A stretch of 64,000 nucleotides of DNA from Aphrocallistes beatrix (Eukaryota > Porifera > Hexactinellida > Sceptrulophora > Aphrocallistidae). The stretch is taken from assembly GCA_963281255.1 (NCBI GenBank), contig OY725499.1:4049148-4113147 (forward strand). Reading direction: 5' to 3'. Within the stretch, counting starts at the first letter, position 1. Each line of letters begins with the position of its first letter. This document shows, piece after piece, positions 1 to 64,000 of this stretch. Position numbers and translations under genes: made by a program. Under the pieces are notes generated by a model that did not search any database, had not been told where the DNA came from, and was given only the letters and a program-made list of their open reading frames with translations.

Positions 1-450
1 TAATGCATTGGTCTAACTGTTATTTTTTAAGTCAAATAGGTTGAAATATGGTTCCATACTTGATAGTGTATGAACAAATCATTTCAAGTACATCATGCAA
101 TCTTTTTTGTGGAATATATTGTAAAAAAATATTTAAGGTTTATTTTTAGTTTGGATAATTCCAAGTATTTTCCATTTATGGTCCATATGGGGCTCTACCA
201 TAGTAAATTGTCGCGTGCCCTAGAATTGTGTCATGTGGCCACAATTTAGTATCAAGGTACGATTAAACCGATTGAACTACAAAGCCATTTGAGTAAGCGA
301 AACAAAATCTCCGAATACTACGATATCTCAAAATACCAGACCATTTGGAAATAGCCAATCAGAAATTTCCTTCCTAAAAACTAAAAAAGGATAATCCAAC
401 TGCTTATTCTTCAAAAATAAACCTTAAAACTCTTAAATGAATCTAGTCTT

Positions 451-540
451 GCTAACTCATTTCCGATTAAGTCATTTTGGGCGGAGAAACCTTAGAAGTG
501 TTAGGTCTTTGCTATAAATAGAAATGACCCCAGGTAATTT
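451..540. repeat. Dispersed repeat family C (MITE-like), copy 1
   Basis: This contains, in reverse orientation, the block 'aaatgaccccaggtaattt' together with 'cattttgggcggag' and 'actcatttccg'. The same block recurs, often eroded, at about 6441-6528, 12815-12895, 22848-22970 and 36563-36665. It is a short non-coding dispersed repeat and no coding content is seen. Apart from it, bases 1-580 show nothing I can annotate. Confidence 0.6.
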
Positions 541-580
541 AAGGGATATCATATATATAGTGATAATTTGGTAAAAATTC

Positions 581-1123
581 TAGGGCTGAAACGAATATTC
601 AAACATTCGTTCGTTTGGATGACGTAAGCATTTTTCAAACCAATCTGTAATATTTCAACTGTTCGGTGGAATCATAGACTAGTCGGCCTGTTCGTTACAA
701 GTGAGGTTTCGTCCCATCTCAGGGGCTCATCAGGAGGGTGACCCTCGACCCCGTGATCCTATCTTGGTTCCTTATTAGCCACAGTCCTCGACTGTACCTC
801 CTGCCGCTACACCTCTGCTTCATAGGTCTTACGCGCGGCCCCGAAACTACACAATCCTAGTTTTCAAGCAATGAGGAGTAATCCTAAAATCTATTTTAAA
901 GAATAAGGTTGAATTATCTACAAAGTAAACTCATCACAATAATCTTCACAATAAGTATAAAAATTTATCCTTTTTCGACTGAAGAACTAAAAAATGCCAC
1001 AATTAATTGCAACATTTCCCATTTAATGCAAACGAATGGTCATTTTGGAGCAAAAACAAAATTCGTTAGGATCATTCATTTCGAACTAATATCTGAATAT
1101 TCGGTATATTCGTTTCAGCTCTA
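581..1123. mobile_element. Non-autonomous element with imperfect terminal inverted repeats
   Basis: The left end reads 'tagggctgaaacgaatattc'. The right end, reverse-complemented, reads 'tagagctgaaacgaatatac'. The ends therefore form an imperfect terminal inverted repeat of about 20 bp around a 540-bp body that includes a GC-richer stretch (690-850). A related motif set (repeated 'attcgttcgaaat') lies at 9467-9790. No transposase is visible and no clean target duplication was found, so the superfamily is left open. Confidence 0.5.
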
Positions 1124-2210
1124 AAAATACCACTATATCAATTATCTACTGTATATGAGTCTCATTTTCATCCGTAATTACAGATCCATTAAGATAAATT
1201 CTGACCCTACACCTTGATTTAACCTTAGATCTATTAATTGTATAGAATTTCCTCTTAGTATGAATAATTAAGTACCGCAGACGAACAATTTGGATTTATA
1301 ACAAGCTTTAGTTATTCAATTAAAAATTTAATTATGCGAATCTATACGATTAAATATTCTAATAAATATTCAATTTAACATTCTACAACAAAATATTCCA
1401 TTATCCCATTGCTTTAATCGGTGTAGAATACAATCCATTATATTCAAATCTATTTCCAATAGATTTGAATTTAATGCAAAGAGAGATGAAGTAACTGCAT
1501 CAGCTAACTAAGCATTACATTCTTCAAATGTATCTACTATTTCAAAGTTTTAATTAATTTTGGTGAATACGAGTGTAGAAAGGGATTATTGGAACTCTCA
1601 CTAATCGAACAATGGTAGATCAGTATTTTAGCATCTCCCCGAAAAAGTTTCAGATTAATTCTTAATATGTATTTCGTTTCTAAATGAGAAATGTTGTACA
1701 CTTGCAAGATTTCTGAAAGAAGTAATTTTGTAAGGTAATTTAATAAGGTAATTTTTATTAACTTAATCATTCATCACATGTACAAGCAGGCCATTTCCAG
1801 TCTAAAAGGAGAATTGAGAAATCGCTTTTTTAAATTGTCCGATTGCACGGATAGGGTTATTTGTAGAGTTACTTAGCTACATAATAACTATTTAGTAATA
1901 GATATACTAGAGTGATATCATCTGAGTAATATATTTTGGCTGTCACATTGAATTAACTAACTTGGTCAATCATTTTCATTGCGCAACTGGAAAATTTCAA
2001 TGATCAATCAGTTTTCTTACTCCTCAACCACCAATTTTGCATTTTATCTTTTTTTTGTTTTCAACATTAAGTCTTTCATCATTTTCAGTTCATATAAGGT
2101 TCATAATAATTTACCTGACTGGATCCTTTTCATTGACTTTTCTTTAACGGTCATCCTGACTATAAATTGGCATATTGTATTCCAAATACCGTACGTATAT
2201 AATATACAAG
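1124..2210. other. Intergenic AT-rich stretch, nothing supported
   Basis: Open frames here are short, use non-ATG starts or are low complexity, and none shows a domain, splice structure or promoter arrangement. I see no gene and no clear repeat boundaries in this stretch. Confidence 0.5.
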
Positions 2211-2280
2211 CGCGCTTCGGTTGCTTGCGCTGCGTGTCCGCGCAGAGTCGCCCTGCGGGCGCCTGGAGTTACTCAATCTA
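2211..2280. repeat. GC-rich repeat core (families A/B)
   Basis: A GC-rich island in AT-rich DNA beginning 'caagcgcgcttcggttgctt'. The same core recurs at 45748-45830, 54104-54160, 57393-57470, 58345-58430 and, reverse-complemented, at about 52228-52316, 55737-55815, 58978-59052 and 60775-60856. Here it is joined to the family A satellite that follows. Confidence 0.75.
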
Positions 2281-2314
2281 ACCTATTCGGGGATTTTTTG
2301 TTTTATATAAATAC

Positions 2315-2780
2315 TGTAAACAAAAGTTGACGAATAATTTCTTGTATGGATCCGAAAATCTAATATTCGAAATCTACACCCTGAAAACCCCATATCAACC
2401 GTTGGAAGCCAGCCTTAGCCTATTTTTATAATTTGTTTACATTATGTATCTAGTAATGTAAACAAAAGTAAAATAATTTATCATATACTGAATATATAAT
2501 ATTCGAAATTTACACCACTAAAACCCCCCATTTCAACCGTTGAAAGCAAGTTTCTAGCATATTTTTGAGAATTGTTTACTTTATGTATCTATTGTAAACA
2601 AAAGTAAACAAATAATTTATCATATAGATCTGAAAATATGATATTCGAAATCTACACCCCTGAAAACCCCATGTCAACCGTTGAAAGCAAGTTTCTAGCA
2701 TATTTTGAGATTTGTTTACTTTATGTATCTAATGTAAACAAAAGTAAACAAATAATTTATCATATCGGTCTGAAAATATT
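2315..2780. repeat. Family A tandem repeat, ~140-bp unit, about 3.3 copies
   Basis: Units begin with 'tgtaaacaaaag' at about 2315, 2457, 2592 and 2732, giving spacings of 142, 135 and 140 bp. Each unit carries 'atattcgaaat', 'tacacc', 'tcaaccgttg' and 'tttactttatgtatct'. Single or double units occur with the GC-rich core at 42905-43160, 52090-52310, 55440-55740, 60480-60770 and 63840-64000, so the satellite is part of a dispersed mobile unit. Confidence 0.75.
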
Positions 2781-2927
2781 TTTATATAAAATAGAATCGT
2801 GTGAATCGTATTGGACATGTACTTGTAATATAATTATATTTGAACTCTCTGATATAATCCAAACCATTTTTCTGGAACATACTACATACATAGACTTTTC
2901 CCTTCCATCTTCATCTCACTAGATTAG

Positions 2928-2935
2928 TATAAATA
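2928..2935 (+). promoter_or_regulatory. TATA box of micropeptide gene 1
   Basis: TATAAATA lies 85 bp upstream of the ATG at 3013. The second micropeptide gene has the same octamer 87 bp before its ATG. Confidence 0.6.
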
Positions 2936-3012
2936 AGAGCGATTAGCCTTTCATTCTATCTCATATCAACACGCTTACTTTCATCTACAAGATACTAAAG
3001 ATACTAAAACTC

Positions 3013-3135
3013 ATGGCAGTCGAGAAAATAACTGAATCAACCAAAAATATCTACATCCACATCTCAATTTCTGACAACGTACTCATTTTACTGATTGTTG
3101 TTATGTTTTTTATAATTCTCATCAGTTTCAGATAA
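3013..3135 (+). CDS. Micropeptide 1: 40-residue single-pass membrane peptide
   Basis: ATG at 3013 and TAA at 3133-3135 give 40 residues. The N-terminal 13 residues are polar (MAVEKITESTKN and following). A short 'IYIHISIS' stretch then leads into about 18 hydrophobic residues (23-38) ending in a single Arg. It therefore looks like a tail-anchored or single-pass peptide with no globular domain. A TATA box lies 85 bp upstream with an apparent short leader between them. The layout and the 'IS-(I/V)...ILL' pattern match the 50-residue peptide at 10099-10251, which argues that both are real. No function is known to me. It was called from its own promoter and its resemblance to the second copy; a chance ORF remains possible. 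Confidence 0.5.
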   Translation: MAVEKITESTKNIYIHISISDNVLILLIVVMFFIILISFR

Positions 3136-3147
3136 ATTGATTGCTGT

Positions 3148-3246
3148 GTCGGCCGCCAAGATATTTGTTAATTCTAATCCCCTTATACTGCCATTAGCAG
3201 GCATATTTGAAATCTTACGTCACATTATAAGATATTGGCGGTCGAC
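3148..3246. mobile_element. Short MITE with ~18-bp inverted ends
   Basis: The left end 'gtcggccgccaagatattt' pairs with the right end, whose reverse complement is 'gtcgaccgccaatatctt'. The element is 99 bp with no coding content and lies directly 3' of micropeptide gene 1, where it could fall in that gene's 3' UTR. Confidence 0.55.
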
Positions 3247-3555
3247 AAATCTTAAGTTTTAAATAATGAACTGGTGAATTCTTATATTTATTTATTGTCT
3301 ATTATTTGTTTGTTTTATTTGTATTTTTGTTATTAAATTAAATTAATGTTTAGCTACACTTATTCATTAATTAGTGTTAAGGTAAATGAACATTTAGTAC
3401 ATACCCACTAATTCGGTTTAAATCAGTTTGTTAACGTTCTGTCAGTCAGACTTTTTTTTAAATTACGTTATGAATACGCGTTCTACTGTCTTACTATCAA
3501 AATTCTATTACACAAAATCAATGATTCCTTCTCCATGGGTCCGAATACTTGACTT

Positions 3556-3692
3556 CAGTGGCGTAGCTAGGGGGGGCGGCACTTGACCTTGTGTTTCATA
3601 AATACACTTGCCAAGTTGAGGTAGAAATATGTGTTGAGGGGTGGCATGAAATACATCCGCCCCGGGCGACATAGGTGTAAACTACGCCTCTG
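3556..3692. mobile_element. hAT-type MITE (137 bp) with 8-bp target duplication
   Basis: The ends are 'CAGTGGCGTAGC' and 'CTACGCCTCTG', imperfect hAT-style terminal repeats. The element is flanked by an exact 8-bp duplication, CTTGACTT, at 3548-3555 and 3693-3700. The 8-bp duplication and CAG...CTG ends identify the hAT superfamily. Confidence 0.85.
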
Positions 3693-3700
3693 CTTGACTT

Positions 3701-6069
3701 GAACGTTTTATCCAAAGACAGCTTTTTATCGTATGCATGGTGTCAACCACCCATCTGAATTCTTGGTATTGTGGTGCACGTACATCAATTAATTTCAATT
3801 CCAACCCCTCCCCTCGTTTATATTCGTCCCGTGGAGTAGTTATCCAAGTAATCCAACTCATCTATAGAACATGCCTAGTCAGCCTATATAATATTCCTAA
3901 ATTTAATTGTGCAATAGCGACATTGTTGCAACTCTTGATTTGATATAGAATACCATACTAGTAATATACTATGTTAAGGAAAAATACCTACGGTTTGATT
4001 TTCCTTCACTCTCGTTTCCTACAACGAATAAATTATGAAAGACTTTTAAATATACGCTTACAAACAACAAGACATATTTGAATGTTGCATCGTTATCATT
4101 TTGATTTCGTGATTTATCATCATTCAAGAGAAGAAAAATATTTGCTTTGGCAATCAAAATGAAACCTACCGTATTATTAGTTACGCCATAATTCATGGCT
4201 AACGTATACATTTTTAGTCGTTCTGAATTCTTTCTGTTGGATTCTGTTGGATCTTTCATATCTTCCATAATTTTCCATAGTGAGAGACAGCCTCACAACA
4301 ATAATAAATTTAAGTATAGTTTTTTTCAATGGGGAATTGTGTTAATTGACATTAATACAGTCAGGGTCGCTTATTATGAAGTTTAAACATTCCACATAAC
4401 GGAAAGACATCGTGTGGAAGTTAAATTAGGCCATTGAGACCAAAATTTGAAAATTGAAAAAAATGGCCTACTTTTGAATAGAGAGAGGTTTAATTTGTAG
4501 ATTTTTTAACCTAAAATGCCACTGGGTAGAAAACATCCTGATTTTTTTGCAAAATCATCGATCGCAATTTTTCTATCAAAAGAGTAGTAAGTCAAGCTAA
4601 AAACTGGATCCAATCGACAAAAATGGTCCCCTCCTTCAGATGAATGGTTCAAAACCACCAAACAAGGTCGCTTTTGCGAGTTTGGTATATCAAATCAAAA
4701 GTTTCTAAAAATTATGGTTAATTTTGACACATTAACTCGCAAGAACGGTCCTGTTTGTGTTTCTGAACCAGCAAATTTCGGACAACACAAATCAATGAGG
4801 TTAAATTAAACCAATTGACCAAAACACTCAAAATTAAATACAAGTATAATCTAAATTTATAAACAGCCGAATGTTTTAAATAATTGTTGATTTTGGAAAT
4901 GACTTCAATCTTATACAGCCATATTCTTCTGCTAACATATTTTAGTTAGAATTAGGTTCATTAGTACGCGAGTTGTGTTGTATCTATACAGCATTCACAA
5001 TACGTATTACTTGTAAAATCAGCAATTTGGCAATTGTTCGAGTCATCAGATTTCCTTGAAATATTAAAGTTTGTAACTTGTAAAAAACCCTAGGTAAATC
5101 TTCAAACTTCATTTCGATTATACTACAACTCAGTATGGTAATATTTTGGCAGCCATACTTTTTAAATTTACCCTTTGAATACGCGTTCTACTGTCTTACT
5201 ACCAACACAGATTCTGACTAAAAGTAATAGTTCCTTACTTTAGCATCCCCTCCTTCCAACAGTGTCCCCAATCTACCAAGTTCATGTTATAATGTAGATG
5301 GAATCTTTGATGAAAATTTATAGAGGAAAATAAACTATTTACTACAATATGCATTAATGTTATAATATTATGATACCGCTTCGCTTATTATGAACTACCA
5401 GGAAACCAAAATGCGTTCATAACAGAGAGACTTCATGCTAATTAAGCTAACTTGATTCAATATAAATCCTATGTGAATAATTAATTTGGCCCAGGAGGTT
5501 AGTTCATATTAAGCGACCCTTAGTAATACAGTCAACTAAGCAAAAAGGAAGTTAAGTTTCGGACAACACAAAAGCAAATCTACTGTGTGGGTTTGATCAT
5601 CAATAGAAAGGAGAATAGTAAATGCTTAAGAGATCAAAATGGGTGAATTAATGTCTAGAATAACTTTAAAATGATCAAAAACTACCGTATTCTAAATTGA
5701 ACCATAATTAATGGTTCATGCATTTCTATCTGAATTCATTCTATTGGATACATGCGTAACAGGTGTGTAGTAGGAGGGAGGCATCCTTCCACATAATTAA
5801 TTCAATTATTACTGTCTGCGTTGCTGAATCAGTAAAATTTCTATATGGAAAATTAACCATGGATCTGAACTAACTGAAATTAATGAAAGGACTTTAAAAT
5901 AACCATTCATCCAAACCACTTTCAGCCTCGACTGATTTGATCGTAAGAGCTAAACTAAAATGGACCATGGATTATATCTACATGATGTTTAATAAATGTT
6001 CTAGAATACACCTAATCATCCTACTAGCATATACATACAATACTACAATGCTACTACAATTCCCTAAGA
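3701..6069. other. Gene-free stretch with diverged direct duplication and MITE pieces
   Basis: Segments at about 4100-4360 and 5600-5830 are diverged direct repeats sharing 'ctgaattc', a 'ctaccgtatt' motif and a 'ttggat' tract. A 16-bp 'aatacgcgttctactg' segment occurs near 3473 and again near 5180. A mariner-type MITE end ('acagtcagggtcgcttatta') lies at 4357 and a fuller copy at 5374-5522. The same family is complete at 40728-40907. No credible coding exon is visible. Confidence 0.55.
5988..5993 (-). promoter_or_regulatory. Possible polyA signal of the GTPBP2-like gene
   Basis: ATTAAA on the minus strand, 77 bp past the stop codon at 6070. It is the nearest polyadenylation-like hexamer I can find. 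Confidence 0.35.
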
Positions 6070-9000
6070 CTATACAGAGTGTGGTTTATGGTCTTCTAGT
6101 GATAGTTTCTCTATAGCCGGGATTTTCTGGGAACTAGAGTTCAGGGCTGTTACTTTCTTCACAGTTCCGATTCCCTTGGTAGTCCCTTCCCTGAACAGGA
6201 TCTTGTTCCCCACACTCAGGTACTCAGGATGTCGACAGAATCTGAAGCGAACCAACTTCTTCTTTCCAGGTTCCAATACGTCCTAACAATACCATTGTAA
6301 GAGTATCTACTTGAAACTTATCAACGACGAACAAACCTAGCAAGTTATTTGCTTGTACTCAATGTTTCTCGCCGAGCGCGTTAAGCGCGCTATATAGCAC
6401 GCTTAGCTTGTTGAATAACGTGATTTTGTTGTTAACTTAAATTACCTGGGGTCATTTCTATTTATAGCAAAGACCCCACATTTCTAAGGTTTCCCCGCCC
6501 AAAATGACAAACGGAAATGAGTTAGCAAAAATCCAGCGCCATTTAAGAGTTAAATAATGCAATTACGCGAATAAACCGCACAAAAATCAACGCGCTTTCC
6601 AATAATCCTGAGGCAAACACTGCTTGTACTAGAACTTTGCATGGCGAAATCAAGGTGTGAATCTAAATTTAGATCTATCTAGTTTCAAGAGTTTTTCAAA
6701 AGTTTCCAAAGTACATATTTAATATGTTCCTAAAATATACTTAAAACTTGATCTAGAGCAACAACTTCTTGCATGTGTTATTTATTCTACTATTTCCCAC
6801 AGGATAATACTCAAACAATCTATTTTTAAGATCTATGTAAAGTTCCTAGGAGTTCCCTTATCTCGGAACAATTGAACTCACCTCTTCAATCCCGACAATG
6901 ACTGCCTGCTGTCTGATGCTGTTGACGTACACTGTGAGTCTGAACCTCGCTGTGATGGAGGTAGCCGTGTGATGGATGAGGTATGTCTCTGCTGTGAACT
7001 CCAAGCAAGACAGGCCTTCCTTTTCCAACCCCAATCCCACCATTCCCTATATAATAAGCAACATTTAATAATGCCCATTTCTATTGGAGGATATACGTAC
7101 TTAGTATAATTTACTTGATAAAACCTATGCGACCGATTTTAAAACGTATGATCATGGATTGCTCCAGGATTTTCGGGATATACAAAGTATGAACATTCAA
7201 ATCGACGAGGGCGCTGCAATTGATCGAATTTGGAAGTTTGCAATTGATCGAATTTGGAGGTTTTCTTTCGATCAACTAAGGTTTGCAATCGATCAATGGT
7301 AAGTGGAACTCTCGTCCCCGGAATTTTTGTCTCATTAGAGACTAAATTAAACGGGAACTAATATGTAAAGAACGGAAGGTGAGGCTTTTGGAGTGAAGTA
7401 TGTTTGAAAGAAAATGGGTGAAAATGAGTCATTTTGATTGAGAAATCAGTAGGTGCGAAAGAGGCATTTCAAGAGACGAAAGTTCCCCCATTCCTTAGTT
7501 GATCAAATGCAAACCTACCGAACTCGATCAATTGCAAACCTTCAAATTCGATCAATTGCAAACCCATGATTTTTAGATCAATTGCAGAATAATATTTTTC
7601 GATCAATTGCAAACCCATGATTTTTAGATCAATTGCAGAATAATATTTTTCGATCAATTGCAGGCGCCTCAAATCGACGCAGCGATAAGAATAACAAAAG
7701 AGCAAAGCACATCTGTGATTTTTAGATTACCCTCTCTCATACTTGAGAAGTTGATTTGATAGAATTTTGGTTTTACGGTCAGAATTAACATCATTCTATG
7801 AATTCTCTTGGTAACATGTTACAATAGTAGAATAGTGAATATCGTGAATATATGTTATACTCAGATGTTTATCTGGATTGCAGGTTTCAGCATCTAAATT
7901 GACGCGAAGACTTACTCGATAATATATTTGAGAATTTGATTTGATAGAATTTTGGTTTTATGGTCAGAGTTAACATTATTCTATGAATTATCTCACAATA
8001 GTGAATATCGTGAAAATAGATTTTCCTAGGATGTTACATCTGGATTTAAGATGATATATTTACATGTTAAATTGCGCTCTAATGTATAAAAATATCACCT
8101 TTGTGCAAACGATTATGCAAACAAAATCATTTCAACATAATTACATCTAGACCTTTTACGCAAGGAGAGACAATACGATATACTTATATTGCAGCCGTTA
8201 CTAGATAGCAATGTTACTACGTATTAAATTATATATATCTGGAAATACAGTCGACTCCGCTTAATAGGGTCACTGTTTAATCCGGTCAACCGCTTAATCG
8301 GGTCACTTTTGGCAGGTCCGGAATAGTTCTCACACATAGAAGCTAATACAATATATTTTCGGTTAATAGGGTTCTCCGCTTAATCGTGGCAAAATGTCCT
8401 CTGACCGATGTGACCCTATTAAGCGGAGTTGACTGTAATAAAGGAAAGAAGGAGTGTGTTTGGTGGTGTTATTCTCTAATTTGTGATATCTCTCCTATTT
8501 TTAAGTTTCTCCTAGTGCTCTATTCAAATTATTTTCCTTCGCAGATTCGAGTGGAAGTCTTTAGGAAACAGTTTCGTTGTTACTGTTGAAAACAGTTTTT
8601 GCATTTTCAATCATTTTCTAATAAAAATTATTCATTAGTTTTTCTAACTTTAGTTTAGAATTCAAATTGATTGGAAGATACATATTAGTTAATAATTTAG
8701 CATTTTGAGTTCATGTAATGTAATATTTTTAGCTTACTTTCAACGAAGTTGATGGTTCAGATTATTGAATTACGTTAGCATGGTTCTAGTTATAATCTCA
8801 ATTTATTCCTGTAATGATGGAATGATGCAAGGAAAAGTTCTGTGGAAATATGATATCATGCCCGCTGGCCCATAGGGGCAGGCTTAAGGTAAGATATCTA
8901 ATTTCAACATGTGTTTTCAGGAAAATGATCCCATTTTAGCGAAGTTGGTATCCTGCATCGGTCATTGGCGCTCGGCAAGAGAATATTCCATTACTCAGTT

Positions 9001-12000
9001 CATCAGTTCATCATTAAATTGCTGGAAAAACTCATTGGCATCAGGATTGTGTCTAGTACCGGGATAGTTCACCCATCTGTACTACTTCCGTTACTCTTAG
9101 TTGAGTAGCAATGGAGTAATGGTTCTGATTATGAGAAAAACTATATTTCATTAGTAATTTACTTCTTATTGGTTACAGGTGTAGCTATTTCCCATTATTA
9201 TTTTAATATAGAACTAGAATTGGGAATTGAATGAACTCACAATTCGTACAGAGTCTCTGTTGAGGTGTTTGCTAGCAATGCAAGCTACCTGTCCAGGCCT
9301 CACCAGTCTGCACGCGGCTCTCTTTCTCTGGATGGACGCAATCTGGATTCGCTTGTAGCTCCCGTCCTCTGAGGGTCCAACTTTAATGAAGTCTCCTTCC
9401 CGTATCAGTCCTCTGTAAGACAAAGTTGTTATTATGTTAGTACTACTGCTATAGCTGATTGGGAATCAGTAGGGTTTCGAACGAATATCCGAATATTCGA
9501 AAATTCGTTCGAAATAATTTTAATTAATATTCGTTCGAAATATTTTTAATGAATATTCGTTCGAAATGATCTTAATGAATGTATTAGCTCCTATTGGCAT
9601 GATTATGTTCCTAAATACAATGACCCAATTAAGCGAAGTATAAAAAGTTATTTTTTTCCACTGAAGAACTCAACAATGCCACAATTAATTGAATATTTCC
9701 ATTTCAAGCAAATGACTATTCATTCTGAAACGGGGGAATATATTCATTAGGATATTTCGAACGAATATTGATTAAGATCATTTCGAAAGAAATTTTAATA
9801 TTGTGGAGATTGTTAATGAGTAAGCTTACAACATCTTCAAAATATTAAAGTGATAAATCCCTATATTCTTCTTACTAACAATGAGGGTGACTACATTGTT
9901 AATATGTTAAGTCAAGGGTTTTATAAACTTTAGTTTAAACCTTGAAATTTGCTTCATTATTTTAACTTGAATATGATCTGAATTGATTTATCAGTGTATC
10001 TGCTGACTACTATAAATAGAGCCGAATCGTATCTAACTTAACTCTTGCTCCTACAATCAAATATATACAAATATATAGTATATCCCATTATTAAAAAAAT
10101 GGCCGAATTAGCGGGACGAAATGAGGAAGAAAGAATGAATGACAATGCTCAGTTCAAACTCAACATATCTGTAACAGTGTCTAAGGAACTTATGATTCTC
10201 CTATTCTTGTTGTTGTTGATTTGGAGGTTTTTATTTGTGTTGATTGTATAAAGCCTCAATCATGTGTGGTTCCTGTAAATTCATCTAATTGCTCATTACC
10301 CTTTGAAGAGTACACCTCCTACACACTATGTGTTGGATTTATTTATACTATGTATATTGTTTTGTGTATAATTAATTCAGCTCTTCTCAGTCCCATTTCA
10401 TGTTCAAACCTAAACTGTTAATAAATGTTCTTGTTTTCTCAAAAAAATTAAAAAATTAAAAAAATCTGAACGTCTTTAATAATACCGAGCACCATTTTAT
10501 AACTACTTATCAAAGTTCTATTAGTTTAGATGATAGTATTTAATTCGTTTAGAAAGAATACTATTACGTAGGTTATAATACTAAAAAGGGTTTCATTTTA
10601 CTAATTAGATGGAAGGGTTTTCGGTAGTGACCCTCTGATGAGTCGCAAGATTTTTAGGTGAGTGGTGTAATCATATTTTCCTTTATAATTATCCCATTTA
10701 CGTCCTTCAGAAACCACCTCTGCCATTTCGGAAATTTATCGAACCTTTCAAATTCTTTCGCTTCAAATTTTGTTGAAATTCATCGTTTAATATATAATTA
10801 TAGTTTTAAATTAATAAAAAGTTGAATAAAAACTTTATGTAAATAAAATCTATTGAGTGATTCTTCTGGAAACAATCATTCTTAAGTAAAAATGAAATTG
10901 TAGAAACGTCGTTTCTTTTTTTATAATTAGAAATTTCAGTTTTTCGACCATAACTCAGTCATTTTAAGTGATAGATGGCTGAAATTTTAATAGAATGTGT
11001 ATATTAATGTACAGTAGAATTCGCTTATTAGCAATATTGCTCTATTAGCAACCAATCTTCAGGTCCCAGGTGAAGAGTTTGTGTTAATTATGTTCCCTTA
11101 TTAGCAACTTCGCGTATTAGCAACCATTTTATGAGCAAAACTCGAGTTGCTAATAAGCGAATTCCACTGTACCTCACATATGATACAACTGTCATCAAAT
11201 GACTCATCATTCTGTTATCATTACGCATCAAAAAATTTTAAAATTGACAAATTTGATTATTTTTCGAGTAATATCGAAACAGTAAGACAGACATATTTAG
11301 AGATGTTATTTCCCTTAGAATTAATCAATGTGCCCCCAGGCCTCCAACGGACACAATCGATGCTCTTATATCCGGCATCTACTGGAGTACAAAATGACTA
11401 TACTGGCGACGCGCCGAATACTTCTAGACCTTTGAGGTTTTTTCAAGGGCGATCGTGTGTAAAAATGACACCACGAATTTTGGGAGTTACACCACGATTT
11501 GGGTCGGCCGCTGCAGCGTGGGCAATATTTGGTTAATATTTTTTCGGTGGTTACACCGTGATTAAGCTGAGTTACACCAAGGTCTCAACCTTAAAAAACC
11601 CTGTTCTAGACAGTAAGGGATACAAAGTTGCTGAAGTATACTTAAACTCCCTGTAATGAAGTTATATGGTATTTGCATGAAGCAACTGTAAAACTATCAT
11701 GGCTCAAGTTGTCATGCGTGCATGCACTGTAATTTACCTAACTTTAGCATTGATTAGTTACTAACAAAACTCATTAGTTAAGAAGATATGTAATGAAGTT
11801 ATACTCAACTATAAAACTACAAGCTATGCAGTCATATAACTAAGCAGATTTTTCTTAAACTAATTTGTAAATTTTTCATAGCTAATTCGTCAGGAAATGT
11901 CCTTACATATAATATAGTTAGTACTCACTTGAGTGATGATAATATCGGAAGGGACAGAATTGAATTTAGCTCAGAATGAGGAAATGTCGCGATTAAGTTG

Positions 12001-15000
12001 GACAGTTCGCATGGATGTATTATATTTCCATCTTACGCAAGTAAAGTTCTGAAGTCTATTAAGTTTTAAATTTCAATCAGTGCCACTGGTTTCCAACCTG
12101 GGATCCATGGACCCTTTAGTGGTCCACAGAAGATATCAGGGGGTCCACAGGTTTCGAAATTTTGTAGTACGGTTAATAGGAGGGGTCCATAGAATATATG
12201 AAAATTGATATAGGGGATCCACAGTCAAAAAAGGTTTAAAACTGGTGTTGTAAGGTATCGATATCTTGTAGGTATAGATTTTAAATTGTAATTAACCTAA
12301 TATATTTGTACTTTTTCTTCTAAGCCGCTTTATGGAATTGCTCGGGCTGTTGGTTGGTAAGATTTTGATAGAGCAGGATGTGCAGGGAAATATTTGCAGA
12401 CTAGAATCAGATTACGTAATTAGCTTTGTCTGAGTTTGCCACTAATACTCCCAGAATATTTTTAGACCAAAAATCACTTTGTGAAAACTTCTACAACCCC
12501 TTACAGCATTTTACCATATATATGACTAATATATAACTAATAGAGTAATCTAGTGTAAGCATCTGGGTGAAAGGACACAACACACCTGATCATGTTAATT
12601 GATTATTATGTATTAGTTGATTTATCAAATTAATCAATGAATGCTTACTCTTTCAATCTTACGCTCACATCACCATATATAATATACTTATATAATAATA
12701 CACCATATAGCGCACCTGTTGAGCAATATTGACCAAATATACCTACCTAGCACCAAGTGATTAGACCAGTTGAAGCAGTCTAAATTAGCGCTAATGTTTC
12801 TATTTAATTAAGCCCACCAATAAAATGGGGTCCATTCTATTAATAGTATGGAACATCACCCAATATGACTTAACCGGAAATGAGTTAGCGAATCCATGGT
12901 CCATTTATCATTAAACTCACTCTTTCAAGTATCCCGCCACGACAGTTCCCGTTCCATGCACCGAGTACACTTCGTCGATGTGGAACTCCGCCGGTGCCTC
13001 TTCACGCCTCTCCACCTCCGGCTGTGTCATCTTGGGCAGGACCAAGTTCAGGAATCGGATCACGAGTTCCAGATTGTGCCCGCTCACAGCCGAAACTGTG
13101 AAGATAGGAGCCACACTACAAGAAGAGTTTTAATTTTAGAAACCAATCAATTGCTCGTGAAAGGATGAATTGGAAATACATATTTTGTTAGGAAATCATT
13201 CGCTTGCATTTAACTGAGTTCATTCTTTAGCTTAGCTTAAATATTACCAATGGAATTTGGAGAATATTTACAAATCAAGATGGCTCGTATTATTATAGAG
13301 AATTACTAATCTGTAGAGATATTTGCTTCCCAAAACGCTTCATGTAGTTGTTTGCAATATTTAATATTTTTAGCGCCACTGACTCCAATTATAGAGATAC
13401 CTTATGGTTTATGGTTTATGGCATGGATAGTAACATTTATTCATCTTAAATGAAAATGGCATCAATTATAATTCGAGGGAACAATTATTACTCACACAAA
13501 CCCATTAGGAATGTATTCAAGATTTTATATCCTATTTGCAAAGAATTACGATCTCCCAGGAATCACTATTAGGAATTCAACATTGTAATCAAACTAAAAC
13601 ACTCAATGGAATTACATAAGGATAGTCAATCGGCAGCAATCTCTACACCAGGGGTTCTTAAACTTTTTGACCCCATGCCCCCCTTGGCCAATCTGTGAAT
13701 TATCACGCCCCCTACGCGGCTACACCTACACCTTTTCAGACTACCAAACTCGGAGAACACACCTATTTTCTAATATAATTAAGAATATTACGCCCCCTTA
13801 CAATATCCTTACGCCCCCGAACCCCTGCTCTACACGTTCTATTTACTAATTGAATGGATATGAGATATAGCATTGAACCTACCTGAGAGTGTATATTTTG
13901 GCTGCAGCTAGCGCTACGTCATCTTCTGAACGGATGATGATGGGCAGCAAGTCACAGCCCACTTGCTTCAGAGTTTCCTGCAGCTGCACTAGCGTCTTCT
14001 TCAGCTGGTCCCTGGAGCACACATCCACCTTGTTCACCACCAGACAGATTGGCACCTTCAGCGCGAGGGCGTAGCTCAGATGTTCATGGAATGTCCCGAC
14101 TAGAAAATGCAACTCTTGAAAACGCCAAGCACAAGCCACAAGTTACTTACAAGCTACTTCCAAGCTACTTACAAGCTACAAGCTACTTACAAGCTTTTAC
14201 AATGTACTTCCAAGCTACGAGCTACTTGTATAAGCTACAAGTTATAAGGTTTTTTTCAAGGTACGAGCTACAAGTTAAAGGAGTAATTGCATAATCCGTC
14301 AATGTTACTCTTAAGTCAAGTAAATTGTTGGTTATCGCAGTCTCAGGAAGACTTCTTATTCATCTTTTCGCTGGAATCAGTGTTTCCCGCAGAGCTCGTT
14401 AAGCGCGCTATTAAACGCGCTTAGCTTGTCAAATAATGTTCCTTTGTTATTAAATAATACAATTTACCCGATAACGCACAAGAATTGAAAGATAAAGCAG
14501 CTTTCCAATAATTCTGAAGGAAACTGCTAGAATAGCTGGAATGCTAATTTATTACCACATACGCAATACTAACTATCGTTTCTATTTTGAATTTCTATTT
14601 TAAATTTGTAGTAGGTTTAATTAGTAGATAATATATTAATTGGCTATTCCATTGAATGAGCTGATTGGGTCTAATTCAATGGAATAGCGATGAATCTACA
14701 AATTAAACAAAATTGATGAAAATACCATTTGTTGTGAAAATTCCAAGGATCGATTATTATATAAAATTGAATCAACTGAGATAATTTTATTATTACTGAA
14801 TATCCTTTTACATAATTGATGAACTTTTGTATAATCATTCTGGTCAAATGCTGCACTTCGTCTGAGATGAAAGACGAACTCAGTATGGCCGGATAGCCTA
14901 GGCCATTTATCAAATTTGTTCTATTAGAGATGTAATATGTTTTATCCCTAGTTGAAAAATTGGATTCTACATAGCGGAATACATTGAAAAACTGCCTCAA

Positions 15001-18000
15001 TTAATTTCCTTCACAAGTACCCGTTACACTTTGATACAGATGAATCATACACACGATGAAGTAAATCAGAGAATAATCTTTTACCACAGTCTATTATTAT
15101 CCATGGTATTTAAAAGGAGGTGAAGGTAAAAAGTAAGTGGAGGTATCGGGAATCGAACCCGAGGCCTCTCGCATGCGAAGCGAGCGCTCTACCCCTGAGC
15201 TACACCCCCAGAATACCTTTAAGCCTGCTTCTTTGTGTGATTTTGACAAAGATTATTCACAAACATTTATCAAAGCATTTACAGTAGAACTCGGATAAGA
15301 CGTACCCCTTCGGGAAGGAATTATTAGTACGTATTAACCGAGTTGGTAATAAATAGAAATCTATATTATAGATGGATTTTAGTTCAGAGAAATGAGTGTA
15401 CGTACTAAACCGAAGAACGTATTATCCGAGTACTAACCAAATTCTACTGTATTCATTATTATTTTATTGATGATTCATATTTTAAGCAGGAAATTTGCTA
15501 TTTTCTTACAACCAACAACAATAGCCTCCTAATAACAACGTACCAGCGCCACAAGCAGCACTGACTAGCAGCATCACGATGTCAGGATGTTGTCCCGTCA
15601 ATCCGAACACGGTGGTCTTCATGTACTTCGGGTGGCCTGCTAGGTCAATGAAGGTTATCAGTTTGGAAGATGCCTGACAGATCTCTTCTGTTTTCCTCAT
15701 AGTCGAGTAGTTCACAACCTAGCATTACAAGGTTCAATCTTATGTTATTGTAGATACTGAGGATAACAAGGTATGTTGGAAATTCTTGTGTTACTTCGAA
15801 GTAACTGTGCATACTACTTTAGTATATTGGTGTTGAGATTGTTAAATTTTTTTTGCATAATGTAAACCAATATATAATATAATTGTAAATCATTCACGAA
15901 TTCAAGAATGCAAGCCTCATTCACCTTCAGTTGAAGCATCAAGTATAAAATGAAAAATCCTCGGCCTCAATGTATTACATGTAAAATGAGATTACTTTAC
16001 GGAATATACATCCTTTGTAAATTACAGTAAATAAATTACAAGTTGACTTTCATATAATAATTTTCGTTTACCAATTATAATTTAGTGGGACACACATTTG
16101 TTATTACAGGTGACCCCGCTTCTTCGGGACAGTTTGGTCTGGGCTATTTTGTCCCGATTAAGCGGAGTTTCCAATTAACCGATGGAATTAGTATTAACTT
16201 GTATGTATGGGAACCATTCCGTTCCTGGAGACTTGTCCCAATTAAGCGGTTGTCCCGATTAAGCGGAGTTGACTATACGTATCTTAAAAACTCAACAAGA
16301 CCATACATGCGAACCTGAGCCATGATAAGAGCGGGACGAAGCGTTAAATTTCGCGGGACATGGTGGGACGCAATAGAAAAGTATTATACATAGAAAAGCG
16401 GGACACTCTTGAAAATTTAGTTGAATAGAAGAGTGAAAAGCGGGACGTCCCGCAAAAAACTGGACAGTTGGCAAGTATGCAAGACTCACACTTCCTCCAC
16501 GATCGAATCCGAGGATCTCCTGAGATATGGACGAGGTCCTCCCGGACTGAATCTCGTGCATGTGTCTGAAGAGATCGAGCCTAGCCCTTCCTCTCCCGTT
16601 GTCCATCTCTCCGTGAGTGAGAACTCCGATCAGCGAACTCTTCCCCACCTCCAAGTGTCCCGTCACTGCGATGCGAACCTCTATGAACTATTCAGACACT
16701 AATAATACACACTAACTATAATGTTAGAGTTTGTTGATACGACGAAGTGTACACATTACGTATATAATTGGAGAGCGGTTGTGGTTAGTGATGGGAAAAT
16801 AGTCAACTCACATTCTATAGAAGTATAAGGTTGTATTCTAAATTTTATTTCGAGACAATCAAGTTGTTTCATTAAGTTTCGATATTGGATTATTTTCGAT
16901 TTGTATTCCATTTTATTTTTCTCACTTTTTCAGGGAGTATTTTATCTTAATTTCCTACTGTGCTATTTCTATCTTTTGGAACGAAAAGACAGAAGAAATT
17001 ACACTTACGGATCTTTTTCACGGTTACACCAAAAGGTTTTGGCACGAGTTCCTTATGATGGTTCTTCCATTTTATCCATGGTCCCTGGCCTTACACAACC
17101 ACAATGTGAATGTCCCCATTCATTCTATGGCTAATTTACTTCCTATAGGCAACATCCTACATTCATGAACCCTTGTAGGAAATTACCATATCATTGCGCT
17201 ATTCATTACTCCATAGATATATAGTGTAGAGATACCTTACTAAATAACATTATATAATCCATATCTCCGATAATTTATTGATCCAGGATTTCCTATGTGT
17301 AAAGCTTTAGAATTGCCTGCTACGTGATTCCTACAAAATAGTTTCTATTGTATAGACTTTACCTGTTGGTCATCTGGTACCTTTCTGACATGAACCTCAG
17401 CAGATACTCTCTTCACGCCATTCTCGCACTCTATGGTTCGCCTGCGAATAACCTTAATAGTCGCATCCAACCTAATAGATTGATTGTATTATACATGTGC
17501 TAGTTTAGAATGCGAAACTATTAGATAGAGTCACTGCACAGTAAAGGTTTCCTGATACTTCTATGCTTATAAGTAGATTGCTACTGAGAATGAAGAGCGG
17601 TTGTTTGGATGTTAAGATGAAATGCTTTGCGAAGATATTACTCAGTCTAGTGTTATTATGTGCTATTTTATCCAGTTGCCAGTGTCAGAAGAAAGCAACT
17701 GGGCCTAACACTAACGCTGGCTCATGCAACGTTACCTGCTTAACTGTGATCGGAGTCGTGATCGGAGTTTTCTTACTGAGTATACCTTCTGCCATTCTCA
17801 TGTACTATTTCTGGAAGTTTGTGTTCAAAACGTGTCATACATATCAACTTATGCGAAAAGATAGAATTCAGCTACAAAAAGGTATGAGTTGTAATGGAAA
17901 CTGTATTTCTGCTAGAGAAAATGGCATTCCAAAGGCAGGAACGGGTTGTCGAGTTCATAATTCCATTACGATGCTTGAAATTATAGAGGAAGTCCCGGAG

Positions 18001-18938
18001 AAAGAAGTCTGATTCATTTGCATTGTCTTATCTAACCGAATCGTTTGATTCTTTAAATATTTTATTTCAGACAATTTATTAAATTTGACACAGAATGCAA
18101 TGTTTGTATCTTTATTTTATTTAGATCGTCGAGCGAAGAGTAACAGCGTATTTTGGTAGACCAGAATTTTATAGAAAATACATTCGTTTGTGACAACAAT
18201 TATTGACATTGGAATTTCATTAAGTTAAGCTAATTATTGATCTTAGTTGTAGAAGCCTCATATCCTGAACTATGATCAAATTGTCCCAAAATGTTCATGG
18301 AAATATTATTATAATTTATATTGGGTAAGTTGAATTTGTTTGTAACTCGTTGGTTATAAACTAATAGAACCAATCAATCACGTCATTACACAACGAATCA
18401 CTGTATGGGTACCTCTCTGCCATTGTCTTGAGGGTGTTGAGAGATGTGTCCAACTCCTCCTCACTCAACCCAGCCACGGTTCCCTTGTCCTCCACTCCGA
18501 TCTGATAGATCGCCTCGCCGCGGCCCTCGCGCAGTCTCCATTTCATCTGAGTCACGAGCTGAGTCAGCCGGGACGGGCTGGGGTCTAGTAGCTTCAGCTA
18601 ATGGACAAATTCTATAAATTCTATAATTGAAAATTGCGTTATTGTCCCATTAAAATAGTATTATAATTTAGAAATATCAAAAACTTAGCAATCCATCCAA
18701 TCAATTAAAACTATTAGAATCAGACTCACCTTATATTCTATATTTCCTTCTTCTACCTAGCAATAAATATAAAATAAACAATAATAAAGTAAATAAACAT
18801 ATCATATTTGTTTGTGTTTACCTCAGGAGGGAGGTGAGCTGGTTTTTGAAAGCTTTCTAGTTTCACTTCGTTGGAATCGTTCTCGGTCTCATCGAGATCG
18901 TCGTCCACACCAAAGAAGTCACAAAAACTTTGATCCAT
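6070..18938 (-). CDS. GTPBP2: GTP-binding protein 2-like translational GTPase, 11 exons, 590 aa
   Basis: Exons in gene order: 18938-18822, 18756-18730, 18597-18413, 17471-17363, 16687-16490, 15718-15544, 14099-13883, 13115-12921, 9412-9241, 7046-6882, 6282-6070. All introns are GT-AG, the phases match, and they total 1773 nt. Residues 40-48 (VEEGNIEYK) are a hallmark of the GTPBP1/2 N-terminus. The P-loop is GHLEVGKS (156-163), followed by '[18 protein letters not shown]' and 'SGRTSSIS' (switch I region). G3 is DLAGH (237-241) and G4 NKVD (293-296). Beta-barrel domains II and III follow, with 'VRFRF..HPEY' and 'LFREG.TKGIG' near the end. The length is close to vertebrate GTPBP2 (about 600). 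GTPBP1/2 act in mRNA surveillance and ribosome rescue in the cytosol; this role is inferred from the family. It is transcribed divergently from the kinase at 20304. The introns hold nested genes and many MITEs. GTPBP1 is the alternative name. Confidence 0.88.
6365..6640. repeat. Intron 10 repeat interrupted by a family C element
   Basis: The flanks 'gttaagcgcgctat' and 'cgcttagcttgt' at the left and 'ctttccaataatcctgagg' at the right match a contiguous repeat at about 14385-14560 in another intron of the same gene. Here the repeat is split by a family C element (6441-6528), which shows the relative order of insertion. Confidence 0.55.
7200..7680. mobile_element. Foldback element with internal inverted short repeats
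   Basis: The left arm carries 'aaatcgacgagggcgctgca' followed by copies of 'caattgatcga'. The right arm carries the reverse complement, with copies of 'cgatcaattgca' and ends in 'caggcgcctcaaatcgacg'. The arms enclose about 180 bp of unrelated sequence. It lies in GTPBP2 intron 9 (7047-9240). A reading frame across the right arm is an artefact of the repeats. Confidence 0.6.
7728..8050. repeat. Direct duplication of ~130 bp
   Basis: 'ttgatttgatagaattttgg' occurs in both halves (about 7740 and 7930), followed in each by a 'ttctatgaatt' and 'agtgaatatcgtgaa' series. The two copies are diverged and adjacent in GTPBP2 intron 9. Confidence 0.6.
8246..8437. mobile_element. Tc1/mariner-type MITE, 'CAGTCGACTCCGCTTAAT' family
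   Basis: The ends TACAGTCGACTCCGCTTAAT and the reverse complement of 'attaagcggagttgactgta' form inverted repeats bounded by TA, the Tc1/mariner target. Related copies lie at 16105-16275 and 22596-22792, all in introns. There is no coding content. Confidence 0.75.
9467..9790. repeat. Repeat rich in 'attcgttcgaaat' motifs
   Basis: Palindromic motifs ('gaatattcg', 'attcgttcgaaat') recur several times in GTPBP2 intron 8. The content resembles the 581-1123 element. There is no gene. Confidence 0.45.
10012..10019 (+). promoter_or_regulatory. TATA box of micropeptide gene 2
   Basis: TATAAATA lies 87 bp upstream of the ATG at 10099, almost the same spacing as in micropeptide gene 1. Confidence 0.65.
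10099..10251 (+). CDS. Micropeptide 2: 50-residue single-pass membrane peptide, nested in GTPBP2 intron 8
   Basis: ATG at 10099 (context aaaaaaATGG) and TAA at 10249-10251 give 50 residues. Residues 1-21 are charged and polar ([20 protein letters not shown]). A '[11 protein letters not shown]' linker follows, then about 19 hydrophobic residues rich in Leu to the C-terminus, ending in 'LFVLIV'. It has a TATA box 87 bp upstream and an AATAAA at 10420-10425, so the whole transcription unit can be outlined as a single exon of roughly 0.4 kb. It runs antisense to GTPBP2, inside the intron between 12920 and 9413. It resembles the 40-residue peptide at 3013-3135 in layout and in the 'IS.....ILL' segment. 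Small single-pass peptides often regulate membrane enzymes or channels, but nothing here shows a partner. I do not recognise a family. Confidence 0.6.
   Translation: MAELAGRNEEERMNDNAQFKLNISVTVSKELMILLFLLLLIWRFLFVLIV
10420..10425 (+). promoter_or_regulatory. PolyA signal of micropeptide gene 2
   Basis: AATAAA lies 169 bp past the stop. An A-rich tract follows at about 10440-10465, directly before a relic of the seven-TM family. Confidence 0.55.
10462..10562 (-). pseudogene. Isolated relic of the seven-TM family 5' end
   Basis: On the minus strand this reads as the 5' leader and first ten or so codons ([11 protein letters not shown]) of the seven-TM family. It includes the leader motif 'cgaattaaatactatcat' and then runs into an A/T tract that ends the homology. 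It lies about 15 kb from the nearest cluster member, in a GTPBP2 intron, immediately 3' of micropeptide gene 2. It is non-functional as it stands. Confidence 0.7.
10890..11370. mobile_element. Family B foldback remnant with a nested mariner-type MITE
   Basis: Segments 'ataactcagtcattttaa' and 'agatggctgaaattttaat', then 'gactcatcattctg' and 'ttttcgagtaatatcgaaac', match in order the left arm of the family B element at 57979-58340. The element is eroded past 11340. A 162-bp MITE (11010-11171, ends 'acagtagaattcgcttatta') sits inside it and is bounded by TA. Confidence 0.6.
11010..11171. mobile_element. Mariner-type MITE nested in the family B remnant
   Basis: The inverted ends 'TACAGTAGAATTCGCTTATT' and the reverse complement of 'aataagcgaattccactgta' are bounded by TA. 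It breaks the homology of 10890-11370 to family B into two blocks, so it is the younger insertion. Confidence 0.7.
12084..12250. mobile_element. hAT-like MITE, GTPBP2 intron 8
   Basis: The ends 'CACTGGTTTCCAACC' and 'GGTTTAAAACTGGTG' form imperfect inverted repeats around a body with repeated 'gtccaca' and 'ggatcc' motifs. I found no clean target duplication, so the assignment is tentative. Confidence 0.45.
13649..13827. mobile_element. hAT MITE (179 bp) with 8-bp target duplication
   Basis: The ends are CAGGGGTTCTTAAAC and the reverse complement of 'cgaacccctg'. An exact 8-bp duplication, CTCTACAC, flanks it at 13641-13648 and 13828-13835. It lies in GTPBP2 intron 7, and its C-rich body is unlike the surrounding DNA. 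Confidence 0.85.
14128..14276. repeat. Degenerate tandem array of 'acaagctact' type
   Basis: Roughly a dozen imperfect copies of a 10-15 bp 'caagctact(t)ac' motif lie in GTPBP2 intron 6. The array begins about 30 bp upstream of the acceptor of exon 7 on the minus strand. Confidence 0.65.
14385..14560. repeat. Dispersed repeat, uninterrupted copy of the 6365-6640 repeat
   Basis: It shares 'gttaagcgcgctat', 'cgcttagcttgt' and 'ctttccaataattctgaagg' with the intron 10 copy but lacks the family C insertion. Confidence 0.55.
15128..15132 (-). terminator. Pol III terminator of tRNA-Ala
   Basis: A run of five T on the minus strand starts six bases after the tRNA 3' end. Confidence 0.7.
15138..15209 (-). 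tRNA. tRNA-Ala (anticodon CGC)
   Basis: On the minus strand 72 nt fold into a full cloverleaf. The acceptor stem is GGGGGTG with TACCTCC, including the G3:U70 wobble that marks alanine tRNAs. The D arm is GCTC/GAGC. The anticodon stem CTCGC/GCGAG carries the loop TTCGCAT (anticodon CGC), and the T arm is TCGGG TTCGATT CCCGA. The discriminator is A. CCA is not encoded, as expected in a eukaryote, and a TTTTT terminator follows. There is no intron. It sits in intron 6 of the GTPBP2-like gene, on the same strand, and has its own internal A and B boxes. Confidence 0.95.
15280..15451. mobile_element. Mariner-type MITE, 'CAGTAGAACTCGGATAA' family
   Basis: The inverted ends 'TACAGTAGAACTCGGATAA' and 'TTATCCGAG...TTCTACTGTA' are bounded by TA. 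It lies 70 bp upstream of the tRNA gene in GTPBP2 intron 6. Confidence 0.75.
16105..16275. mobile_element. Mariner-type MITE in GTPBP2 intron 5
   Basis: It carries 'cccgattaagcggagtt' twice and ends in 'aagcggagttgactata', like the 8246-8437 family but diverged. An open frame over it is fortuitous. Confidence 0.65.
16302..16479. mobile_element. MITE of the 'gcgggac' family beside a splice donor
   Basis: The ends CATACATGCGAAC and the reverse complement of 'gttggcaagtatg' form an imperfect inverted repeat, and a 6-bp repeat CAAGAC flanks it (16296-16301, 16480-16485). The body has repeated 'gcgggac' motifs. Relatives lie at 23236-23449 and 23476-23695. Its edge is only 10 bp inside the intron from the exon 5 donor of the GTPBP2-like gene (donor GT at 16489-16488). 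Confidence 0.7.
17617..18012 (+). CDS. 131-aa type I membrane protein with signal peptide, nested antisense in GTPBP2 intron 3
   Basis: The chosen ATG at 17617 gives a classical signal peptide: MKCFAKIL, then a Leu-rich core, with likely cleavage near SCQCQ at about 20-24. Upstream in-frame ATGs (17563, 17590) would put charged residues before it. A short ectodomain (about 25-42) holds C37, the sequon NVT (38-40) and C41. A single TM segment covers about 44-70 and is followed by 'KFVFKTC'. The cytosolic tail of about 60 residues has a Cys-x3-Cys pair (SCNGNC), and ends in acidic residues ([11 protein letters not shown]). It is one exon, on the opposite strand to the host GTPase, inside the 18412-17472 intron. 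A possible ATTAAA polyA hexamer lies at 18078-18083. I do not recognise the family. Its clean signal peptide and TM layout make a chance frame unlikely. Confidence 0.6.
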   Translation: MKCFAKILLSLVLLCAILSSCQCQKKATGPNTNAGSCNVTCLTVIGVVIGVFLLSIPSAILMYYFWKFVFKTCHTYQLMRKDRIQLQKGMSCNGNCISARENGIPKAGTGCRVHNSITMLEIIEEVPEKEV

Positions 18939-20303
18939 TTTAATGAAATCTCCAAATAAATTATTGTTGTGTTTGTTTTTAAGTTTGTATGTTGTGTACG
19001 AAATTTCGCATTGTTGCAAGCTTTGCAGCTTTTGTGTATTCGCTATCTACTGTAGGATACTCTATTGTGCGGGACCCGCTAGTTATGTATTCATTTTTCA
19101 ATGAATATGAAATCTATTAATTAATGATAAAACACTTTTCTGCTGACAATTCAAAACTTTAGATTGCCTTTTATACTCCTGACCCTATGGGTTTGTTTAA
19201 AGCCATACAACGATGTGCGTGTATACTATTTTTAGATACAAATAGAAAGTGTCTTCTTTAATAATGCCAGATTGGCTGTTCTACAGTTCTAATTAGATAA
19301 TGGGATAGGTAGCCTGAGATCTGTGCGTAGTTACACTGTACTAATGAGGAATGTTATGGTCTAGTTCAGTTTGTATTGGAATGCAGTGTCATCCATCTTA
19401 ATTACTGAGGAGTGTTATTTCACTGTGAATTATCTTCTTGGCGGGGTTTTCATTAACCAATCAAATTTTGCCTAAATAAGGATATTTCTGGGATATTAAG
19501 TTTATGTTAGAAGAATTATACTTTATAACCTGAGAGGTAATGTCTCCAAGTTAAACTTAGTAATAAGATACTATTTCCAGTGCGGACAAATGACTTAATA
19601 CTTTAATGTTACTATAATTATCTCAAATAATACTGGAGTAGTTGATACAATTATCAAGGGATGCTAGCTAAAGTGTCTATCACAGATATTTTAAAGATCA
19701 ATTCGAATCGACTGTTTTACAGAATCGTACGCCACCGTACGGATTTTAAATACGAAATTCAATCTAAGCTACTCTGCATAATATTCTAGACTCGCGCCGT
19801 GATTCCAGACTTACGGTTATCATTACCCAAATTCAATTGTTGCTTCATGCTTCTGAATCCTAACTTATTGGCTGATTAATATTATTAATATATTGCGCCA
19901 AGCTAAGGTAGACTGTTAACATCTTCTAATATAGTAATATTATAATGTGATATACTTGTGTTTAGTTGAGTAATTGTGATAGGAATTCCCAATGAAACAC
20001 GTTGTGATGAAATTAAAGTTGATACATCCTCTCTCAGAAACATTTGCGAGGGTAAATTACTGTAGAGTAAATTACTGTGTATAGTACATAATGATGTGAG
20101 AACACACACTTTTGTACTAGAAATATTAATCATGTAATATTCATTATAATATTATATTCATACTCGTCAGTGATACGAGGAAACTGCATAGTAATTGTAG
20201 CATAATACCCAATACGAACCTATCACTAATGGACGTGAACTATAATGACTCAAGCAACCATATATAGTATTACCAGTCTCCCCTCAGCACATTAGAGTTC
20301 ATT
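18939..20303. other. Divergent intergenic region between GTPBP2-like gene and kinase
   Basis: Some 1.36 kb separate the two divergent start codons. I see no coding exon and no recognisable repeat. A TATATAG lies at 20261-20267, about 40 bp before the kinase ATG. No TATA box is evident for the GTPBP2-like gene. Confidence 0.5.
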
Positions 20304-23300
20304 ATGCAGAGGAAATACGATCGCAGTTCGGACATAACTCGACTCCGTACACACTATAGAGACCGCACCTACGAGTTCAAGCAGTGCTGTAACTACATCT
20401 GGCACTCCACCCTCACTTCCAAACTCGGCTGTGGTTCTTTCGGGTCTGTCTATTTCGGGTTCCACGATGTTGAAGGTTTTGAAGTCGCCGTCAAAGAGAT
20501 TCCGCGTGATGTATTCGCACGCGACGAAAAGGTGAAAATAAATCTTCAAAGAGAAGTTGAGATTCAACAACTGCTGTCTTACTGTCCTTACGTCGTCAAC
20601 TTGTTCCATGTTGAGGAAACAGCAGCTGGCATTGTCATGATAATGGAGGTAAGCGATTCTAATCTTAGCTACTTTATTCTGGCAATATTTGTAGCTTAAT
20701 TTAGAAACTTTTTGTCTACATCATGCTAAAATTAGACTGGCTACTCAGGTTACCAGTCTGAACCTTAAACTGTTTATCTATGTTGCCAAAATTCAAAATT
20801 GCACAAGTATCTTTTTCGAATTTTGCAAGAAATGTTTACGAATCAACAGCACACCATTTTATTTTTTGTAAGAGTCATCGTTCCTCATTTCGATGTGAAC
20901 CAACAGAGGTTACTTGTTTGTAGTTCTGTGACACAGACCTTGAGCAGTATTTGAAGACGCATAAGTTCACTGAGACTCAGATAAAGAGCTTCCTCAAACA
21001 ACTTTCTATTGGCGTGAAGGCAATGCATGATCAAGGTATGCTCCTTACATCATAAGTTACAACTTGTTCTTATTGTACATATCCCAGAGTTTAGGAATGG
21101 TTAATTACCGAATGTTTGTTACTTTTTACTTAAGAATGAACTCTTACTAATTCAGGTTAAGAAATCCTATTAGATAATGGATCATTATTATTGTATTAAA
21201 CCGGCTGCAAACTCGTTTCGTTATTACATAAACGATATCAATTTTGCCATACAATAAATCATAAGAATGACTTATATGTGGATCGCTATGTCATCCAGTT
21301 TCTATCGCTAAAAAATTAAATAAGCTAAAAAAGCTAAAAAATTATAACATCACTCCATAAGATACGTATTATCGGCTGCCAACATCTAGTGAGTAGATCA
21401 TAAATCATCATATGGATTCTATTGATCGATTCCAGGAGTTATATTGCTCTCCAGTGAGATATGCTCCTCATATCAATCTCATGAGTTTACATACACTAAT
21501 TCAATAAACACTGTAACATTATGGAACAGGAGCAGTGAAGGCTCGAGAGATTTTAATTTAGGGGGCCAACTTAAATTCGACTGTCCCATAATGAGAAGAC
21601 CAGCGTTAGTGCAAGGGAGTAGCCAGGATTTTGGATTGCGGGCTTCCCCCACATTAAATTTACGAAATATCGATCTACAGCTATTCTAGCCATCTATAGA
21701 GCAATAATAATGATTTAATTTGTCTTATCATTCATTTTGATGCATACAAATCAAAACAAAAAGTGGAAAGCAACTTTATAACTTATTTGGGGGTCATGGC
21801 TCCCCTGGAAAATAGAGTGGCTCTCTCTGTCTATCCCAATCAATCTAATAATAGGCATAGTACACCGTGACTTGAAGCCCCAGAATATTCTCCTGAAGCT
21901 CTACTGCAATGATCTGCTCGAGCTGAAGATAGCAGACTTTGGGTACGCACGTCACTATCTGAAAGGAGAAGGAACGAAGAACGTGATCGACATGAACTCC
22001 GTGGCTGGAACTCCTGTGTTTATGGCGCCTGAGGCTCTCTACTGTGTCGTGTGTCCTGGGGGACACTACGACCACACGGTGGACATGTGGAGCATAGGGG
22101 CGCTGCTGTATCGGGTCCTGGTAGGGAAGTGTGGGTTCTTTCTGTTCTGTGAGAGAGGACTGCCTTGCACCATCCAGAAGGTGATCCCCATCCTGAAGGG
22201 GAAAGGAGATGCTATCGCATTTGAGGTTGTTTATTTTATTTTGTTTCTTATTCATGAAATCTTCTCCCAGGTGTTAAACTTGAAATTGTAGATGCAGCGT
22301 AACAGCAGGCCTCACTACATCTACGAACTGCCCTCCTTTGTAGACGGAATGGTGTCCGAGCCAATGAAGAATCAGCTGAATAGAATTCTCAAAGAACTAC
22401 TCAAGGTGAGAGATGGGATTCTAACAATTATGTGTAGTTTGTATGCTAATTAGAATAAACGTGTTAGAGTCTTTTCAGGACTTTATCAAGTACATTTTCC
22501 ATGTTCAAATAAGCCAAATTAGCTGATATTCCTTAAAATGAATTAATATTGGTAAATATACTTTTAAATATTATTCGATATTTCTCATAATATGTACACT
22601 CCGCTTAATAGGGACTCCGGTCAATCGAGCCAACCGCTTAATCGGATCACATTTGGCAGGACCGGAATTTTTCACACATTTTTCACAAATAGAAGCTAAT
22701 ACTAAATATTTTCGGTTAATAGGGTTCTCCGCTTAATCGATCCAAAATGTCCTCTGACCGATGTGGTCCTATTAAGCAGGGTCGATTGTGTTTTCAAATT
22801 TCTGGGGATATAACTGCCATGAAGAATATATTTGTTTAATGCCACTTTTACCTGGGGTCTTTTCTATATACGTATAGTCTAGACCCCAAATGTATATGGC
22901 TTCCCCGCCCAAAATGGCTTAAACAGGAAATGACACAGCACATTCCTGGTTAGGCGGGGTTTTAATATGTAAGGCTTGCAGGTGGAGCCGTCGCACAGGA
23001 TGACGGTGAACCAGTTCTACACATTCGTGGACGATCTGGTGCAGACTAACCTTGAGATGGTGGACGTGCTGAACGGGAGGAGCTGCAAGATCCCACTAGA
23101 GTCCAGTGTCAGCCTAGATACCATCAAGTTTGAGGTGAGATATCTAAGTCATATTTAACTGTATTCGACCAATAGTTTTCTGCGAAAGTTGGATCTTCTG
23201 TTTAGAAGACGAAGGTGAACCTTCGAGACAGCCTGGCCATACATGCCAACTTGAGTTTTGATAAAAGCGGGACACAGCGTTGAATTTCGCGGGATATGGC

Positions 23301-25249
23301 GGGACGCAATATGTATTATGCATAGAATAAAAAAAGCGGGACATAATGGGGAAATTTCATGTAAAAGTGGGACACTCGATAAAATTAACAAGAAAAGTGA
23401 AAAAATCGGGACAACCCGTCAAAAGCGGGACAGTTGGCAAGTATTCCTGGTATAATATTAACGATTACATTTTAGAAGTACATACAGGTCAACCTGAGCC
23501 ATGATAAAAGCGGGACGCAGCGTTGAATTTTGCGGGACATTGCGGAACGCAATAGACAAGTATTATACACAGAATCCGAAAAAACGGGACAAAATAGGGA
23601 GATTTCATGTAAAGGGTACTTGTCAAAATTAGCTCAGGAGAAGAGTTAAAAAAGCGGGACGTCCCGCAAAAAACGGGACGGTTGGCATGTATGGAAGTAA
23701 TAGTAATAGGAATATATAATTAAATAACAACTATTGTAATAGGAATTATCTATTTCAATTCTATAACTTCGGACTGGCTTATCTCACTTCGTGAAGAAAT
23801 AGGAAGTTGTTAAAACTTACCTTAATAAGGCAAGATGATTATCTTGCATTTGTAGCGTTTAAATGCATTGCTTCATTTATAGACAGACACATATTAGTTT
23901 TTGCTTACTAGTAGATTAGATATTATTTTTGTTTGTGAGATAATCAATTATATAAACTACAGACATTCTGAATCATAGAAAAGTCTAGTAATCTGTAATA
24001 TTAATAAGTAATAATAATAGTAATTAGTAATAGTAAAAGTAATAGTAATAATAATAGTAATAAGTAATTAGTAAAAGTAATAAGTAATATATTACATTTT
24101 ACAGTAATTGCCCCCAGGCCTGCTTCGGGATAAACTCGAGATTTGAGCTGAGTATTTATTTATATTTGTCGCCCGGCGAGAATACTTATCTTATAAATGG
24201 AGTGATATCAGAGTTTTACTGACTGAATATGGAAATGTTTTAAAATATCACTGATAACCAGCTGCCGTCATAAGTAATGTATTTATATAATTACTTTTGC
24301 AGGTAACCCAATCACTTGGCATTGCTTGTGAGAACCAAATTCTTCTCTGTGATTCCCCAGCATCAAAATCTAAACTCACCTCCCAAGACAATCTCCTCTT
24401 CTTCCTCCGCTGTGCAACTAAGAATCTCGGTCCCATCGTGATATACATCCTAGATAAGAATGTGGTGCTAGGGAATGCTACAATCAACATCCAATTCGAA
24501 TCGCTTTCCGAGTTAAATGATATTTTGACGAAATGTGATACCTCAAAGCGTAACGTGAATGGAGAGCTTAAAACGTACGACATGAGCCTACCTGGCATCT
24601 GTGTTTCTGTGATCAAGGATATGGGGAAGAATCAGGAGCTGCAGATGAAAGCGCTACAAGCATTCGCCTACTTCACTACCACAGCGCAGGATAGTTATGA
24701 AGGCGCTAAGAATAGGTTTCACACTAAATTCGGTGTCCTGGAGGCTAAGGTCAGTTTCCTGTCAGATTGTCTGCACATGGATCTGGAGAGTCTCAAGAAT
24801 GTGGACCAGTACAGACAACAGGTGAATATTTGTTTCAGTTCATAAGTTAAAATTTTTATCAATTTTCAATTTTAATATTTGATAAGAGTATAGAATTATA
24901 AATTTATAATACCTTAAATGCGACTAATCTTACGAATTTGTCTTTGTAACCAATATATGTACAGTAGTTCCCTGCCCTTGGAATTATCAATACATCCAAT
25001 GTCGATTATATTTCCGTTTTGATCGCCACTCAACATTTACAGATGTGAACTTTCGAAAATATTCTATGATTAGCAAATTGTTTGAACGCGCTCGATATTA
25101 ATGTGCGTTTTTGAAGAAATCGGACGACTTAGGCAAGAGTTATCACGGAGGTCCTCATCACCATTATCTCCATCCTTATACTATGGTGGATTTCGAAAGA
25201 CATTCATCACCGAAAATATCCTAAATTTCACGAACAATGTACGAGCTAG
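20304..25249 (+). CDS. Ser/Thr kinase, ULK/ATG1-like catalytic domain plus probable ubiquitin-like domain (TBK1/IKK-like layout)
   Basis: Exons: 20304-20648, 20924-21035, 21855-22225, 22292-22405, 22982-23134, 24303-24821 and a tentative last exon 25133-25249. The first six join in frame to 538 residues. Kinase features: Gly-rich loop LGCGSFGSV (41-49), VAVK Lys64, HRDLKPQN with Asp158, DFGYAR with Asp180, AGTPVFMAPE to about 212 and DMWSIG. HRDLKPQNILL and DFGYAR resemble ULK/ATG1 kinases. After the kinase domain, 'DVLNGRSCKIPLES...' (about 338-415) reads like the ubiquitin-like domain of TBK1/IKK-epsilon or FIP200, followed by a mostly helical region. All key catalytic residues are present, so it should be active. 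The donor after exon 3 is the weaker GTTGTT. The last exon would add 38 residues with a hydrophobic segment. A role in autophagy or innate signalling is inferred from relatives only. Confidence 0.75.
22596..22792. mobile_element. Mariner-type MITE in kinase intron 4
   Basis: It shares 'ccgcttaatcg', 'ttttcggttaatagggttct' and 'gtcctctgaccgatgtg' with the MITE at 8246-8437, with eroded ends. There is no coding content. Confidence 0.7.
22848..22975. repeat. Family C element abutting the exon 5 acceptor of the kinase
   Basis: It carries 'acctggggtcttttctat', 'cccgcccaaaatggctta' and 'ggaaatgacacagcac'. It ends only a few bases before the acceptor AG at 22980-22981, so it probably supplies part of the intron's 3' end. 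Confidence 0.6.
23236..23695. mobile_element. Two 'gcgggac' MITEs in tandem, kinase intron 5
   Basis: The first element, about 23236-23449, has ends 'catacatgccaact' and 'agttggcaagtat'. The second, about 23476-23695, ends 'ggttggcatgtatg'. Both bodies repeat 'gcgggac'. Short frames over them are fortuitous. Confidence 0.65.
23995..24095. repeat. (TAA/TAG)n microsatellite
   Basis: An imperfect run of 'aatagtaataagtaa' trinucleotides in kinase intron 5. Confidence 0.85.
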
Positions 25250-25365
25250 AGTTCCCTTTTTTCACAGGGACAAAATTATTTGTCTTTTCCTTCTTTGCTA
25301 GAATCCTTTAATTGAAAATAGCCTGTACAAATGAAAGATAATATCCATGAAGAATACAGCTATTA

Positions 25366-25371
25366 AATAAA
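25366..25371 (+). promoter_or_regulatory. PolyA signal, likely of the kinase gene
   Basis: AATAAA lies 117 bp past the tentative stop at 25247-25249. The duplicated copy at 30090 or so has AATAAG instead. Confidence 0.45.
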
Positions 25372-25488
25372 GAACATTGATTGTAATAATATTACGTGTG
25401 TAGATTATAAAGTGGATACATTACTTTACGATACTAATACATTACGACATTCCATTACTACATTCTTAGTGGGCAGAGACCTTACAGT

Positions 25489-25500
25489 ATATATATATAG
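25489..25500 (+). promoter_or_regulatory. TATA box of seven-TM copy 1
   Basis: A tatatatatatag-type run lies 75 bp before the ATG at 25564, a spacing shared by the other family members. Confidence 0.55.
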
Positions 25501-25563
25501 CCTTCTTCAAATGCATATAACAATATAATCCATTGAACAAATCAAATTTTAATTAGTTATAAA

Positions 25564-26718
25564 ATGATCCTGACAATTATTGAAGACGTTCAAATTAGCA
25601 CACTGCTGCCATTTATTTCCCTTTTCATGACACTATCCATTATCTGGGACATATTCTTTCTTAAAATAATCAGGCAGTTAGTTTTGTTGTATCGTGAATG
25701 TATGGAAAAGGCAAATACTGATCCATTTGGGAACTTCTTGGAAGCAGCTCATCATCATAAGATCGAAATACACAAATACACATTTTTACTTGTAATTAAT
25801 ATCACTGAAGTGTGTTCGATCCAAATATATGCATTAGGAGCGGCTCTCACGTTTACACGACAGCATGATGACATTCTAAATCCGTCCAGATCTCTAATAC
25901 CCAACTGTACCACTGAGTTAGCTCATTTTAATAACTTTATGATAGACGCTATGACCTCAAATCCATCCATTTCCATACTTGTTTCCATTGGACAAGCTGG
26001 ACTGTTGTTCTCGATAGCTTTAGGGATTTGTCTTATGAAGTATCTTGATGTGAAGTACCATGACATATATGGAAAAACAGCTCGATACATCCGAACGTTT
26101 TTTCTGGTCACAGTAATGTTAGGAATTTTCTTGATCATCGCAGGATCTGTTCCCCAATTGATGATGATTCAAAAAGTTGTTGAGCCAATATTGCAACTAA
26201 TCTACTCAACTATTTGGGTCCAACATACACGTACCTTTTACAAGACACTGAAATGGAGGACAATTGAGTTTCGTGTGAGAGGTGAATCCAATCGAGTTGT
26301 TAAGAGATCTCTCATCAGTAGGTATCAGTTTGCAATAATAATGGGTTGTATGTTGATCAGTACTGCCTGTTTTATCTTCGCTGAATTTCTAACAGAATAC
26401 TTCCTACCGATCGCTGCCATTCTTTATTACGGTCCTTGCATCTTCAATTATCTCTATGCTACTCCAGACTACCAAACACTTCTCGTTACACAGCAACAGA
26501 TCGAGGCTCTACACACTACCAATACAGTTATCAGATATTTTTCAACATTTCTAATAATATTGGCATCTACTATAATTGGATCACAATACATACTGGCTAC
26601 CTGCTTATTCTTCGGACAAATAATAGTGAATAAACTGAAATATCGATTTGGATATATCCCCACCAGGTTTAGACCCAGCTTGACTGATTCCCTCCTCGCA
26701 GAAGCAGTTCCTCAATGA
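25564..26718 (+). CDS. Seven-TM family copy 1, intact, 384 aa, function unknown
   Basis: A single exon runs from ATG at 25564 to TGA at 26716-26718. Hydrophobic segments lie at about 13-33, 73-95, 135-158, 177-197, 254-276, 279-300 and 326-355. A weaker segment at about 205-219 makes the count seven or eight. Conserved landmarks are SIIWDIFF (25-32), NTDPFGN (51-57), a loop Cys in IPNC (115), KYHDIYGKTARYI (164-176), FYKTLKWRTIEFRVRG (225-240), YATPDYQ and the tail RFGYIPTRFRPSLTDSLLA. There is no signal peptide, no DRY motif and no sequon-rich N-terminus. I do not recognise the family. A chemoreceptor-like or other multi-pass role is inferred only from the topology and the tandem expansion. 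The C-terminus has two extra residues (AEAVPQ) shared with copy 5. Confidence 0.8.
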   Translation: MILTIIEDVQISTLLPFISLFMTLSIIWDIFFLKIIRQLVLLYRECMEKANTDPFGNFLEAAHHHKIEIHKYTFLLVINITEVCSIQIYALGAALTFTRQHDDILNPSRSLIPNCTTELAHFNNFMIDAMTSNPSISILVSIGQAGLLFSIALGICLMKYLDVKYHDIYGKTARYIRTFFLVTVMLGIFLIIAGSVPQLMMIQKVVEPILQLIYSTIWVQHTRTFYKTLKWRTIEFRVRGESNRVVKRSLISRYQFAIIMGCMLISTACFIFAEFLTEYFLPIAAILYYGPCIFNYLYATPDYQTLLVTQQQIEALHTTNTVIRYFSTFLIILASTIIGSQYILATCLFFGQIIVNKLKYRFGYIPTRFRPSLTDSLLAEAVPQ

Positions 26719-26869
26719 GATGTAATGTAGAGAACAAACTCATACTTTATTTGCTCAATTTTATTTGTACAAAGGCAACGCAGTGCTAGCAAGAGATGCG
26801 CGCTTGTGCTTAATAACAGATTGCTCATAGTCATCCTATTTAGTCTTATTTTACCTATATTCTTTAATA

Positions 26870-27400
26870 TACAGTCCACTTCCGAAAACCTGGCTCATCA
26901 GGGCACATCCGGAAAACTATGGTCGTGTTCTACACAGATTACTCTCGAAAACCGGAGGGATTTGGATGGTATTTTTCTTTGCAAAATTATGTTTTTAGTT
27001 TAAAACATTCCATTTGTATATGCTTAATGTATGAATACTTGTTACACAGCATTTATGGGTGTGGGTGCCACGATGAATTAGAGTCAAAGTAAAAAATTTT
27101 ACTGTCATCAATGTAATACCTATGAGACGGACTGACTGTGCAGTGTGTATGTACGCATGTACTATACAAGGGCGAAATAACAGGTTCGGCGGGTATGTGA
27201 GAGCTGTAGCACTTTTTGGAGTGGTCCTACTATGGCATAATGATTGAGGATGCTAGTTTACACGGACCCAATATTATTTCTCTTAAATCCTTTGTTTTTG
27301 TCACGAGCTATGCTAACTTGATACAGTACATCTAATCACTCGAAAACCTTGGCGCCCAGCTCTAGTCCCGAGGTGCCCCGGTTTTTAGAAGCGGACTGTA
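26870..27400. mobile_element. Mariner-type non-autonomous element, 'CAGTCCACTTCCGAAAACC' family, copy 1
   Basis: The ends TACAGTCCACTTCCGAAAACC (without the leading base, 20 nt) and 'ggtttttagaagcggactgta' (reverse complement related) are bounded by TA. Internal 'ctcgaaaacc' motifs repeat the end sequence. No transposase remains in about 530 bp. A homologous copy in the same relative place follows seven-TM copy 2 (31558-32057), so it was inserted before that duplication. A right-end fragment is at 36095-36165. Confidence 0.7.
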
Positions 27401-27466
27401 GTACATACGCACTTAATTAATGAGTTAATGGCTGTGGTATTTATATCTCTCTATATATTTTTTTCA

Positions 27467-27949
27467 ATTTTCAATTTTAATGCTTGATAAGAGTATAGAA
27501 TTCTAAACTCAAATGCGACTAATCTTACGAATTTGTCTTTGTAACCAATATATGTACAGTAGTTCCCCGCCCTTGGAATTATCAATACATCCAATGTCGA
27601 TTATATTTCCGTTTTGATCGCCACTCAACATTTACAGATGTGAACTTTCGAAAATATTCTATGATTAGCAACTTGTTTGAACGCGCTCGATATTAATGTG
27701 CGTTTTTGAAGAAATCGGACGACTTAGGCAAGAGTTATCATAGAGGTCCTCATCACCATTATCTCCATCCTTATACTATGGTGGATTTCGAAAGACATTC
27801 ATCACCGAAAATACCCTAGATTTCACGAACAATGTACGAGCTAGAGTTCCCTTTTTTCACAGGGACAAAATTATTTGTCTTTTCCTTCTTTGCTAGAATC
27901 CTTTAATTGAAAATAGCCTGTACAAATGAAAGATAATATCCATGAGGAT
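27467..27949 (+). pseudogene. Duplicated 3' end of the kinase gene
   Basis: This segment is nearly identical to 24862-25350, the kinase intron after exon 6 plus its tentative last exon. The 38-codon frame with the hydrophobic segment is kept (27728 to about 27843) with a few substitutions, but there is no upstream kinase here, so it cannot be expressed as such. The homology resumes at 30064 after the inserted hAT element. Confidence 0.7.
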
Positions 27950-28292
27950 CAGGGTTGGCTAATTAAACCCACCCCCCGGGTTAAACCCGGGCTGGGCAAA
28001 ACCCCCTTTTGTGGGTTAAACTGGGTTAAAGTGGGTTTTATTCTAATGTACTTGTAAATCAAGTTAATTTTAGCAATATCAATTGTTTGGATTGAAAATT
28101 CTTATTCTGCAAGCATTATATTGAGATTCCGTAATGATGTTTTTAATAAGACCTGATGTACGAACAATGGAATTTCTTAAAAGTTACAACAATCTGAGGT
28201 GCATTAAGTAAACAATCAAAGGATACTACGTACTATTATTTATGTAGAGCAGTTCACCTTACCTACTCTAATCATAGCGATTACTACATGTA

Positions 28293-29599
28293 CGAGGGTC
28301 AGTCCAAAAGTTTTGTCGTATACCAGTTCTACTCAGCGTACAGTCTAATAATTTATAGACTATATTCTTGGTTATGTTTGATGACTCGACTGTGAATTTG
28401 AGCTCTATATTAGGCTTATTTCTTGACTTATGCTATTTTATCCATAAACGCCTATACAGATTTTATAATTACTCAATGGAGCTAGAAAGAAGGGATTTTA
28501 GAGCCATGATGTTCTATGACTTTATGCGCAAGTTATCAGTGGAGCAGAGTCACAATAATTTACTGGAAGCTTTCCAAGACCAAGCTCCATCTAAGCGCAC
28601 GGTGGAGCGTTGGTTTCTAGAATTCAAGAGGGATAGAACGTCATTACAAGATGAACCTAGGTCTGGGCGGCCTTCAACCGCCGTCACTCCAGAGAATATT
28701 GCCACTGTGGAGTCGTTGATCAAAGAGGATAGCCGCATTACCTATGAGCAGTTTGCTGAGACCCTAGACATCGGAAAAGCAGCCATTAACACTATCCTAC
28801 ATGATCATCTCGGTGTCAGTAAGCTTGCGGCCCGTTGGATCCCTCATTATCTCACAGAATTGAAGATGGAGGCAAGGGTAGAGTGGTGCAAGTTTATGCT
28901 CAAGAAATTCAACGGAGGAGGGTCCAAACGTGTTTATGATATCCTAACATGTGATGAGACATGGATTTATCAGTACGATCCGGAAACAAAGCGGCAATCT
29001 TCAATATGGGTATTTCCTGGAGAAGATCCCCCTGTAAAAGTTCGCCGGGCTCGAAGCGTCGGGAAGAAGATGGTGGCCGCATTTTTCTGTAAGACGGGCC
29101 CAGTAGCCATAGTTCCTCTCGAGGATCGTCGTACAGTCAATGCTGATTGGTACATCGACAATTGTCTCCCCAAAGCCTTCGAAGCTTGGAGTTCTCGTCG
29201 CCCTAAGACCGGCATCCGAGGCCTACTCCTTCATAACGATAATGCATCGGCACACACTGCAGCCAAAACACTGGACTTCCTGGCTGAATATTCGGTCCAG
29301 TTGGTATCGCATCCCCCCTACAGTCCAGATTTGGCCCCATGCGACTTTTTCCTATTCCCAACTATCAAAGAAAAGATCCGCGGAATCAGGTTTGGCAGTC
29401 CCGAAGAGGCCCGACTGGCGTTCGAAGAGGCCCTCTGGACCCTGCCAGAGGAAAAATAGTATAACTGCTTCGATAATTGGTTTCATCGTATGCAACTTTG
29501 CATAGAATGTAGTGGTAAATACTTTGAGAAGCTGTGAAAATTTGATTACTATTGGTTAATTATTTTTTGTGTACGACAAAACTTTTGGACTGACCCTCG
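28293..29599 (+). mobile_element. mariner element (1.3 kb), nested in the hAT element
   Basis: The inverted ends are CGAGGGTCAGTCCAAAAG at the left and CTTTTGGACTGACCCTCG at the right, extended by 'TTTTGTCG' inside. TA flanks both ends (28291-28292, 29600-29601). The length and ends fit the mariner group of Tc1/mariner. It carries one transposase reading frame. Confidence 0.92.
28476..29537 (+). pseudogene. mariner transposase, DD34D, with an in-frame stop near the C-terminus
   Basis: The ATG at 28476 matches the usual mariner N-terminus (helix-turn-helix domain 1-110, with 'RTVERWFLEFKRDRTSL' and 'DEPRSGRPS'). Catalytic residues are D160 (TCDETWIYQYDPETK), D255 (HNDNASAH) and D290 (SPDLAPCDFFLFP). 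The second and third are separated by 34 residues, the mariner signature. An in-frame TAG at 29457-29459 ends the protein at 327 residues. The same frame continues for 25 codons with the conserved mariner end (CFDNWFHRMQ...GKYFEKL) to TGA at 29535-29537. Family members have Trp at about this place, so TGG to TAG is the simplest change. The catalytic core is otherwise intact. It was probably inactivated recently. Confidence 0.88.
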
Positions 29600-30187
29600 T
29601 ATAATGCTAATTTTGTTGGTGGCCCAGTGATCCTGTTCAAAGCTTTTTTCTAAAAGTAGAAGGTCTAAGGTGAGGCGCATAAATGCTTTAATTGAGCGGA
29701 TATTTAATAACTTTAGTTTAGTCCAGAACAAACTTCGAAATAGATTAGACTTAGAGAACCAGCAAAATTGGTAATCTGTTATCGGGAATTGAGAGGTTCA
29801 GTGGAGTTTGACTGGTGATTTGCTTTTCATTTGTTTTAGATTTTCATTTGTGTATTAGATTTTGATATGCACCTCTTACAATAAGTACGCTTATATAATT
29901 AATTATATCGTTGAATTTGAAAACAAGGACAATAACTGGGAAAATCCGTTTCTGGACAATAAAACCCGTTTTAACCCGGGTTAAACTAATTAAACCCGGG
30001 TTTAACCCACTGGGCTGGGCAAAACCTATTTAACCCGGGTTAAATTCCAACCCTGATGAGGATAAAGCTATTTTAAGGTTATTAAATAAGGAACATTGAT
30101 TGTAATAATATTATGCGTATAGATTATCAAGTGGATAGATTACTTTACGATATTACACTACTACATTATTAGTGAACAGACCTTGTA

Positions 30188-30198
30188 ATATATATATT
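30188..30198 (+). promoter_or_regulatory. TATA box of seven-TM copy 2
   Basis: A 'atatatatat' run lies 70 bp before the ATG. Confidence 0.5.
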
Positions 30199-30257
30199 CA
30201 TCAAATACACATAACAATACAATCCATTGAACAAATCAAATTCTAGGTAGTTATAAA

Positions 30258-31406
30258 ATGATACTGACAATTATTGAAGACATTCAGATTAGCACACTGA
30301 TGCCATTTCTTTTCTTTGTCATCATAATATCCATTATCTGGGACATCTTCTTTCTTAAAATGATCAGGCATTTAGTTTTGTTGCATCGTGAATGTATGGA
30401 GAAGGCAAATACTGATCCATTTGGGAATTTCTTGGAAGCAGCTCATCATCATAAGGTCGAAATTCACAAATACACATTTTTATTTGTAATGAATGTTATT
30501 GAAGTGTGTTCGATCCAAATATATACATTAGGAGCTGCTCTCGCGGTTACACGACACCCTAACGACATTCTAAATCCGTCAAGATTTCTAATCCCCAACT
30601 GTACCTCTGAGTTAGCTCATTTTAATAACATAATTATAGACGCTATGATCGAAATTCCATCCATTTCCATACTTATTTCCATTGGACAAGCTGGACTATT
30701 GTTCTCGATGGCTTTAGGGATTTGTCTTATGAAGTATCTTGATGTGAAGTACCATGACATATATGGAAAAACAGCTCGATACATTCGAACGTTTCTTCTG
30801 GTCTCAGTAATGTTAGGAATTTTCTTGATCATCGCTGGATCTGTTCCTCAATTGATGATGATTCAAAAAGTTGTTGAGCCAATATTGCAACTAATCTACT
30901 TCAGTATTTGGATCAAACACACACGTGCCTTTTACAAGACACTGAAATGGAGGACAATTGAGTTTCGTGTAAGAGGTGAATCCAATCGAGTTGTTAAGAG
31001 ATCTCTCATCAGTAGCTATCAGTTTGTAATCATAATGAGTTGTATGTTGATCGGTTTTGCCTGCTTAATCCTCGCTGAATTTCTGGGACAATACTTCACA
31101 CTGATCGCTACCATTCTCTATTACGGTCCTTGCATCTTCAATTATCTCTATGCTACTCCAGACTACCAAACACTTCTCGTTACACAGCAACAGATCGAGG
31201 CTCTCCACACTTCTGATACAGTTATCAGATATTTTTCGATATTTCTGATAATATCAGCATCTACTATAATTGGATTACAATACATACTGGCTACCTGCTT
31301 TTTCTTCGGACGAATCATCGTGAGGAAACTGAAATATCGATTTGGGTATATCCCCACCAGGTTTAGACCCAGCTTGACTGATTCTCTTCTCGCAGTTCCT
31401 CAATGA
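30258..31406 (+). CDS. Seven-TM family copy 2, intact, 382 aa
   Basis: A single exon, ATG 30258 to TGA. It is closest to copy 1, with which it also shares kilobases of flank, so the pair arose by one segmental duplication. The topology and landmarks are those of copy 1: SIIWDIFF, NTDPFGN, IPNCTSELAHF, KYHDIYGKTARYI, FYKTLKW and the C-terminal RFRPSLTDSLLAVPQ. In TM5 the two variable codons are Gly-Phe (copy 1: Ser-Thr), followed by Ala-Cys. The function is unknown. Confidence 0.8.
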   Translation: MILTIIEDIQISTLMPFLFFVIIISIIWDIFFLKMIRHLVLLHRECMEKANTDPFGNFLEAAHHHKVEIHKYTFLFVMNVIEVCSIQIYTLGAALAVTRHPNDILNPSRFLIPNCTSELAHFNNIIIDAMIEIPSISILISIGQAGLLFSMALGICLMKYLDVKYHDIYGKTARYIRTFLLVSVMLGIFLIIAGSVPQLMMIQKVVEPILQLIYFSIWIKHTRAFYKTLKWRTIEFRVRGESNRVVKRSLISSYQFVIIMSCMLIGFACLILAEFLGQYFTLIATILYYGPCIFNYLYATPDYQTLLVTQQQIEALHTSDTVIRYFSIFLIISASTIIGLQYILATCFFFGRIIVRKLKYRFGYIPTRFRPSLTDSLLAVPQ

Positions 31407-31557
31407 GATGCAATGTAGAGAACAAACTCATACTTTATTTGCTCAATTTTATTTGTACAAAGGCAACGCAGTGCTAGCAAGAGATGTGCGCTTGTGCTTA
31501 ATAACATATTGCTCATAGTCATCCTATTTAGTCTTATTGTACCTATATTCTATAATA

Positions 31558-32057
31558 TACAGTCCACTTCCGAAAACCGGGGTGCATCCGGAAAACTATA
31601 GTCGTGTTCTACACTGATTACTCTCAATCGGGGCGAGTTTAGATTATATTTTTCTTTGCAAAATTATGTTTTTAGTTTAAAATATTCCATTTGTATATGC
31701 TTAATGTATGAAAAGTTGTTACACAGCATTTATGGGTGTGGGTGCCACGATGAATTAGAGTCAAAGTACAAATTTTTACTGTTATCAATATAATACCTAT
31801 GAGACAGACTGACTGTGTAGTGTGTATGTACGCATGTACTATACAAGGGCGAAACAACAGGTTCGGCGGGTATGTGAGAGCCGTGTCACTTTTTAGAGTG
31901 GTCCTACTATGGCATAATGATTGAGGATGCTAGTTTACACGGACCCAATATTATTTCTCTTAAGATGCTTTGTTTTTGTCGCGAGCTATGCTAACTTGAT
32001 ACAGTACATCTAATCACTCGAAAACCGAGGTGTCCCGGTTTTTAGAAGTGGACTGTA
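31558..32057. mobile_element. 'CAGTCCACTTCC' element, copy 2
   Basis: This is the homologue of 26870-27400, with the same ends and TA borders, some 30 bp shorter. It lies at the same distance downstream of copy 2. Confidence 0.7.
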
Positions 32058-32109
32058 GTACATACACACTTAATTAATGGGTTAATGGTTGTGCTATTTA
32101 TATATCTCG

Positions 32110-32725
32110 ATTAGCAAGCATATTAGTCAATAAACTTAATTGATGCATCATGATGACGTAATTAGTGATGACTCATTATTATAATTATCTCTAGCACGTC
32201 ACTGCATTTTGAAAGTGAAAATGAAAGTTAATTGAAAGTATACTGAAAGTGGGGTAATCGCTATTTATACTTTTGAAGATAAGTCGTTCCAAGGTTTTAG
32301 GGTTTTTTTTAACAAACATGTTGGAAATGTCATTATAGAGCTTGATTCAAATTTCAAGTCTCTATCTTTTATAATGGCAGAGTTATGCTTGACTAGCACC
32401 AACATCTGCTGCAGAAGATGTTGGCCATTCGACACATCTTCCAACAACACACATCTTTCCGTAACATAAACACGGAACCAAAGTACAAATAACTACAAAT
32501 AAATGGTTTCTTTTGAATTTGGTCCTATTAATGAGTACAAATGAACCAAAGTTCCAGAATCTCAGCGTAGCCTCTCTCTCCTTCATAAAAATGGTATATA
32601 AATAGTTATAGAAAGTGGATGAAATTATGTTTTCATATTTTATCATTATTTAATGGCAAAATTTAATATCATTTACAAAACAAATTAGAGCAAAATAAAG
32701 TATGAGTTTGTCTCTATAATACATC
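32110..32725. repeat. Flank shared with 36190-36826 (3' flank of minus-strand copies)
   Basis: It contains 'ctcgattagcaagcatatta' and a short inverted repeat built on 'ccaacatctgc.gcagaagatgttgg' with a second 'catcttccaacaa'. The same order follows copy 4, so copies 3 and 4 with their flanks are tandem duplicates. No gene is seen. Confidence 0.65.
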
Positions 32726-33876
32726 TCATTGAGGAACTGCGAGGAGAGAATCAGTCAAGCTGGGTCTAAACCTGGTGGGGATATACCCAAATCGATATTT
32801 CAGTTTTCTCACGATTATTTGCCCGAAGAATAAGCAGGTAGCCAGTATGTATTGTGATCCAATTATAGCAGATGCTAATATAATTAGAAATGTTGAAAAA
32901 TATCTGATAACTGTACTGGTAGTGTGTAGAGCCTCGATCTGTTGCTGTGTAACGAGAAGTGTTTGGTAGTCTGGAGTAGCATAGAGATAATTGAAGATGC
33001 AAGGACCGTAATAGAGAATGGTAGCGATCAGTGTGAAGTATTGTGTTAGGAATTCAGCGAGGATTAAGCAAGCAGCAACGATCAACATACAACTCATTAT
33101 GATTACAAACTGATAGCTACTGATGAGAGATCTCTTAACAACTCGATTGGATTCACCTCTTACACGAAATTCAATTGTCCTCCATTTCAGTGTCTTGTAA
33201 AAGGTACGTGTGTGTTTGACCCAAATACTGAAGTAGATTAGTTGCAATATTGGTTCAACAACTTTTTGAATAATCATCAATTTTGGAACAGATCCTGTGA
33301 TGATCAAGAAAATTCCTAACATTACTGAAACCAGAAGAAATATTCGGATGTATCGAGCTGTTTTTCCATATATGTCATGGTACTTCACATCAAGATACTT
33401 CATAAGACAAATCCCTAAAGCTATCGAGAACAACAGTCCAGCTTGTCCAATGGAAATAAGTATGGAAATGGATGGATTTTTGATCATTGCGTTTATCATT
33501 AAGTCATTAAAATGAACTAACTCTGTGGTACAATTGGGGATTACAAATCTTGACGGATTTAGAATGTCCTCAAGGTGTCGTGTATGTGCGAGAGCAACTC
33601 TCCCAATACATAGATTTGCATCCCACCAAATTCGGTGACATTCATTACAAGTAAAAATGTGTATTTGTGAATTTCGATTTTAAAATGTTGAGCTGCATCC
33701 AAGAAATTCCCAAATGGATCAGTATTTGCCTTTTCCATACATTCACGATACCGCAAAACTAAATACCTAATCTTTTTAACAAAGAAGATGTCCCAGATAA
33801 TGGATAATATAATGCCAAAGAAAAGAAATGGCATCAGTATGCAAATCTGAATGTCTTCAAAAATCCCAAGCACCAT
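32726..33876 (-). pseudogene. Seven-TM family copy 3, frameshifted by a 2-bp insertion
   Basis: The ATG at 33876 and the stop at 32726-32728 match the intact copies. Near 33598-33603 (plus strand) it reads 'aactctccca' where copy 4 has 'aactccca', an extra TC. The insertion shifts the frame after about 91 codons (IYVLG) and gives a 105-codon product. The rest of the gene stays open in the other frame to the normal C-terminus. Landmarks such as SIIWDIFF, NTDPFGN and KYHDIYGKTARYI are all kept. The single lesion means it is very recent, or possibly a base-call error. Confidence 0.85.
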
Positions 33877-34429
33877 TCTATAGCCACTAAAGTTCAATTA
33901 GTTTAATAATAGTATTTAATTCGTTAAGATAGAGTGCTATATATATAGACTGTTTTGCCAGTAATGCTAATTTCATTAAAAGTATTTAATTAAAAGCCAC
34001 CTTGTATCATGTGCTACAATTGTACAAAATAAATGGCTAAATATTATTCTGATGTTATTGCTTCATTACATTTCATATTGCGTTAATTAAAATTAGCAAA
34101 TGTTGGCATATTATCTAATACGACGTAGTATTACTTAAGATTTTGGAAGAAAGTATATTATTAGTAGGGATATATCAATGTTGAGGAATACTATGTAAGA
34201 TTCCAGGTAATACTAGAGAACCACTTTTAAAACGAGTCATCTAAAATTCTAGATAAATTAGCATTAAATATAGATTAACTTGCAAGTATGCATATTTCAG
34301 GATTTCTTATTCTAGGAAAGGGAAATAGGTCAAATCACAATTGCATCAATATACTTGTAAACAATTTCTCAAAATTCTAAATTTTCTAACAAAAATGAAT
34401 TTGGTTCTCTAATTAAGTATAAAATGAAC

Positions 34430-34640
34430 CCTTCTCTCCTTCATAAAAGTAGTCTGTAAATAGTGTATAGAAAGTGGATGAAATTATATTTTGAAGTTTT
34501 GTCATTATCCAATAACAAAACTTCACATCATTTACGGAGGAAAATTAGAGAATGAAATAAAGTACGAGTTTGTTCTCTCTAATACATATTATTGAGGAGG
34601 GAATTAGTCAAGCTGGGTCTAGACCTGTGGGAGGTCACAG
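34430..34640 (-). pseudogene. Relic of a seven-TM gene 3' end and flank
   Basis: 'ctccttcataaaagtagtct', 'gtatagaaagtggatgaa' and the last codons (reverse of 'ttagtcaagctgggtctaga') match the 3' ends of copies 3 and 4. The homology then stops abruptly at 34636. Confidence 0.7.
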
Positions 34641-36094
34641 TGGTTTATTGACAGGGAGTTGGTCAATTTTTTCACCTCTTCTGATCTGCAAAAAACGTTT
34701 TTATCGTGTTCAGCATACTCTAGAACCTTGGTAACCGTATTTGCAGTTCAAAATTCCGAGTAGAATTTGAAATATGATGCAGATTATACCGTTGAATGGT
34801 TAAATTTGTGGTTTAAAAATCATGCATCAGTTCAAATTCGTGTTACTCATTTGATTTATATCAGAATGAGTTAAGACTTTCACGGTGTGTAATTATAGTT
34901 TAAATCATTCTAAAACTGTTGAATACTCCTTATATAATTGATTGATTTGCAATATAATATTCACTGAATAGTATGATTCGCTGATAGTGTCCGAACTGAT
35001 AAGTTTCTTGCATTGGTAGTTCGTAAACATGTGGTGTCGTCTCGTGTCGTGTTAGTAGTCCTATTTTATCTAAAGTTTAACCGATTAACTTGAATTTTAA
35101 CCACTTTCCAGCCCCGCTCAAATGGATATATTTCAGTATATAAATGACCGCCATCAATATTACATACAGATTAATGATATTTATTTATTAAGTCAAAAGC
35201 TTTTCTCTATACCAAAATGGATAATCGAGACGCTTGGTATTACCTCACAACTAAGGAATGCGTACGAGATGCTGCTAAGGCATTTATGGAATAATTTCAA
35301 ATTGAAAAGAATGAATATGAACCTATTCGGCAGAAATTCAATATTCTCAAATCGACCGGGATTGTTCGAAAAAGCTTAAGAAATTGGAAGAATGGGAAAA
35401 CAAAACATTTTAGCAATTCCATCTGCGCAACCCACAAGAAGAGAATTCTAGCGAAAAAGATAATCGCTGAGTCTGATGTATCTATAAAAACAAAAAATCC
35501 ATGATCCCAACTGACCTTAAAAGCATCACGAGATTTTTAGGATTGATCCCCCAAATGATGGTGGAACAACTTCAACCGGAAATGTCGCTCGATAATGATT
35601 TTTGAACAAGAAATATTTTTAATTCCATGCATCCACAATTGTTTCAGTCGAAATTAGAGATGAAATTAGCTATCATTCAAAATAATTTCTCTGCAATTTT
35701 AAGGATTTATAACAGCAGCGACGAAATCGATAATGAGAAATTGAAAATCTAGCCAAAGAAACTTAGGAACTCATTCTCGCCGCTTTCCATAGCACGCTCT
35801 TCCTACACAAGCAACCACTTGCTGCTCCACTGTCTGAATTGATACGGAACTATAACGATAGCTACAAATTAAATGAATTAATCAGAAGAAGCGGTGGAGG
35901 CTTATAATAAGCTGTTTCAACTGACCTAGAGAGCACATTTCCAGAAAAAAATCTTTCACGTCCAACATCAAAGATGTATTTATCCTTCTTCTTAGCCAGA
36001 GCGAACCACTCCTCTGAAGATACCGAAGAACTTTAATATCCAAGCCAATGTGGTCAAATAGGGCATATTAGGAATATGTAATGTAAAGGTGACC
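34641..36094. other. Unassigned stretch, possibly decayed mobile element
   Basis: It separates a seven-TM relic from shared flank. Short open stretches occur in several frames (for example around 35122-35379 and 35220-35460, the latter with 'CVRDAAKAF' and 'KSLRNWKNG'), broken by stops and shifts. The base composition looks more coding-like than the surroundings, which suggests an old element, but I recognise no domain. Confidence 0.35.
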
Positions 36095-36165
36095 AAAGGT
36101 CACTCGAAAACTGTGGCGCCCAGCTCTGGTCCCGAGGTGCCCCGGTTTTTGGAAGCGGACTGTAG
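36095..36165. mobile_element. Right-end fragment of the 'CAGTCCACTTCC' element
   Basis: 'ctcgaaaact', 'ccgaggtgccccggttttt' and 'gaagcggactgta' match the right end of 26870-27400. The left end is missing. Confidence 0.7.
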
Positions 36166-36826
36166 TGCATACGCACTTAATGCGTTAATGTCTGTGGTAT
36201 TTATATATCTCGATTAGCAAGCATATTAGTCAACTAACTTGATAATTGATGTATCATGATGACTATTATTAAGGGGTAATTTTTTAACAATCATGTTGGA
36301 GATGTCATTATAGAACTTGATTCAAATTTCAAGACTCTATCTTTTATAATGACAGAGTTATGCTCTCCTAGCACCAACATCTGCCGCAGAAGATGTTGGC
36401 CATTCGACACATCTTCCAACAACACACATCTTTCCGTAACGTAAACACGGAATCAAAGTACAAATAACTACAAATAAAAGTTTTTAAAAAATTTGGTCCT
36501 ATAAATAAGTACAAAATGAAACAAGTTCCAGGATCTGAGCTTAATAATATCCCTTGGAAGCATTTGGGATTTTTCTATTAAAAGTACCCCAAACTTTATG
36601 GCTTCCTCATTGAAAATTGCTTTAACCGGAAATGACGCAACACATTCCTGTGGCAAGCGTGGGTTTTAACTTTTTCTCTCCTTCATAAAAGTAGTCTATA
36701 AATAGTGTATAGAAAGTGGATGAAATTATGTGTTGATATTTTTCAGTATTTAATGGCAAAATTTATTATCATTTACAAAACAAAATTAGAGCTAAATAAA
36801 GCATGAATGTGTCTCTATAATACATC

Positions 36827-37975
36827 TCATTGAGGAACTGCGAGGAGAGAATCAGTCAAGCTGGGTCTAAACCTGGTGGGGATATACCCAAATCGATATT
36901 TCAGTTTCCTCACAATTATTTGTCCAAAGAATAAGCAGGTAGCCAGTATGTATTGTGATCCAACTATAGCAGATGCTAATATAATTAGAAATGTTGAAAA
37001 ATATCTGATAACTGTATTGGTAGTGTGTAGAGCCTCAATCTGTTGCTGTGTAACGAGAAGTGTTTGGTAGTCTGGAGTAGCATAGAGATAATTGAAGATG
37101 CAAGGACCGTAATAGAGAATGGTAGCGATCAATGTGAAGTATTGTGCCAGAAATTCAGCGAGGATAAAGAAGGCAAAAATGATCAACACACAACCCATTA
37201 TGATTACAAACTGATAGCTACTGATGATAGATCTCTTAACAACTCGATTGGACTCACCTCTTACACGAAACTCAATTGTCCTCCATTTCAGTGTCTTGTA
37301 AAAGGTACGTGTGTGTTTGACCCAAATACTGAAGTAGATTAGGTGCAATATTGGCTCAACAACCTTTTCAATCATCATCAATTGGCGAACAGATCCTGCG
37401 ATGATCAAGAAAATTCCTAACATTACTGTCACCAGAAGAAACATCCGAATGTATCGAGCTGTTTTTCCATATATGTAATGGTACTTCACATCAAGATATT
37501 TCATAAGACAAATCCCTAAAGCCATCGAGAACAACAGTCCAGCTTGTCCAATGGCTAGAAGTAAGGAAACGGAAGGATTTGCGATTATTGCGTCTATCAT
37601 TATGTTATTGAAATGAGCTAACTCACTGGTACAGTTAGGGATTACAAATCTTGACGGATGTAGAATGTCCTCAAGGTGTCGTGTATGTGCGAGAGCAACT
37701 CCCAATACATAGATTTGCATCGCACCAAATTCGATGACATTAATTCCAAGTAAAAATGTGTATTTGTGAATTTCGATTTTAAAATGTTGAGCTGCTTCTG
37801 AGAAATTCCCAAATGGATCAGTATTTATCTTCTCCATACATTCACGATACAACAAAACTAAATGCTTGATCCTTTTAAGAAAGAAGATGTCCCAGATAAT
37901 GGATAATATAATGCCAAAGAAAAGAAATGGCATCAATATGCAAATCTGAACGTCTTCAAAAATACCGAGCACCAT
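36827..37975 (-). CDS. Seven-TM family copy 4, intact, 382 aa
   Basis: ATG at 37975, stop at 36827-36829, single exon on the minus strand. It has the same topology and landmarks as copy 1, including SIIWDIFFLK, INTDPFGNF, VIPNCTSELAHF and FYKTLKWRTIEF. It differs at KYHYIYGKTARYI (Tyr for Asp) and in TM5, where the two variable codons are Ile-Phe followed by Ala-Phe instead of Ala-Cys. The first in-frame ATG is used; upstream codons are non-ATG. Its promoter is unusual (see the AT repeats at 38039-38212). Function unknown. Confidence 0.8.
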   Translation of the reverse strand: MVLGIFEDVQICILMPFLFFGIILSIIWDIFFLKRIKHLVLLYRECMEKINTDPFGNFSEAAQHFKIEIHKYTFLLGINVIEFGAMQIYVLGVALAHTRHLEDILHPSRFVIPNCTSELAHFNNIMIDAIIANPSVSLLLAIGQAGLLFSMALGICLMKYLDVKYHYIYGKTARYIRMFLLVTVMLGIFLIIAGSVRQLMMIEKVVEPILHLIYFSIWVKHTRTFYKTLKWRTIEFRVRGESNRVVKRSIISSYQFVIIMGCVLIIFAFFILAEFLAQYFTLIATILYYGPCIFNYLYATPDYQTLLVTQQQIEALHTTNTVIRYFSTFLIILASAIVGSQYILATCLFFGQIIVRKLKYRFGYIPTRFRPSLTDSLLAVPQ

Positions 37976-38036
37976 TCTATAGCCACTAAAGTTCAATTAG
38001 TTTAGATGATAGTATTTAATTCGTTGAGATAGAGGG

Positions 38037-38038
<2 letters not shown>

Positions 38039-38105
<67 letters not shown>
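38039..38105. repeat. (AT)n microsatellite at the TATA position of copy 4
   Basis: About 33 AT units lie where the other copies have a TATA box, starting 64 bp upstream of the copy 4 ATG. Copy 3 has only a 'ctatatatatag' at the matching place. Confidence 0.9.
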
Positions 38106-38107
<2 letters not shown>

Positions 38108-38183
38108 TCAGATTGTGAAATTAGGGATTTCATGAAATTACTAAGCATTTCGTGAAATAACTGATTACACACACATTGACTGT

Positions 38184-38212
38184 AATATATATATATATAT
38201 ATATATATATAT
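38184..38212. repeat. Second (AT)n tract
   Basis: About 14 AT units, separated from the first tract by 78 bp that are absent from copy 3 (38106-38183, with repeated 'tgaaat' motifs). The conserved 'ttgactgttt' of the family promoter follows. Confidence 0.85.
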
Positions 38213-39035
38213 TGACTGTTTGCCCATAAGGCTAATTTCTTTTAAAGCATGTGTTTAAAAACTAACTTTAATCATGTGCTACAATTGTAGAAAGTAAAAG
38301 TTCAAATATTATTCTGGTGGATTCATTACGTTTCAATAGTGCATATTTTGTTATTAATTAAAATTAGAAAATGTTAGCATATTATTTTATAGTATTATTT
38401 AAGATTTTAGAATAAAATATATTTTATTAGTAGGGATAAATCAATGTTGAGGAATACTATAAGATTCCAGGTGACTAGTAGACCACTTTTTAAAATGAAT
38501 AATCTAAAACTCTAAACATATTAACATTAATTAAACCTAGCACGTACAGGAATGTTGAAGTGAAAGTGAAAGTTAATTGAAAGTAAACTGAAAGTGAAAA
38601 TGAAAGTGGGTCATTTCTATTTATACCTTTGATCCCAAGTATTCCCAGCGATATATATTATATAAGGATTAACTGGCGCGTAAGCATACTTCAGGATTCC
38701 TTATTCTAGGAAAGGGAAATAGGTAAGATCACAATTGCATCAAATACACTTGTAACCAATTTTTCAAAATTCTAAATTTTCTAACAAAAACGAATTTGGT
38801 TCTTTAATTAAGTATAAAATGAACCCAAGTTCTCCTTCATAAAAGTAGTCTGTTAATAGTGTATAGAAAGTGGATGAAGTTATATTTTGAAGTTCTATCA
38901 TTATCCAATGACCAAATTTAACATCATTTACAAAGGCAAATTAGAGAATGAAATAAAGTATGAGTTTGTCTCTATAATACATCTTATTGAGGAGGGAATT
39001 AGTCAAGTTAGGTCTAGACCTGATGGGGATACAGT
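38213..39035 (-). pseudogene. 5' flank of copy 4 followed by another seven-TM 3'-end relic
   Basis: 38213-38530 matches the upstream flank of copies 3 and 5. 38780-39030 matches the 3' end and flank of the family (gtatagaaagtggatgaa, then reverse of 'attagtcaagttaggtctag'), truncated at about 39030 like the relic at 34430-34640. Confidence 0.6.
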
Positions 39036-39039
39036 TCTC

Positions 39040-39990
39040 GCTTGAATCAATGATTTTCAGTCACGAAAAGTCCCTTCGATTGCATGCATTGTAAATGTAA
39101 TCGGTTAAAACGGTGGAAATCAGATGGACTCAGGTTTGAAGAACGGGGGACCCATTCAAAATCAGAGCGAATACTGATAAAACGCTTTCCGAAGTGTGTT
39201 TGAGCCATTCTCTGGATACTATCGCAGTGTGGGAGTTATTCCGTCCTTTTGTAACCAAAATCGGTTCATTAGTGAAGGATATAGTGAATTCAGCTCATCC
39301 CACAACATCTGGAGCACCTCAATATACCGATCTTTGTTCACTGTTGTGATCCGACCATGTTGCTCAAAGAAGAACGGCCTGATGATTCCTCTTTTCGATA
39401 TTGCTGCCCTGACTGTACATTTTTCAGAATGTAAAGGAATCTCTGCTACTTCAGTGGGTTTCCGTGTCTCCCAGTATACATTATTCTTTGAATTGACCTT
39501 TCCACCAATGTGAAATCATCCCAAGATTTGTTAGAAATCAGGGCTCATTTTCGATCTTAGTCAACATTTTGTCACTGATAGCCTTTCTTCTAACTATATC
39601 TGCATTTGAGAGCTTTGTTCACACTGTATCATGTAGACTCATTGTAGAGGAAGGCCTTAATATCATAGACAAGTACTCTTCTGAAGGTTTCCCGATGGAT
39701 GCTCAAAGATTGTCAACACTTGCGAATTGAGCGTTTTATAGATTTTAATACGGACATCCTTACTTCCTCAATAAGTTCAGTTTAGCGGACCCTGGGTCGA
39801 CCAGAACGGGATTCACGGGTAACAGAGTGTTTATTTGGTTTTCAACAGTTCCAAAATTCCTAACCCAGTCTGAAATGACCGTTTTACCAGGCGATGGCTC
39901 CTTCTCAAACGATGTACGTAACGAAAAGTTCCCGGATTTTAACATAAGACCCATATTTGTAGTTTTCTGTGCAGAAGATGCGTCCCACTA
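39040..39990 (-). pseudogene. Decayed DDE transposase (Tc1/mariner-like, insect-type HTH family)
   Basis: On the minus strand, 39954-39760 reads 'EKEPSPGKTVISDWVRNF', an HTH segment typical of these transposases. From 39512 down, 'GGKVNSKNNVYWETRKPTE', then 'KRGIIRPFFFEQHGRITTVN', 'DRYIEVLQ' and 'WLQKDGITPT' follow the DDE core order. A further piece, 'PRSSNLSPSDFHRF', corresponds to the last catalytic block. Stops and frameshifts separate all of these, so it is dead. An open frame on the plus strand over 39196-39513 is its antisense shadow. Confidence 0.75.
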
Positions 39991-40428
39991 GGCTCCAATT
40001 TGGAATTTTCTTTTTCCTTGGACTTTCCTTTATCATTTGCTATTAAAAATGGATTGTCAGAATAAAATTATAGTCGAGGTGACCGAAAAACTGACACAGT
40101 ACTAATTTTTTTGGGTCACCCGATATTCGTTGACGAAATTATGATAATATATTATATTCCACGACAGGCTATATTTGGGACAAAACTTGATTTTTAACTG
40201 TTATAAAAGGTCCGCACATCTTGATCAAATTTAAAGTAGAACTTTGTTCGGAAATCTAGAATTTTCAAAAGTTCGTTTTCAAGCGTATTGATGTAATTGT
40301 GATCGTTAAAGGAAAATGGGTTATTTTCCCTTTCTTGAAAAAGGAATCCTGAAGTTACCACTTGCCACCTAATTCTTAAACAATGTTAATTTATTTATTG
40401 ATTCATTTTAAAAAGTGGTCTACTAGTA

Positions 40429-41110
40429 CATACTTACCAACCCTCCAGGGATCCAGGGATTTAATGAAAAATCCAGGGATTTTGAGCTTTTAACTAGCTT
40501 ATAATAATTTCCATTATTGTAATATAGTTTGCATAATTTATTGAATAATTTTAGGTTCCTCATTATTAAGTATTCAGGAATCCAGGAAAATTTCCTGTAT
40601 CACGAATTTCGGAAATTGTTCTAGAATTTTAATCAAGTGTGATTATTTAACGCGTTAGATGACATTATATACGATGTACCTTTCCCTAATTCACTTATTT
40701 ATCAATTTCGGAATCTTTAATTACATATACAGTCAGGGTCGCTTATTATGAACCACCGGAGACCAAAAATTCTGTTCATAATAGAGATACTACTTTATAT
40801 TAATTAAGCGAACTTGATTCAATACAAATCCTATCTAAAAAATGAAATTGAGACCAAGAGGTTAGTTCATAATAAACGAATGTTCATAATAAGCGACCCT
40901 GACTGTATTCGGTCTTTATTTAAAATCCAGAGAATTCCCTGGATTATCCAGGGAATTCCCTGATCGAGAATTTCGAAATTTAAGTCCATTGATTAATGCT
41001 AATTTAGTCATTAAAATTAAAAATATAATAACATCCAGGGATTTACCATTGAAATCCAAGAATTTCATTCCAAAATCCAGGGAAATTATCAAAAGGGGTT
41101 GGTTAGCATG
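40429..41110. mobile_element. Element with CATACTTACCAACCC ends and 6-bp target duplication
   Basis: The left end CATACTTACCAACCC and the right end (reverse complement CATGCTAACCAACCC) form an inverted repeat. CTAGTA flanks it at 40423-40428 and 41111-41116, and homologous flank beside copy 4 lacks the insert. The body repeats 'ccaggga(t/a)tt' motifs. It contains a younger MITE (40728-40907). It is non-coding. Confidence 0.75.
40728..40907. mobile_element. Mariner-type MITE, 'CAGTCAGGGTCGCTTATTA' family
   Basis: Near-perfect inverted ends ('acagtcagggtcgcttatta' and its reverse complement) bounded by TA. Older copies lie at 4357 and 5374-5522. Confidence 0.85.
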
Positions 41111-41359
41111 CTAGTATTACCTGGAATCGTACTTAGTACTCTTCAACATTGATTATCCCTACTAATAAAATACTTTATTACTATTAGATAATCTACAACA
41201 TTTTCTAATTTTAGTTAACCAAATGGCACTATTGAAATGTAATGGAGCAATCCACCAGAATAATCTTTGAACTTTTACTTTCTACAATTGTGGCACATGA
41301 TTAAACCTGGTTTTTAATCACATACTTCTGATTAAATTAGCCTTATGGGAAAAACAGCC

Positions 41360-41367
41360 TATAAATA
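41360..41367 (+). promoter_or_regulatory. TATA box of seven-TM copy 5
   Basis: TATAAATA lies 71 bp before the ATG. Confidence 0.6.
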
Positions 41368-41430
41368 GTACTCTTTCATAACAAATTAAATTTAACCTAA
41401 ACTAATAGAACTTTGATAATCAGTTATAGA

Positions 41431-42584
41431 ATGGTGCTCGGTATTATTGAATACGTTCAGATTTGCACACTGTTGCCATTTATTTTATTTGTCATTATAC
41501 TATCAATTATCTGGGACATATTCTTTGTTAAAATAATCAGGCATTTAGTTTTGTTGCATCGTGAGTATATGGAAAAGTCAAACACTGATCCATTTGGGAA
41601 TTTCTTGGAAGCAGCTCAACATTGTAAAGTCGAAATTCACAAATACACATTTTACTTTTAATGAATGTCACCGAATTTGGTGGAATACAAATCTATGCAT
41701 TGGGAGCTGCTCTTGCGCGTATACGACACCCTGTGGACATTCTAAATCCGTCCAGATTTCTAATCCCCAACTGTACCACAGAGTTTGCTCATTTTCATAA
41801 CTTAATGATAGACGCTATGACCTCGAATCCATCCGTTTCCATACTTGTTTCCATTGGACAAGCTGGACTGTTGTTCTCGATGGCTTTAGGGATTTGTCTT
41901 ATGAAGTATCTTGATGTGAAGTACCATGACATATATGGAAAAACTGCTCGATACATTCGAATGATTCTTCTGGTCACAGTAATGTTAGGAATTTTCTTGA
42001 TCATCACAGGATCTGTTCGCCAATTGATGATGATTCAAAAAGTTGTTGAGCCATTATTGCAACTAATCTACTTCAGTATTTGGATCAAACACACACGTAG
42101 CTTTTACAAGACATTGAAATGGAGGACAATTGAGTTTCGTGTGAGAGGTAGATCCAATCGAGTTGTTAAGAGATCTCTCATCAGTAGCTATCAGTTTATA
42201 ATCATAATGAGTTGTAATTTGATTTGTTTTGCCTGCTTAATCCTCTCTGAATTTCTAACACAATACTTCACACTGATCGCTACTATTCTCTATTACGGTC
42301 CTTGCATCTTCAATTATCTCTATGCTACTCCAGACTACCAAACACTTCTCGTTACACAGCAACAGATCGAGTCTCTCCACACTTCTGACACATTTATCAG
42401 ATATTTTTCGATATTTCTGATTACATCAACATCTGCTATAATTGGATTACAATACATACTGGCTACCTGCTTATTCTTCGGGCAAACAATAGTGAGGAAA
42501 CTGAAATATCGATTTGGGTATATCTCCACCAGGTTTAGACCCAGCTTGACTGATTCCCTCCTCGCAGAAGCAGTTCCTCAATGA
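41431..42584 (+). pseudogene. Seven-TM family copy 5, frameshifted by a 1-bp deletion
   Basis: The ATG at 41431 opens the normal start (MVLGIIEYVQICTLLPF). At 41650-41653 there are four T where other copies have five ('cacattttac' against 'cacatttttac'), which shifts the frame at KYTF and stops it at 41659-41661. Downstream, the family sequence continues open from 41661 to the TGA at 42582-42584, with the C-terminal AEAVPQ also seen in copy 1. TM5 has Cys-Phe-Ala-Cys. It is a single lesion in a homopolymer, so either a fresh pseudogene or a sequencing error. Confidence 0.85.
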
Positions 42585-43263
42585 GATGTATTATAGAGAT
42601 ATACCCTACTCATACTTTATTTTGTTCTGATTTGTATTTGTAAATAATCATTAAGTTTTCTCATAAATAACTACTATATTTACATGATTATTCATTTTTT
42701 ATCAATTGATTAATAATAGAATATCAAACCTAACTTGATCCGCTTTGTATTCTATTTATAGACGACCTTATAAAAGACAAAGAGGGCTAAGCTCACGTCC
42801 TGGTACATTGATTTACTGTGTCCTTATTTATGATAAGCCGCTTCAAGCACTTACGTAGACTGACAATTCGTGTCCATTGAATCGCCCTTCAGTGCCTGGG
42901 AATGTAAACAAATTCAGAAGTAATTTTTGTGATAGTTTCACTAATTCATTTCAGATTTGCTTACTTTATGAATCTAATACAGACAAAAGAAACTATCACT
43001 ATAAGATCGAAAGTACCATATTCGGAATCTACACCCCAATTACAAGCTAGAATCTACACCCTAATTACAAGCTAGTATCTATCACATTTTAAAGCTTCGT
43101 TTACTTTATCTATTGTAAACAATGGTAGATAAATATGTATCATATAAATTTGAAAACACGGGGTGATCCCCCATCACGTAATTCTGATATGACTTGGGTT
43201 TACGCACTCGCATCGGATATCTTCGGTCTGGAAGCCCACTTGCATCTCGGGGCCTCTCATTTG
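42585..43263. other. 3' flank of copy 5 with family A satellite pieces
   Basis: 42905-43160 carries degenerate family A units ('tttactttatgaatctaata', 'tacacccc', 'tttactttatctattgtaaa'). There is no gene. Confidence 0.55.
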
Positions 43264-44010
43264 GATCCTAATTCAAACTAATTCAATGAACCTAGAGAAC
43301 ATATCCACCATACAGAGGAAGTACCTGAAACCGCCGTCTGTCCATGGCAAGGTTGCGATGTCGATGGCTACGAGGTCGCCCGGTCCAACTCCCGTTAAGT
43401 CAAACTTCTCTAGGTGTTCCCGAGGCTGGTTTGAGGCCTTCGCTCTTTGGCACACCAGACACGCGCTACAAAATTTCCTTGCATCTTGGGGCAGGCTCTT
43501 CCAATAGAAATTCCGCATGAGTAGCCGCATTGTCCTCTTCTGTCCGAAGTGGTCTGCTGCATGGACTATCTCTATTACCCTTGCCCTAACTCCCTCGGAA
43601 CCACAATACGATGGTTGAAGAGGAGAGCGCCATCCCTCTCTTTGAGGTGAGAGGCCACTTTCCTGAGTTGACCTGTTCTAGCCTCCCCTTTCTCTCTTAA
43701 TTCTTGTAGCGCGCGTCTCGTAACCTGGTCTCGCCTTTGGGCCCGGATAAAGTCGATCGATCCGGAGCCCGAATCCACAACGAATATCTTGTTCTCGAAT
43801 ACCTCCTCATCTTGCACCTCTACATCCATTGAGGGATCCGGTAGCCGGGATAAGTAATCGGGCATTCTGCTTGCCAGGTCGGTAGCTAATGACGTAATCG
43901 GATTCCTCTAGCTCCAGGATCCACCGAGCGAAGGCTATATATTCTGTTCAACAGAGAAGGAACAATTTGGATCGCAGCATTCTCTCCAGACGTAGCTACC
44001 TTGCTTGTCG
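43264..44010 (-). pseudogene. Ty3/gypsy retroelement fragment (RNase H end to integrase start)
   Basis: In minus-strand order: 'RWILELEESDYVISYRPGKQ', the end of RNase H, at about 43945-43880. Next comes 'MPDYLSRLPDPSMD' and a connector. The integrase zinc-binding module follows, with HAADH and CSACLVC (HHCC pattern) at about 43560-43440. The start of the integrase core reads 'GDLVAIDIATLPWTDGG...MVDMFSRFIELV' and ends at 43273. At least two frameshifts lie between these pieces. No LTRs are visible here and both sides end abruptly. It is a dead fragment. Confidence 0.85.
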
Positions 44011-44540
44011 CCGCAACGAATAGAGTTGCCAATCCTCACTCGTTGTCCTTGAAGTAGCGGCGTAATTGAGATATTCATTGGGACTGCCATGTCTCGTGAA
44101 AACTAATTTGTATTTACGTGACGATAACTACGGATAGACGGAGACGATAGATTAGATAATCGCTTATTATAAAGTACAAGAAATACAAATTAAGTAGAGA
44201 CACAGAGCTTACACTAGTCCCCCGGCCGCTCAAAATGGCTTAGAGGGAACATTGCTACACAGTTAATACAGTAGAACCTGTTTAATCCGAAATTGATTCG
44301 AAAAGCCTTCTATATACTGTCTAGTGGCTATCACGTCACTGAATTCTTAGTTGTTAGCCCCAAATTCTAATTTTCTCCAGACCGGCACATTTCATGTGCA
44401 AGTTCTATATGAAATTATTAGGAAATCTTGCTTAGTATTTTTCAGCATTGTATGGCACTATACTAGTATTGACTAGCAAAATGCTATTTCCTAAAATCTT
44501 TAACTATACTAGATTATTTGAAATGCAATATTTGTTCTGG
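44011..44540. other. Gap between gypsy fragment and copy 6 flank
   Basis: It includes a family C-like piece near 44218-44262 ('gctcaaaatggctta') and one end of a mariner MITE at 44269 ('tacagtagaacctgtttaat'). From about 44390 it matches the 5' flank of the seven-TM copies. Confidence 0.5.
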
Positions 44541-44768
44541 TTGTAAATAGGTTCCCAGAACAAATTAATTATAAATTTAGTCAATTTACAAATTTGTTCC
44601 AGGGATAAATCAAGACTGAATTATTTCTATGGCTTTATTCCAATAAAAATAATGTCTTTGTTCCTGCTTAATTCAGTCTTAATCTACCCCGGAACATATT
44701 TGTAAATTGTTGACTCATTTTATAACGAATTTGCTCCAGGTGGAACCTATTTGCAACCTAAACAACTG
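44541..44768. mobile_element. Foldback MITE with ~95-bp arms in the copy 6 promoter flank
   Basis: The left arm ('ggttgtaaataggttcccag' through 'caagactgaatta') and the right arm (reverse complement of 'taattcagtcttaatc' through 'cctatttgcaacc') pair over about 95 bp around a loop of some 40 bp. It is absent from the homologous flanks of copies 7 and 8. Confidence 0.75.
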
Positions 44769-44889
44769 TTGCATAACAAAGAAATTCATCAGAATAAGCT
44801 TTGCTTTTACTTTCTACATCTTAGCACGTGATGAAAGGTGTTTTACCTTGATATTATTAATGAAATTTGCATAATGAGCCAACATAGGC

Positions 44890-44897
44890 TATAAATA
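44890..44897 (+). promoter_or_regulatory. TATA box of seven-TM copy 6
   Basis: TATAAATA lies 74 bp before the ATG, followed by 'ctagtaatctttcataacta' as in copies 7 and 8. Confidence 0.6.
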
Positions 44898-44963
44898 CTA
44901 GTAATCTTTCATAACTAATTAAATAATATCATCTAAACTCATAAAATTTTTAGTAGTTATAGA

Positions 44964-45365
44964 ATGGTTTTCAACATTATCGAAGACGTTCAGATCTGTA
45001 CACTGATGCCAGCTATCATTTTTGGCATTATACTATCCATTATCTGGGACATCTCCTTTGTTAAAAAGATCAGGCATTTAGTTTTGTTGCATCGTGAATG
45101 TATGGTAAAGTCAAATACTGATCCATTTGGGAATTACTTGGAAGCAGCTCAACATTTTAAAGTTGAAATTCATAAATACAAATTTTTACTTTTAATGAAT
45201 ATCACCGAATTTGGTGCGATCCAAATTTATACATTGGGAGCTGCTCTCACGTTTACACTACACCCTGACGACGTTCTTAATCCGTCAAGATTTGTAATCC
45301 TCAACTGTAGCACTGAGTTAGCTCATTTCAATAACATAATGATGGAGGCTATGACAGGAATTTAA
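44964..45365 (+). pseudogene. Seven-TM family copy 6, 5' part (interrupted gene)
   Basis: From ATG 44964 the family frame runs for 130 codons (MVFNIIEDVQICTLMP... to NNIMMEAM) and then enters the hAT element, which adds three codons and a stop at 45363-45365. TM1 differs from the others (PAIIFGIIL) and a loop reads VILNC instead of VIPNC. The 3' part resumes at 49885. Host sequence on both sides is intact, so the insertion alone breaks the gene. Confidence 0.9.
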
Positions 45366-45747
45366 AATAAATCATTGATTTAAAATTTATAAATCGATGA
45401 TTTTGATTTCGATTTTGATTTTTCGTAATCCTAAATCACCCTCAACACATTTGATTTTGATTTTAAGTGCTAAAATCAAAATTGTTTTGATTTTGATTTT
45501 GATTTACTAAATAAAAATACATATCATTTTGATTTAGATTTATTTAATAAAAATCAAGATATAGTTGATTTTGATTTTGATTCTTGAAATATTACTTGCA
45601 GAAGTTTTGCTCGGAGTGCTTCCGGTGGGCATGCTACCGCCTCAATTTCTAACGGACTACCTGACAACCCGCAGAAAATATTAAGAAATGATTATTTTTA
45701 ATTTTTCAGTATCCCCAGCGAATTCTTAATTCGAATATTATTATTAC

Positions 45748-45960
45748 AAGCGCGCTTCGCTTGCTTGCGCTGCGCGGCTGGCGGACACTTTGTGTCCGCC
45801 GGAGGCTCCCTTCGGTTGCCTGGAAGTGACATTGGTTAATTATAAGGGAGATATCATCTCTAAATATGTCCATCTTAGTTTTAAAATCGAAATCACTCGA
45901 AAAATCACCAAATTTGTCCATTTATATATACAATAATCGAGTTTTAATAGTAAGGATTAT
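45748..45960. repeat. Family B core inside the hAT element
   Basis: It has 'caagcgcgcttcgcttgctt', 'gcggacactttgtgtccgcc' (itself a palindrome), 'ggagatatcatctctaaata' and the end motif 'tcgagttttaatagtaagga' in the same order as at 57393 and 58345. A family B piece therefore inserted into the hAT element or was captured by it. Confidence 0.7.
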
Positions 45961-46026
45961 TGCCGCCGCGCTTAGCACTGCAGCATATACGTGCGTCGTT
46001 TTTCAAAATCAATTCTCGCTCTACCT

Positions 46027-46335
46027 CAAATCAATTGGAAATCATTTATGGACTTTTTAAATCAATTGTAAATCATTTGTGGAATTGTAAATCATTTGTG
46101 GACTTTTTAAATCAATTGTAAATCATTTGTGGACTTTTTAAATCAATTGTAAATCATTTGTGGACTTTCAAATCAATTGTAAATCATTTGTGGACTTTCA
46201 AATCAATTGTAAATCATTTGTGGACTTTCAAATCAATTGTAAATCATTTGTGGACTTTTTAAATCAATTGTAAATCATTTGTGGACTTTTCAAATCAATT
46301 GTAAATCATTTGTGGACTTTCAAATCAATTGTAAA
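46027..46335. repeat. Tandem array, ~31-bp unit, about 10 copies
   Basis: Units read 'aaatcaattgtaaatcattt' followed by 'gtggacttt', with one shortened unit near 46080. The motif is related to the subterminal 'aaatca' repeats of the same hAT element, so it is probably part of its regulatory or binding region. Confidence 0.85.
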
Positions 46336-47077
46336 ATATTATATACTACTAATACTAGTTAGTCACTATTTATACTTTAAAATTATGGGTAATAGTGATT
46401 GTGGGTGTTTATTAAATGCATATAGTAAATACGTCTCTGCATTCATCAATTGAGTCCAGATTCCAATTTCAAACTCCCAAAGGAAATTCAATATATCAAC
46501 TTCATGTCATTTTAGCCAAAATCCTCTACTCTCCCTAGAATTTGATTTGATGACTCGCGTGTCGTTATGTGTCATCGAGTCAGACTCGGTAACTCTACAG
46601 CATCAATCGAATATTGTGATGAGTCAAGTGACTTGGTGACTCAAGTCATTGAATTTATAAGTAAGGGCGACTCTGAATCAAGATCAAAATTTCAAAAAAG
46701 ATTGCGATCCCGATCTCGATCATTTTTGCAACAATATGGTGCTAGAAGAAAGCTCATATTGGTAGTTTAGAAAAATGGAATAAATTAATGATAGTGAGGA
46801 GAGAAGGAAGCACAAATCTCAAAGAAATCGGCTATAAAAATCGCAATCTCCCATCCAATCATACAAGCGAATTCAATGATCACGTGATTCTAATGCCTAG
46901 TTACAAGTCATCCGTGACTTGATAGTAAAGAACGTGACTCATGTAGTGGCCTGATTTATCCCTTTGTTTTCAACTATGTAATGTATTTAGTCAGTTTGTC
47001 ATTTTGATATCTACTTTTATTTCCACTTTCCTTCAAATTAAATAATTTACTTTTGACATTCAGCTCTAGGTACTAGA

Positions 47078-49210
47078 ATGGACCTTGCAGAAAATGTTAC
47101 TCCCGAATCTTCGGAGAAAACTGAAATGGCAGTCAAGTATCGTATTCCCAAAACTCGCCCAGAATGGTACCTGCGTTTTTTTCGAACGGTGGAAGGAACA
47201 GAAGAAAAGCGACACAAATGTGTCGAATGTGGGTTTGAAGGGATGGCTGTTCCCTATGCCCTCACCAACCTTCTTCGCCACTTTGCTGCTGCAAAATACC
47301 ATGATTGTGGTGAAAAATACAAAGCTTGGAAAACTCAAAACCAAGAAACCAAAAATAGAAAGACACTTCTAGTAGGCTCTCCTACCCGTAAAGGTAAAGT
47401 TCAGAATAAGATCTGTTCTTGCAGTACCAAAATTGATAATAAAGAAATTGACGAGAAGCTTGGGGATTTATTTGTATTTGCTGAACTACCTTTTACTTTT
47501 GTAAAACTTGGGGAATTCATCAAATTTTGTCAATCACTTAATCCTGCTTACACGATACCATCTATATACAAATTAAAGAATAATATTCTAAAGAAAAAAC
47601 GCTTTGAGAGTGATAGTTATCTGCGGAACGAGTTGGCACACAGTCCTTTTGTGACAATTACAATTGACGGATGGAGCACTCGTCGTTTGGTATCGATGAT
47701 GGGAATCATTGTCCACTACCATGGTGAAACATATGCTAAGGCTAGTGTTTTGTCTATTGCGTTATTTCGAGGTCCACATACCGGTGAAAGAATTGCTCGA
47801 TTTACCATCGATACGTGTAACGATTGGTGTATTGCCAATAAAATAGTCCGCGTAGGGACTGACAATGGTTCGAACATGGTTAAAGCTTTTTCTCAAATTG
47901 ATGAACTGTTAGATTTGGATGAGAGTGAACTTCCTGAAGACTATATCTATGAGGAAGATTATTTTGATGGATATAATGAGAGCCTCGATAACTTCGAATT
48001 ACAAGAAATTGATAAGTCTATTATGAAGGAAGCTGTAGAAAACTTGACAGAAGAATTAGAAGAAACGTCTCCACAGTCATTACTCGTAGGCTTACGAAAG
48101 GACGGTTTACTACCTTTATGGTTTCCCTGTGTATGCCACACTGCGCAACTAGCTGTTAAGGATTTTTTAAAGACCGACCTTGGCAATCGTGGAGAAATTA
48201 ACGCCATTGTGAAGAAAGCACAAGAATTTGTGAAATCTGCCAAAAGTTCCACAAAGTGTGCAGAGATCTTCATGGAAAAAGGTTTCAATTTAATGAGCAT
48301 GAACGCGACTCGATGGAACAGCATGTATGATATGCTTCGCTCAATTATCAGCGCAGACGAAAAAGAATTGATCGACTTGCTTCCACCATTAAAATCTGAA
48401 GTTCCTAAAAAATACGAAATAAACATATTTCGGGAGGTATGTGACGTCCTTCAACCAATAACATTATTTACGTCGGAGATGCAGGCAACCCATGGCACCA
48501 GCGGAATGACAATTCCTGCATTAGAGATGGTGATGAAGGAACTTCAGAATGGCGACCTAAATATGATGGACAATTCGTTGGCATCTATATTGAGCAATAT
48601 TCTTAAGAAAAGATTTCAGAATATTATGTCAGACAAATTTTATTGGTTAGCCAACTGTTTAGACCCTCGTTTTGCCACAGAAGCTTATGAAAATGAACTC
48701 TTCATGGAAATATTAAGACGGGCTTTGAAGATTGTCTCTGAAATAAATAGAAACAAAGGGGTGCGTAGTGAAATCCAAGAAAATGCAGATAAAGAGACTG
48801 GGATATGGAGTAAAGCTAAGAAGAGTTTATTCCCTACTAAGAGATACTCAGATTCTAACACACAGCTATATTGTAACGACGTTATTGATATGGAAATAAC
48901 ACTATTCAAAGCTGAAGCTCGTGCAATGCAGGGGATAATTTCGATAGATCCTATTAAATGGTGGATGCATAATTCCACGAAATTTCCTCTTATGTCACAG
49001 TTAGCAATGGTATACTTATTACCACCAGCCTCTACAGCAGATGTTGAGAGGTTATTCAGCGTAGCGGGACGAATTTGTCGTCCCCATCGGTCAAGGTTGA
49101 GCCCTGAATCTATTGAGCTCCTTGTAACTCTCAAACACAGAATGCTGTCGGATAATCGTAATTCTGAGAGAGCTGATAAACCAGCAAGTCTACATGGCAA
49201 TATAAGTTAG
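47078..49210 (+). CDS. hAT superfamily transposase with BED zinc finger, 710 aa
   Basis: An uninterrupted frame from ATG 47078 to TAG 49208-49210. The BED-type finger has C48, C51, H68 and H75/C77. Catalytic residues are D197 in TITIDGWSTRR and D262 in RVGTDNGSNM. A conserved CVCHTAQLAVKDF (351-363) and TRWNS (411-415) follow. The third acidic residue is E657 in ASTADVERLFSVAG, within the C-terminal hAT dimerisation domain (about 625-690). All hallmark residues are present and no stop or shift is seen, so it could encode an active cut-and-paste transposase. An acidic insert (275-335) lies between the second D and the CxxH block. It is the internal gene of the 45355-49884 element. Confidence 0.93.
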   Translation: MDLAENVTPESSEKTEMAVKYRIPKTRPEWYLRFFRTVEGTEEKRHKCVECGFEGMAVPYALTNLLRHFAAAKYHDCGEKYKAWKTQNQETKNRKTLLVGSPTRKGKVQNKICSCSTKIDNKEIDEKLGDLFVFAELPFTFVKLGEFIKFCQSLNPAYTIPSIYKLKNNILKKKRFESDSYLRNELAHSPFVTITIDGWSTRRLVSMMGIIVHYHGETYAKASVLSIALFRGPHTGERIARFTIDTCNDWCIANKIVRVGTDNGSNMVKAFSQIDELLDLDESELPEDYIYEEDYFDGYNESLDNFELQEIDKSIMKEAVENLTEELEETSPQSLLVGLRKDGLLPLWFPCVCHTAQLAVKDFLKTDLGNRGEINAIVKKAQEFVKSAKSSTKCAEIFMEKGFNLMSMNATRWNSMYDMLRSIISADEKELIDLLPPLKSEVPKKYEINIFREVCDVLQPITLFTSEMQATHGTSGMTIPALEMVMKELQNGDLNMMDNSLASILSNILKKRFQNIMSDKFYWLANCLDPRFATEAYENELFMEILRRALKIVSEINRNKGVRSEIQENADKETGIWSKAKKSLFPTKRYSDSNTQLYCNDVIDMEITLFKAEARAMQGIISIDPIKWWMHNSTKFPLMSQLAMVYLLPPASTADVERLFSVAGRICRPHRSRLSPESIELLVTLKHRMLSDNRNSERADKPASLHGNIS

Positions 49211-49884
49211 ATTAGCTTACTAGAATCGGGGTAGAAACGTAGAAACTTTTGACTACTTGGGTGTTAATAACCCCTACTACTATTGTTTTTATACTATTAG
49301 GTTAACATGTTAGTCGTTTATAATAGTTTACTGTGTTGAGTTAGTTTAGTTTATTCCGATTGTACCAACAGAAAAAGAGTATTCTGTTTATCACGAGAAT
49401 TAGCATTAAGTTAATTAAACTGCCTAACAATAGTCTTAAATAATATTTAAACAAGCCTTCGTGGGATAGATAGTTTTCATAATGTTTGTGTTTCGTTTTG
49501 TATGAGATAAGAACGATTATGACGCAACTTGGGAAAATTACATCTCACTGGTAGTGATATAATTTTTGCAATCAAAACGTTACAACTTTGTTTATATAAA
49601 AATCAAATCAAAAACCTTATGATCTAAATTTACCAGTGCGGCGTCTTACAGACTTAATACTTTTTAGTTGAAATATAAAATCTAAATCACTTAATGATTT
49701 TGATTTATAAATCAAAATCATTAATTGATTTAGATTTAGATTGAATTATTTAAAAAATCAAAACTCATTCTGATTTTGATCTATAAATCAAAATCATATC
49801 TTTTGATTTTTGAATGTTGAATACAATATAAATCATTTAATGATTTTGATTTATAAATCAAAATCTGAAATATTTTAATCACTG

Positions 49885-50650
49885 GGCTATGATCGCAAAT
49901 CCATTGGTTTCCATACTTGTTTCCATTGGACAAGCTGGACTGTTGTTCTCGATGGCTTTAGGGATTTGTCTTATGAAGTATCTTGATGTGAAGTACCATG
50001 ACATATATGGAAAAACAGCTCGATACATTCGAATGTTTCTTCTTGTCACAGTAATGTTAGGAATTTTCTTGATCATCGCAGGATCTGTTCCACAATTGAT
50101 GATTATTCAAAATTTTGTTGAGCCAATATTGCAACTAATCTACTTCAGTATTTGGGTCAAACACACACGTACCTTTTACAAGACACTGAAATGGAGGACA
50201 ATTGAGTTTCGTGTAAGAGGTGAATCCAATCAAGTTGTTAGGAGATCTCTGATCAGTAGGTATCAGTTTGTAATCATAATGAGTTGTATGTTGATCGGTA
50301 TTGCCTGCATTATCCTCTCTGAATTCCTAACACAATACTTCACACTGATCGCTACCATTCTCTATTACGGTCCTTGCATCTTCAATTATCTCTATGCTAC
50401 TCCAGACTACCAAACACTTCTCGTTACACAGCAACAGATCGAGGCTCTACACACTACCAATACAGTTATCGGATATTTTGCGATATTTCTAATAATATTA
50501 GCATCTGCTATAATTGGATTGCAATACTTGCTGGGTACCTGCTTATTCTTCGGACAAATAATCGTGAGGAAACTGAAATATCGATTTGGGTATATCCCCA
50601 CCAGGTTTAGACCCAACTTGACTGATTCTCTCCTCGCAGTTCCTTATTGA
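49885..50650 (+). pseudogene. Seven-TM family copy 6, 3' part
   Basis: It resumes with the duplicated GGCTATGA and continues (MIANPLVSILVSIGQAGLLFS...) to TGA at 50648-50650, covering TM3 to the C-terminus without any lesion. TM5 has Gly-Ile-Ala-Cys and the C-terminus ends AVPY instead of AVPQ. Without a start or promoter it cannot be made as part of the family protein, unless a transcript from the hAT element reads into it. Confidence 0.9.
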
Positions 50651-51289
50651 GATGTATTATAGAGACACACTCATACTTTATTTCCTCTAATTTGCTTTGG
50701 AAATGATATTAATTTTGCATTAAATAATGATAGAACAGAACTTCATTCAATTTATATCGACAATTTATATATTTGGGATTCACAGAACAGTACTACTTAG
50801 TTTTTCATTAAATTCATATTTTTTAGTCGACTTCGAAGGTGACTTGGCTTACAATTTTATAAATAAATTATTTTTTACATCCTTGCAAAAGGAAATGTGT
50901 AATATTAATTATAGCCAAAAACGATATCCAATTTTATCAATTAGAGCTCTATTTGATTGTTGTAGTCACATTTATCTGTAGTAAAGTTTACGAATTTAGA
51001 TTGATTTACAAACATAAAATGTCTTCATCACTCAAGATCTACGTAACCATGAATCGGATGTGAACTGTGGATTCCAGGTCTGAGCAAATATCCTGCAATT
51101 TTTCATGTTGAATGGACATGTTACGAGTAATCCTGTAACGCTGATTAATTCAATATCTTTGTATGAGTCGATGGGATTTATTTGTCTCTGAATCCTCTTT
51201 GATTGACCAAACTTTTGTCTGTATTGACTTCAAGTAGGAACAGAACTAATGCCATATCGGAGTAAATAATTGTTTCGAATTCATAATCT
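50651..51289. other. 3' flank of copy 6, duplicated after copy 8
   Basis: 'aataatgatagaacagaact', 'gtcgacttcgaaggtgactt' and 'gagctctatttgattgttgt' recur in order at 62605-62860. A frame over 50727-50981 is not conserved in the second copy, so I reject it as a gene. Confidence 0.6.
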
Positions 51290-52085
51290 TACTTTTAATG
51301 GGCACAAGAATGGGGCGGTATTAGCGTGCCCCCCACTCTAGATAAAAATGAAATATATTCAAGGACAGAATAAATCTAAAATCATTCAGAATGGCATCTG
51401 TTGTTCCATTCTGCCCTTGAGGCAACCTGGTTCTGTCTCACCGATATGCCTTTGGAATCTCTCCATTCATCTACTACGTCTTGTATATCGATTTCATCTA
51501 AAAGGTCAGCGTGGACGTGACAGATTGCTCCGTGGTTGTAACGGGCTTGACCACAGGTGTTTTGAGGTATGCGCGCTGCCTCCTCTTAACAGAGAAGGCC
51601 CGCTCCGCAGTACAAGTAGTTGAAGCTTGAACAAGAGAAGACGTAAACAGGAGTAAACGTTGGGTAGGACAGCCCGCAGTTTGATCAGCCTTATTGTCTT
51701 CACCTCCCATCTAAGGGTTTCTGAATCCACATCAGCTGTAAACACCTCACCCACCGTCCGGATTGCCACCTCTGAATCCTTGGTCCCAGGATAACGAATC
51801 AAACAATAGCCTCATCACATGGAAGCGTTCTTCGAGCTCATCGAGAGCAGTTTGAAAGAGAGTTTATACTGTGACATGAAGTACATCTCATGTCTCCTTC
51901 AGTAACTGGAACGATTCTCCTTGCCCCTATATCCCCGAAAGTTTAAGACCGCGTGGAACAGTTGGTGCCTCTAGGTCATCTCCTCGGATGTAGCCTTACA
52001 CTCGCGGTAGAACTCACTTCCCTCGATTGCAGCTTCAAGACGCAGTAGTGTCGCTCTACTGACTCCAAGAATGGTTAGACTAGCT
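51290..52085 (-). pseudogene. hAT transposase C-terminal fragment, copy 1
   Basis: On the minus strand it has 'ASTTCTAERAFSVKRR' followed, after a frameshift, by 'CGQARYNHGAICHVHADLLD'. This is the dimerisation-domain signature of a hAT group different from the 47078 transposase. An upstream piece reads 'RYPGTKDSEVAIRTVGEVF'. Several shifts and stops are present. The same fragment recurs at 62985-63850. Confidence 0.75.
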
Positions 52086-52089
52086 TCCA

Positions 52090-52316
52090 ACGGTTTAGCT
52101 ACATGGGATTTATTGGGTGTAGAGTTCGAATATTATATTTTCGAATCTATATGAGAAATTATTTGTTAACTTTGTTTGCAATATTTATATAAAGTAAATA
52201 ACTTCCTAAAATAGGCTAGATTGAGTAATTCCAGGCGCCCGCAGGGAGGCTCTGCGGGCACAAAGAGTCTGCAAGCCGCGCGATGCAAGCAAGCGAAGCG
52301 CGCTTGTACTTTTCTT
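52090..52316. repeat. Family A unit plus GC-rich core (reverse orientation)
   Basis: It carries 'gcttccaacggtttagc', 'agaaattatttgttaac', 'gattgagtaattccaggcg' and then the core ending 'aagcgaagcgcgcttgt'. It sits directly beside the hAT fragment, and the same junction is seen at 63830-64000. Confidence 0.7.
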
Positions 52317-52780
52317 AATCGGTAGCTACTAAACCTAATATGTATCGTCACAACTTCTTTAATATTCCTGTGATCTGTTGCTTTTCCAGACTTCCCTTCT
52401 TTTGCATAGCGAACACAGTATAATTTTCATAGTCCCCAATATACATTCTAGTCTAGTTGCTAATTAAGCCACCTGATTCTTTGGCACATTTTAAAAGGTA
52501 GTATCATAGTGTCACCTATGATATAACCACTAATTCTAACTTTCTTCAGACCCTTCACATACATGTGAATGTTCAATATAAAATTATATGAAATCTTACT
52601 TAGTATTTTTAACATTGATATAACCCTGTGTGACTAATCAAATGTTATATTTCTGAAATCTTAAATTATAATACATGATTTGTCAACATAAACTGTACTT
52701 TCTACATTTTTGGCACAGGATGAAGGTGGTTTCTATTTAGATATTATTAATGAAATTATCATTAGGAGCAAAGCATAGCC

Positions 52781-52788
52781 TATAAATA
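52781..52788 (+). promoter_or_regulatory. TATA box of seven-TM copy 7
   Basis: TATAAATA lies 77 bp before the ATG. Confidence 0.6.
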
Positions 52789-52857
52789 CTAGTAATCTTT
52801 CATAACTAATTAAATACTATCATCTAAACTAATAAAATCTTGATAAATCGTTTTAAA

Positions 52858-54006
52858 ATGATACTGACAATTGTTGAATACGTTCGAATTGGTACACTGA
52901 TGCCATTTCTTTTCTTTGTCATTATTCTATCCATTATCTGGGACGTTTTCTTTCTTAAAAAGATCAGGCATTTAGTTTTGTTGTATCGTGAATGTATGAA
53001 AAAGGCAAATACTGATCTATTCGGGAATTACTTGGAAGCAGCTCATCATCATAAAATTGATATTCACAAATACACATTTTTACTTTTAGTGAATATCGCC
53101 GAATTTGGTGGGATGCAAATCTATACATTGGGAACTGCTCTCGCGATTATACAACAGCCTGATAACATTCTAAATTTTTCAAGATTTGTAATTCCCAACT
53201 GTATCACAGAGCTAGCTAATTTTCATAGCATGATGATAGATTCTATGATCGCGAATCCATCCGTTTCCATACTTATTTCCATTGGACATGCTGGACTGTT
53301 GTTCTCGATGGCTTTAGGGATTTGTCTTATGAAGTATCTTGATGTGAAGTATCATGACATATATGGAAAAACAGCTCGATACATTCGAACGTTTCTTCTG
53401 GTCACAGTAATGTTAGGAATTTTTTTGATCATCGCAGGATCTGTTCCCCAATTGATGATGATTCGAAAAGTTGTTCAGCCAATAATTCAACTAATCTACT
53501 TCAGTATTTGGATTAAACACACACGTACCTTTTACAAGACACTGAAATGGAGGACAATTGAACTTCGTGTAAGAGGTAGATCCAATCGAGTTGTTAAGAG
53601 ATCTCTCATCAGTAGCTATCAGTTTGTAATCATAATGAGTTGTATGTTGATCGGTGCTGCTTGCTTAATCCTCGCTGAATTTCTAACAGAATACTTCACA
53701 CTGATCGCTACCATTCTCTATTACGGTCCTTGCATCTTCAATTATCTCTATGCTACTCCAGACTACCAAACACTTCTCGTTACACAGCAACAGATCGAGT
53801 CTCTACACACTACCAGTACAGTTATCGGATCTTTTTCTACATTTCTAATTCTATCAGCATCTGCTATAATTGGATTGCAATACATACTGGGTACCTGCTT
53901 ATTCTTCGGACAAATAATCGTGGTGAAGCTGGAATATCGATTTGGGTATATCCCCACCAGGTTTCGACCCAGCTTGACTAATCCTCTCCTCGCAGTTCCT
54001 CAATGA
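52858..54006 (+). CDS. Seven-TM family copy 7, intact, 382 aa
   Basis: A single exon from ATG 52858 to the TGA at 54004-54006. It shares the full set of landmarks but has several private changes: NTDLFGNY for NTDPFGNF, GHAGLLFS for GQAGLLFS, 'IELRVRGRSN' and an N-terminal 'TIVEYVRIGTLMP'. The TM5 variable pair is Gly-Ala. The C-terminus reads PSLTNPLLAVPQ. Its 5' flank is shared with copy 8 (from about 52480 and 61010). Confidence 0.8.
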   Translation: MILTIVEYVRIGTLMPFLFFVIILSIIWDVFFLKKIRHLVLLYRECMKKANTDLFGNYLEAAHHHKIDIHKYTFLLLVNIAEFGGMQIYTLGTALAIIQQPDNILNFSRFVIPNCITELANFHSMMIDSMIANPSVSILISIGHAGLLFSMALGICLMKYLDVKYHDIYGKTARYIRTFLLVTVMLGIFLIIAGSVPQLMMIRKVVQPIIQLIYFSIWIKHTRTFYKTLKWRTIELRVRGRSNRVVKRSLISSYQFVIIMSCMLIGAACLILAEFLTEYFTLIATILYYGPCIFNYLYATPDYQTLLVTQQQIESLHTTSTVIGSFSTFLILSASAIIGLQYILGTCLFFGQIIVVKLEYRFGYIPTRFRPSLTNPLLAVPQ

Positions 54007-54103
54007 GATGTATTATAGAGACAGACCCTACTCATACTTTACTTCCTCTAATTTGTATTTGTAAATAGTCATTAAATTTTCATAAATAATTATTTAATTA
54101 ATT

Positions 54104-54160
54104 ACAAGCGCGCTTCGCTTGCTTGCGCTGCGCGGCTTGCGGACACTGTGTGTCCGCAGA
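54104..54160. repeat. GC-rich core fragment
   Basis: 'caagcgcgcttcgcttgctt' and 'gcggacactgtgtgtccgc', truncated after about 60 bp, just 3' of copy 7. Confidence 0.75.
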
Positions 54161-54699
54161 TTTACCCAGTGGGAGCTTGGGGATATTAGAGAAACAATAC
54201 GTCGCTTTCTTGTTTTATACTAAGTACGCTGGATTGTCATTTGTCTACGGTTGCATTTAATAAATCAGAACTGTGCAGAAATTTTGTTTCGTGATAAATA
54301 GAATTTACTTCGTATTAAGTCAACTAATCCTGAATGTAAGCTCAATTTGAATACACAAAGTTCACATTGCTAAAGATTATTATACTTAAATAATTAATTC
54401 CAGTCCATGTCGTTAAAAGTTATTTTATGATCGAATTGATTGATCATAGCATATAACACACTTTAATTGTTGTTAACAATCAAATTATAGACTCAAAATA
54501 GCAGTATTCAATCATTTATATGAAATAGAATCGTGTGAATGGCATTATAAAAGGCTGATAATTGATTGGTTCACATAAACCAATGAATTTCAATCACAAA
54601 TAGTTATTTTGATTGTATGCCTAAGTCAATACTATTTTATTCCAATGTATTTGCATTATAAAATAATCGAATTTGATTGGTCAGCACATTTTGTCACCT

Positions 54700-55225
54700 A
54701 TCTCGGCGAGGTGTCAACATTTCGCTTAGATCTTCGAACTTAATCCTAGATTCACCATTTGACACCTACATGCCAATTTTCGTATCTCTACGACTTGCCA
54801 ATTCTTCAATCAATTCGGACAAACAAAAAAATAAACAAAAAAAAAAAAAATCCTAGCATTTTAATATATAAGATTAAATTTTTGATCAAATAATTATATT
54901 AAAATGTCAAAACCTAACTTTGTCCACTTTAAGTTCTATTTATATATTTCATAAATCATGCACGGAACTAAAATGCTCTTACTTTACTTGATTAGGGCGA
55001 TAGGATTATTTACTCACATTTAAAAGGAAAACCTCTGTCATTTATGGAAAATAATGGAATAAGCATCTTATATATTAAAATGATAGGTTTTTTGTTTTTC
55101 TTTTTTGTTTGTCCGAATTGATTGAAGAATTGGGAAGTCATAGAGGTGTGAAAATTAGCATGTAGGTATCAAATGATATGACTACGATTAAGTTCTAAGA
55201 TCTAAGCGAAATTTTCACACCTTTG
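54700..55225. mobile_element. Foldback element, ~140-bp arms, 'cttcaatcaattcg' ends
   Basis: The left arm ('ttcgcttagatcttcgaact' through 'cttcaatcaattcggacaaa') pairs with the right arm ('tttgtccgaattgattgaag' through 'ttctaagatctaagcgaaa'). The outer motif 'gattgaag' plus 'aattc' is shared with the ends of the family B foldback at 57860-58850. There is no coding content. Confidence 0.7.
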
Positions 55226-55439
55226 CAAAAAAATGGAAAACAATTTTTCACACCTTTTCTATACAAAATAAATGACTACACTATTACAATAGAAACCATT
55301 GTACGACACTACAATAGATCGTCATTGTTATTAATACTTCAAAGCCACAACTTATATTTGATATCTTAAATGTAGTATTATAATGTATGGCAATAAAAAA
55401 GATTATGTGCATATTTTCACACCATTTGATGAATTTTGT

Positions 55440-55815
55440 TAATAATGCTAGAGACTAGCTTCCAACGAGTGACATAGGGTTTTTAGGGGTGTAGATTTCG
55501 AATATCATATTTTCAGATCTACATGATAAATTATTTGTTTACTTTTGTTTACATTAGATACATAAAGTAACAAATATCAAACATATGCTAGAAACTTGCT
55601 TTCAACGGTTAACATGGGGTTTTCAAGGGTGTAGATTTAGAATATTATATTTTCGGATCCATATGAGAAATTATTCGTTGACCTTTACAATATCTATATA
55701 AAGGAAAGAATTCCCAAAATATGTTCGATTGAGTAACTCCAGGCGACTTCAGGGCGACTCTGCGGACACGCAGTGCCTGCAAGCCGCGCAGCGCAAGCAA
55801 GCGAAGCGTGCTTGT
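55440..55815. repeat. Family A copy: two satellite units plus GC-rich core
   Basis: Two units with 'gcttccaacg'/'gctttcaacgg' and 'tgtagatttcgaatatcata' are followed by 'gattgagtaactccaggcg' and the core ending 'agcgaagcgtgcttgt'. Confidence 0.7.
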
Positions 55816-55921
55816 TTGGATTTAGAATTAATTTATTTCAATACGCGCTCAATATGGAATCCCTTTTTGCTATAACATGATTTAAGCGTAAGCTAAAATT
55901 ATGTAGGACTTTTCTGCAATT

Positions 55922-56869
55922 AGTGGTGCGGCATAGCATGAAATTTATAACAATTGTACATTTTGTGATAAAAGCACCAAAATTGGTACACATGTACTTT
56001 GATATACTATGAATATTTTTGGATATTGGGCCACCTGAAACGATGCCTATGTCAGCCATGACAGCTGGCCCCAAATTACCACGTCCGATAGTATTGCTGG
56101 AATGGCTCCTATCAATAACTTCTTTTAATCACAACAGATCATATTTTGATTGTTAAATTCGTGTCCAGCACGAAATTTCCAGCAATTTGATATATATATT
56201 GACCATATTTGGAGAATTCTTTTGGTTGCCTGTCCCTAGCAATTGCCAGGAATGTTGAAAAATTCCGATCTCCAAAAAACCCCTTGTTTTTCTCGGCTAG
56301 ATTCAGCGAGTACGAATATGCTAATTAGAATGCTCTGATATGTCATATGTGGAATATATGAAAGTTTTGTGGTATGCCATAGTGGAAGGTATAGTTGAAT
56401 GTGGTAAAACATTCATATATTCTACATACGATATATCAGAGCGTTCTAATTAGCATATTCGTGCTCGCTCAACCTAGCCGAGAAGAACAAGGGGTCACTC
56501 GATATGGTTCCTCAAAAATTTAGAGATCGGAATTTTTCAATATTCCAGGCCGTTGCTAGGAACGGGCAACCAAAAAGATTCTCCAAATATGGTCAATATA
56601 TATATCAAATTGCTGGAAATTTCGTGCTGGACACGAATTTAACAATCAAAATATGATCTGTTGTGATTAAAAGAAGTTATTGATAGAGGACAATTCCGGC
56701 AATACTATCGGACGTGATAATTTGGGGCCAGCTGTCATGGCTGACATAGGCATCGTTTCATGTGGCCCAATATCCAAAAATGTTCATAGTATATCAAAGT
56801 ACATGTGTACCAATTTTGGTGCTTTTATCACAAAATGCACAATTGTTTTGCTATGCCGCACCACTAAAT
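55922..56869. mobile_element. Large foldback (near-palindrome), arms ~450 bp
   Basis: The left arm, 55922-56367, and the right arm, 56411-56869, are reverse complements with few differences. Examples are 'tagtggtgcggcatagc' with 'gctatgccgcaccacta', and 'gccatgacagctggcccc' with 'ggggccagctgtcatggc'. The centre is about 43 bp. Mirror-image short frames in the two arms are consequences of the palindrome, not genes. It is one of the largest hairpins possible in the window. Confidence 0.85.
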
Positions 56870-57392
56870 AGTAAGATGTGTTATTGTCGAGATAAATTTT
56901 TGATGCGTAATGATGACGTCATAACAGAGTGATGAGTCATCATTTTTAATATACACATTCTATTAAAACTTCAGCCTTCTATCACCTAAAATGACTGAGT
57001 TATGGTTGAAAAACTGAAATTTCTGATTATAAAAAAAGGTGACAATGACGTCATAATTTCCGACATTTTTTAGCTATAGCCAAAAATCAACAACCAGATA
57101 ATTTGCATGCTTTCCCAACACAATCACATGTTCTTACTTGGTCCGAACACAAATAAATCTAATAAGCCAACTAAATGTTTATATATTGAGTATATAAACA
57201 TTTATACAAAAATATTTTTATGGTTGACCAAATATTCGGTTTTGAATAATTTGGTTCTCAACCGAATACCAAATAATGCTATTTGGTTACAAACCAAATA
57301 TCAACTATTCGGTTGCAACCCTGATATATATATACACATTAATCAAGTTTTAATAGTAAGGATGCATAACTAAGATCATAATATCAAGTTAA
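56870..57392. other. Family B arm fragments
   Basis: It contains 'gatgacgtcataacagagtg', 'ttctatcacctaaaatgac' and other pieces of the family B arms, plus a stretch rich in 'atttggtt' and 'attcggtt' motifs (57225-57325). The end motif 'aagttttaatagtaaggatg' lies at 57345. There is no gene. Confidence 0.5.
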
Positions 57393-57870
57393 CAAGCGCG
57401 CTTCGCTTGCTTGCGCTGCGCGGCTGGCGGACACTTTGTGTCCGCCGGAGGCTCCCTTCGGTCGCCTGAGGTCACATTGATTAATTAAAAGGGAGATGAC
57501 ATCTCGAAATAGGTCTGTCATACCAGTTATAATCGATATTCCACGAAAAATCGCCAAATTTGTCAATTTAAAAATTTTTGATCCGTAATGATGACGTCAT
57601 AACAGGGTGATGAGTCATCATTTTTTGATGATAGTTGCATCATATGTGAGATATATTAATATACATAATCTATTAAAATTTCAGCCTTTTATATCCTATA
57701 ATGGCTGAGTCATGCTCGAATAGCTGTATTGCTTAACTTTTAAAAATGTGACAATGACGTCATAATTCCATGATGAGTCGACATTTTGCTCTGAGCTCAG
57801 AACTTAGTGGAGCCATAGCCAAAAAACTCCCACATGCCAAAAATCAGCTTTCTGCGCCCGGAAGTTTCTT
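57393..57870. mobile_element. Family B half element: core plus right arm
   Basis: It begins with the core 'caagcgcgcttcgcttgctt', continues through 'gggagatgacatctcgaaa' and the arm ('gatgacgtcataacagggtg', 'ctataatggctgagtcatg', 'gatgagtcgacattttgctc') and ends in 'cttcaatcaattcgttacag' before an (AT)n tract. The left arm is missing or eroded. Confidence 0.7.
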
Positions 57871-57977
57871 CAATCAATTCGTTACAGATATATATATATA
57901 TATGTAAATAAATGTTAATCGAGTTTTAATAGTAAGGATGAAACTTTAGATTAAGTAACACTCGTGTACGATATATA

Positions 57978-58835
57978 TTTATATATCTGTAACGAATTGA
58001 TTGAAGAAACTGCCAGGCGCAGAAAGCTGAATTTTGGCATGTGGGAGTATTTTGGCTATTGCTCCACTAAGTTCTGGTCTCAGACGAAAATGTCGACTCA
58101 TCATGGAATTATGGTATCATTGTCACCTTTTTATAATTCGAAATTTCAGTATTTTTACTATAACTCAGCCATTTTAGGTGATAGATGACTGAAATTTTAA
58201 AAGATTGTGTAATATTGATGTTCTTCAAATATAATACAACGATCATCAAAAAATGATAGCTCATCATTCAATTATGACGTCATCATTATGCAAAAAAAAT
58301 AATGAAAAGTTGACAAATTTTGCAATTTTCGAGTGATATTGATTACAAGCGCGCTTCGCTTGCTTGCGCTGCGCGGCTAGCGGACACTTCGTGTCCGCCG
58401 GAGGCTCCTTTCGGTCGCCTGGAGGTGATATTGGTTAATTATAAGGGAGATATCATCTCTAAATATGTCCATCTTAGTTTTAACATCGATATCACTCGAA
58501 AAACACCAAATTTGTCAATTTTTAAAATTTTGATAAGTAAGGATGACGTCATAGTAAAGTGATGAGTCATCATTTTTTGATGATAGTTGCATGATATGTG
58601 AGACGTGTTACTATACAGATTCTATTAAATTTTCAGCCTTCTATCTCCTATAATGGCTGAGTTATGCCCCAATAACTGTGTTGCTTAACTTTTAAAATGT
58701 GACAATGACGTCATAATTCCATGATGAGTCGACATTTTGCTCTGAGCTCAGAACTACTGGAGCCATAGCCAAAAGACTCCCACATGCCAAAAATCAGCCT
58801 TCTACGCCTGGCAGTTTCTTCAATCAATTCGTTAC

Positions 58836-58837
<2 letters not shown>
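57978..58837. mobile_element. Family B foldback, full copy with GC-rich core at its centre
   Basis: It starts 'tctgtaacgaattgattgaa' and ends 'ttcaatcaattcgttacaga', with (AT)n on both sides. The arms of about 350 bp carry 'cagccattttaggtgatag', 'gatgagtcgacattttgctc' (or its reverse complement) and 'tgacgtcat'. The centre (58345-58430) is the GC-rich core with the palindrome 'gcggacacttcgtgtccgcc'. No protein is coded. The superfamily is unresolved. Confidence 0.75.

Positions 58838-58880
<43 letters not shown>
58838..58880. repeat. (AT)n microsatellite
   Basis: About 20 AT units at the right edge of the family B element. A shorter tract flanks its left side. Confidence 0.9.
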
Positions 58881-58886
<6 letters not shown>

Positions 58887-58977
58887 TACACAAACAATAA
58901 TCGAGTTTTAATAGTAAGGATAACAGTAGGACAGACGTATTTGGAGATATGATCTACCTTTTTTAATCAATGTGAGC

Positions 58978-59052
58978 CTAGGCGCCCAAAAGACGCCTCC
59001 AGCGGACACAAAGTGTCCGCCAGCCGCGCAGCACAAGCAAGCGAAGCTTGTA
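58978..59052. repeat. GC-rich core, reverse orientation
   Basis: 'ggcgcccaaaagacgcctcc', 'gcggacacaaagtgtccgcc' and 'cacaagcaagcgaagcttgt', with no arms attached beyond about 58920. Confidence 0.7.
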
Positions 59053-59848
59053 ATGAAATAAAATATGCAGTTATTTTAAGCGTAAGCTAAAATTATGTAT
59101 GACTTTTCTGCAATAGTAAGATGTGTTATTGTCGAGATAAAGCTTTTTAATTCATCAGAGGTTTGAGGATTGTTTTTGTAAACATTGTCTCTACAGTAAC
59201 CTCAAAGAAAAAGTCAAGTGGAGTCAGATCCGCCATTCGCGCTGGGCTCCTACATTAGACTTAATTCTATGGTAGAATCCCACCATCTTTATCCAACTTT
59301 TTTGGTCTTCTAACTTGTCTATTTCACCGTTATACAAATGACATTAAGTGCTAAAAAAATCCTAAAAAGATGGCTAGTCTAATACCTCCCGAGTAAGATT
59401 AATATATTTTGTTGAGACTTTATTAGGTCGTATTTTTCATGGGGATCATTTTTTTATGCAACATGACTAAAGGAAGGCTAAGCTGGTACATTGATTCACT
59501 GTGTAGTTATTATTATGGTCTCAAATGGAAAAATATGATTAAGAGTTATTATATATTCCACGACAGGCTATATTTGGGATAAAAATTTCGATTTTTGACA
59601 TGTTATAGCACTACTTGTTTAATAATCTTAAAAGTAATTTATTCGCAAATTATTGGAAATCTGTTGCTTTGTTCAAATTTTTCACACCTTTTCTATACAA
59701 TACTATGTACGGCTTCACTCTCACAATAGAATTCATTGTACGACACTACAATAGATTGTCATTGTTATTAAAATACTTCAAAGCCACAACATATGTTTGA
59801 TCATCTTAAATCATAGCCTACCGTATATACAGTAGGCTATGCATTAGG
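59053..59848. other. Gene-free stretch
   Basis: Pieces such as 'cactacaatagattgtcatt' (also near 55305) and 'attatatattccacgacagg' (also near 40150) show that it is built of old repeats. No coding exon is visible. Confidence 0.5.
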
Positions 59849-60197
59849 GTAAATTTTTTAATGACAGAAAATTAAGACGGGAAATTAACATTAGGAGAAA
59901 ACTTTTTTATGACGGGAAATTAACATTAGGGTAAATTTTTAATGACGGAAAATTATGACGGGAAATTAACATTAGGGGAAAACTTTTTTATGACGGGAAA
60001 TTAACATTAGGGTAAATTTTTAATGACGGAAAATTATGACGGGAAATTAACATTAGGGGAAAACTTTTGTATAACAGGAAATTAACATTAAGGCAGAATT
60101 TTTTTATGACGGAAAATTAACATTATGGTATAATTTTTTATGACGGGAAATTAACATTAGGGCAAAATTTTTTTATTACAGGTAAAATTTTTTTATA
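59849..60197. repeat. Tandem array of 'atgacgggaaattaacatta' units
   Basis: Units of about 35-40 bp built on 'gacgggaaattaacattagg' followed by an A/T-rich spacer, some alternating with a shorter 'gacggaaaattat' unit to give a higher-order period of about 83 bp in the middle. It is framed by 'acagtaggctatgc' on both sides. Confidence 0.8.
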
Positions 60198-60205
60198 CAG
60201 TAGGC

Positions 60206-60370
60206 CAGCGCTGTCCAACATGCGGCCCGCGGCCTAGCTTTGTGCGGCCCACGTTGCGTCCAAAATGCCTTTATCCATCCCCATCCCGAGTGCACGCCCC
60301 TGTATTGCGGCCCGCCACTAAATGGTATGAAGCAGTTGCGGCCCGAAGTAAATATAGTTGGACAGCCCTG
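60206..60370. mobile_element. hAT MITE (165 bp) with 8-bp target duplication
   Basis: The ends CAGCGCTGTCCAAC and GTTGGACAGCCCTG and a body with repeated 'gcggccc' are flanked by CAGTAGGC at 60198-60205 and 60371-60378. A degenerate relative with 'gcggccc' and 'ttggacaagcctgg' lies at about 60915-61003. Confidence 0.9.
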
Positions 60371-60479
60371 CAGTAGGCTATGCTTAAATGTATTTAGTGT
60401 ATCGCAATAAAAAAGATTATGTGTACGTTTTACACCTTTTTATACATATTATCACACCATTTGACAAATTTTGAAAAAT

Positions 60480-60856
60480 ATGCTAGAGACTTCCAACGGG
60501 TGAGTGACATGTGGTTTTCAAGGGTGTAGATTTCGAATATCATATTTTCGTGTAAGTTTGATAATTAATTTGTTTACTTTTGTTAACAATAGATACATAA
60601 AGTAAACAAATCTCAAAAATATGCTAGAAACTAGCTTCCAACGGTTGCCCATGAATTTTTTAGTACTGTAGATTTCGAATATTATTTGTTCGGATCCATA
60701 TGAGAAAGTATTCGTTAACTTGTTTACAATATTTGTATAAATGAAAAAAATTTCCCAAAATTGGTTAGATTGAGTAACTCCACACACCCGCAGGTCGAAT
60801 CTGCGGACACGCAGTGTCTGCAAGCCGCGGAGCGCAAGCAAGCGAAGCGCGCTTGT
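60480..60856. repeat. Family A copy: two satellite units plus GC-rich core
   Basis: It has the same order as 55440-55815: 'cttccaacgg' units, 'gattgagtaactcc', and a core ending 'aagcgaagcgcgcttgt'. Confidence 0.7.
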
Positions 60857-61308
60857 AATTTATAATAATACAAGTTAACGCCATCCCTAAATAAATAATA
60901 GTCATCATGTTGCCGTGATATGTCCAAGGTCGTGCGGCCCTCAAGTAGCTAAAAAATCCCTTATTTGGCCCGCAAACAAAAGATTTTGGACAAGCCTGGT
61001 TTAGATGGCACATTTTAAAAGGTAGTATCATAGTGTCACCTATGATCTAACCACTAATTCTAACTTTCTCCAGACCGGCACACTTCCCATACATGTGAAT
61101 GTTCAATATAAAATTATAGGAAATCTTACTGAGTATTTTCAACATTGATATGTCCCTATGTGACTAATCAAATGTTATCTTCCTGAAATATTAAATTATA
61201 ATACATGATTTGTCAACATAAAATGTACTTTCTACATTTTTGGCACAGAATGAAAGTGGTTTCTATTGAGATATTTAATGAAATTAGCAATATAATCAAA
61301 GCATAGCC

Positions 61309-61316
61309 TATAAATA
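61309..61316 (+). promoter_or_regulatory. TATA box of seven-TM copy 8
   Basis: TATAAATA lies 77 bp before the ATG, identical in spacing to copy 7. Confidence 0.6.
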
Positions 61317-61385
61317 CTAGTAATCTTTCATAACTAATTAAATACTATCATCTAAACTAATAAAATTTTGATAAGTCGTTTTAAC

Positions 61386-62534
61386 ATGATACTGACAATT
61401 GTTGAAGACATTCAAATTAGCACACTGATGCCATTTCTTTTCTTCGTCATTATTCTATCCATTATCTGGGACATCTTCTTTGTTAAAAGGATTAGGCATT
61501 TAGATTTGTTTTATCGTGAATGTATGAAAAAGGCAAATACTGATCCATTTGGGAATTTCTTGGAAGCAGCTCAACATTTTAAAATCGAAATTCACAAATA
61601 CATATTTTTACTTGTAATGAATGTCACCGAATTTGGTGCGATGCAAATATATGGATTGGGAGCTGCTCTCGCGTTTACACGACACCCTGAAGACATTCTA
61701 AATTCGTCAAGATTTCTAATCCCCAACTGTACCACTGAGTTAGTTCATTTTAATAACTTAATTATAGAGGCTATGATCTCAAATCCATCCGTTTCCATAC
61801 TTATTTCCATTGGACAAGCTGGACTGTTGTTCTCGATGGCTTTAGGGATTTGTCTTATGAAGTATCTTGATGTGAGGTACCATGACATATATGGAAAAAC
61901 AGCTCGATTCATTCGAACGTTTCTTCTGGTCACAGTAATGTTAGGAATTTTCTTGATCATCGCAGGATCTGTTCTCCAATTGATGATGATTCAAAATTTT
62001 GTTGAACCAATATTGCAACTAATCTACTTCAGTATTTGGTTCAAACACACACGTAGCTTATACAAGACACTGAAATGGAGGACAATTGAGTTTCGTGTAA
62101 GAAGTAGATCCAATCGAGTGGTTAAGAGATCTCTCATCAGTAGGTATCAGTTCGTAATCATAATGAGTTGTATGTTGATCAGTACTGCCTGCATAATCTT
62201 CTCTGAATTTATAACACAATACTTCCTACTGATCGCTACCATTCTCTATTACGGTCCTTGCATCTTCAACTATCTCTATGCTACTCCAGACTACCAAACA
62301 CTTCTCGTTACACAGCAACAGATCGAGGCTCTACACACTACCAGTTTAGTTATCGGATCTTTTTCGACATTTCTGATAATATTAGCATCTGCTATAATTG
62401 GATTACAATACATACTGGGTACCTGCTTATTCTTCGGACAAATAATCGTGAGGAGACTGAAATATCGATTTGGGTATATCCCCACCAGGTTTAGACCCTG
62501 CTTGACTAATCCTCTCCTCGCAGTTCCTCATTGA
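61386..62534 (+). CDS. Seven-TM family copy 8, intact, 382 aa
   Basis: A single exon from ATG 61386 to TGA 62532-62534. Private changes include FYRECMKKANTD, 'KYHD' to 'RYHD', ARFIRTF, VEPILQLIYFSIWFKHTRSLYK and a C-terminus PCLTNPLLAVPH. The TM5 variable pair is Ser-Thr, as in copy 1, although the copies are far apart. The 5' flank matches copy 7 and the 3' flank matches copy 6, so the block boundaries differ upstream and downstream. Function unknown. Confidence 0.8.
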   Translation: MILTIVEDIQISTLMPFLFFVIILSIIWDIFFVKRIRHLDLFYRECMKKANTDPFGNFLEAAQHFKIEIHKYIFLLVMNVTEFGAMQIYGLGAALAFTRHPEDILNSSRFLIPNCTTELVHFNNLIIEAMISNPSVSILISIGQAGLLFSMALGICLMKYLDVRYHDIYGKTARFIRTFLLVTVMLGIFLIIAGSVLQLMMIQNFVEPILQLIYFSIWFKHTRSLYKTLKWRTIEFRVRSRSNRVVKRSLISRYQFVIIMSCMLISTACIIFSEFITQYFLLIATILYYGPCIFNYLYATPDYQTLLVTQQQIEALHTTSLVIGSFSTFLIILASAIIGLQYILGTCLFFGQIIVRRLKYRFGYIPTRFRPCLTNPLLAVPH

Positions 62535-62984
62535 GATGTATTATAGAGACATACCCTACTCATACTTTATTTTCCTCTAATTTGCTTTGTGAATCATATT
62601 TTGCGTTAAATAATGATAGAACAGAACTTCATCCAATATATATATTGGAATTCACAGAACAAAACTATGTAGGTACCTAGTTTTTCATCAAATTAATATA
62701 TTTTTTAGTCGACTTCGAAGGTGACTTGGCTTACAATTTTATAAATAAATTGTTTTTTACATTCTTGCAAACGGAAATGTGTGATATTAATTATTGCACA
62801 AAACAATCCGATCCAATTTTATCAATTAGAGCTCTATTTGATTGTTGTAGTCACATTTATCTATAGTAAAGTTTGCGAAATTGATTGACCAAACTTTTGT
62901 CTGTATTGACTTCATGTAGGAACAGAACTAATGCCATATCGGAATAAATAATTGTTTCGAATTCATAATCTTACTTTTAATGGG
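62535..62984. other. 3' flank of copy 8 (matches 50651-51289, shorter)
   Basis: Homologous to the flank of copy 6 with a deletion of about 160 bp. There is no gene. Confidence 0.6.
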
Positions 62985-63850
62985 CACAAGAATGGGGCGG
63001 TATTAGCGTGCCCCCACTCTAGATAAAAAATGAAATATATTCAAGGACAGAATAAATCTAAAATCATTCAAAAATGGCATCTGTTCTTCCATTCTGGCCT
63101 TGAGGCAACCTGGTTCCGTCTCACCGATATGCCTTTGGAATCTCTCCATTCATTTACTACGTCTTGTATATCGATTTCATCTAAAAGGTCAGCGTGGACG
63201 TGACAGATTGCTCCGTGGTTGTAACGGGCTTGACCGCAGGTGCTTCTGAGGTATGTGCGCAGCCTCCTCTTAACAGAGAAGGCCCGCTCCGCAGTACAAG
63301 TAGTTGAAGCTTGAACAAGAGAAGACGTAAACAGGAGTAAACGTTGGGTAGGACGACTCGCATCATGGAATCAGCCTGAAAGTCTGACACAAGTCCGCAA
63401 CATGCCATTCATCTCTGTCCGGTTTGATCAGCCTTATTGTCTTCACCTCGCATCTAAGGGTTTCTGAATCCACATCAGCTGTAAACACCTCACCCACCGT
63501 CCGGATTGCCACCTCTGAATCCTTGGTCCCAGGATAACGATTCAGAACTTTTTCTAGAGCAACAATAGCCTCATCACATGGAAGCGTTCTTCGAGCTCAT
63601 CGAGAGCAGTTTGAAAGAGAGCCTATACTGTGACACGAAGTACGTCTCATGTCTCCTTCAGTAACTGGAACGATTCTCCTTGCCCCACGACATATCCCCG
63701 AAAGTTTAAGATCCCGTGGAACAGTTGGTGCCTCTAGGTCATCTCCTCGGATGTAGCCTTACACTCGCGGTAGAACTCACTTCCCTCGATTGCAGCTTCA
63801 AGACGCAGTAGTGTCGCTCTACTGACTCCAAGAATGGTTCGGACTAGCTT
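62985..63850 (-). pseudogene. hAT transposase C-terminal fragment, copy 2
   Basis: On the minus strand 'LVQASTTCTAERAFSVKRR' continues in frame into 'LRTYLRSTCGQARYNHGAI', a better preserved dimerisation domain than in the first copy, followed by 'CHVHADLLDEIDIQDVVNEW'. Upstream pieces read 'FQTALDELEERF', then 'DEAIVALEKVLNRYPGTKD' and 'SEVAIRTVGEVFTADVDSET', separated by frameshifts. It is a dead fragment. Confidence 0.8.
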
Positions 63851-64000
63851 CCAACGGTTTAGCTACATGGGATTTATTGGGGTGTAGAGTTCGAATATTA
63901 TATTTTCGAATCTATATGAGAAATTATTTGTTAACTTTGTTTGCAATATTTATATAAAGTAAATAACTTCCTAAAATAGGCTAGATTGAGTAATTCCAGG
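63851..64000. repeat. Family A unit, cut by the window end
   Basis: The same junction as at 52090: 'cttccaacggtttagctac', 'gaaattatttgttaac', 'gattgagtaattccagg'. The GC-rich core would lie beyond the window. Confidence 0.7.

Follow-up and report, generated by a model that had tools for sequence, protein, structure and literature searches.

A large, orphan and intronless family of chemoreceptor-like seven-transmembrane (7TM) proteins, expanded in the lineage of the glass sponge Aphrocallistes beatrix, seems to evolve under diversifying selection at a few residues combined with ectopic gene conversion among its copies, a reading that we hold with moderate confidence. It is based on nine copies found in the window (the whole stretch of 64,000 nucleotides analysed here) and on their relatives in the rest of the genome.

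Family copies in the window

Five of the nine copies are intact, three are disrupted but cover the codons discussed below, and one is an N-terminal fragment, broken or fragmentary copies thus making up 4 of the 9. They are located as follows:

25564-26718, plus strand: copy 1, an intact single-exon ORF of 384 aa, used as numbering reference
30258-31406, plus strand: intact copy, Gly-Phe at 31053-31058
32726-33876, minus strand: broken copy, Val-Ala, frameshift near 33590
36827-37975, minus strand: intact copy, Ile-Phe
41431-42584, plus strand: broken copy, Cys-Phe, frameshift near 41652
44964-45359, plus strand: N-terminal fragment, matching residues 1-132 only
49862-50650, plus strand: N-terminally truncated copy, Gly-Ile, matching from residue 118 onward
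52858-54006, plus strand: intact copy, Gly-Ala at 53653-53658
61386-62534, plus strand: intact copy, Ser-Thr at 62181-62186

Transposase ORFs are also present in this region. A Mariner/Mos1-type ORF at 28374-29459 (plus strand) is situated between two family copies (HTH_48, E = 3.7e-12; DDE matches partial), and its first ~30 residues may be foreign to it because the HTH domain is matched only from residue 39 onward. A hAT-type ORF of 710 aa at 47078-49210 (plus strand) lies within the family cluster (Dimer_Tnp_hAT, E = 9.6e-16).

A variable codon pair in a conserved setting

A preliminary description of this DNA had singled out two adjacent codons, here 266-267 (bases 26359-26364, AGT ACT, Ser-Thr) of the ORF at 25564-26718 (plus strand), as hypervariable positions set in nearly invariant surroundings. 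The dipeptides given there (ST, GF, VA, IF, CF, GI, GA and ST) agree exactly with those of the eight window copies that cover the site, and the flanks are indeed nearly fixed, with Leu-Ile before the pair in 8/8 copies and Ala-Cys after it in 7/8. Nearly all differences had been noted to change the amino acid; at 266 (AGT/GGT/GTT/ATT/TGT) and 267 (ACT/TTT/GCT/ATT) every one does, and none among the eight copies is synonymous. When 383 neighbouring residue pairs are compared, this pair ranks first in distinct dipeptides (seven in eight copies), three of the seven being supplied by the disrupted copies at 32726-33876 (VA), 41431-42584 (CF) and 49862-50650 (GI). The near-identical blocks reported earlier were likewise recovered (no more than one copy differing per column), directly before the pair at 26286-26321 (36 nt), directly after it at 26406-26505 (100 nt), and at a greater distance at 26017-26090 (74 nt) and 26632-26685 (54 nt).

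The variability of the pair and its conserved flanking blocks therefore stand, but the pair is not isolated, because residues 269, 270, 273 and 281 vary as well. Among the 22 distinct intact genomic copies, residue 266 is mostly two-state (G11, S10, I1; entropy rank 39th) and residue 267 is highly variable (F10, T7, Y2, I2, A1; entropy rank 6th).

Tests for selection at individual codons

A FUBAR-type analysis (MG94 with HKY and a grid of synonymous and nonsynonymous rates) of the 22 distinct intact close copies, subfamily A, gave a global dN/dS of 0.81. Over 382 codons, P(dN>dS) lies above 0.9 at 22 sites, above 0.95 at 13 and above 0.99 at four (21, 267, 111 and 281). In the flagged pair it is 0.999 at codon 267 and 0.968 at codon 266; codon 269 is variable, yet reaches just 0.18. 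Two further codons score highly nearby:

26371-26373, plus strand: codon 270, P(dN>dS) = 0.966, on the same predicted helix face
26404-26406, plus strand: codon 281, P(dN>dS) = 0.993, at the outer end and on the same face if the helix continues

That four selected sites fall within a stretch of 16 residues does not amount to significant clustering (p = 0.09). Elsewhere in the protein, codons 21 (25624-25626, predicted TM1) and 111 (25894-25896, extracellular loop 1) have P(dN>dS) of 1.000 and 0.999, as strong as that of 267.

Forty simulations without positive selection served as nulls, eight for each of five designs (one with a single tree, and two each with segment trees and with column-permuted trees, the rates in either pair being truncated in one and neutral in the other). 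The number of sites ranged from 0 to 22 at the 0.9 level, from 0 to 8 at 0.95 and from 0 to 2 at 0.99, so that the observed excess is clear at 0.95 (13 against a null maximum of 8) and at 0.99 (4 against 2) but not at 0.9 (22 in both). The highest null codon in 40 x 382 has 0.9991, as against 0.9992 for the observed codon 267. The signal at 267 is thus beyond chance, and a value like that of 266 is reachable by no-selection simulations with recombination.

Five partition schemes gave 0.963-0.997 for codon 267, 0.953-0.996 for 281, 0.917-0.980 for 270 and 0.898-0.986 for 266; with partitioned trees 8-12 sites keep values above 0.95 and 1-4 keep values above 0.99. A multinucleotide model raised the fit by 27 log units (267, 0.998; 281, 0.994; 270, 0.967; 266, 0.967). 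A site-wise dN/dS analysis of the kind proposed in the preliminary description gives, with recombination handled, dN>dS at 267 and, less strongly, probably also at 270 and 281. Diversifying selection had been suggested for the pair as a whole; it is supported at 267, which keeps its signal under local trees and the multinucleotide model and tops the 40 nulls, but less so at 266 taken alone.

The subfamily tests took in 60 of 89 sequences (A, 22; B, 13; C, 8; D, 11; F, 6). Analysed singly, B, C, D and F each show 3-8 sites above 0.9, with codon 281 (0.915) being one of them for B and codon 266 (0.916) for F; codon 267 exceeds 0.9 in subfamily A only and reaches at most 0.79 elsewhere (C). Site-specific diversifying selection is accordingly found for 267 and a few other codons in subfamily A, and more weakly in the other subfamilies. 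In pooled nonsynonymous rates of B, C, D and F over 355 positions, codons 277 (99th percentile), 267 (96th), 266 (94th) and 270 (86th) rank high, so that outer TM6 forms a fast-changing spot common to the subfamilies; codon 281 is only at the 56th percentile. In this pool the mean rank of the 13 sites from subfamily A is the 73rd percentile (p = 0.001). Such shared fast change is compatible with selection at outer TM6, but fast change alone is no proof of it. In subfamily B (contig C1, 12.05-12.11 Mb), the strongest sites are 147 (0.995) and 151 (0.998), one turn apart in predicted TM3, and hence the most diversified helix may differ by subfamily.

Probable gene conversion among the copies

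The preliminary description ascribed the uniformity of the remaining sequence to gene conversion, and this fits with a mosaic topology in three of the four subfamilies tested (A, C and D) and with synonymous valleys that move between subfamilies. When four contiguous quarters were given their own topologies and compared with random quarters (25 replicates), the gain was 140.6 log units in A against 78.6 for random quarters (sd 14.9, maximum 103.5 of 25), 57.5 in D against 21.1 (maximum 32.1) and 33.4 in C against 14.1 (maximum 19.9). Mosaicism in subfamily B is not significant (57.8 against a mean of 43.4 and a maximum of 67.2). The valleys in subfamily A are:

25996-26091, plus strand: low-synonymous valley, codons 145-176 (pS = 0.04), interpreted as the result of homogenising conversion
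26428-26499, plus strand: second low-pS block, codons 289-312 (pS = 0.05)

In subfamily A, codons 145-176 hold 8 synonymous steps over 24 sites (p = 0.001), with no such dip in B; in B, synonymous steps are scarce at codons 177-240 (p < 0.001 in both blocks), with no such dip in A, all these p-values being uncorrected single tests among 48. A fixed constraint on the DNA would explain such shifting valleys less well than conversion does. At codons 289-312 the dip has p = 0.04 in A and p = 0.07 in C and is not significant in B and D; constraint may contribute to this block, because pS is lowish in C too.

An initial PHI test (p = 0.002) was discounted as inflated partly by correlated changes within codons. 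With one third-position site per codon, PHI was marginal at the three neighbourhood sizes tried (p = 0.05, 0.05 and 0.18); on 26 synonymous-only sites it was not significant (p = 0.14-0.48). Sawyer fragments gave p = 0.003 in a test that assumes even rates. Since PHI is inflated and the Sawyer test makes this assumption, the case for conversion relies on the topology gain and the synonymous valleys.

Predicted topology and position of the selected residues

The topology was predicted from mean hydropathy and charge in 70 sequences (67 distant and 3 close) and from the sequons of all 89, the boundaries being set by hand. The predicted helices are TM1 13-32, TM2 73-96, TM3 138-160, TM4 178-196, TM5 207-222, TM6 256-273 and TM7 325-352. 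By this family profile the flagged codons belong to the middle to outer part of predicted TM6 and not to TM5, to which they had been assigned. The relevant features of copy 1 are:

25852-25974, plus strand: predicted extracellular loop 1, residues 97-137, between TM2 and TM3, with selected sites 97, 99 and 111
26329-26382, plus strand: predicted TM6, residues 256-273, running from the cytoplasmic to the outer side (boundaries set by hand)
26437-26439, plus strand: Cys292 of the GPC motif, present in 89/89 sequences

Predicted extracellular loop 1 has a sequon at N114 in 78/89 sequences and Cys115 in 88/89, and segments rich in K/R are found at 31-50, 171-180, 221-250 and 351-370. The N-terminus is predicted outside and the C-terminus inside because the basic segments fall on the inner side and the N114 sequon in loop 1. 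Charge, hydropathy and sequons thus point to a seven-TM, N-out/C-in topology. The N-out argument is not clean, since sequons at 57 (39/89), 79 (58/89) and 372 (21/89) fall in segments modelled as cytoplasm or membrane, and the helix count may be 7 or 9, because the long segment 274-324 is partly conserved and has weak hydrophobicity. Cys115 and Cys292 could form an extracellular disulphide. Glu274, on the selected side of the helix, is present in 22/22 close copies and 65/89 sequences overall.

AlphaFold2 models are too low in confidence for mapping sites (mean pLDDT 44.6 with the eight window copies and 51.4 with a single copy), so that a ligand pocket or cavity is put forward here as a suggestion. 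The selected face of helix 6 may line a cavity, a ligand may be the selective agent, and the proteins may have a signalling role. Plotted on a helical wheel, the four sites with P(dN>dS) above 0.95 between residues 256 and 282 lie within an arc of 100 degrees, which is matched by 8% of random four-site sets. The rate-weighted direction is 334 degrees against 191 for the hydrophobic moment; by permutation, no moment test reaches significance. The predicted outer half holds 10 of the 13 selected sites (p = 0.04, boundaries set by hand); sites 35, 65 and 356 fall in predicted cytoplasmic parts.

Family size and genomic spread

At least 136 distinct places in the genome (100.5 Mb, 28 contigs) encode the intronless protein of ~385 aa. 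The number is a hand count over four protein searches in which the top 104-110 out of 416-447 candidates were scored each time (107 places, then 24, 5 and 1 new, with one on a short duplicate contig removed), and it is a lower bound on places rather than a count of working genes, because some are fragments or carry stops. Clusters occur on contig C1 at 10.9-11.1 Mb and 12.05-12.12 Mb and on C4, C9, C13 and C16; a further one, at C1 10.88-10.97 Mb, is mostly outside the sequence set analysed. The expansion, with its tandem arrays and broken copies, is of the birth-and-death kind seen in chemoreceptor-like families. Before counting, L027 was set aside for its two stops and L033 for its identity with L032, as were the subfamily-A copies with a frameshift or truncation.

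The 34-kb contig C5 (L033, L041 and L045) repeats part of C4:4688000-4698000 (L032, L040 and L046) in reverse, including a gene copy that shows no difference, and is probably an assembly duplicate or an alternative haplotype. COX1 on the mitochondrial contig (C28, L009) has TGA at tryptophan positions, AGA seemingly standing for serine and ATA seemingly for isoleucine, as judged by the residues expected in COX1. The combination of TGA = Trp, AGA = Ser and ATA = Ile in mitochondria points to glass sponges, and a spider mite origin was set aside on the evidence of this gene.

Relation to known protein families

No significant match was obtained in Pfam for two copies (E ≤ 1, full list) or for 54 members (E ≤ 10, 25 of the 31 matched families listed). 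The weak Pfam matches were taken as chance, each of the 25 listed families occurring in at most 4/54 members with a best E of 0.0022. NCBIfam searched with five members likewise gave no significant match, its single hit (E = 0.078) being taken as chance, and in PDB phmmer returned 0 matches at E ≤ 10 and a profile search a single one at E = 1.1, also taken as chance. No relatives were found in viral and prokaryote contigs. The 54-sequence alignment, which combines 4 of 22 close copies with 50 of 61 distant ones, has invariant residues at W28, E82, C156, L161, G194, L229, W231, R232, E235, R239, F256, G290-P291-C292, Y342, R361 and P371.

The rhodopsin-type domain 7tm_1 (PF00001) is absent among the 25 of 31 Pfam families listed for the 54 members (E ≤ 10) and for the two copies (E ≤ 1). 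Class A GPCRs are marked by DRY at the end of TM3 and NPxxY in TM7; neither was found in the family consensus, which reads GICLMKYLH at the predicted end of TM3 and LxTxxFFGxILxxKLKYRFG at predicted TM7. No match to 7tm_7 was found in the 54 members (25 of 31 families listed) or in the genome, in a genome search that matched no control genome either and so leaves some room for a very remote relation. By the sequence tests done, the family is outside both the rhodopsin-type GPCRs and the 7tm_7 superfamily. An intron-blind search of the genome shows a sole place above the 7tm_1 cut-off, C10:4157164-4158087 (E = 1.5e-27), which is not a locus of this family.

Proposed mechanism and alternative explanations

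Under the reading that we favour, tandem and dispersed duplication would make the copies, a good part of which decay, and ectopic gene conversion would even out stretches among them. Diversifying selection would keep altering a few residues, mostly in extracellular loop 1 and outer helix 6 (267, 270, 281 and probably 266). These residues may contact a changing partner outside the cell, either a small ligand or another surface molecule, and the basic intracellular loop 3, with its invariant W231, R232, E235 and R239, may retain a common function in signalling or assembly. The proteins would then work like chemoreceptors.

An explanation without positive selection, which we judge unlikely, is that relaxed change at lipid-facing hydrophobic positions and homoplasy from conversion inflate the nonsynonymous rate. 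The alignment is mosaic, codon 267 encodes F, T, Y, I or A, the helix-face tests are weak, and the mosaic and permuted-tree nulls do reach 8 sites above 0.95, 2 above 0.99 and, at the 0.9 level, the same number as the data (22) in one replicate. However, the observed 13 and 4 sites at the two upper thresholds are above all 40 nulls, codon 267 (0.9992) is at least level with the null maximum (0.9991) and keeps its signal with local trees, the selected side points ~143 degrees away from the hydrophobic moment, and pN (0.123) is larger than pS (0.114) over codons 257-285.

If selection is real, its agent could still be something other than a small ligand. The copies might be surface receptors for self/non-self or immune recognition, contact with pathogens or symbionts included, with the helix-6 changes tuning packing or dimer contacts. 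The selected sites 97, 99 and 111 in extracellular loop 1 would suit this, as would the single-exon tandem AIG1 family reported in the glass sponge Aphrocallistes and suggested to have an immune bearing (PMC10282587). We nevertheless find it quite improbable, as no adhesion or immune domain is matched, the protein consists nearly entirely of membrane helices and moderately long loops, and a residue in the middle of a membrane helix would be an unusual place for recognition between proteins. The lack of a significant match to a known family, and a helix number of either 7 or 9 depending on segment 274-324, would also accommodate an amplified transporter, channel or structural membrane protein in which change at 266-267 alters substrate selectivity or is neutral. 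That appears very improbable given the predicted N-out/C-in arrangement with an odd number of helices and the resemblance to chemoreceptor families in family size, tandem clusters, broken copies and selection on the outer side.

Comparison with other receptor families

Arthropod gustatory and odorant receptors are multi-TM proteins similar in size to the sponge family, and in insects both have a cytoplasmic N-terminus (N-in). The sponge family differs from them in having no 7tm_7 match and a predicted N-out orientation, based on charges and the N114 sequon, with sequons 57 and 79 discordant. What is alike is the large, lineage-specific chemoreceptor repertoire, for which expanded 7tm_7-superfamily sets are described in the German cockroach and the spider mite (PMC6175461).

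The nearest functional parallel found is with vertebrate TAAR7 and TAAR8, a multigene 7TM chemosensory family with positive selection, in which the selected sites are reported to gather around the predicted ligand-binding pocket (PMC4786312). In contrast to the TAARs, which are GPCRs modelled on the beta1-adrenergic receptor, the sponge family has no 7tm_1 match and is known from sequence alone. Among sponges, 126 of 220 GPCRs of Amphimedon queenslandica are sponge-specific receptors of the Rhodopsin family, similarly a large sponge-specific radiation without eumetazoan orthologues; those receptors were found by Pfam search (PMC4302439), whereas the family here has no significant Pfam match.

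Aphrocallistes vastus is reported to have a tandem expansion of single-exon AIG1-domain genes (PMC10282587). This too is a lineage-specific, clustered, single-exon amplification in a glass sponge, but of an unrelated protein that has an AIG1 domain and is not multi-TM. The main text of that paper makes no mention of GPCR or G-protein. G proteins are present in glass sponges: for Oopsacas, eight G-alpha genes are reported and GPCRs are said to be surveyed in an article (PMC10280926) the main text of which does not mention 7TM, chemoreceptors, rhodopsin, orphan or intronless genes. No such family was found in the literature on GPCRs of glass sponges or Aphrocallistes and on diversifying selection in Hexactinellida, as covered by titles, abstract openings and open-licence texts.

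Implications for glass sponges

Sponges lack neurons, and their chemical senses are, to our knowledge, poorly understood. The family, with its 136 or more places in a genome where intron-blind search shows one place above the 7tm_1 cut-off, is a candidate for a main sensing repertoire of the lineage, and one that domain-based annotation would miss. A bolder and rather unlikely possibility is that this orphan 7TM family fills in glass sponges the role of the rhodopsin-type and gustatory receptors, with conversion and selection together acting as a generator of pockets. If this is true, conversion would spread a common scaffold, on which a few codons of helix 6 and loop 1 are diversified and reassorted, and the outcome would be a large combinatorial sensing repertoire for a neuron-less animal with syncytial tissue. 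The few selected codons offer direct targets for tests of specificity, and the family would show in nature how gene conversion and diversifying selection work together on one set of short genes.
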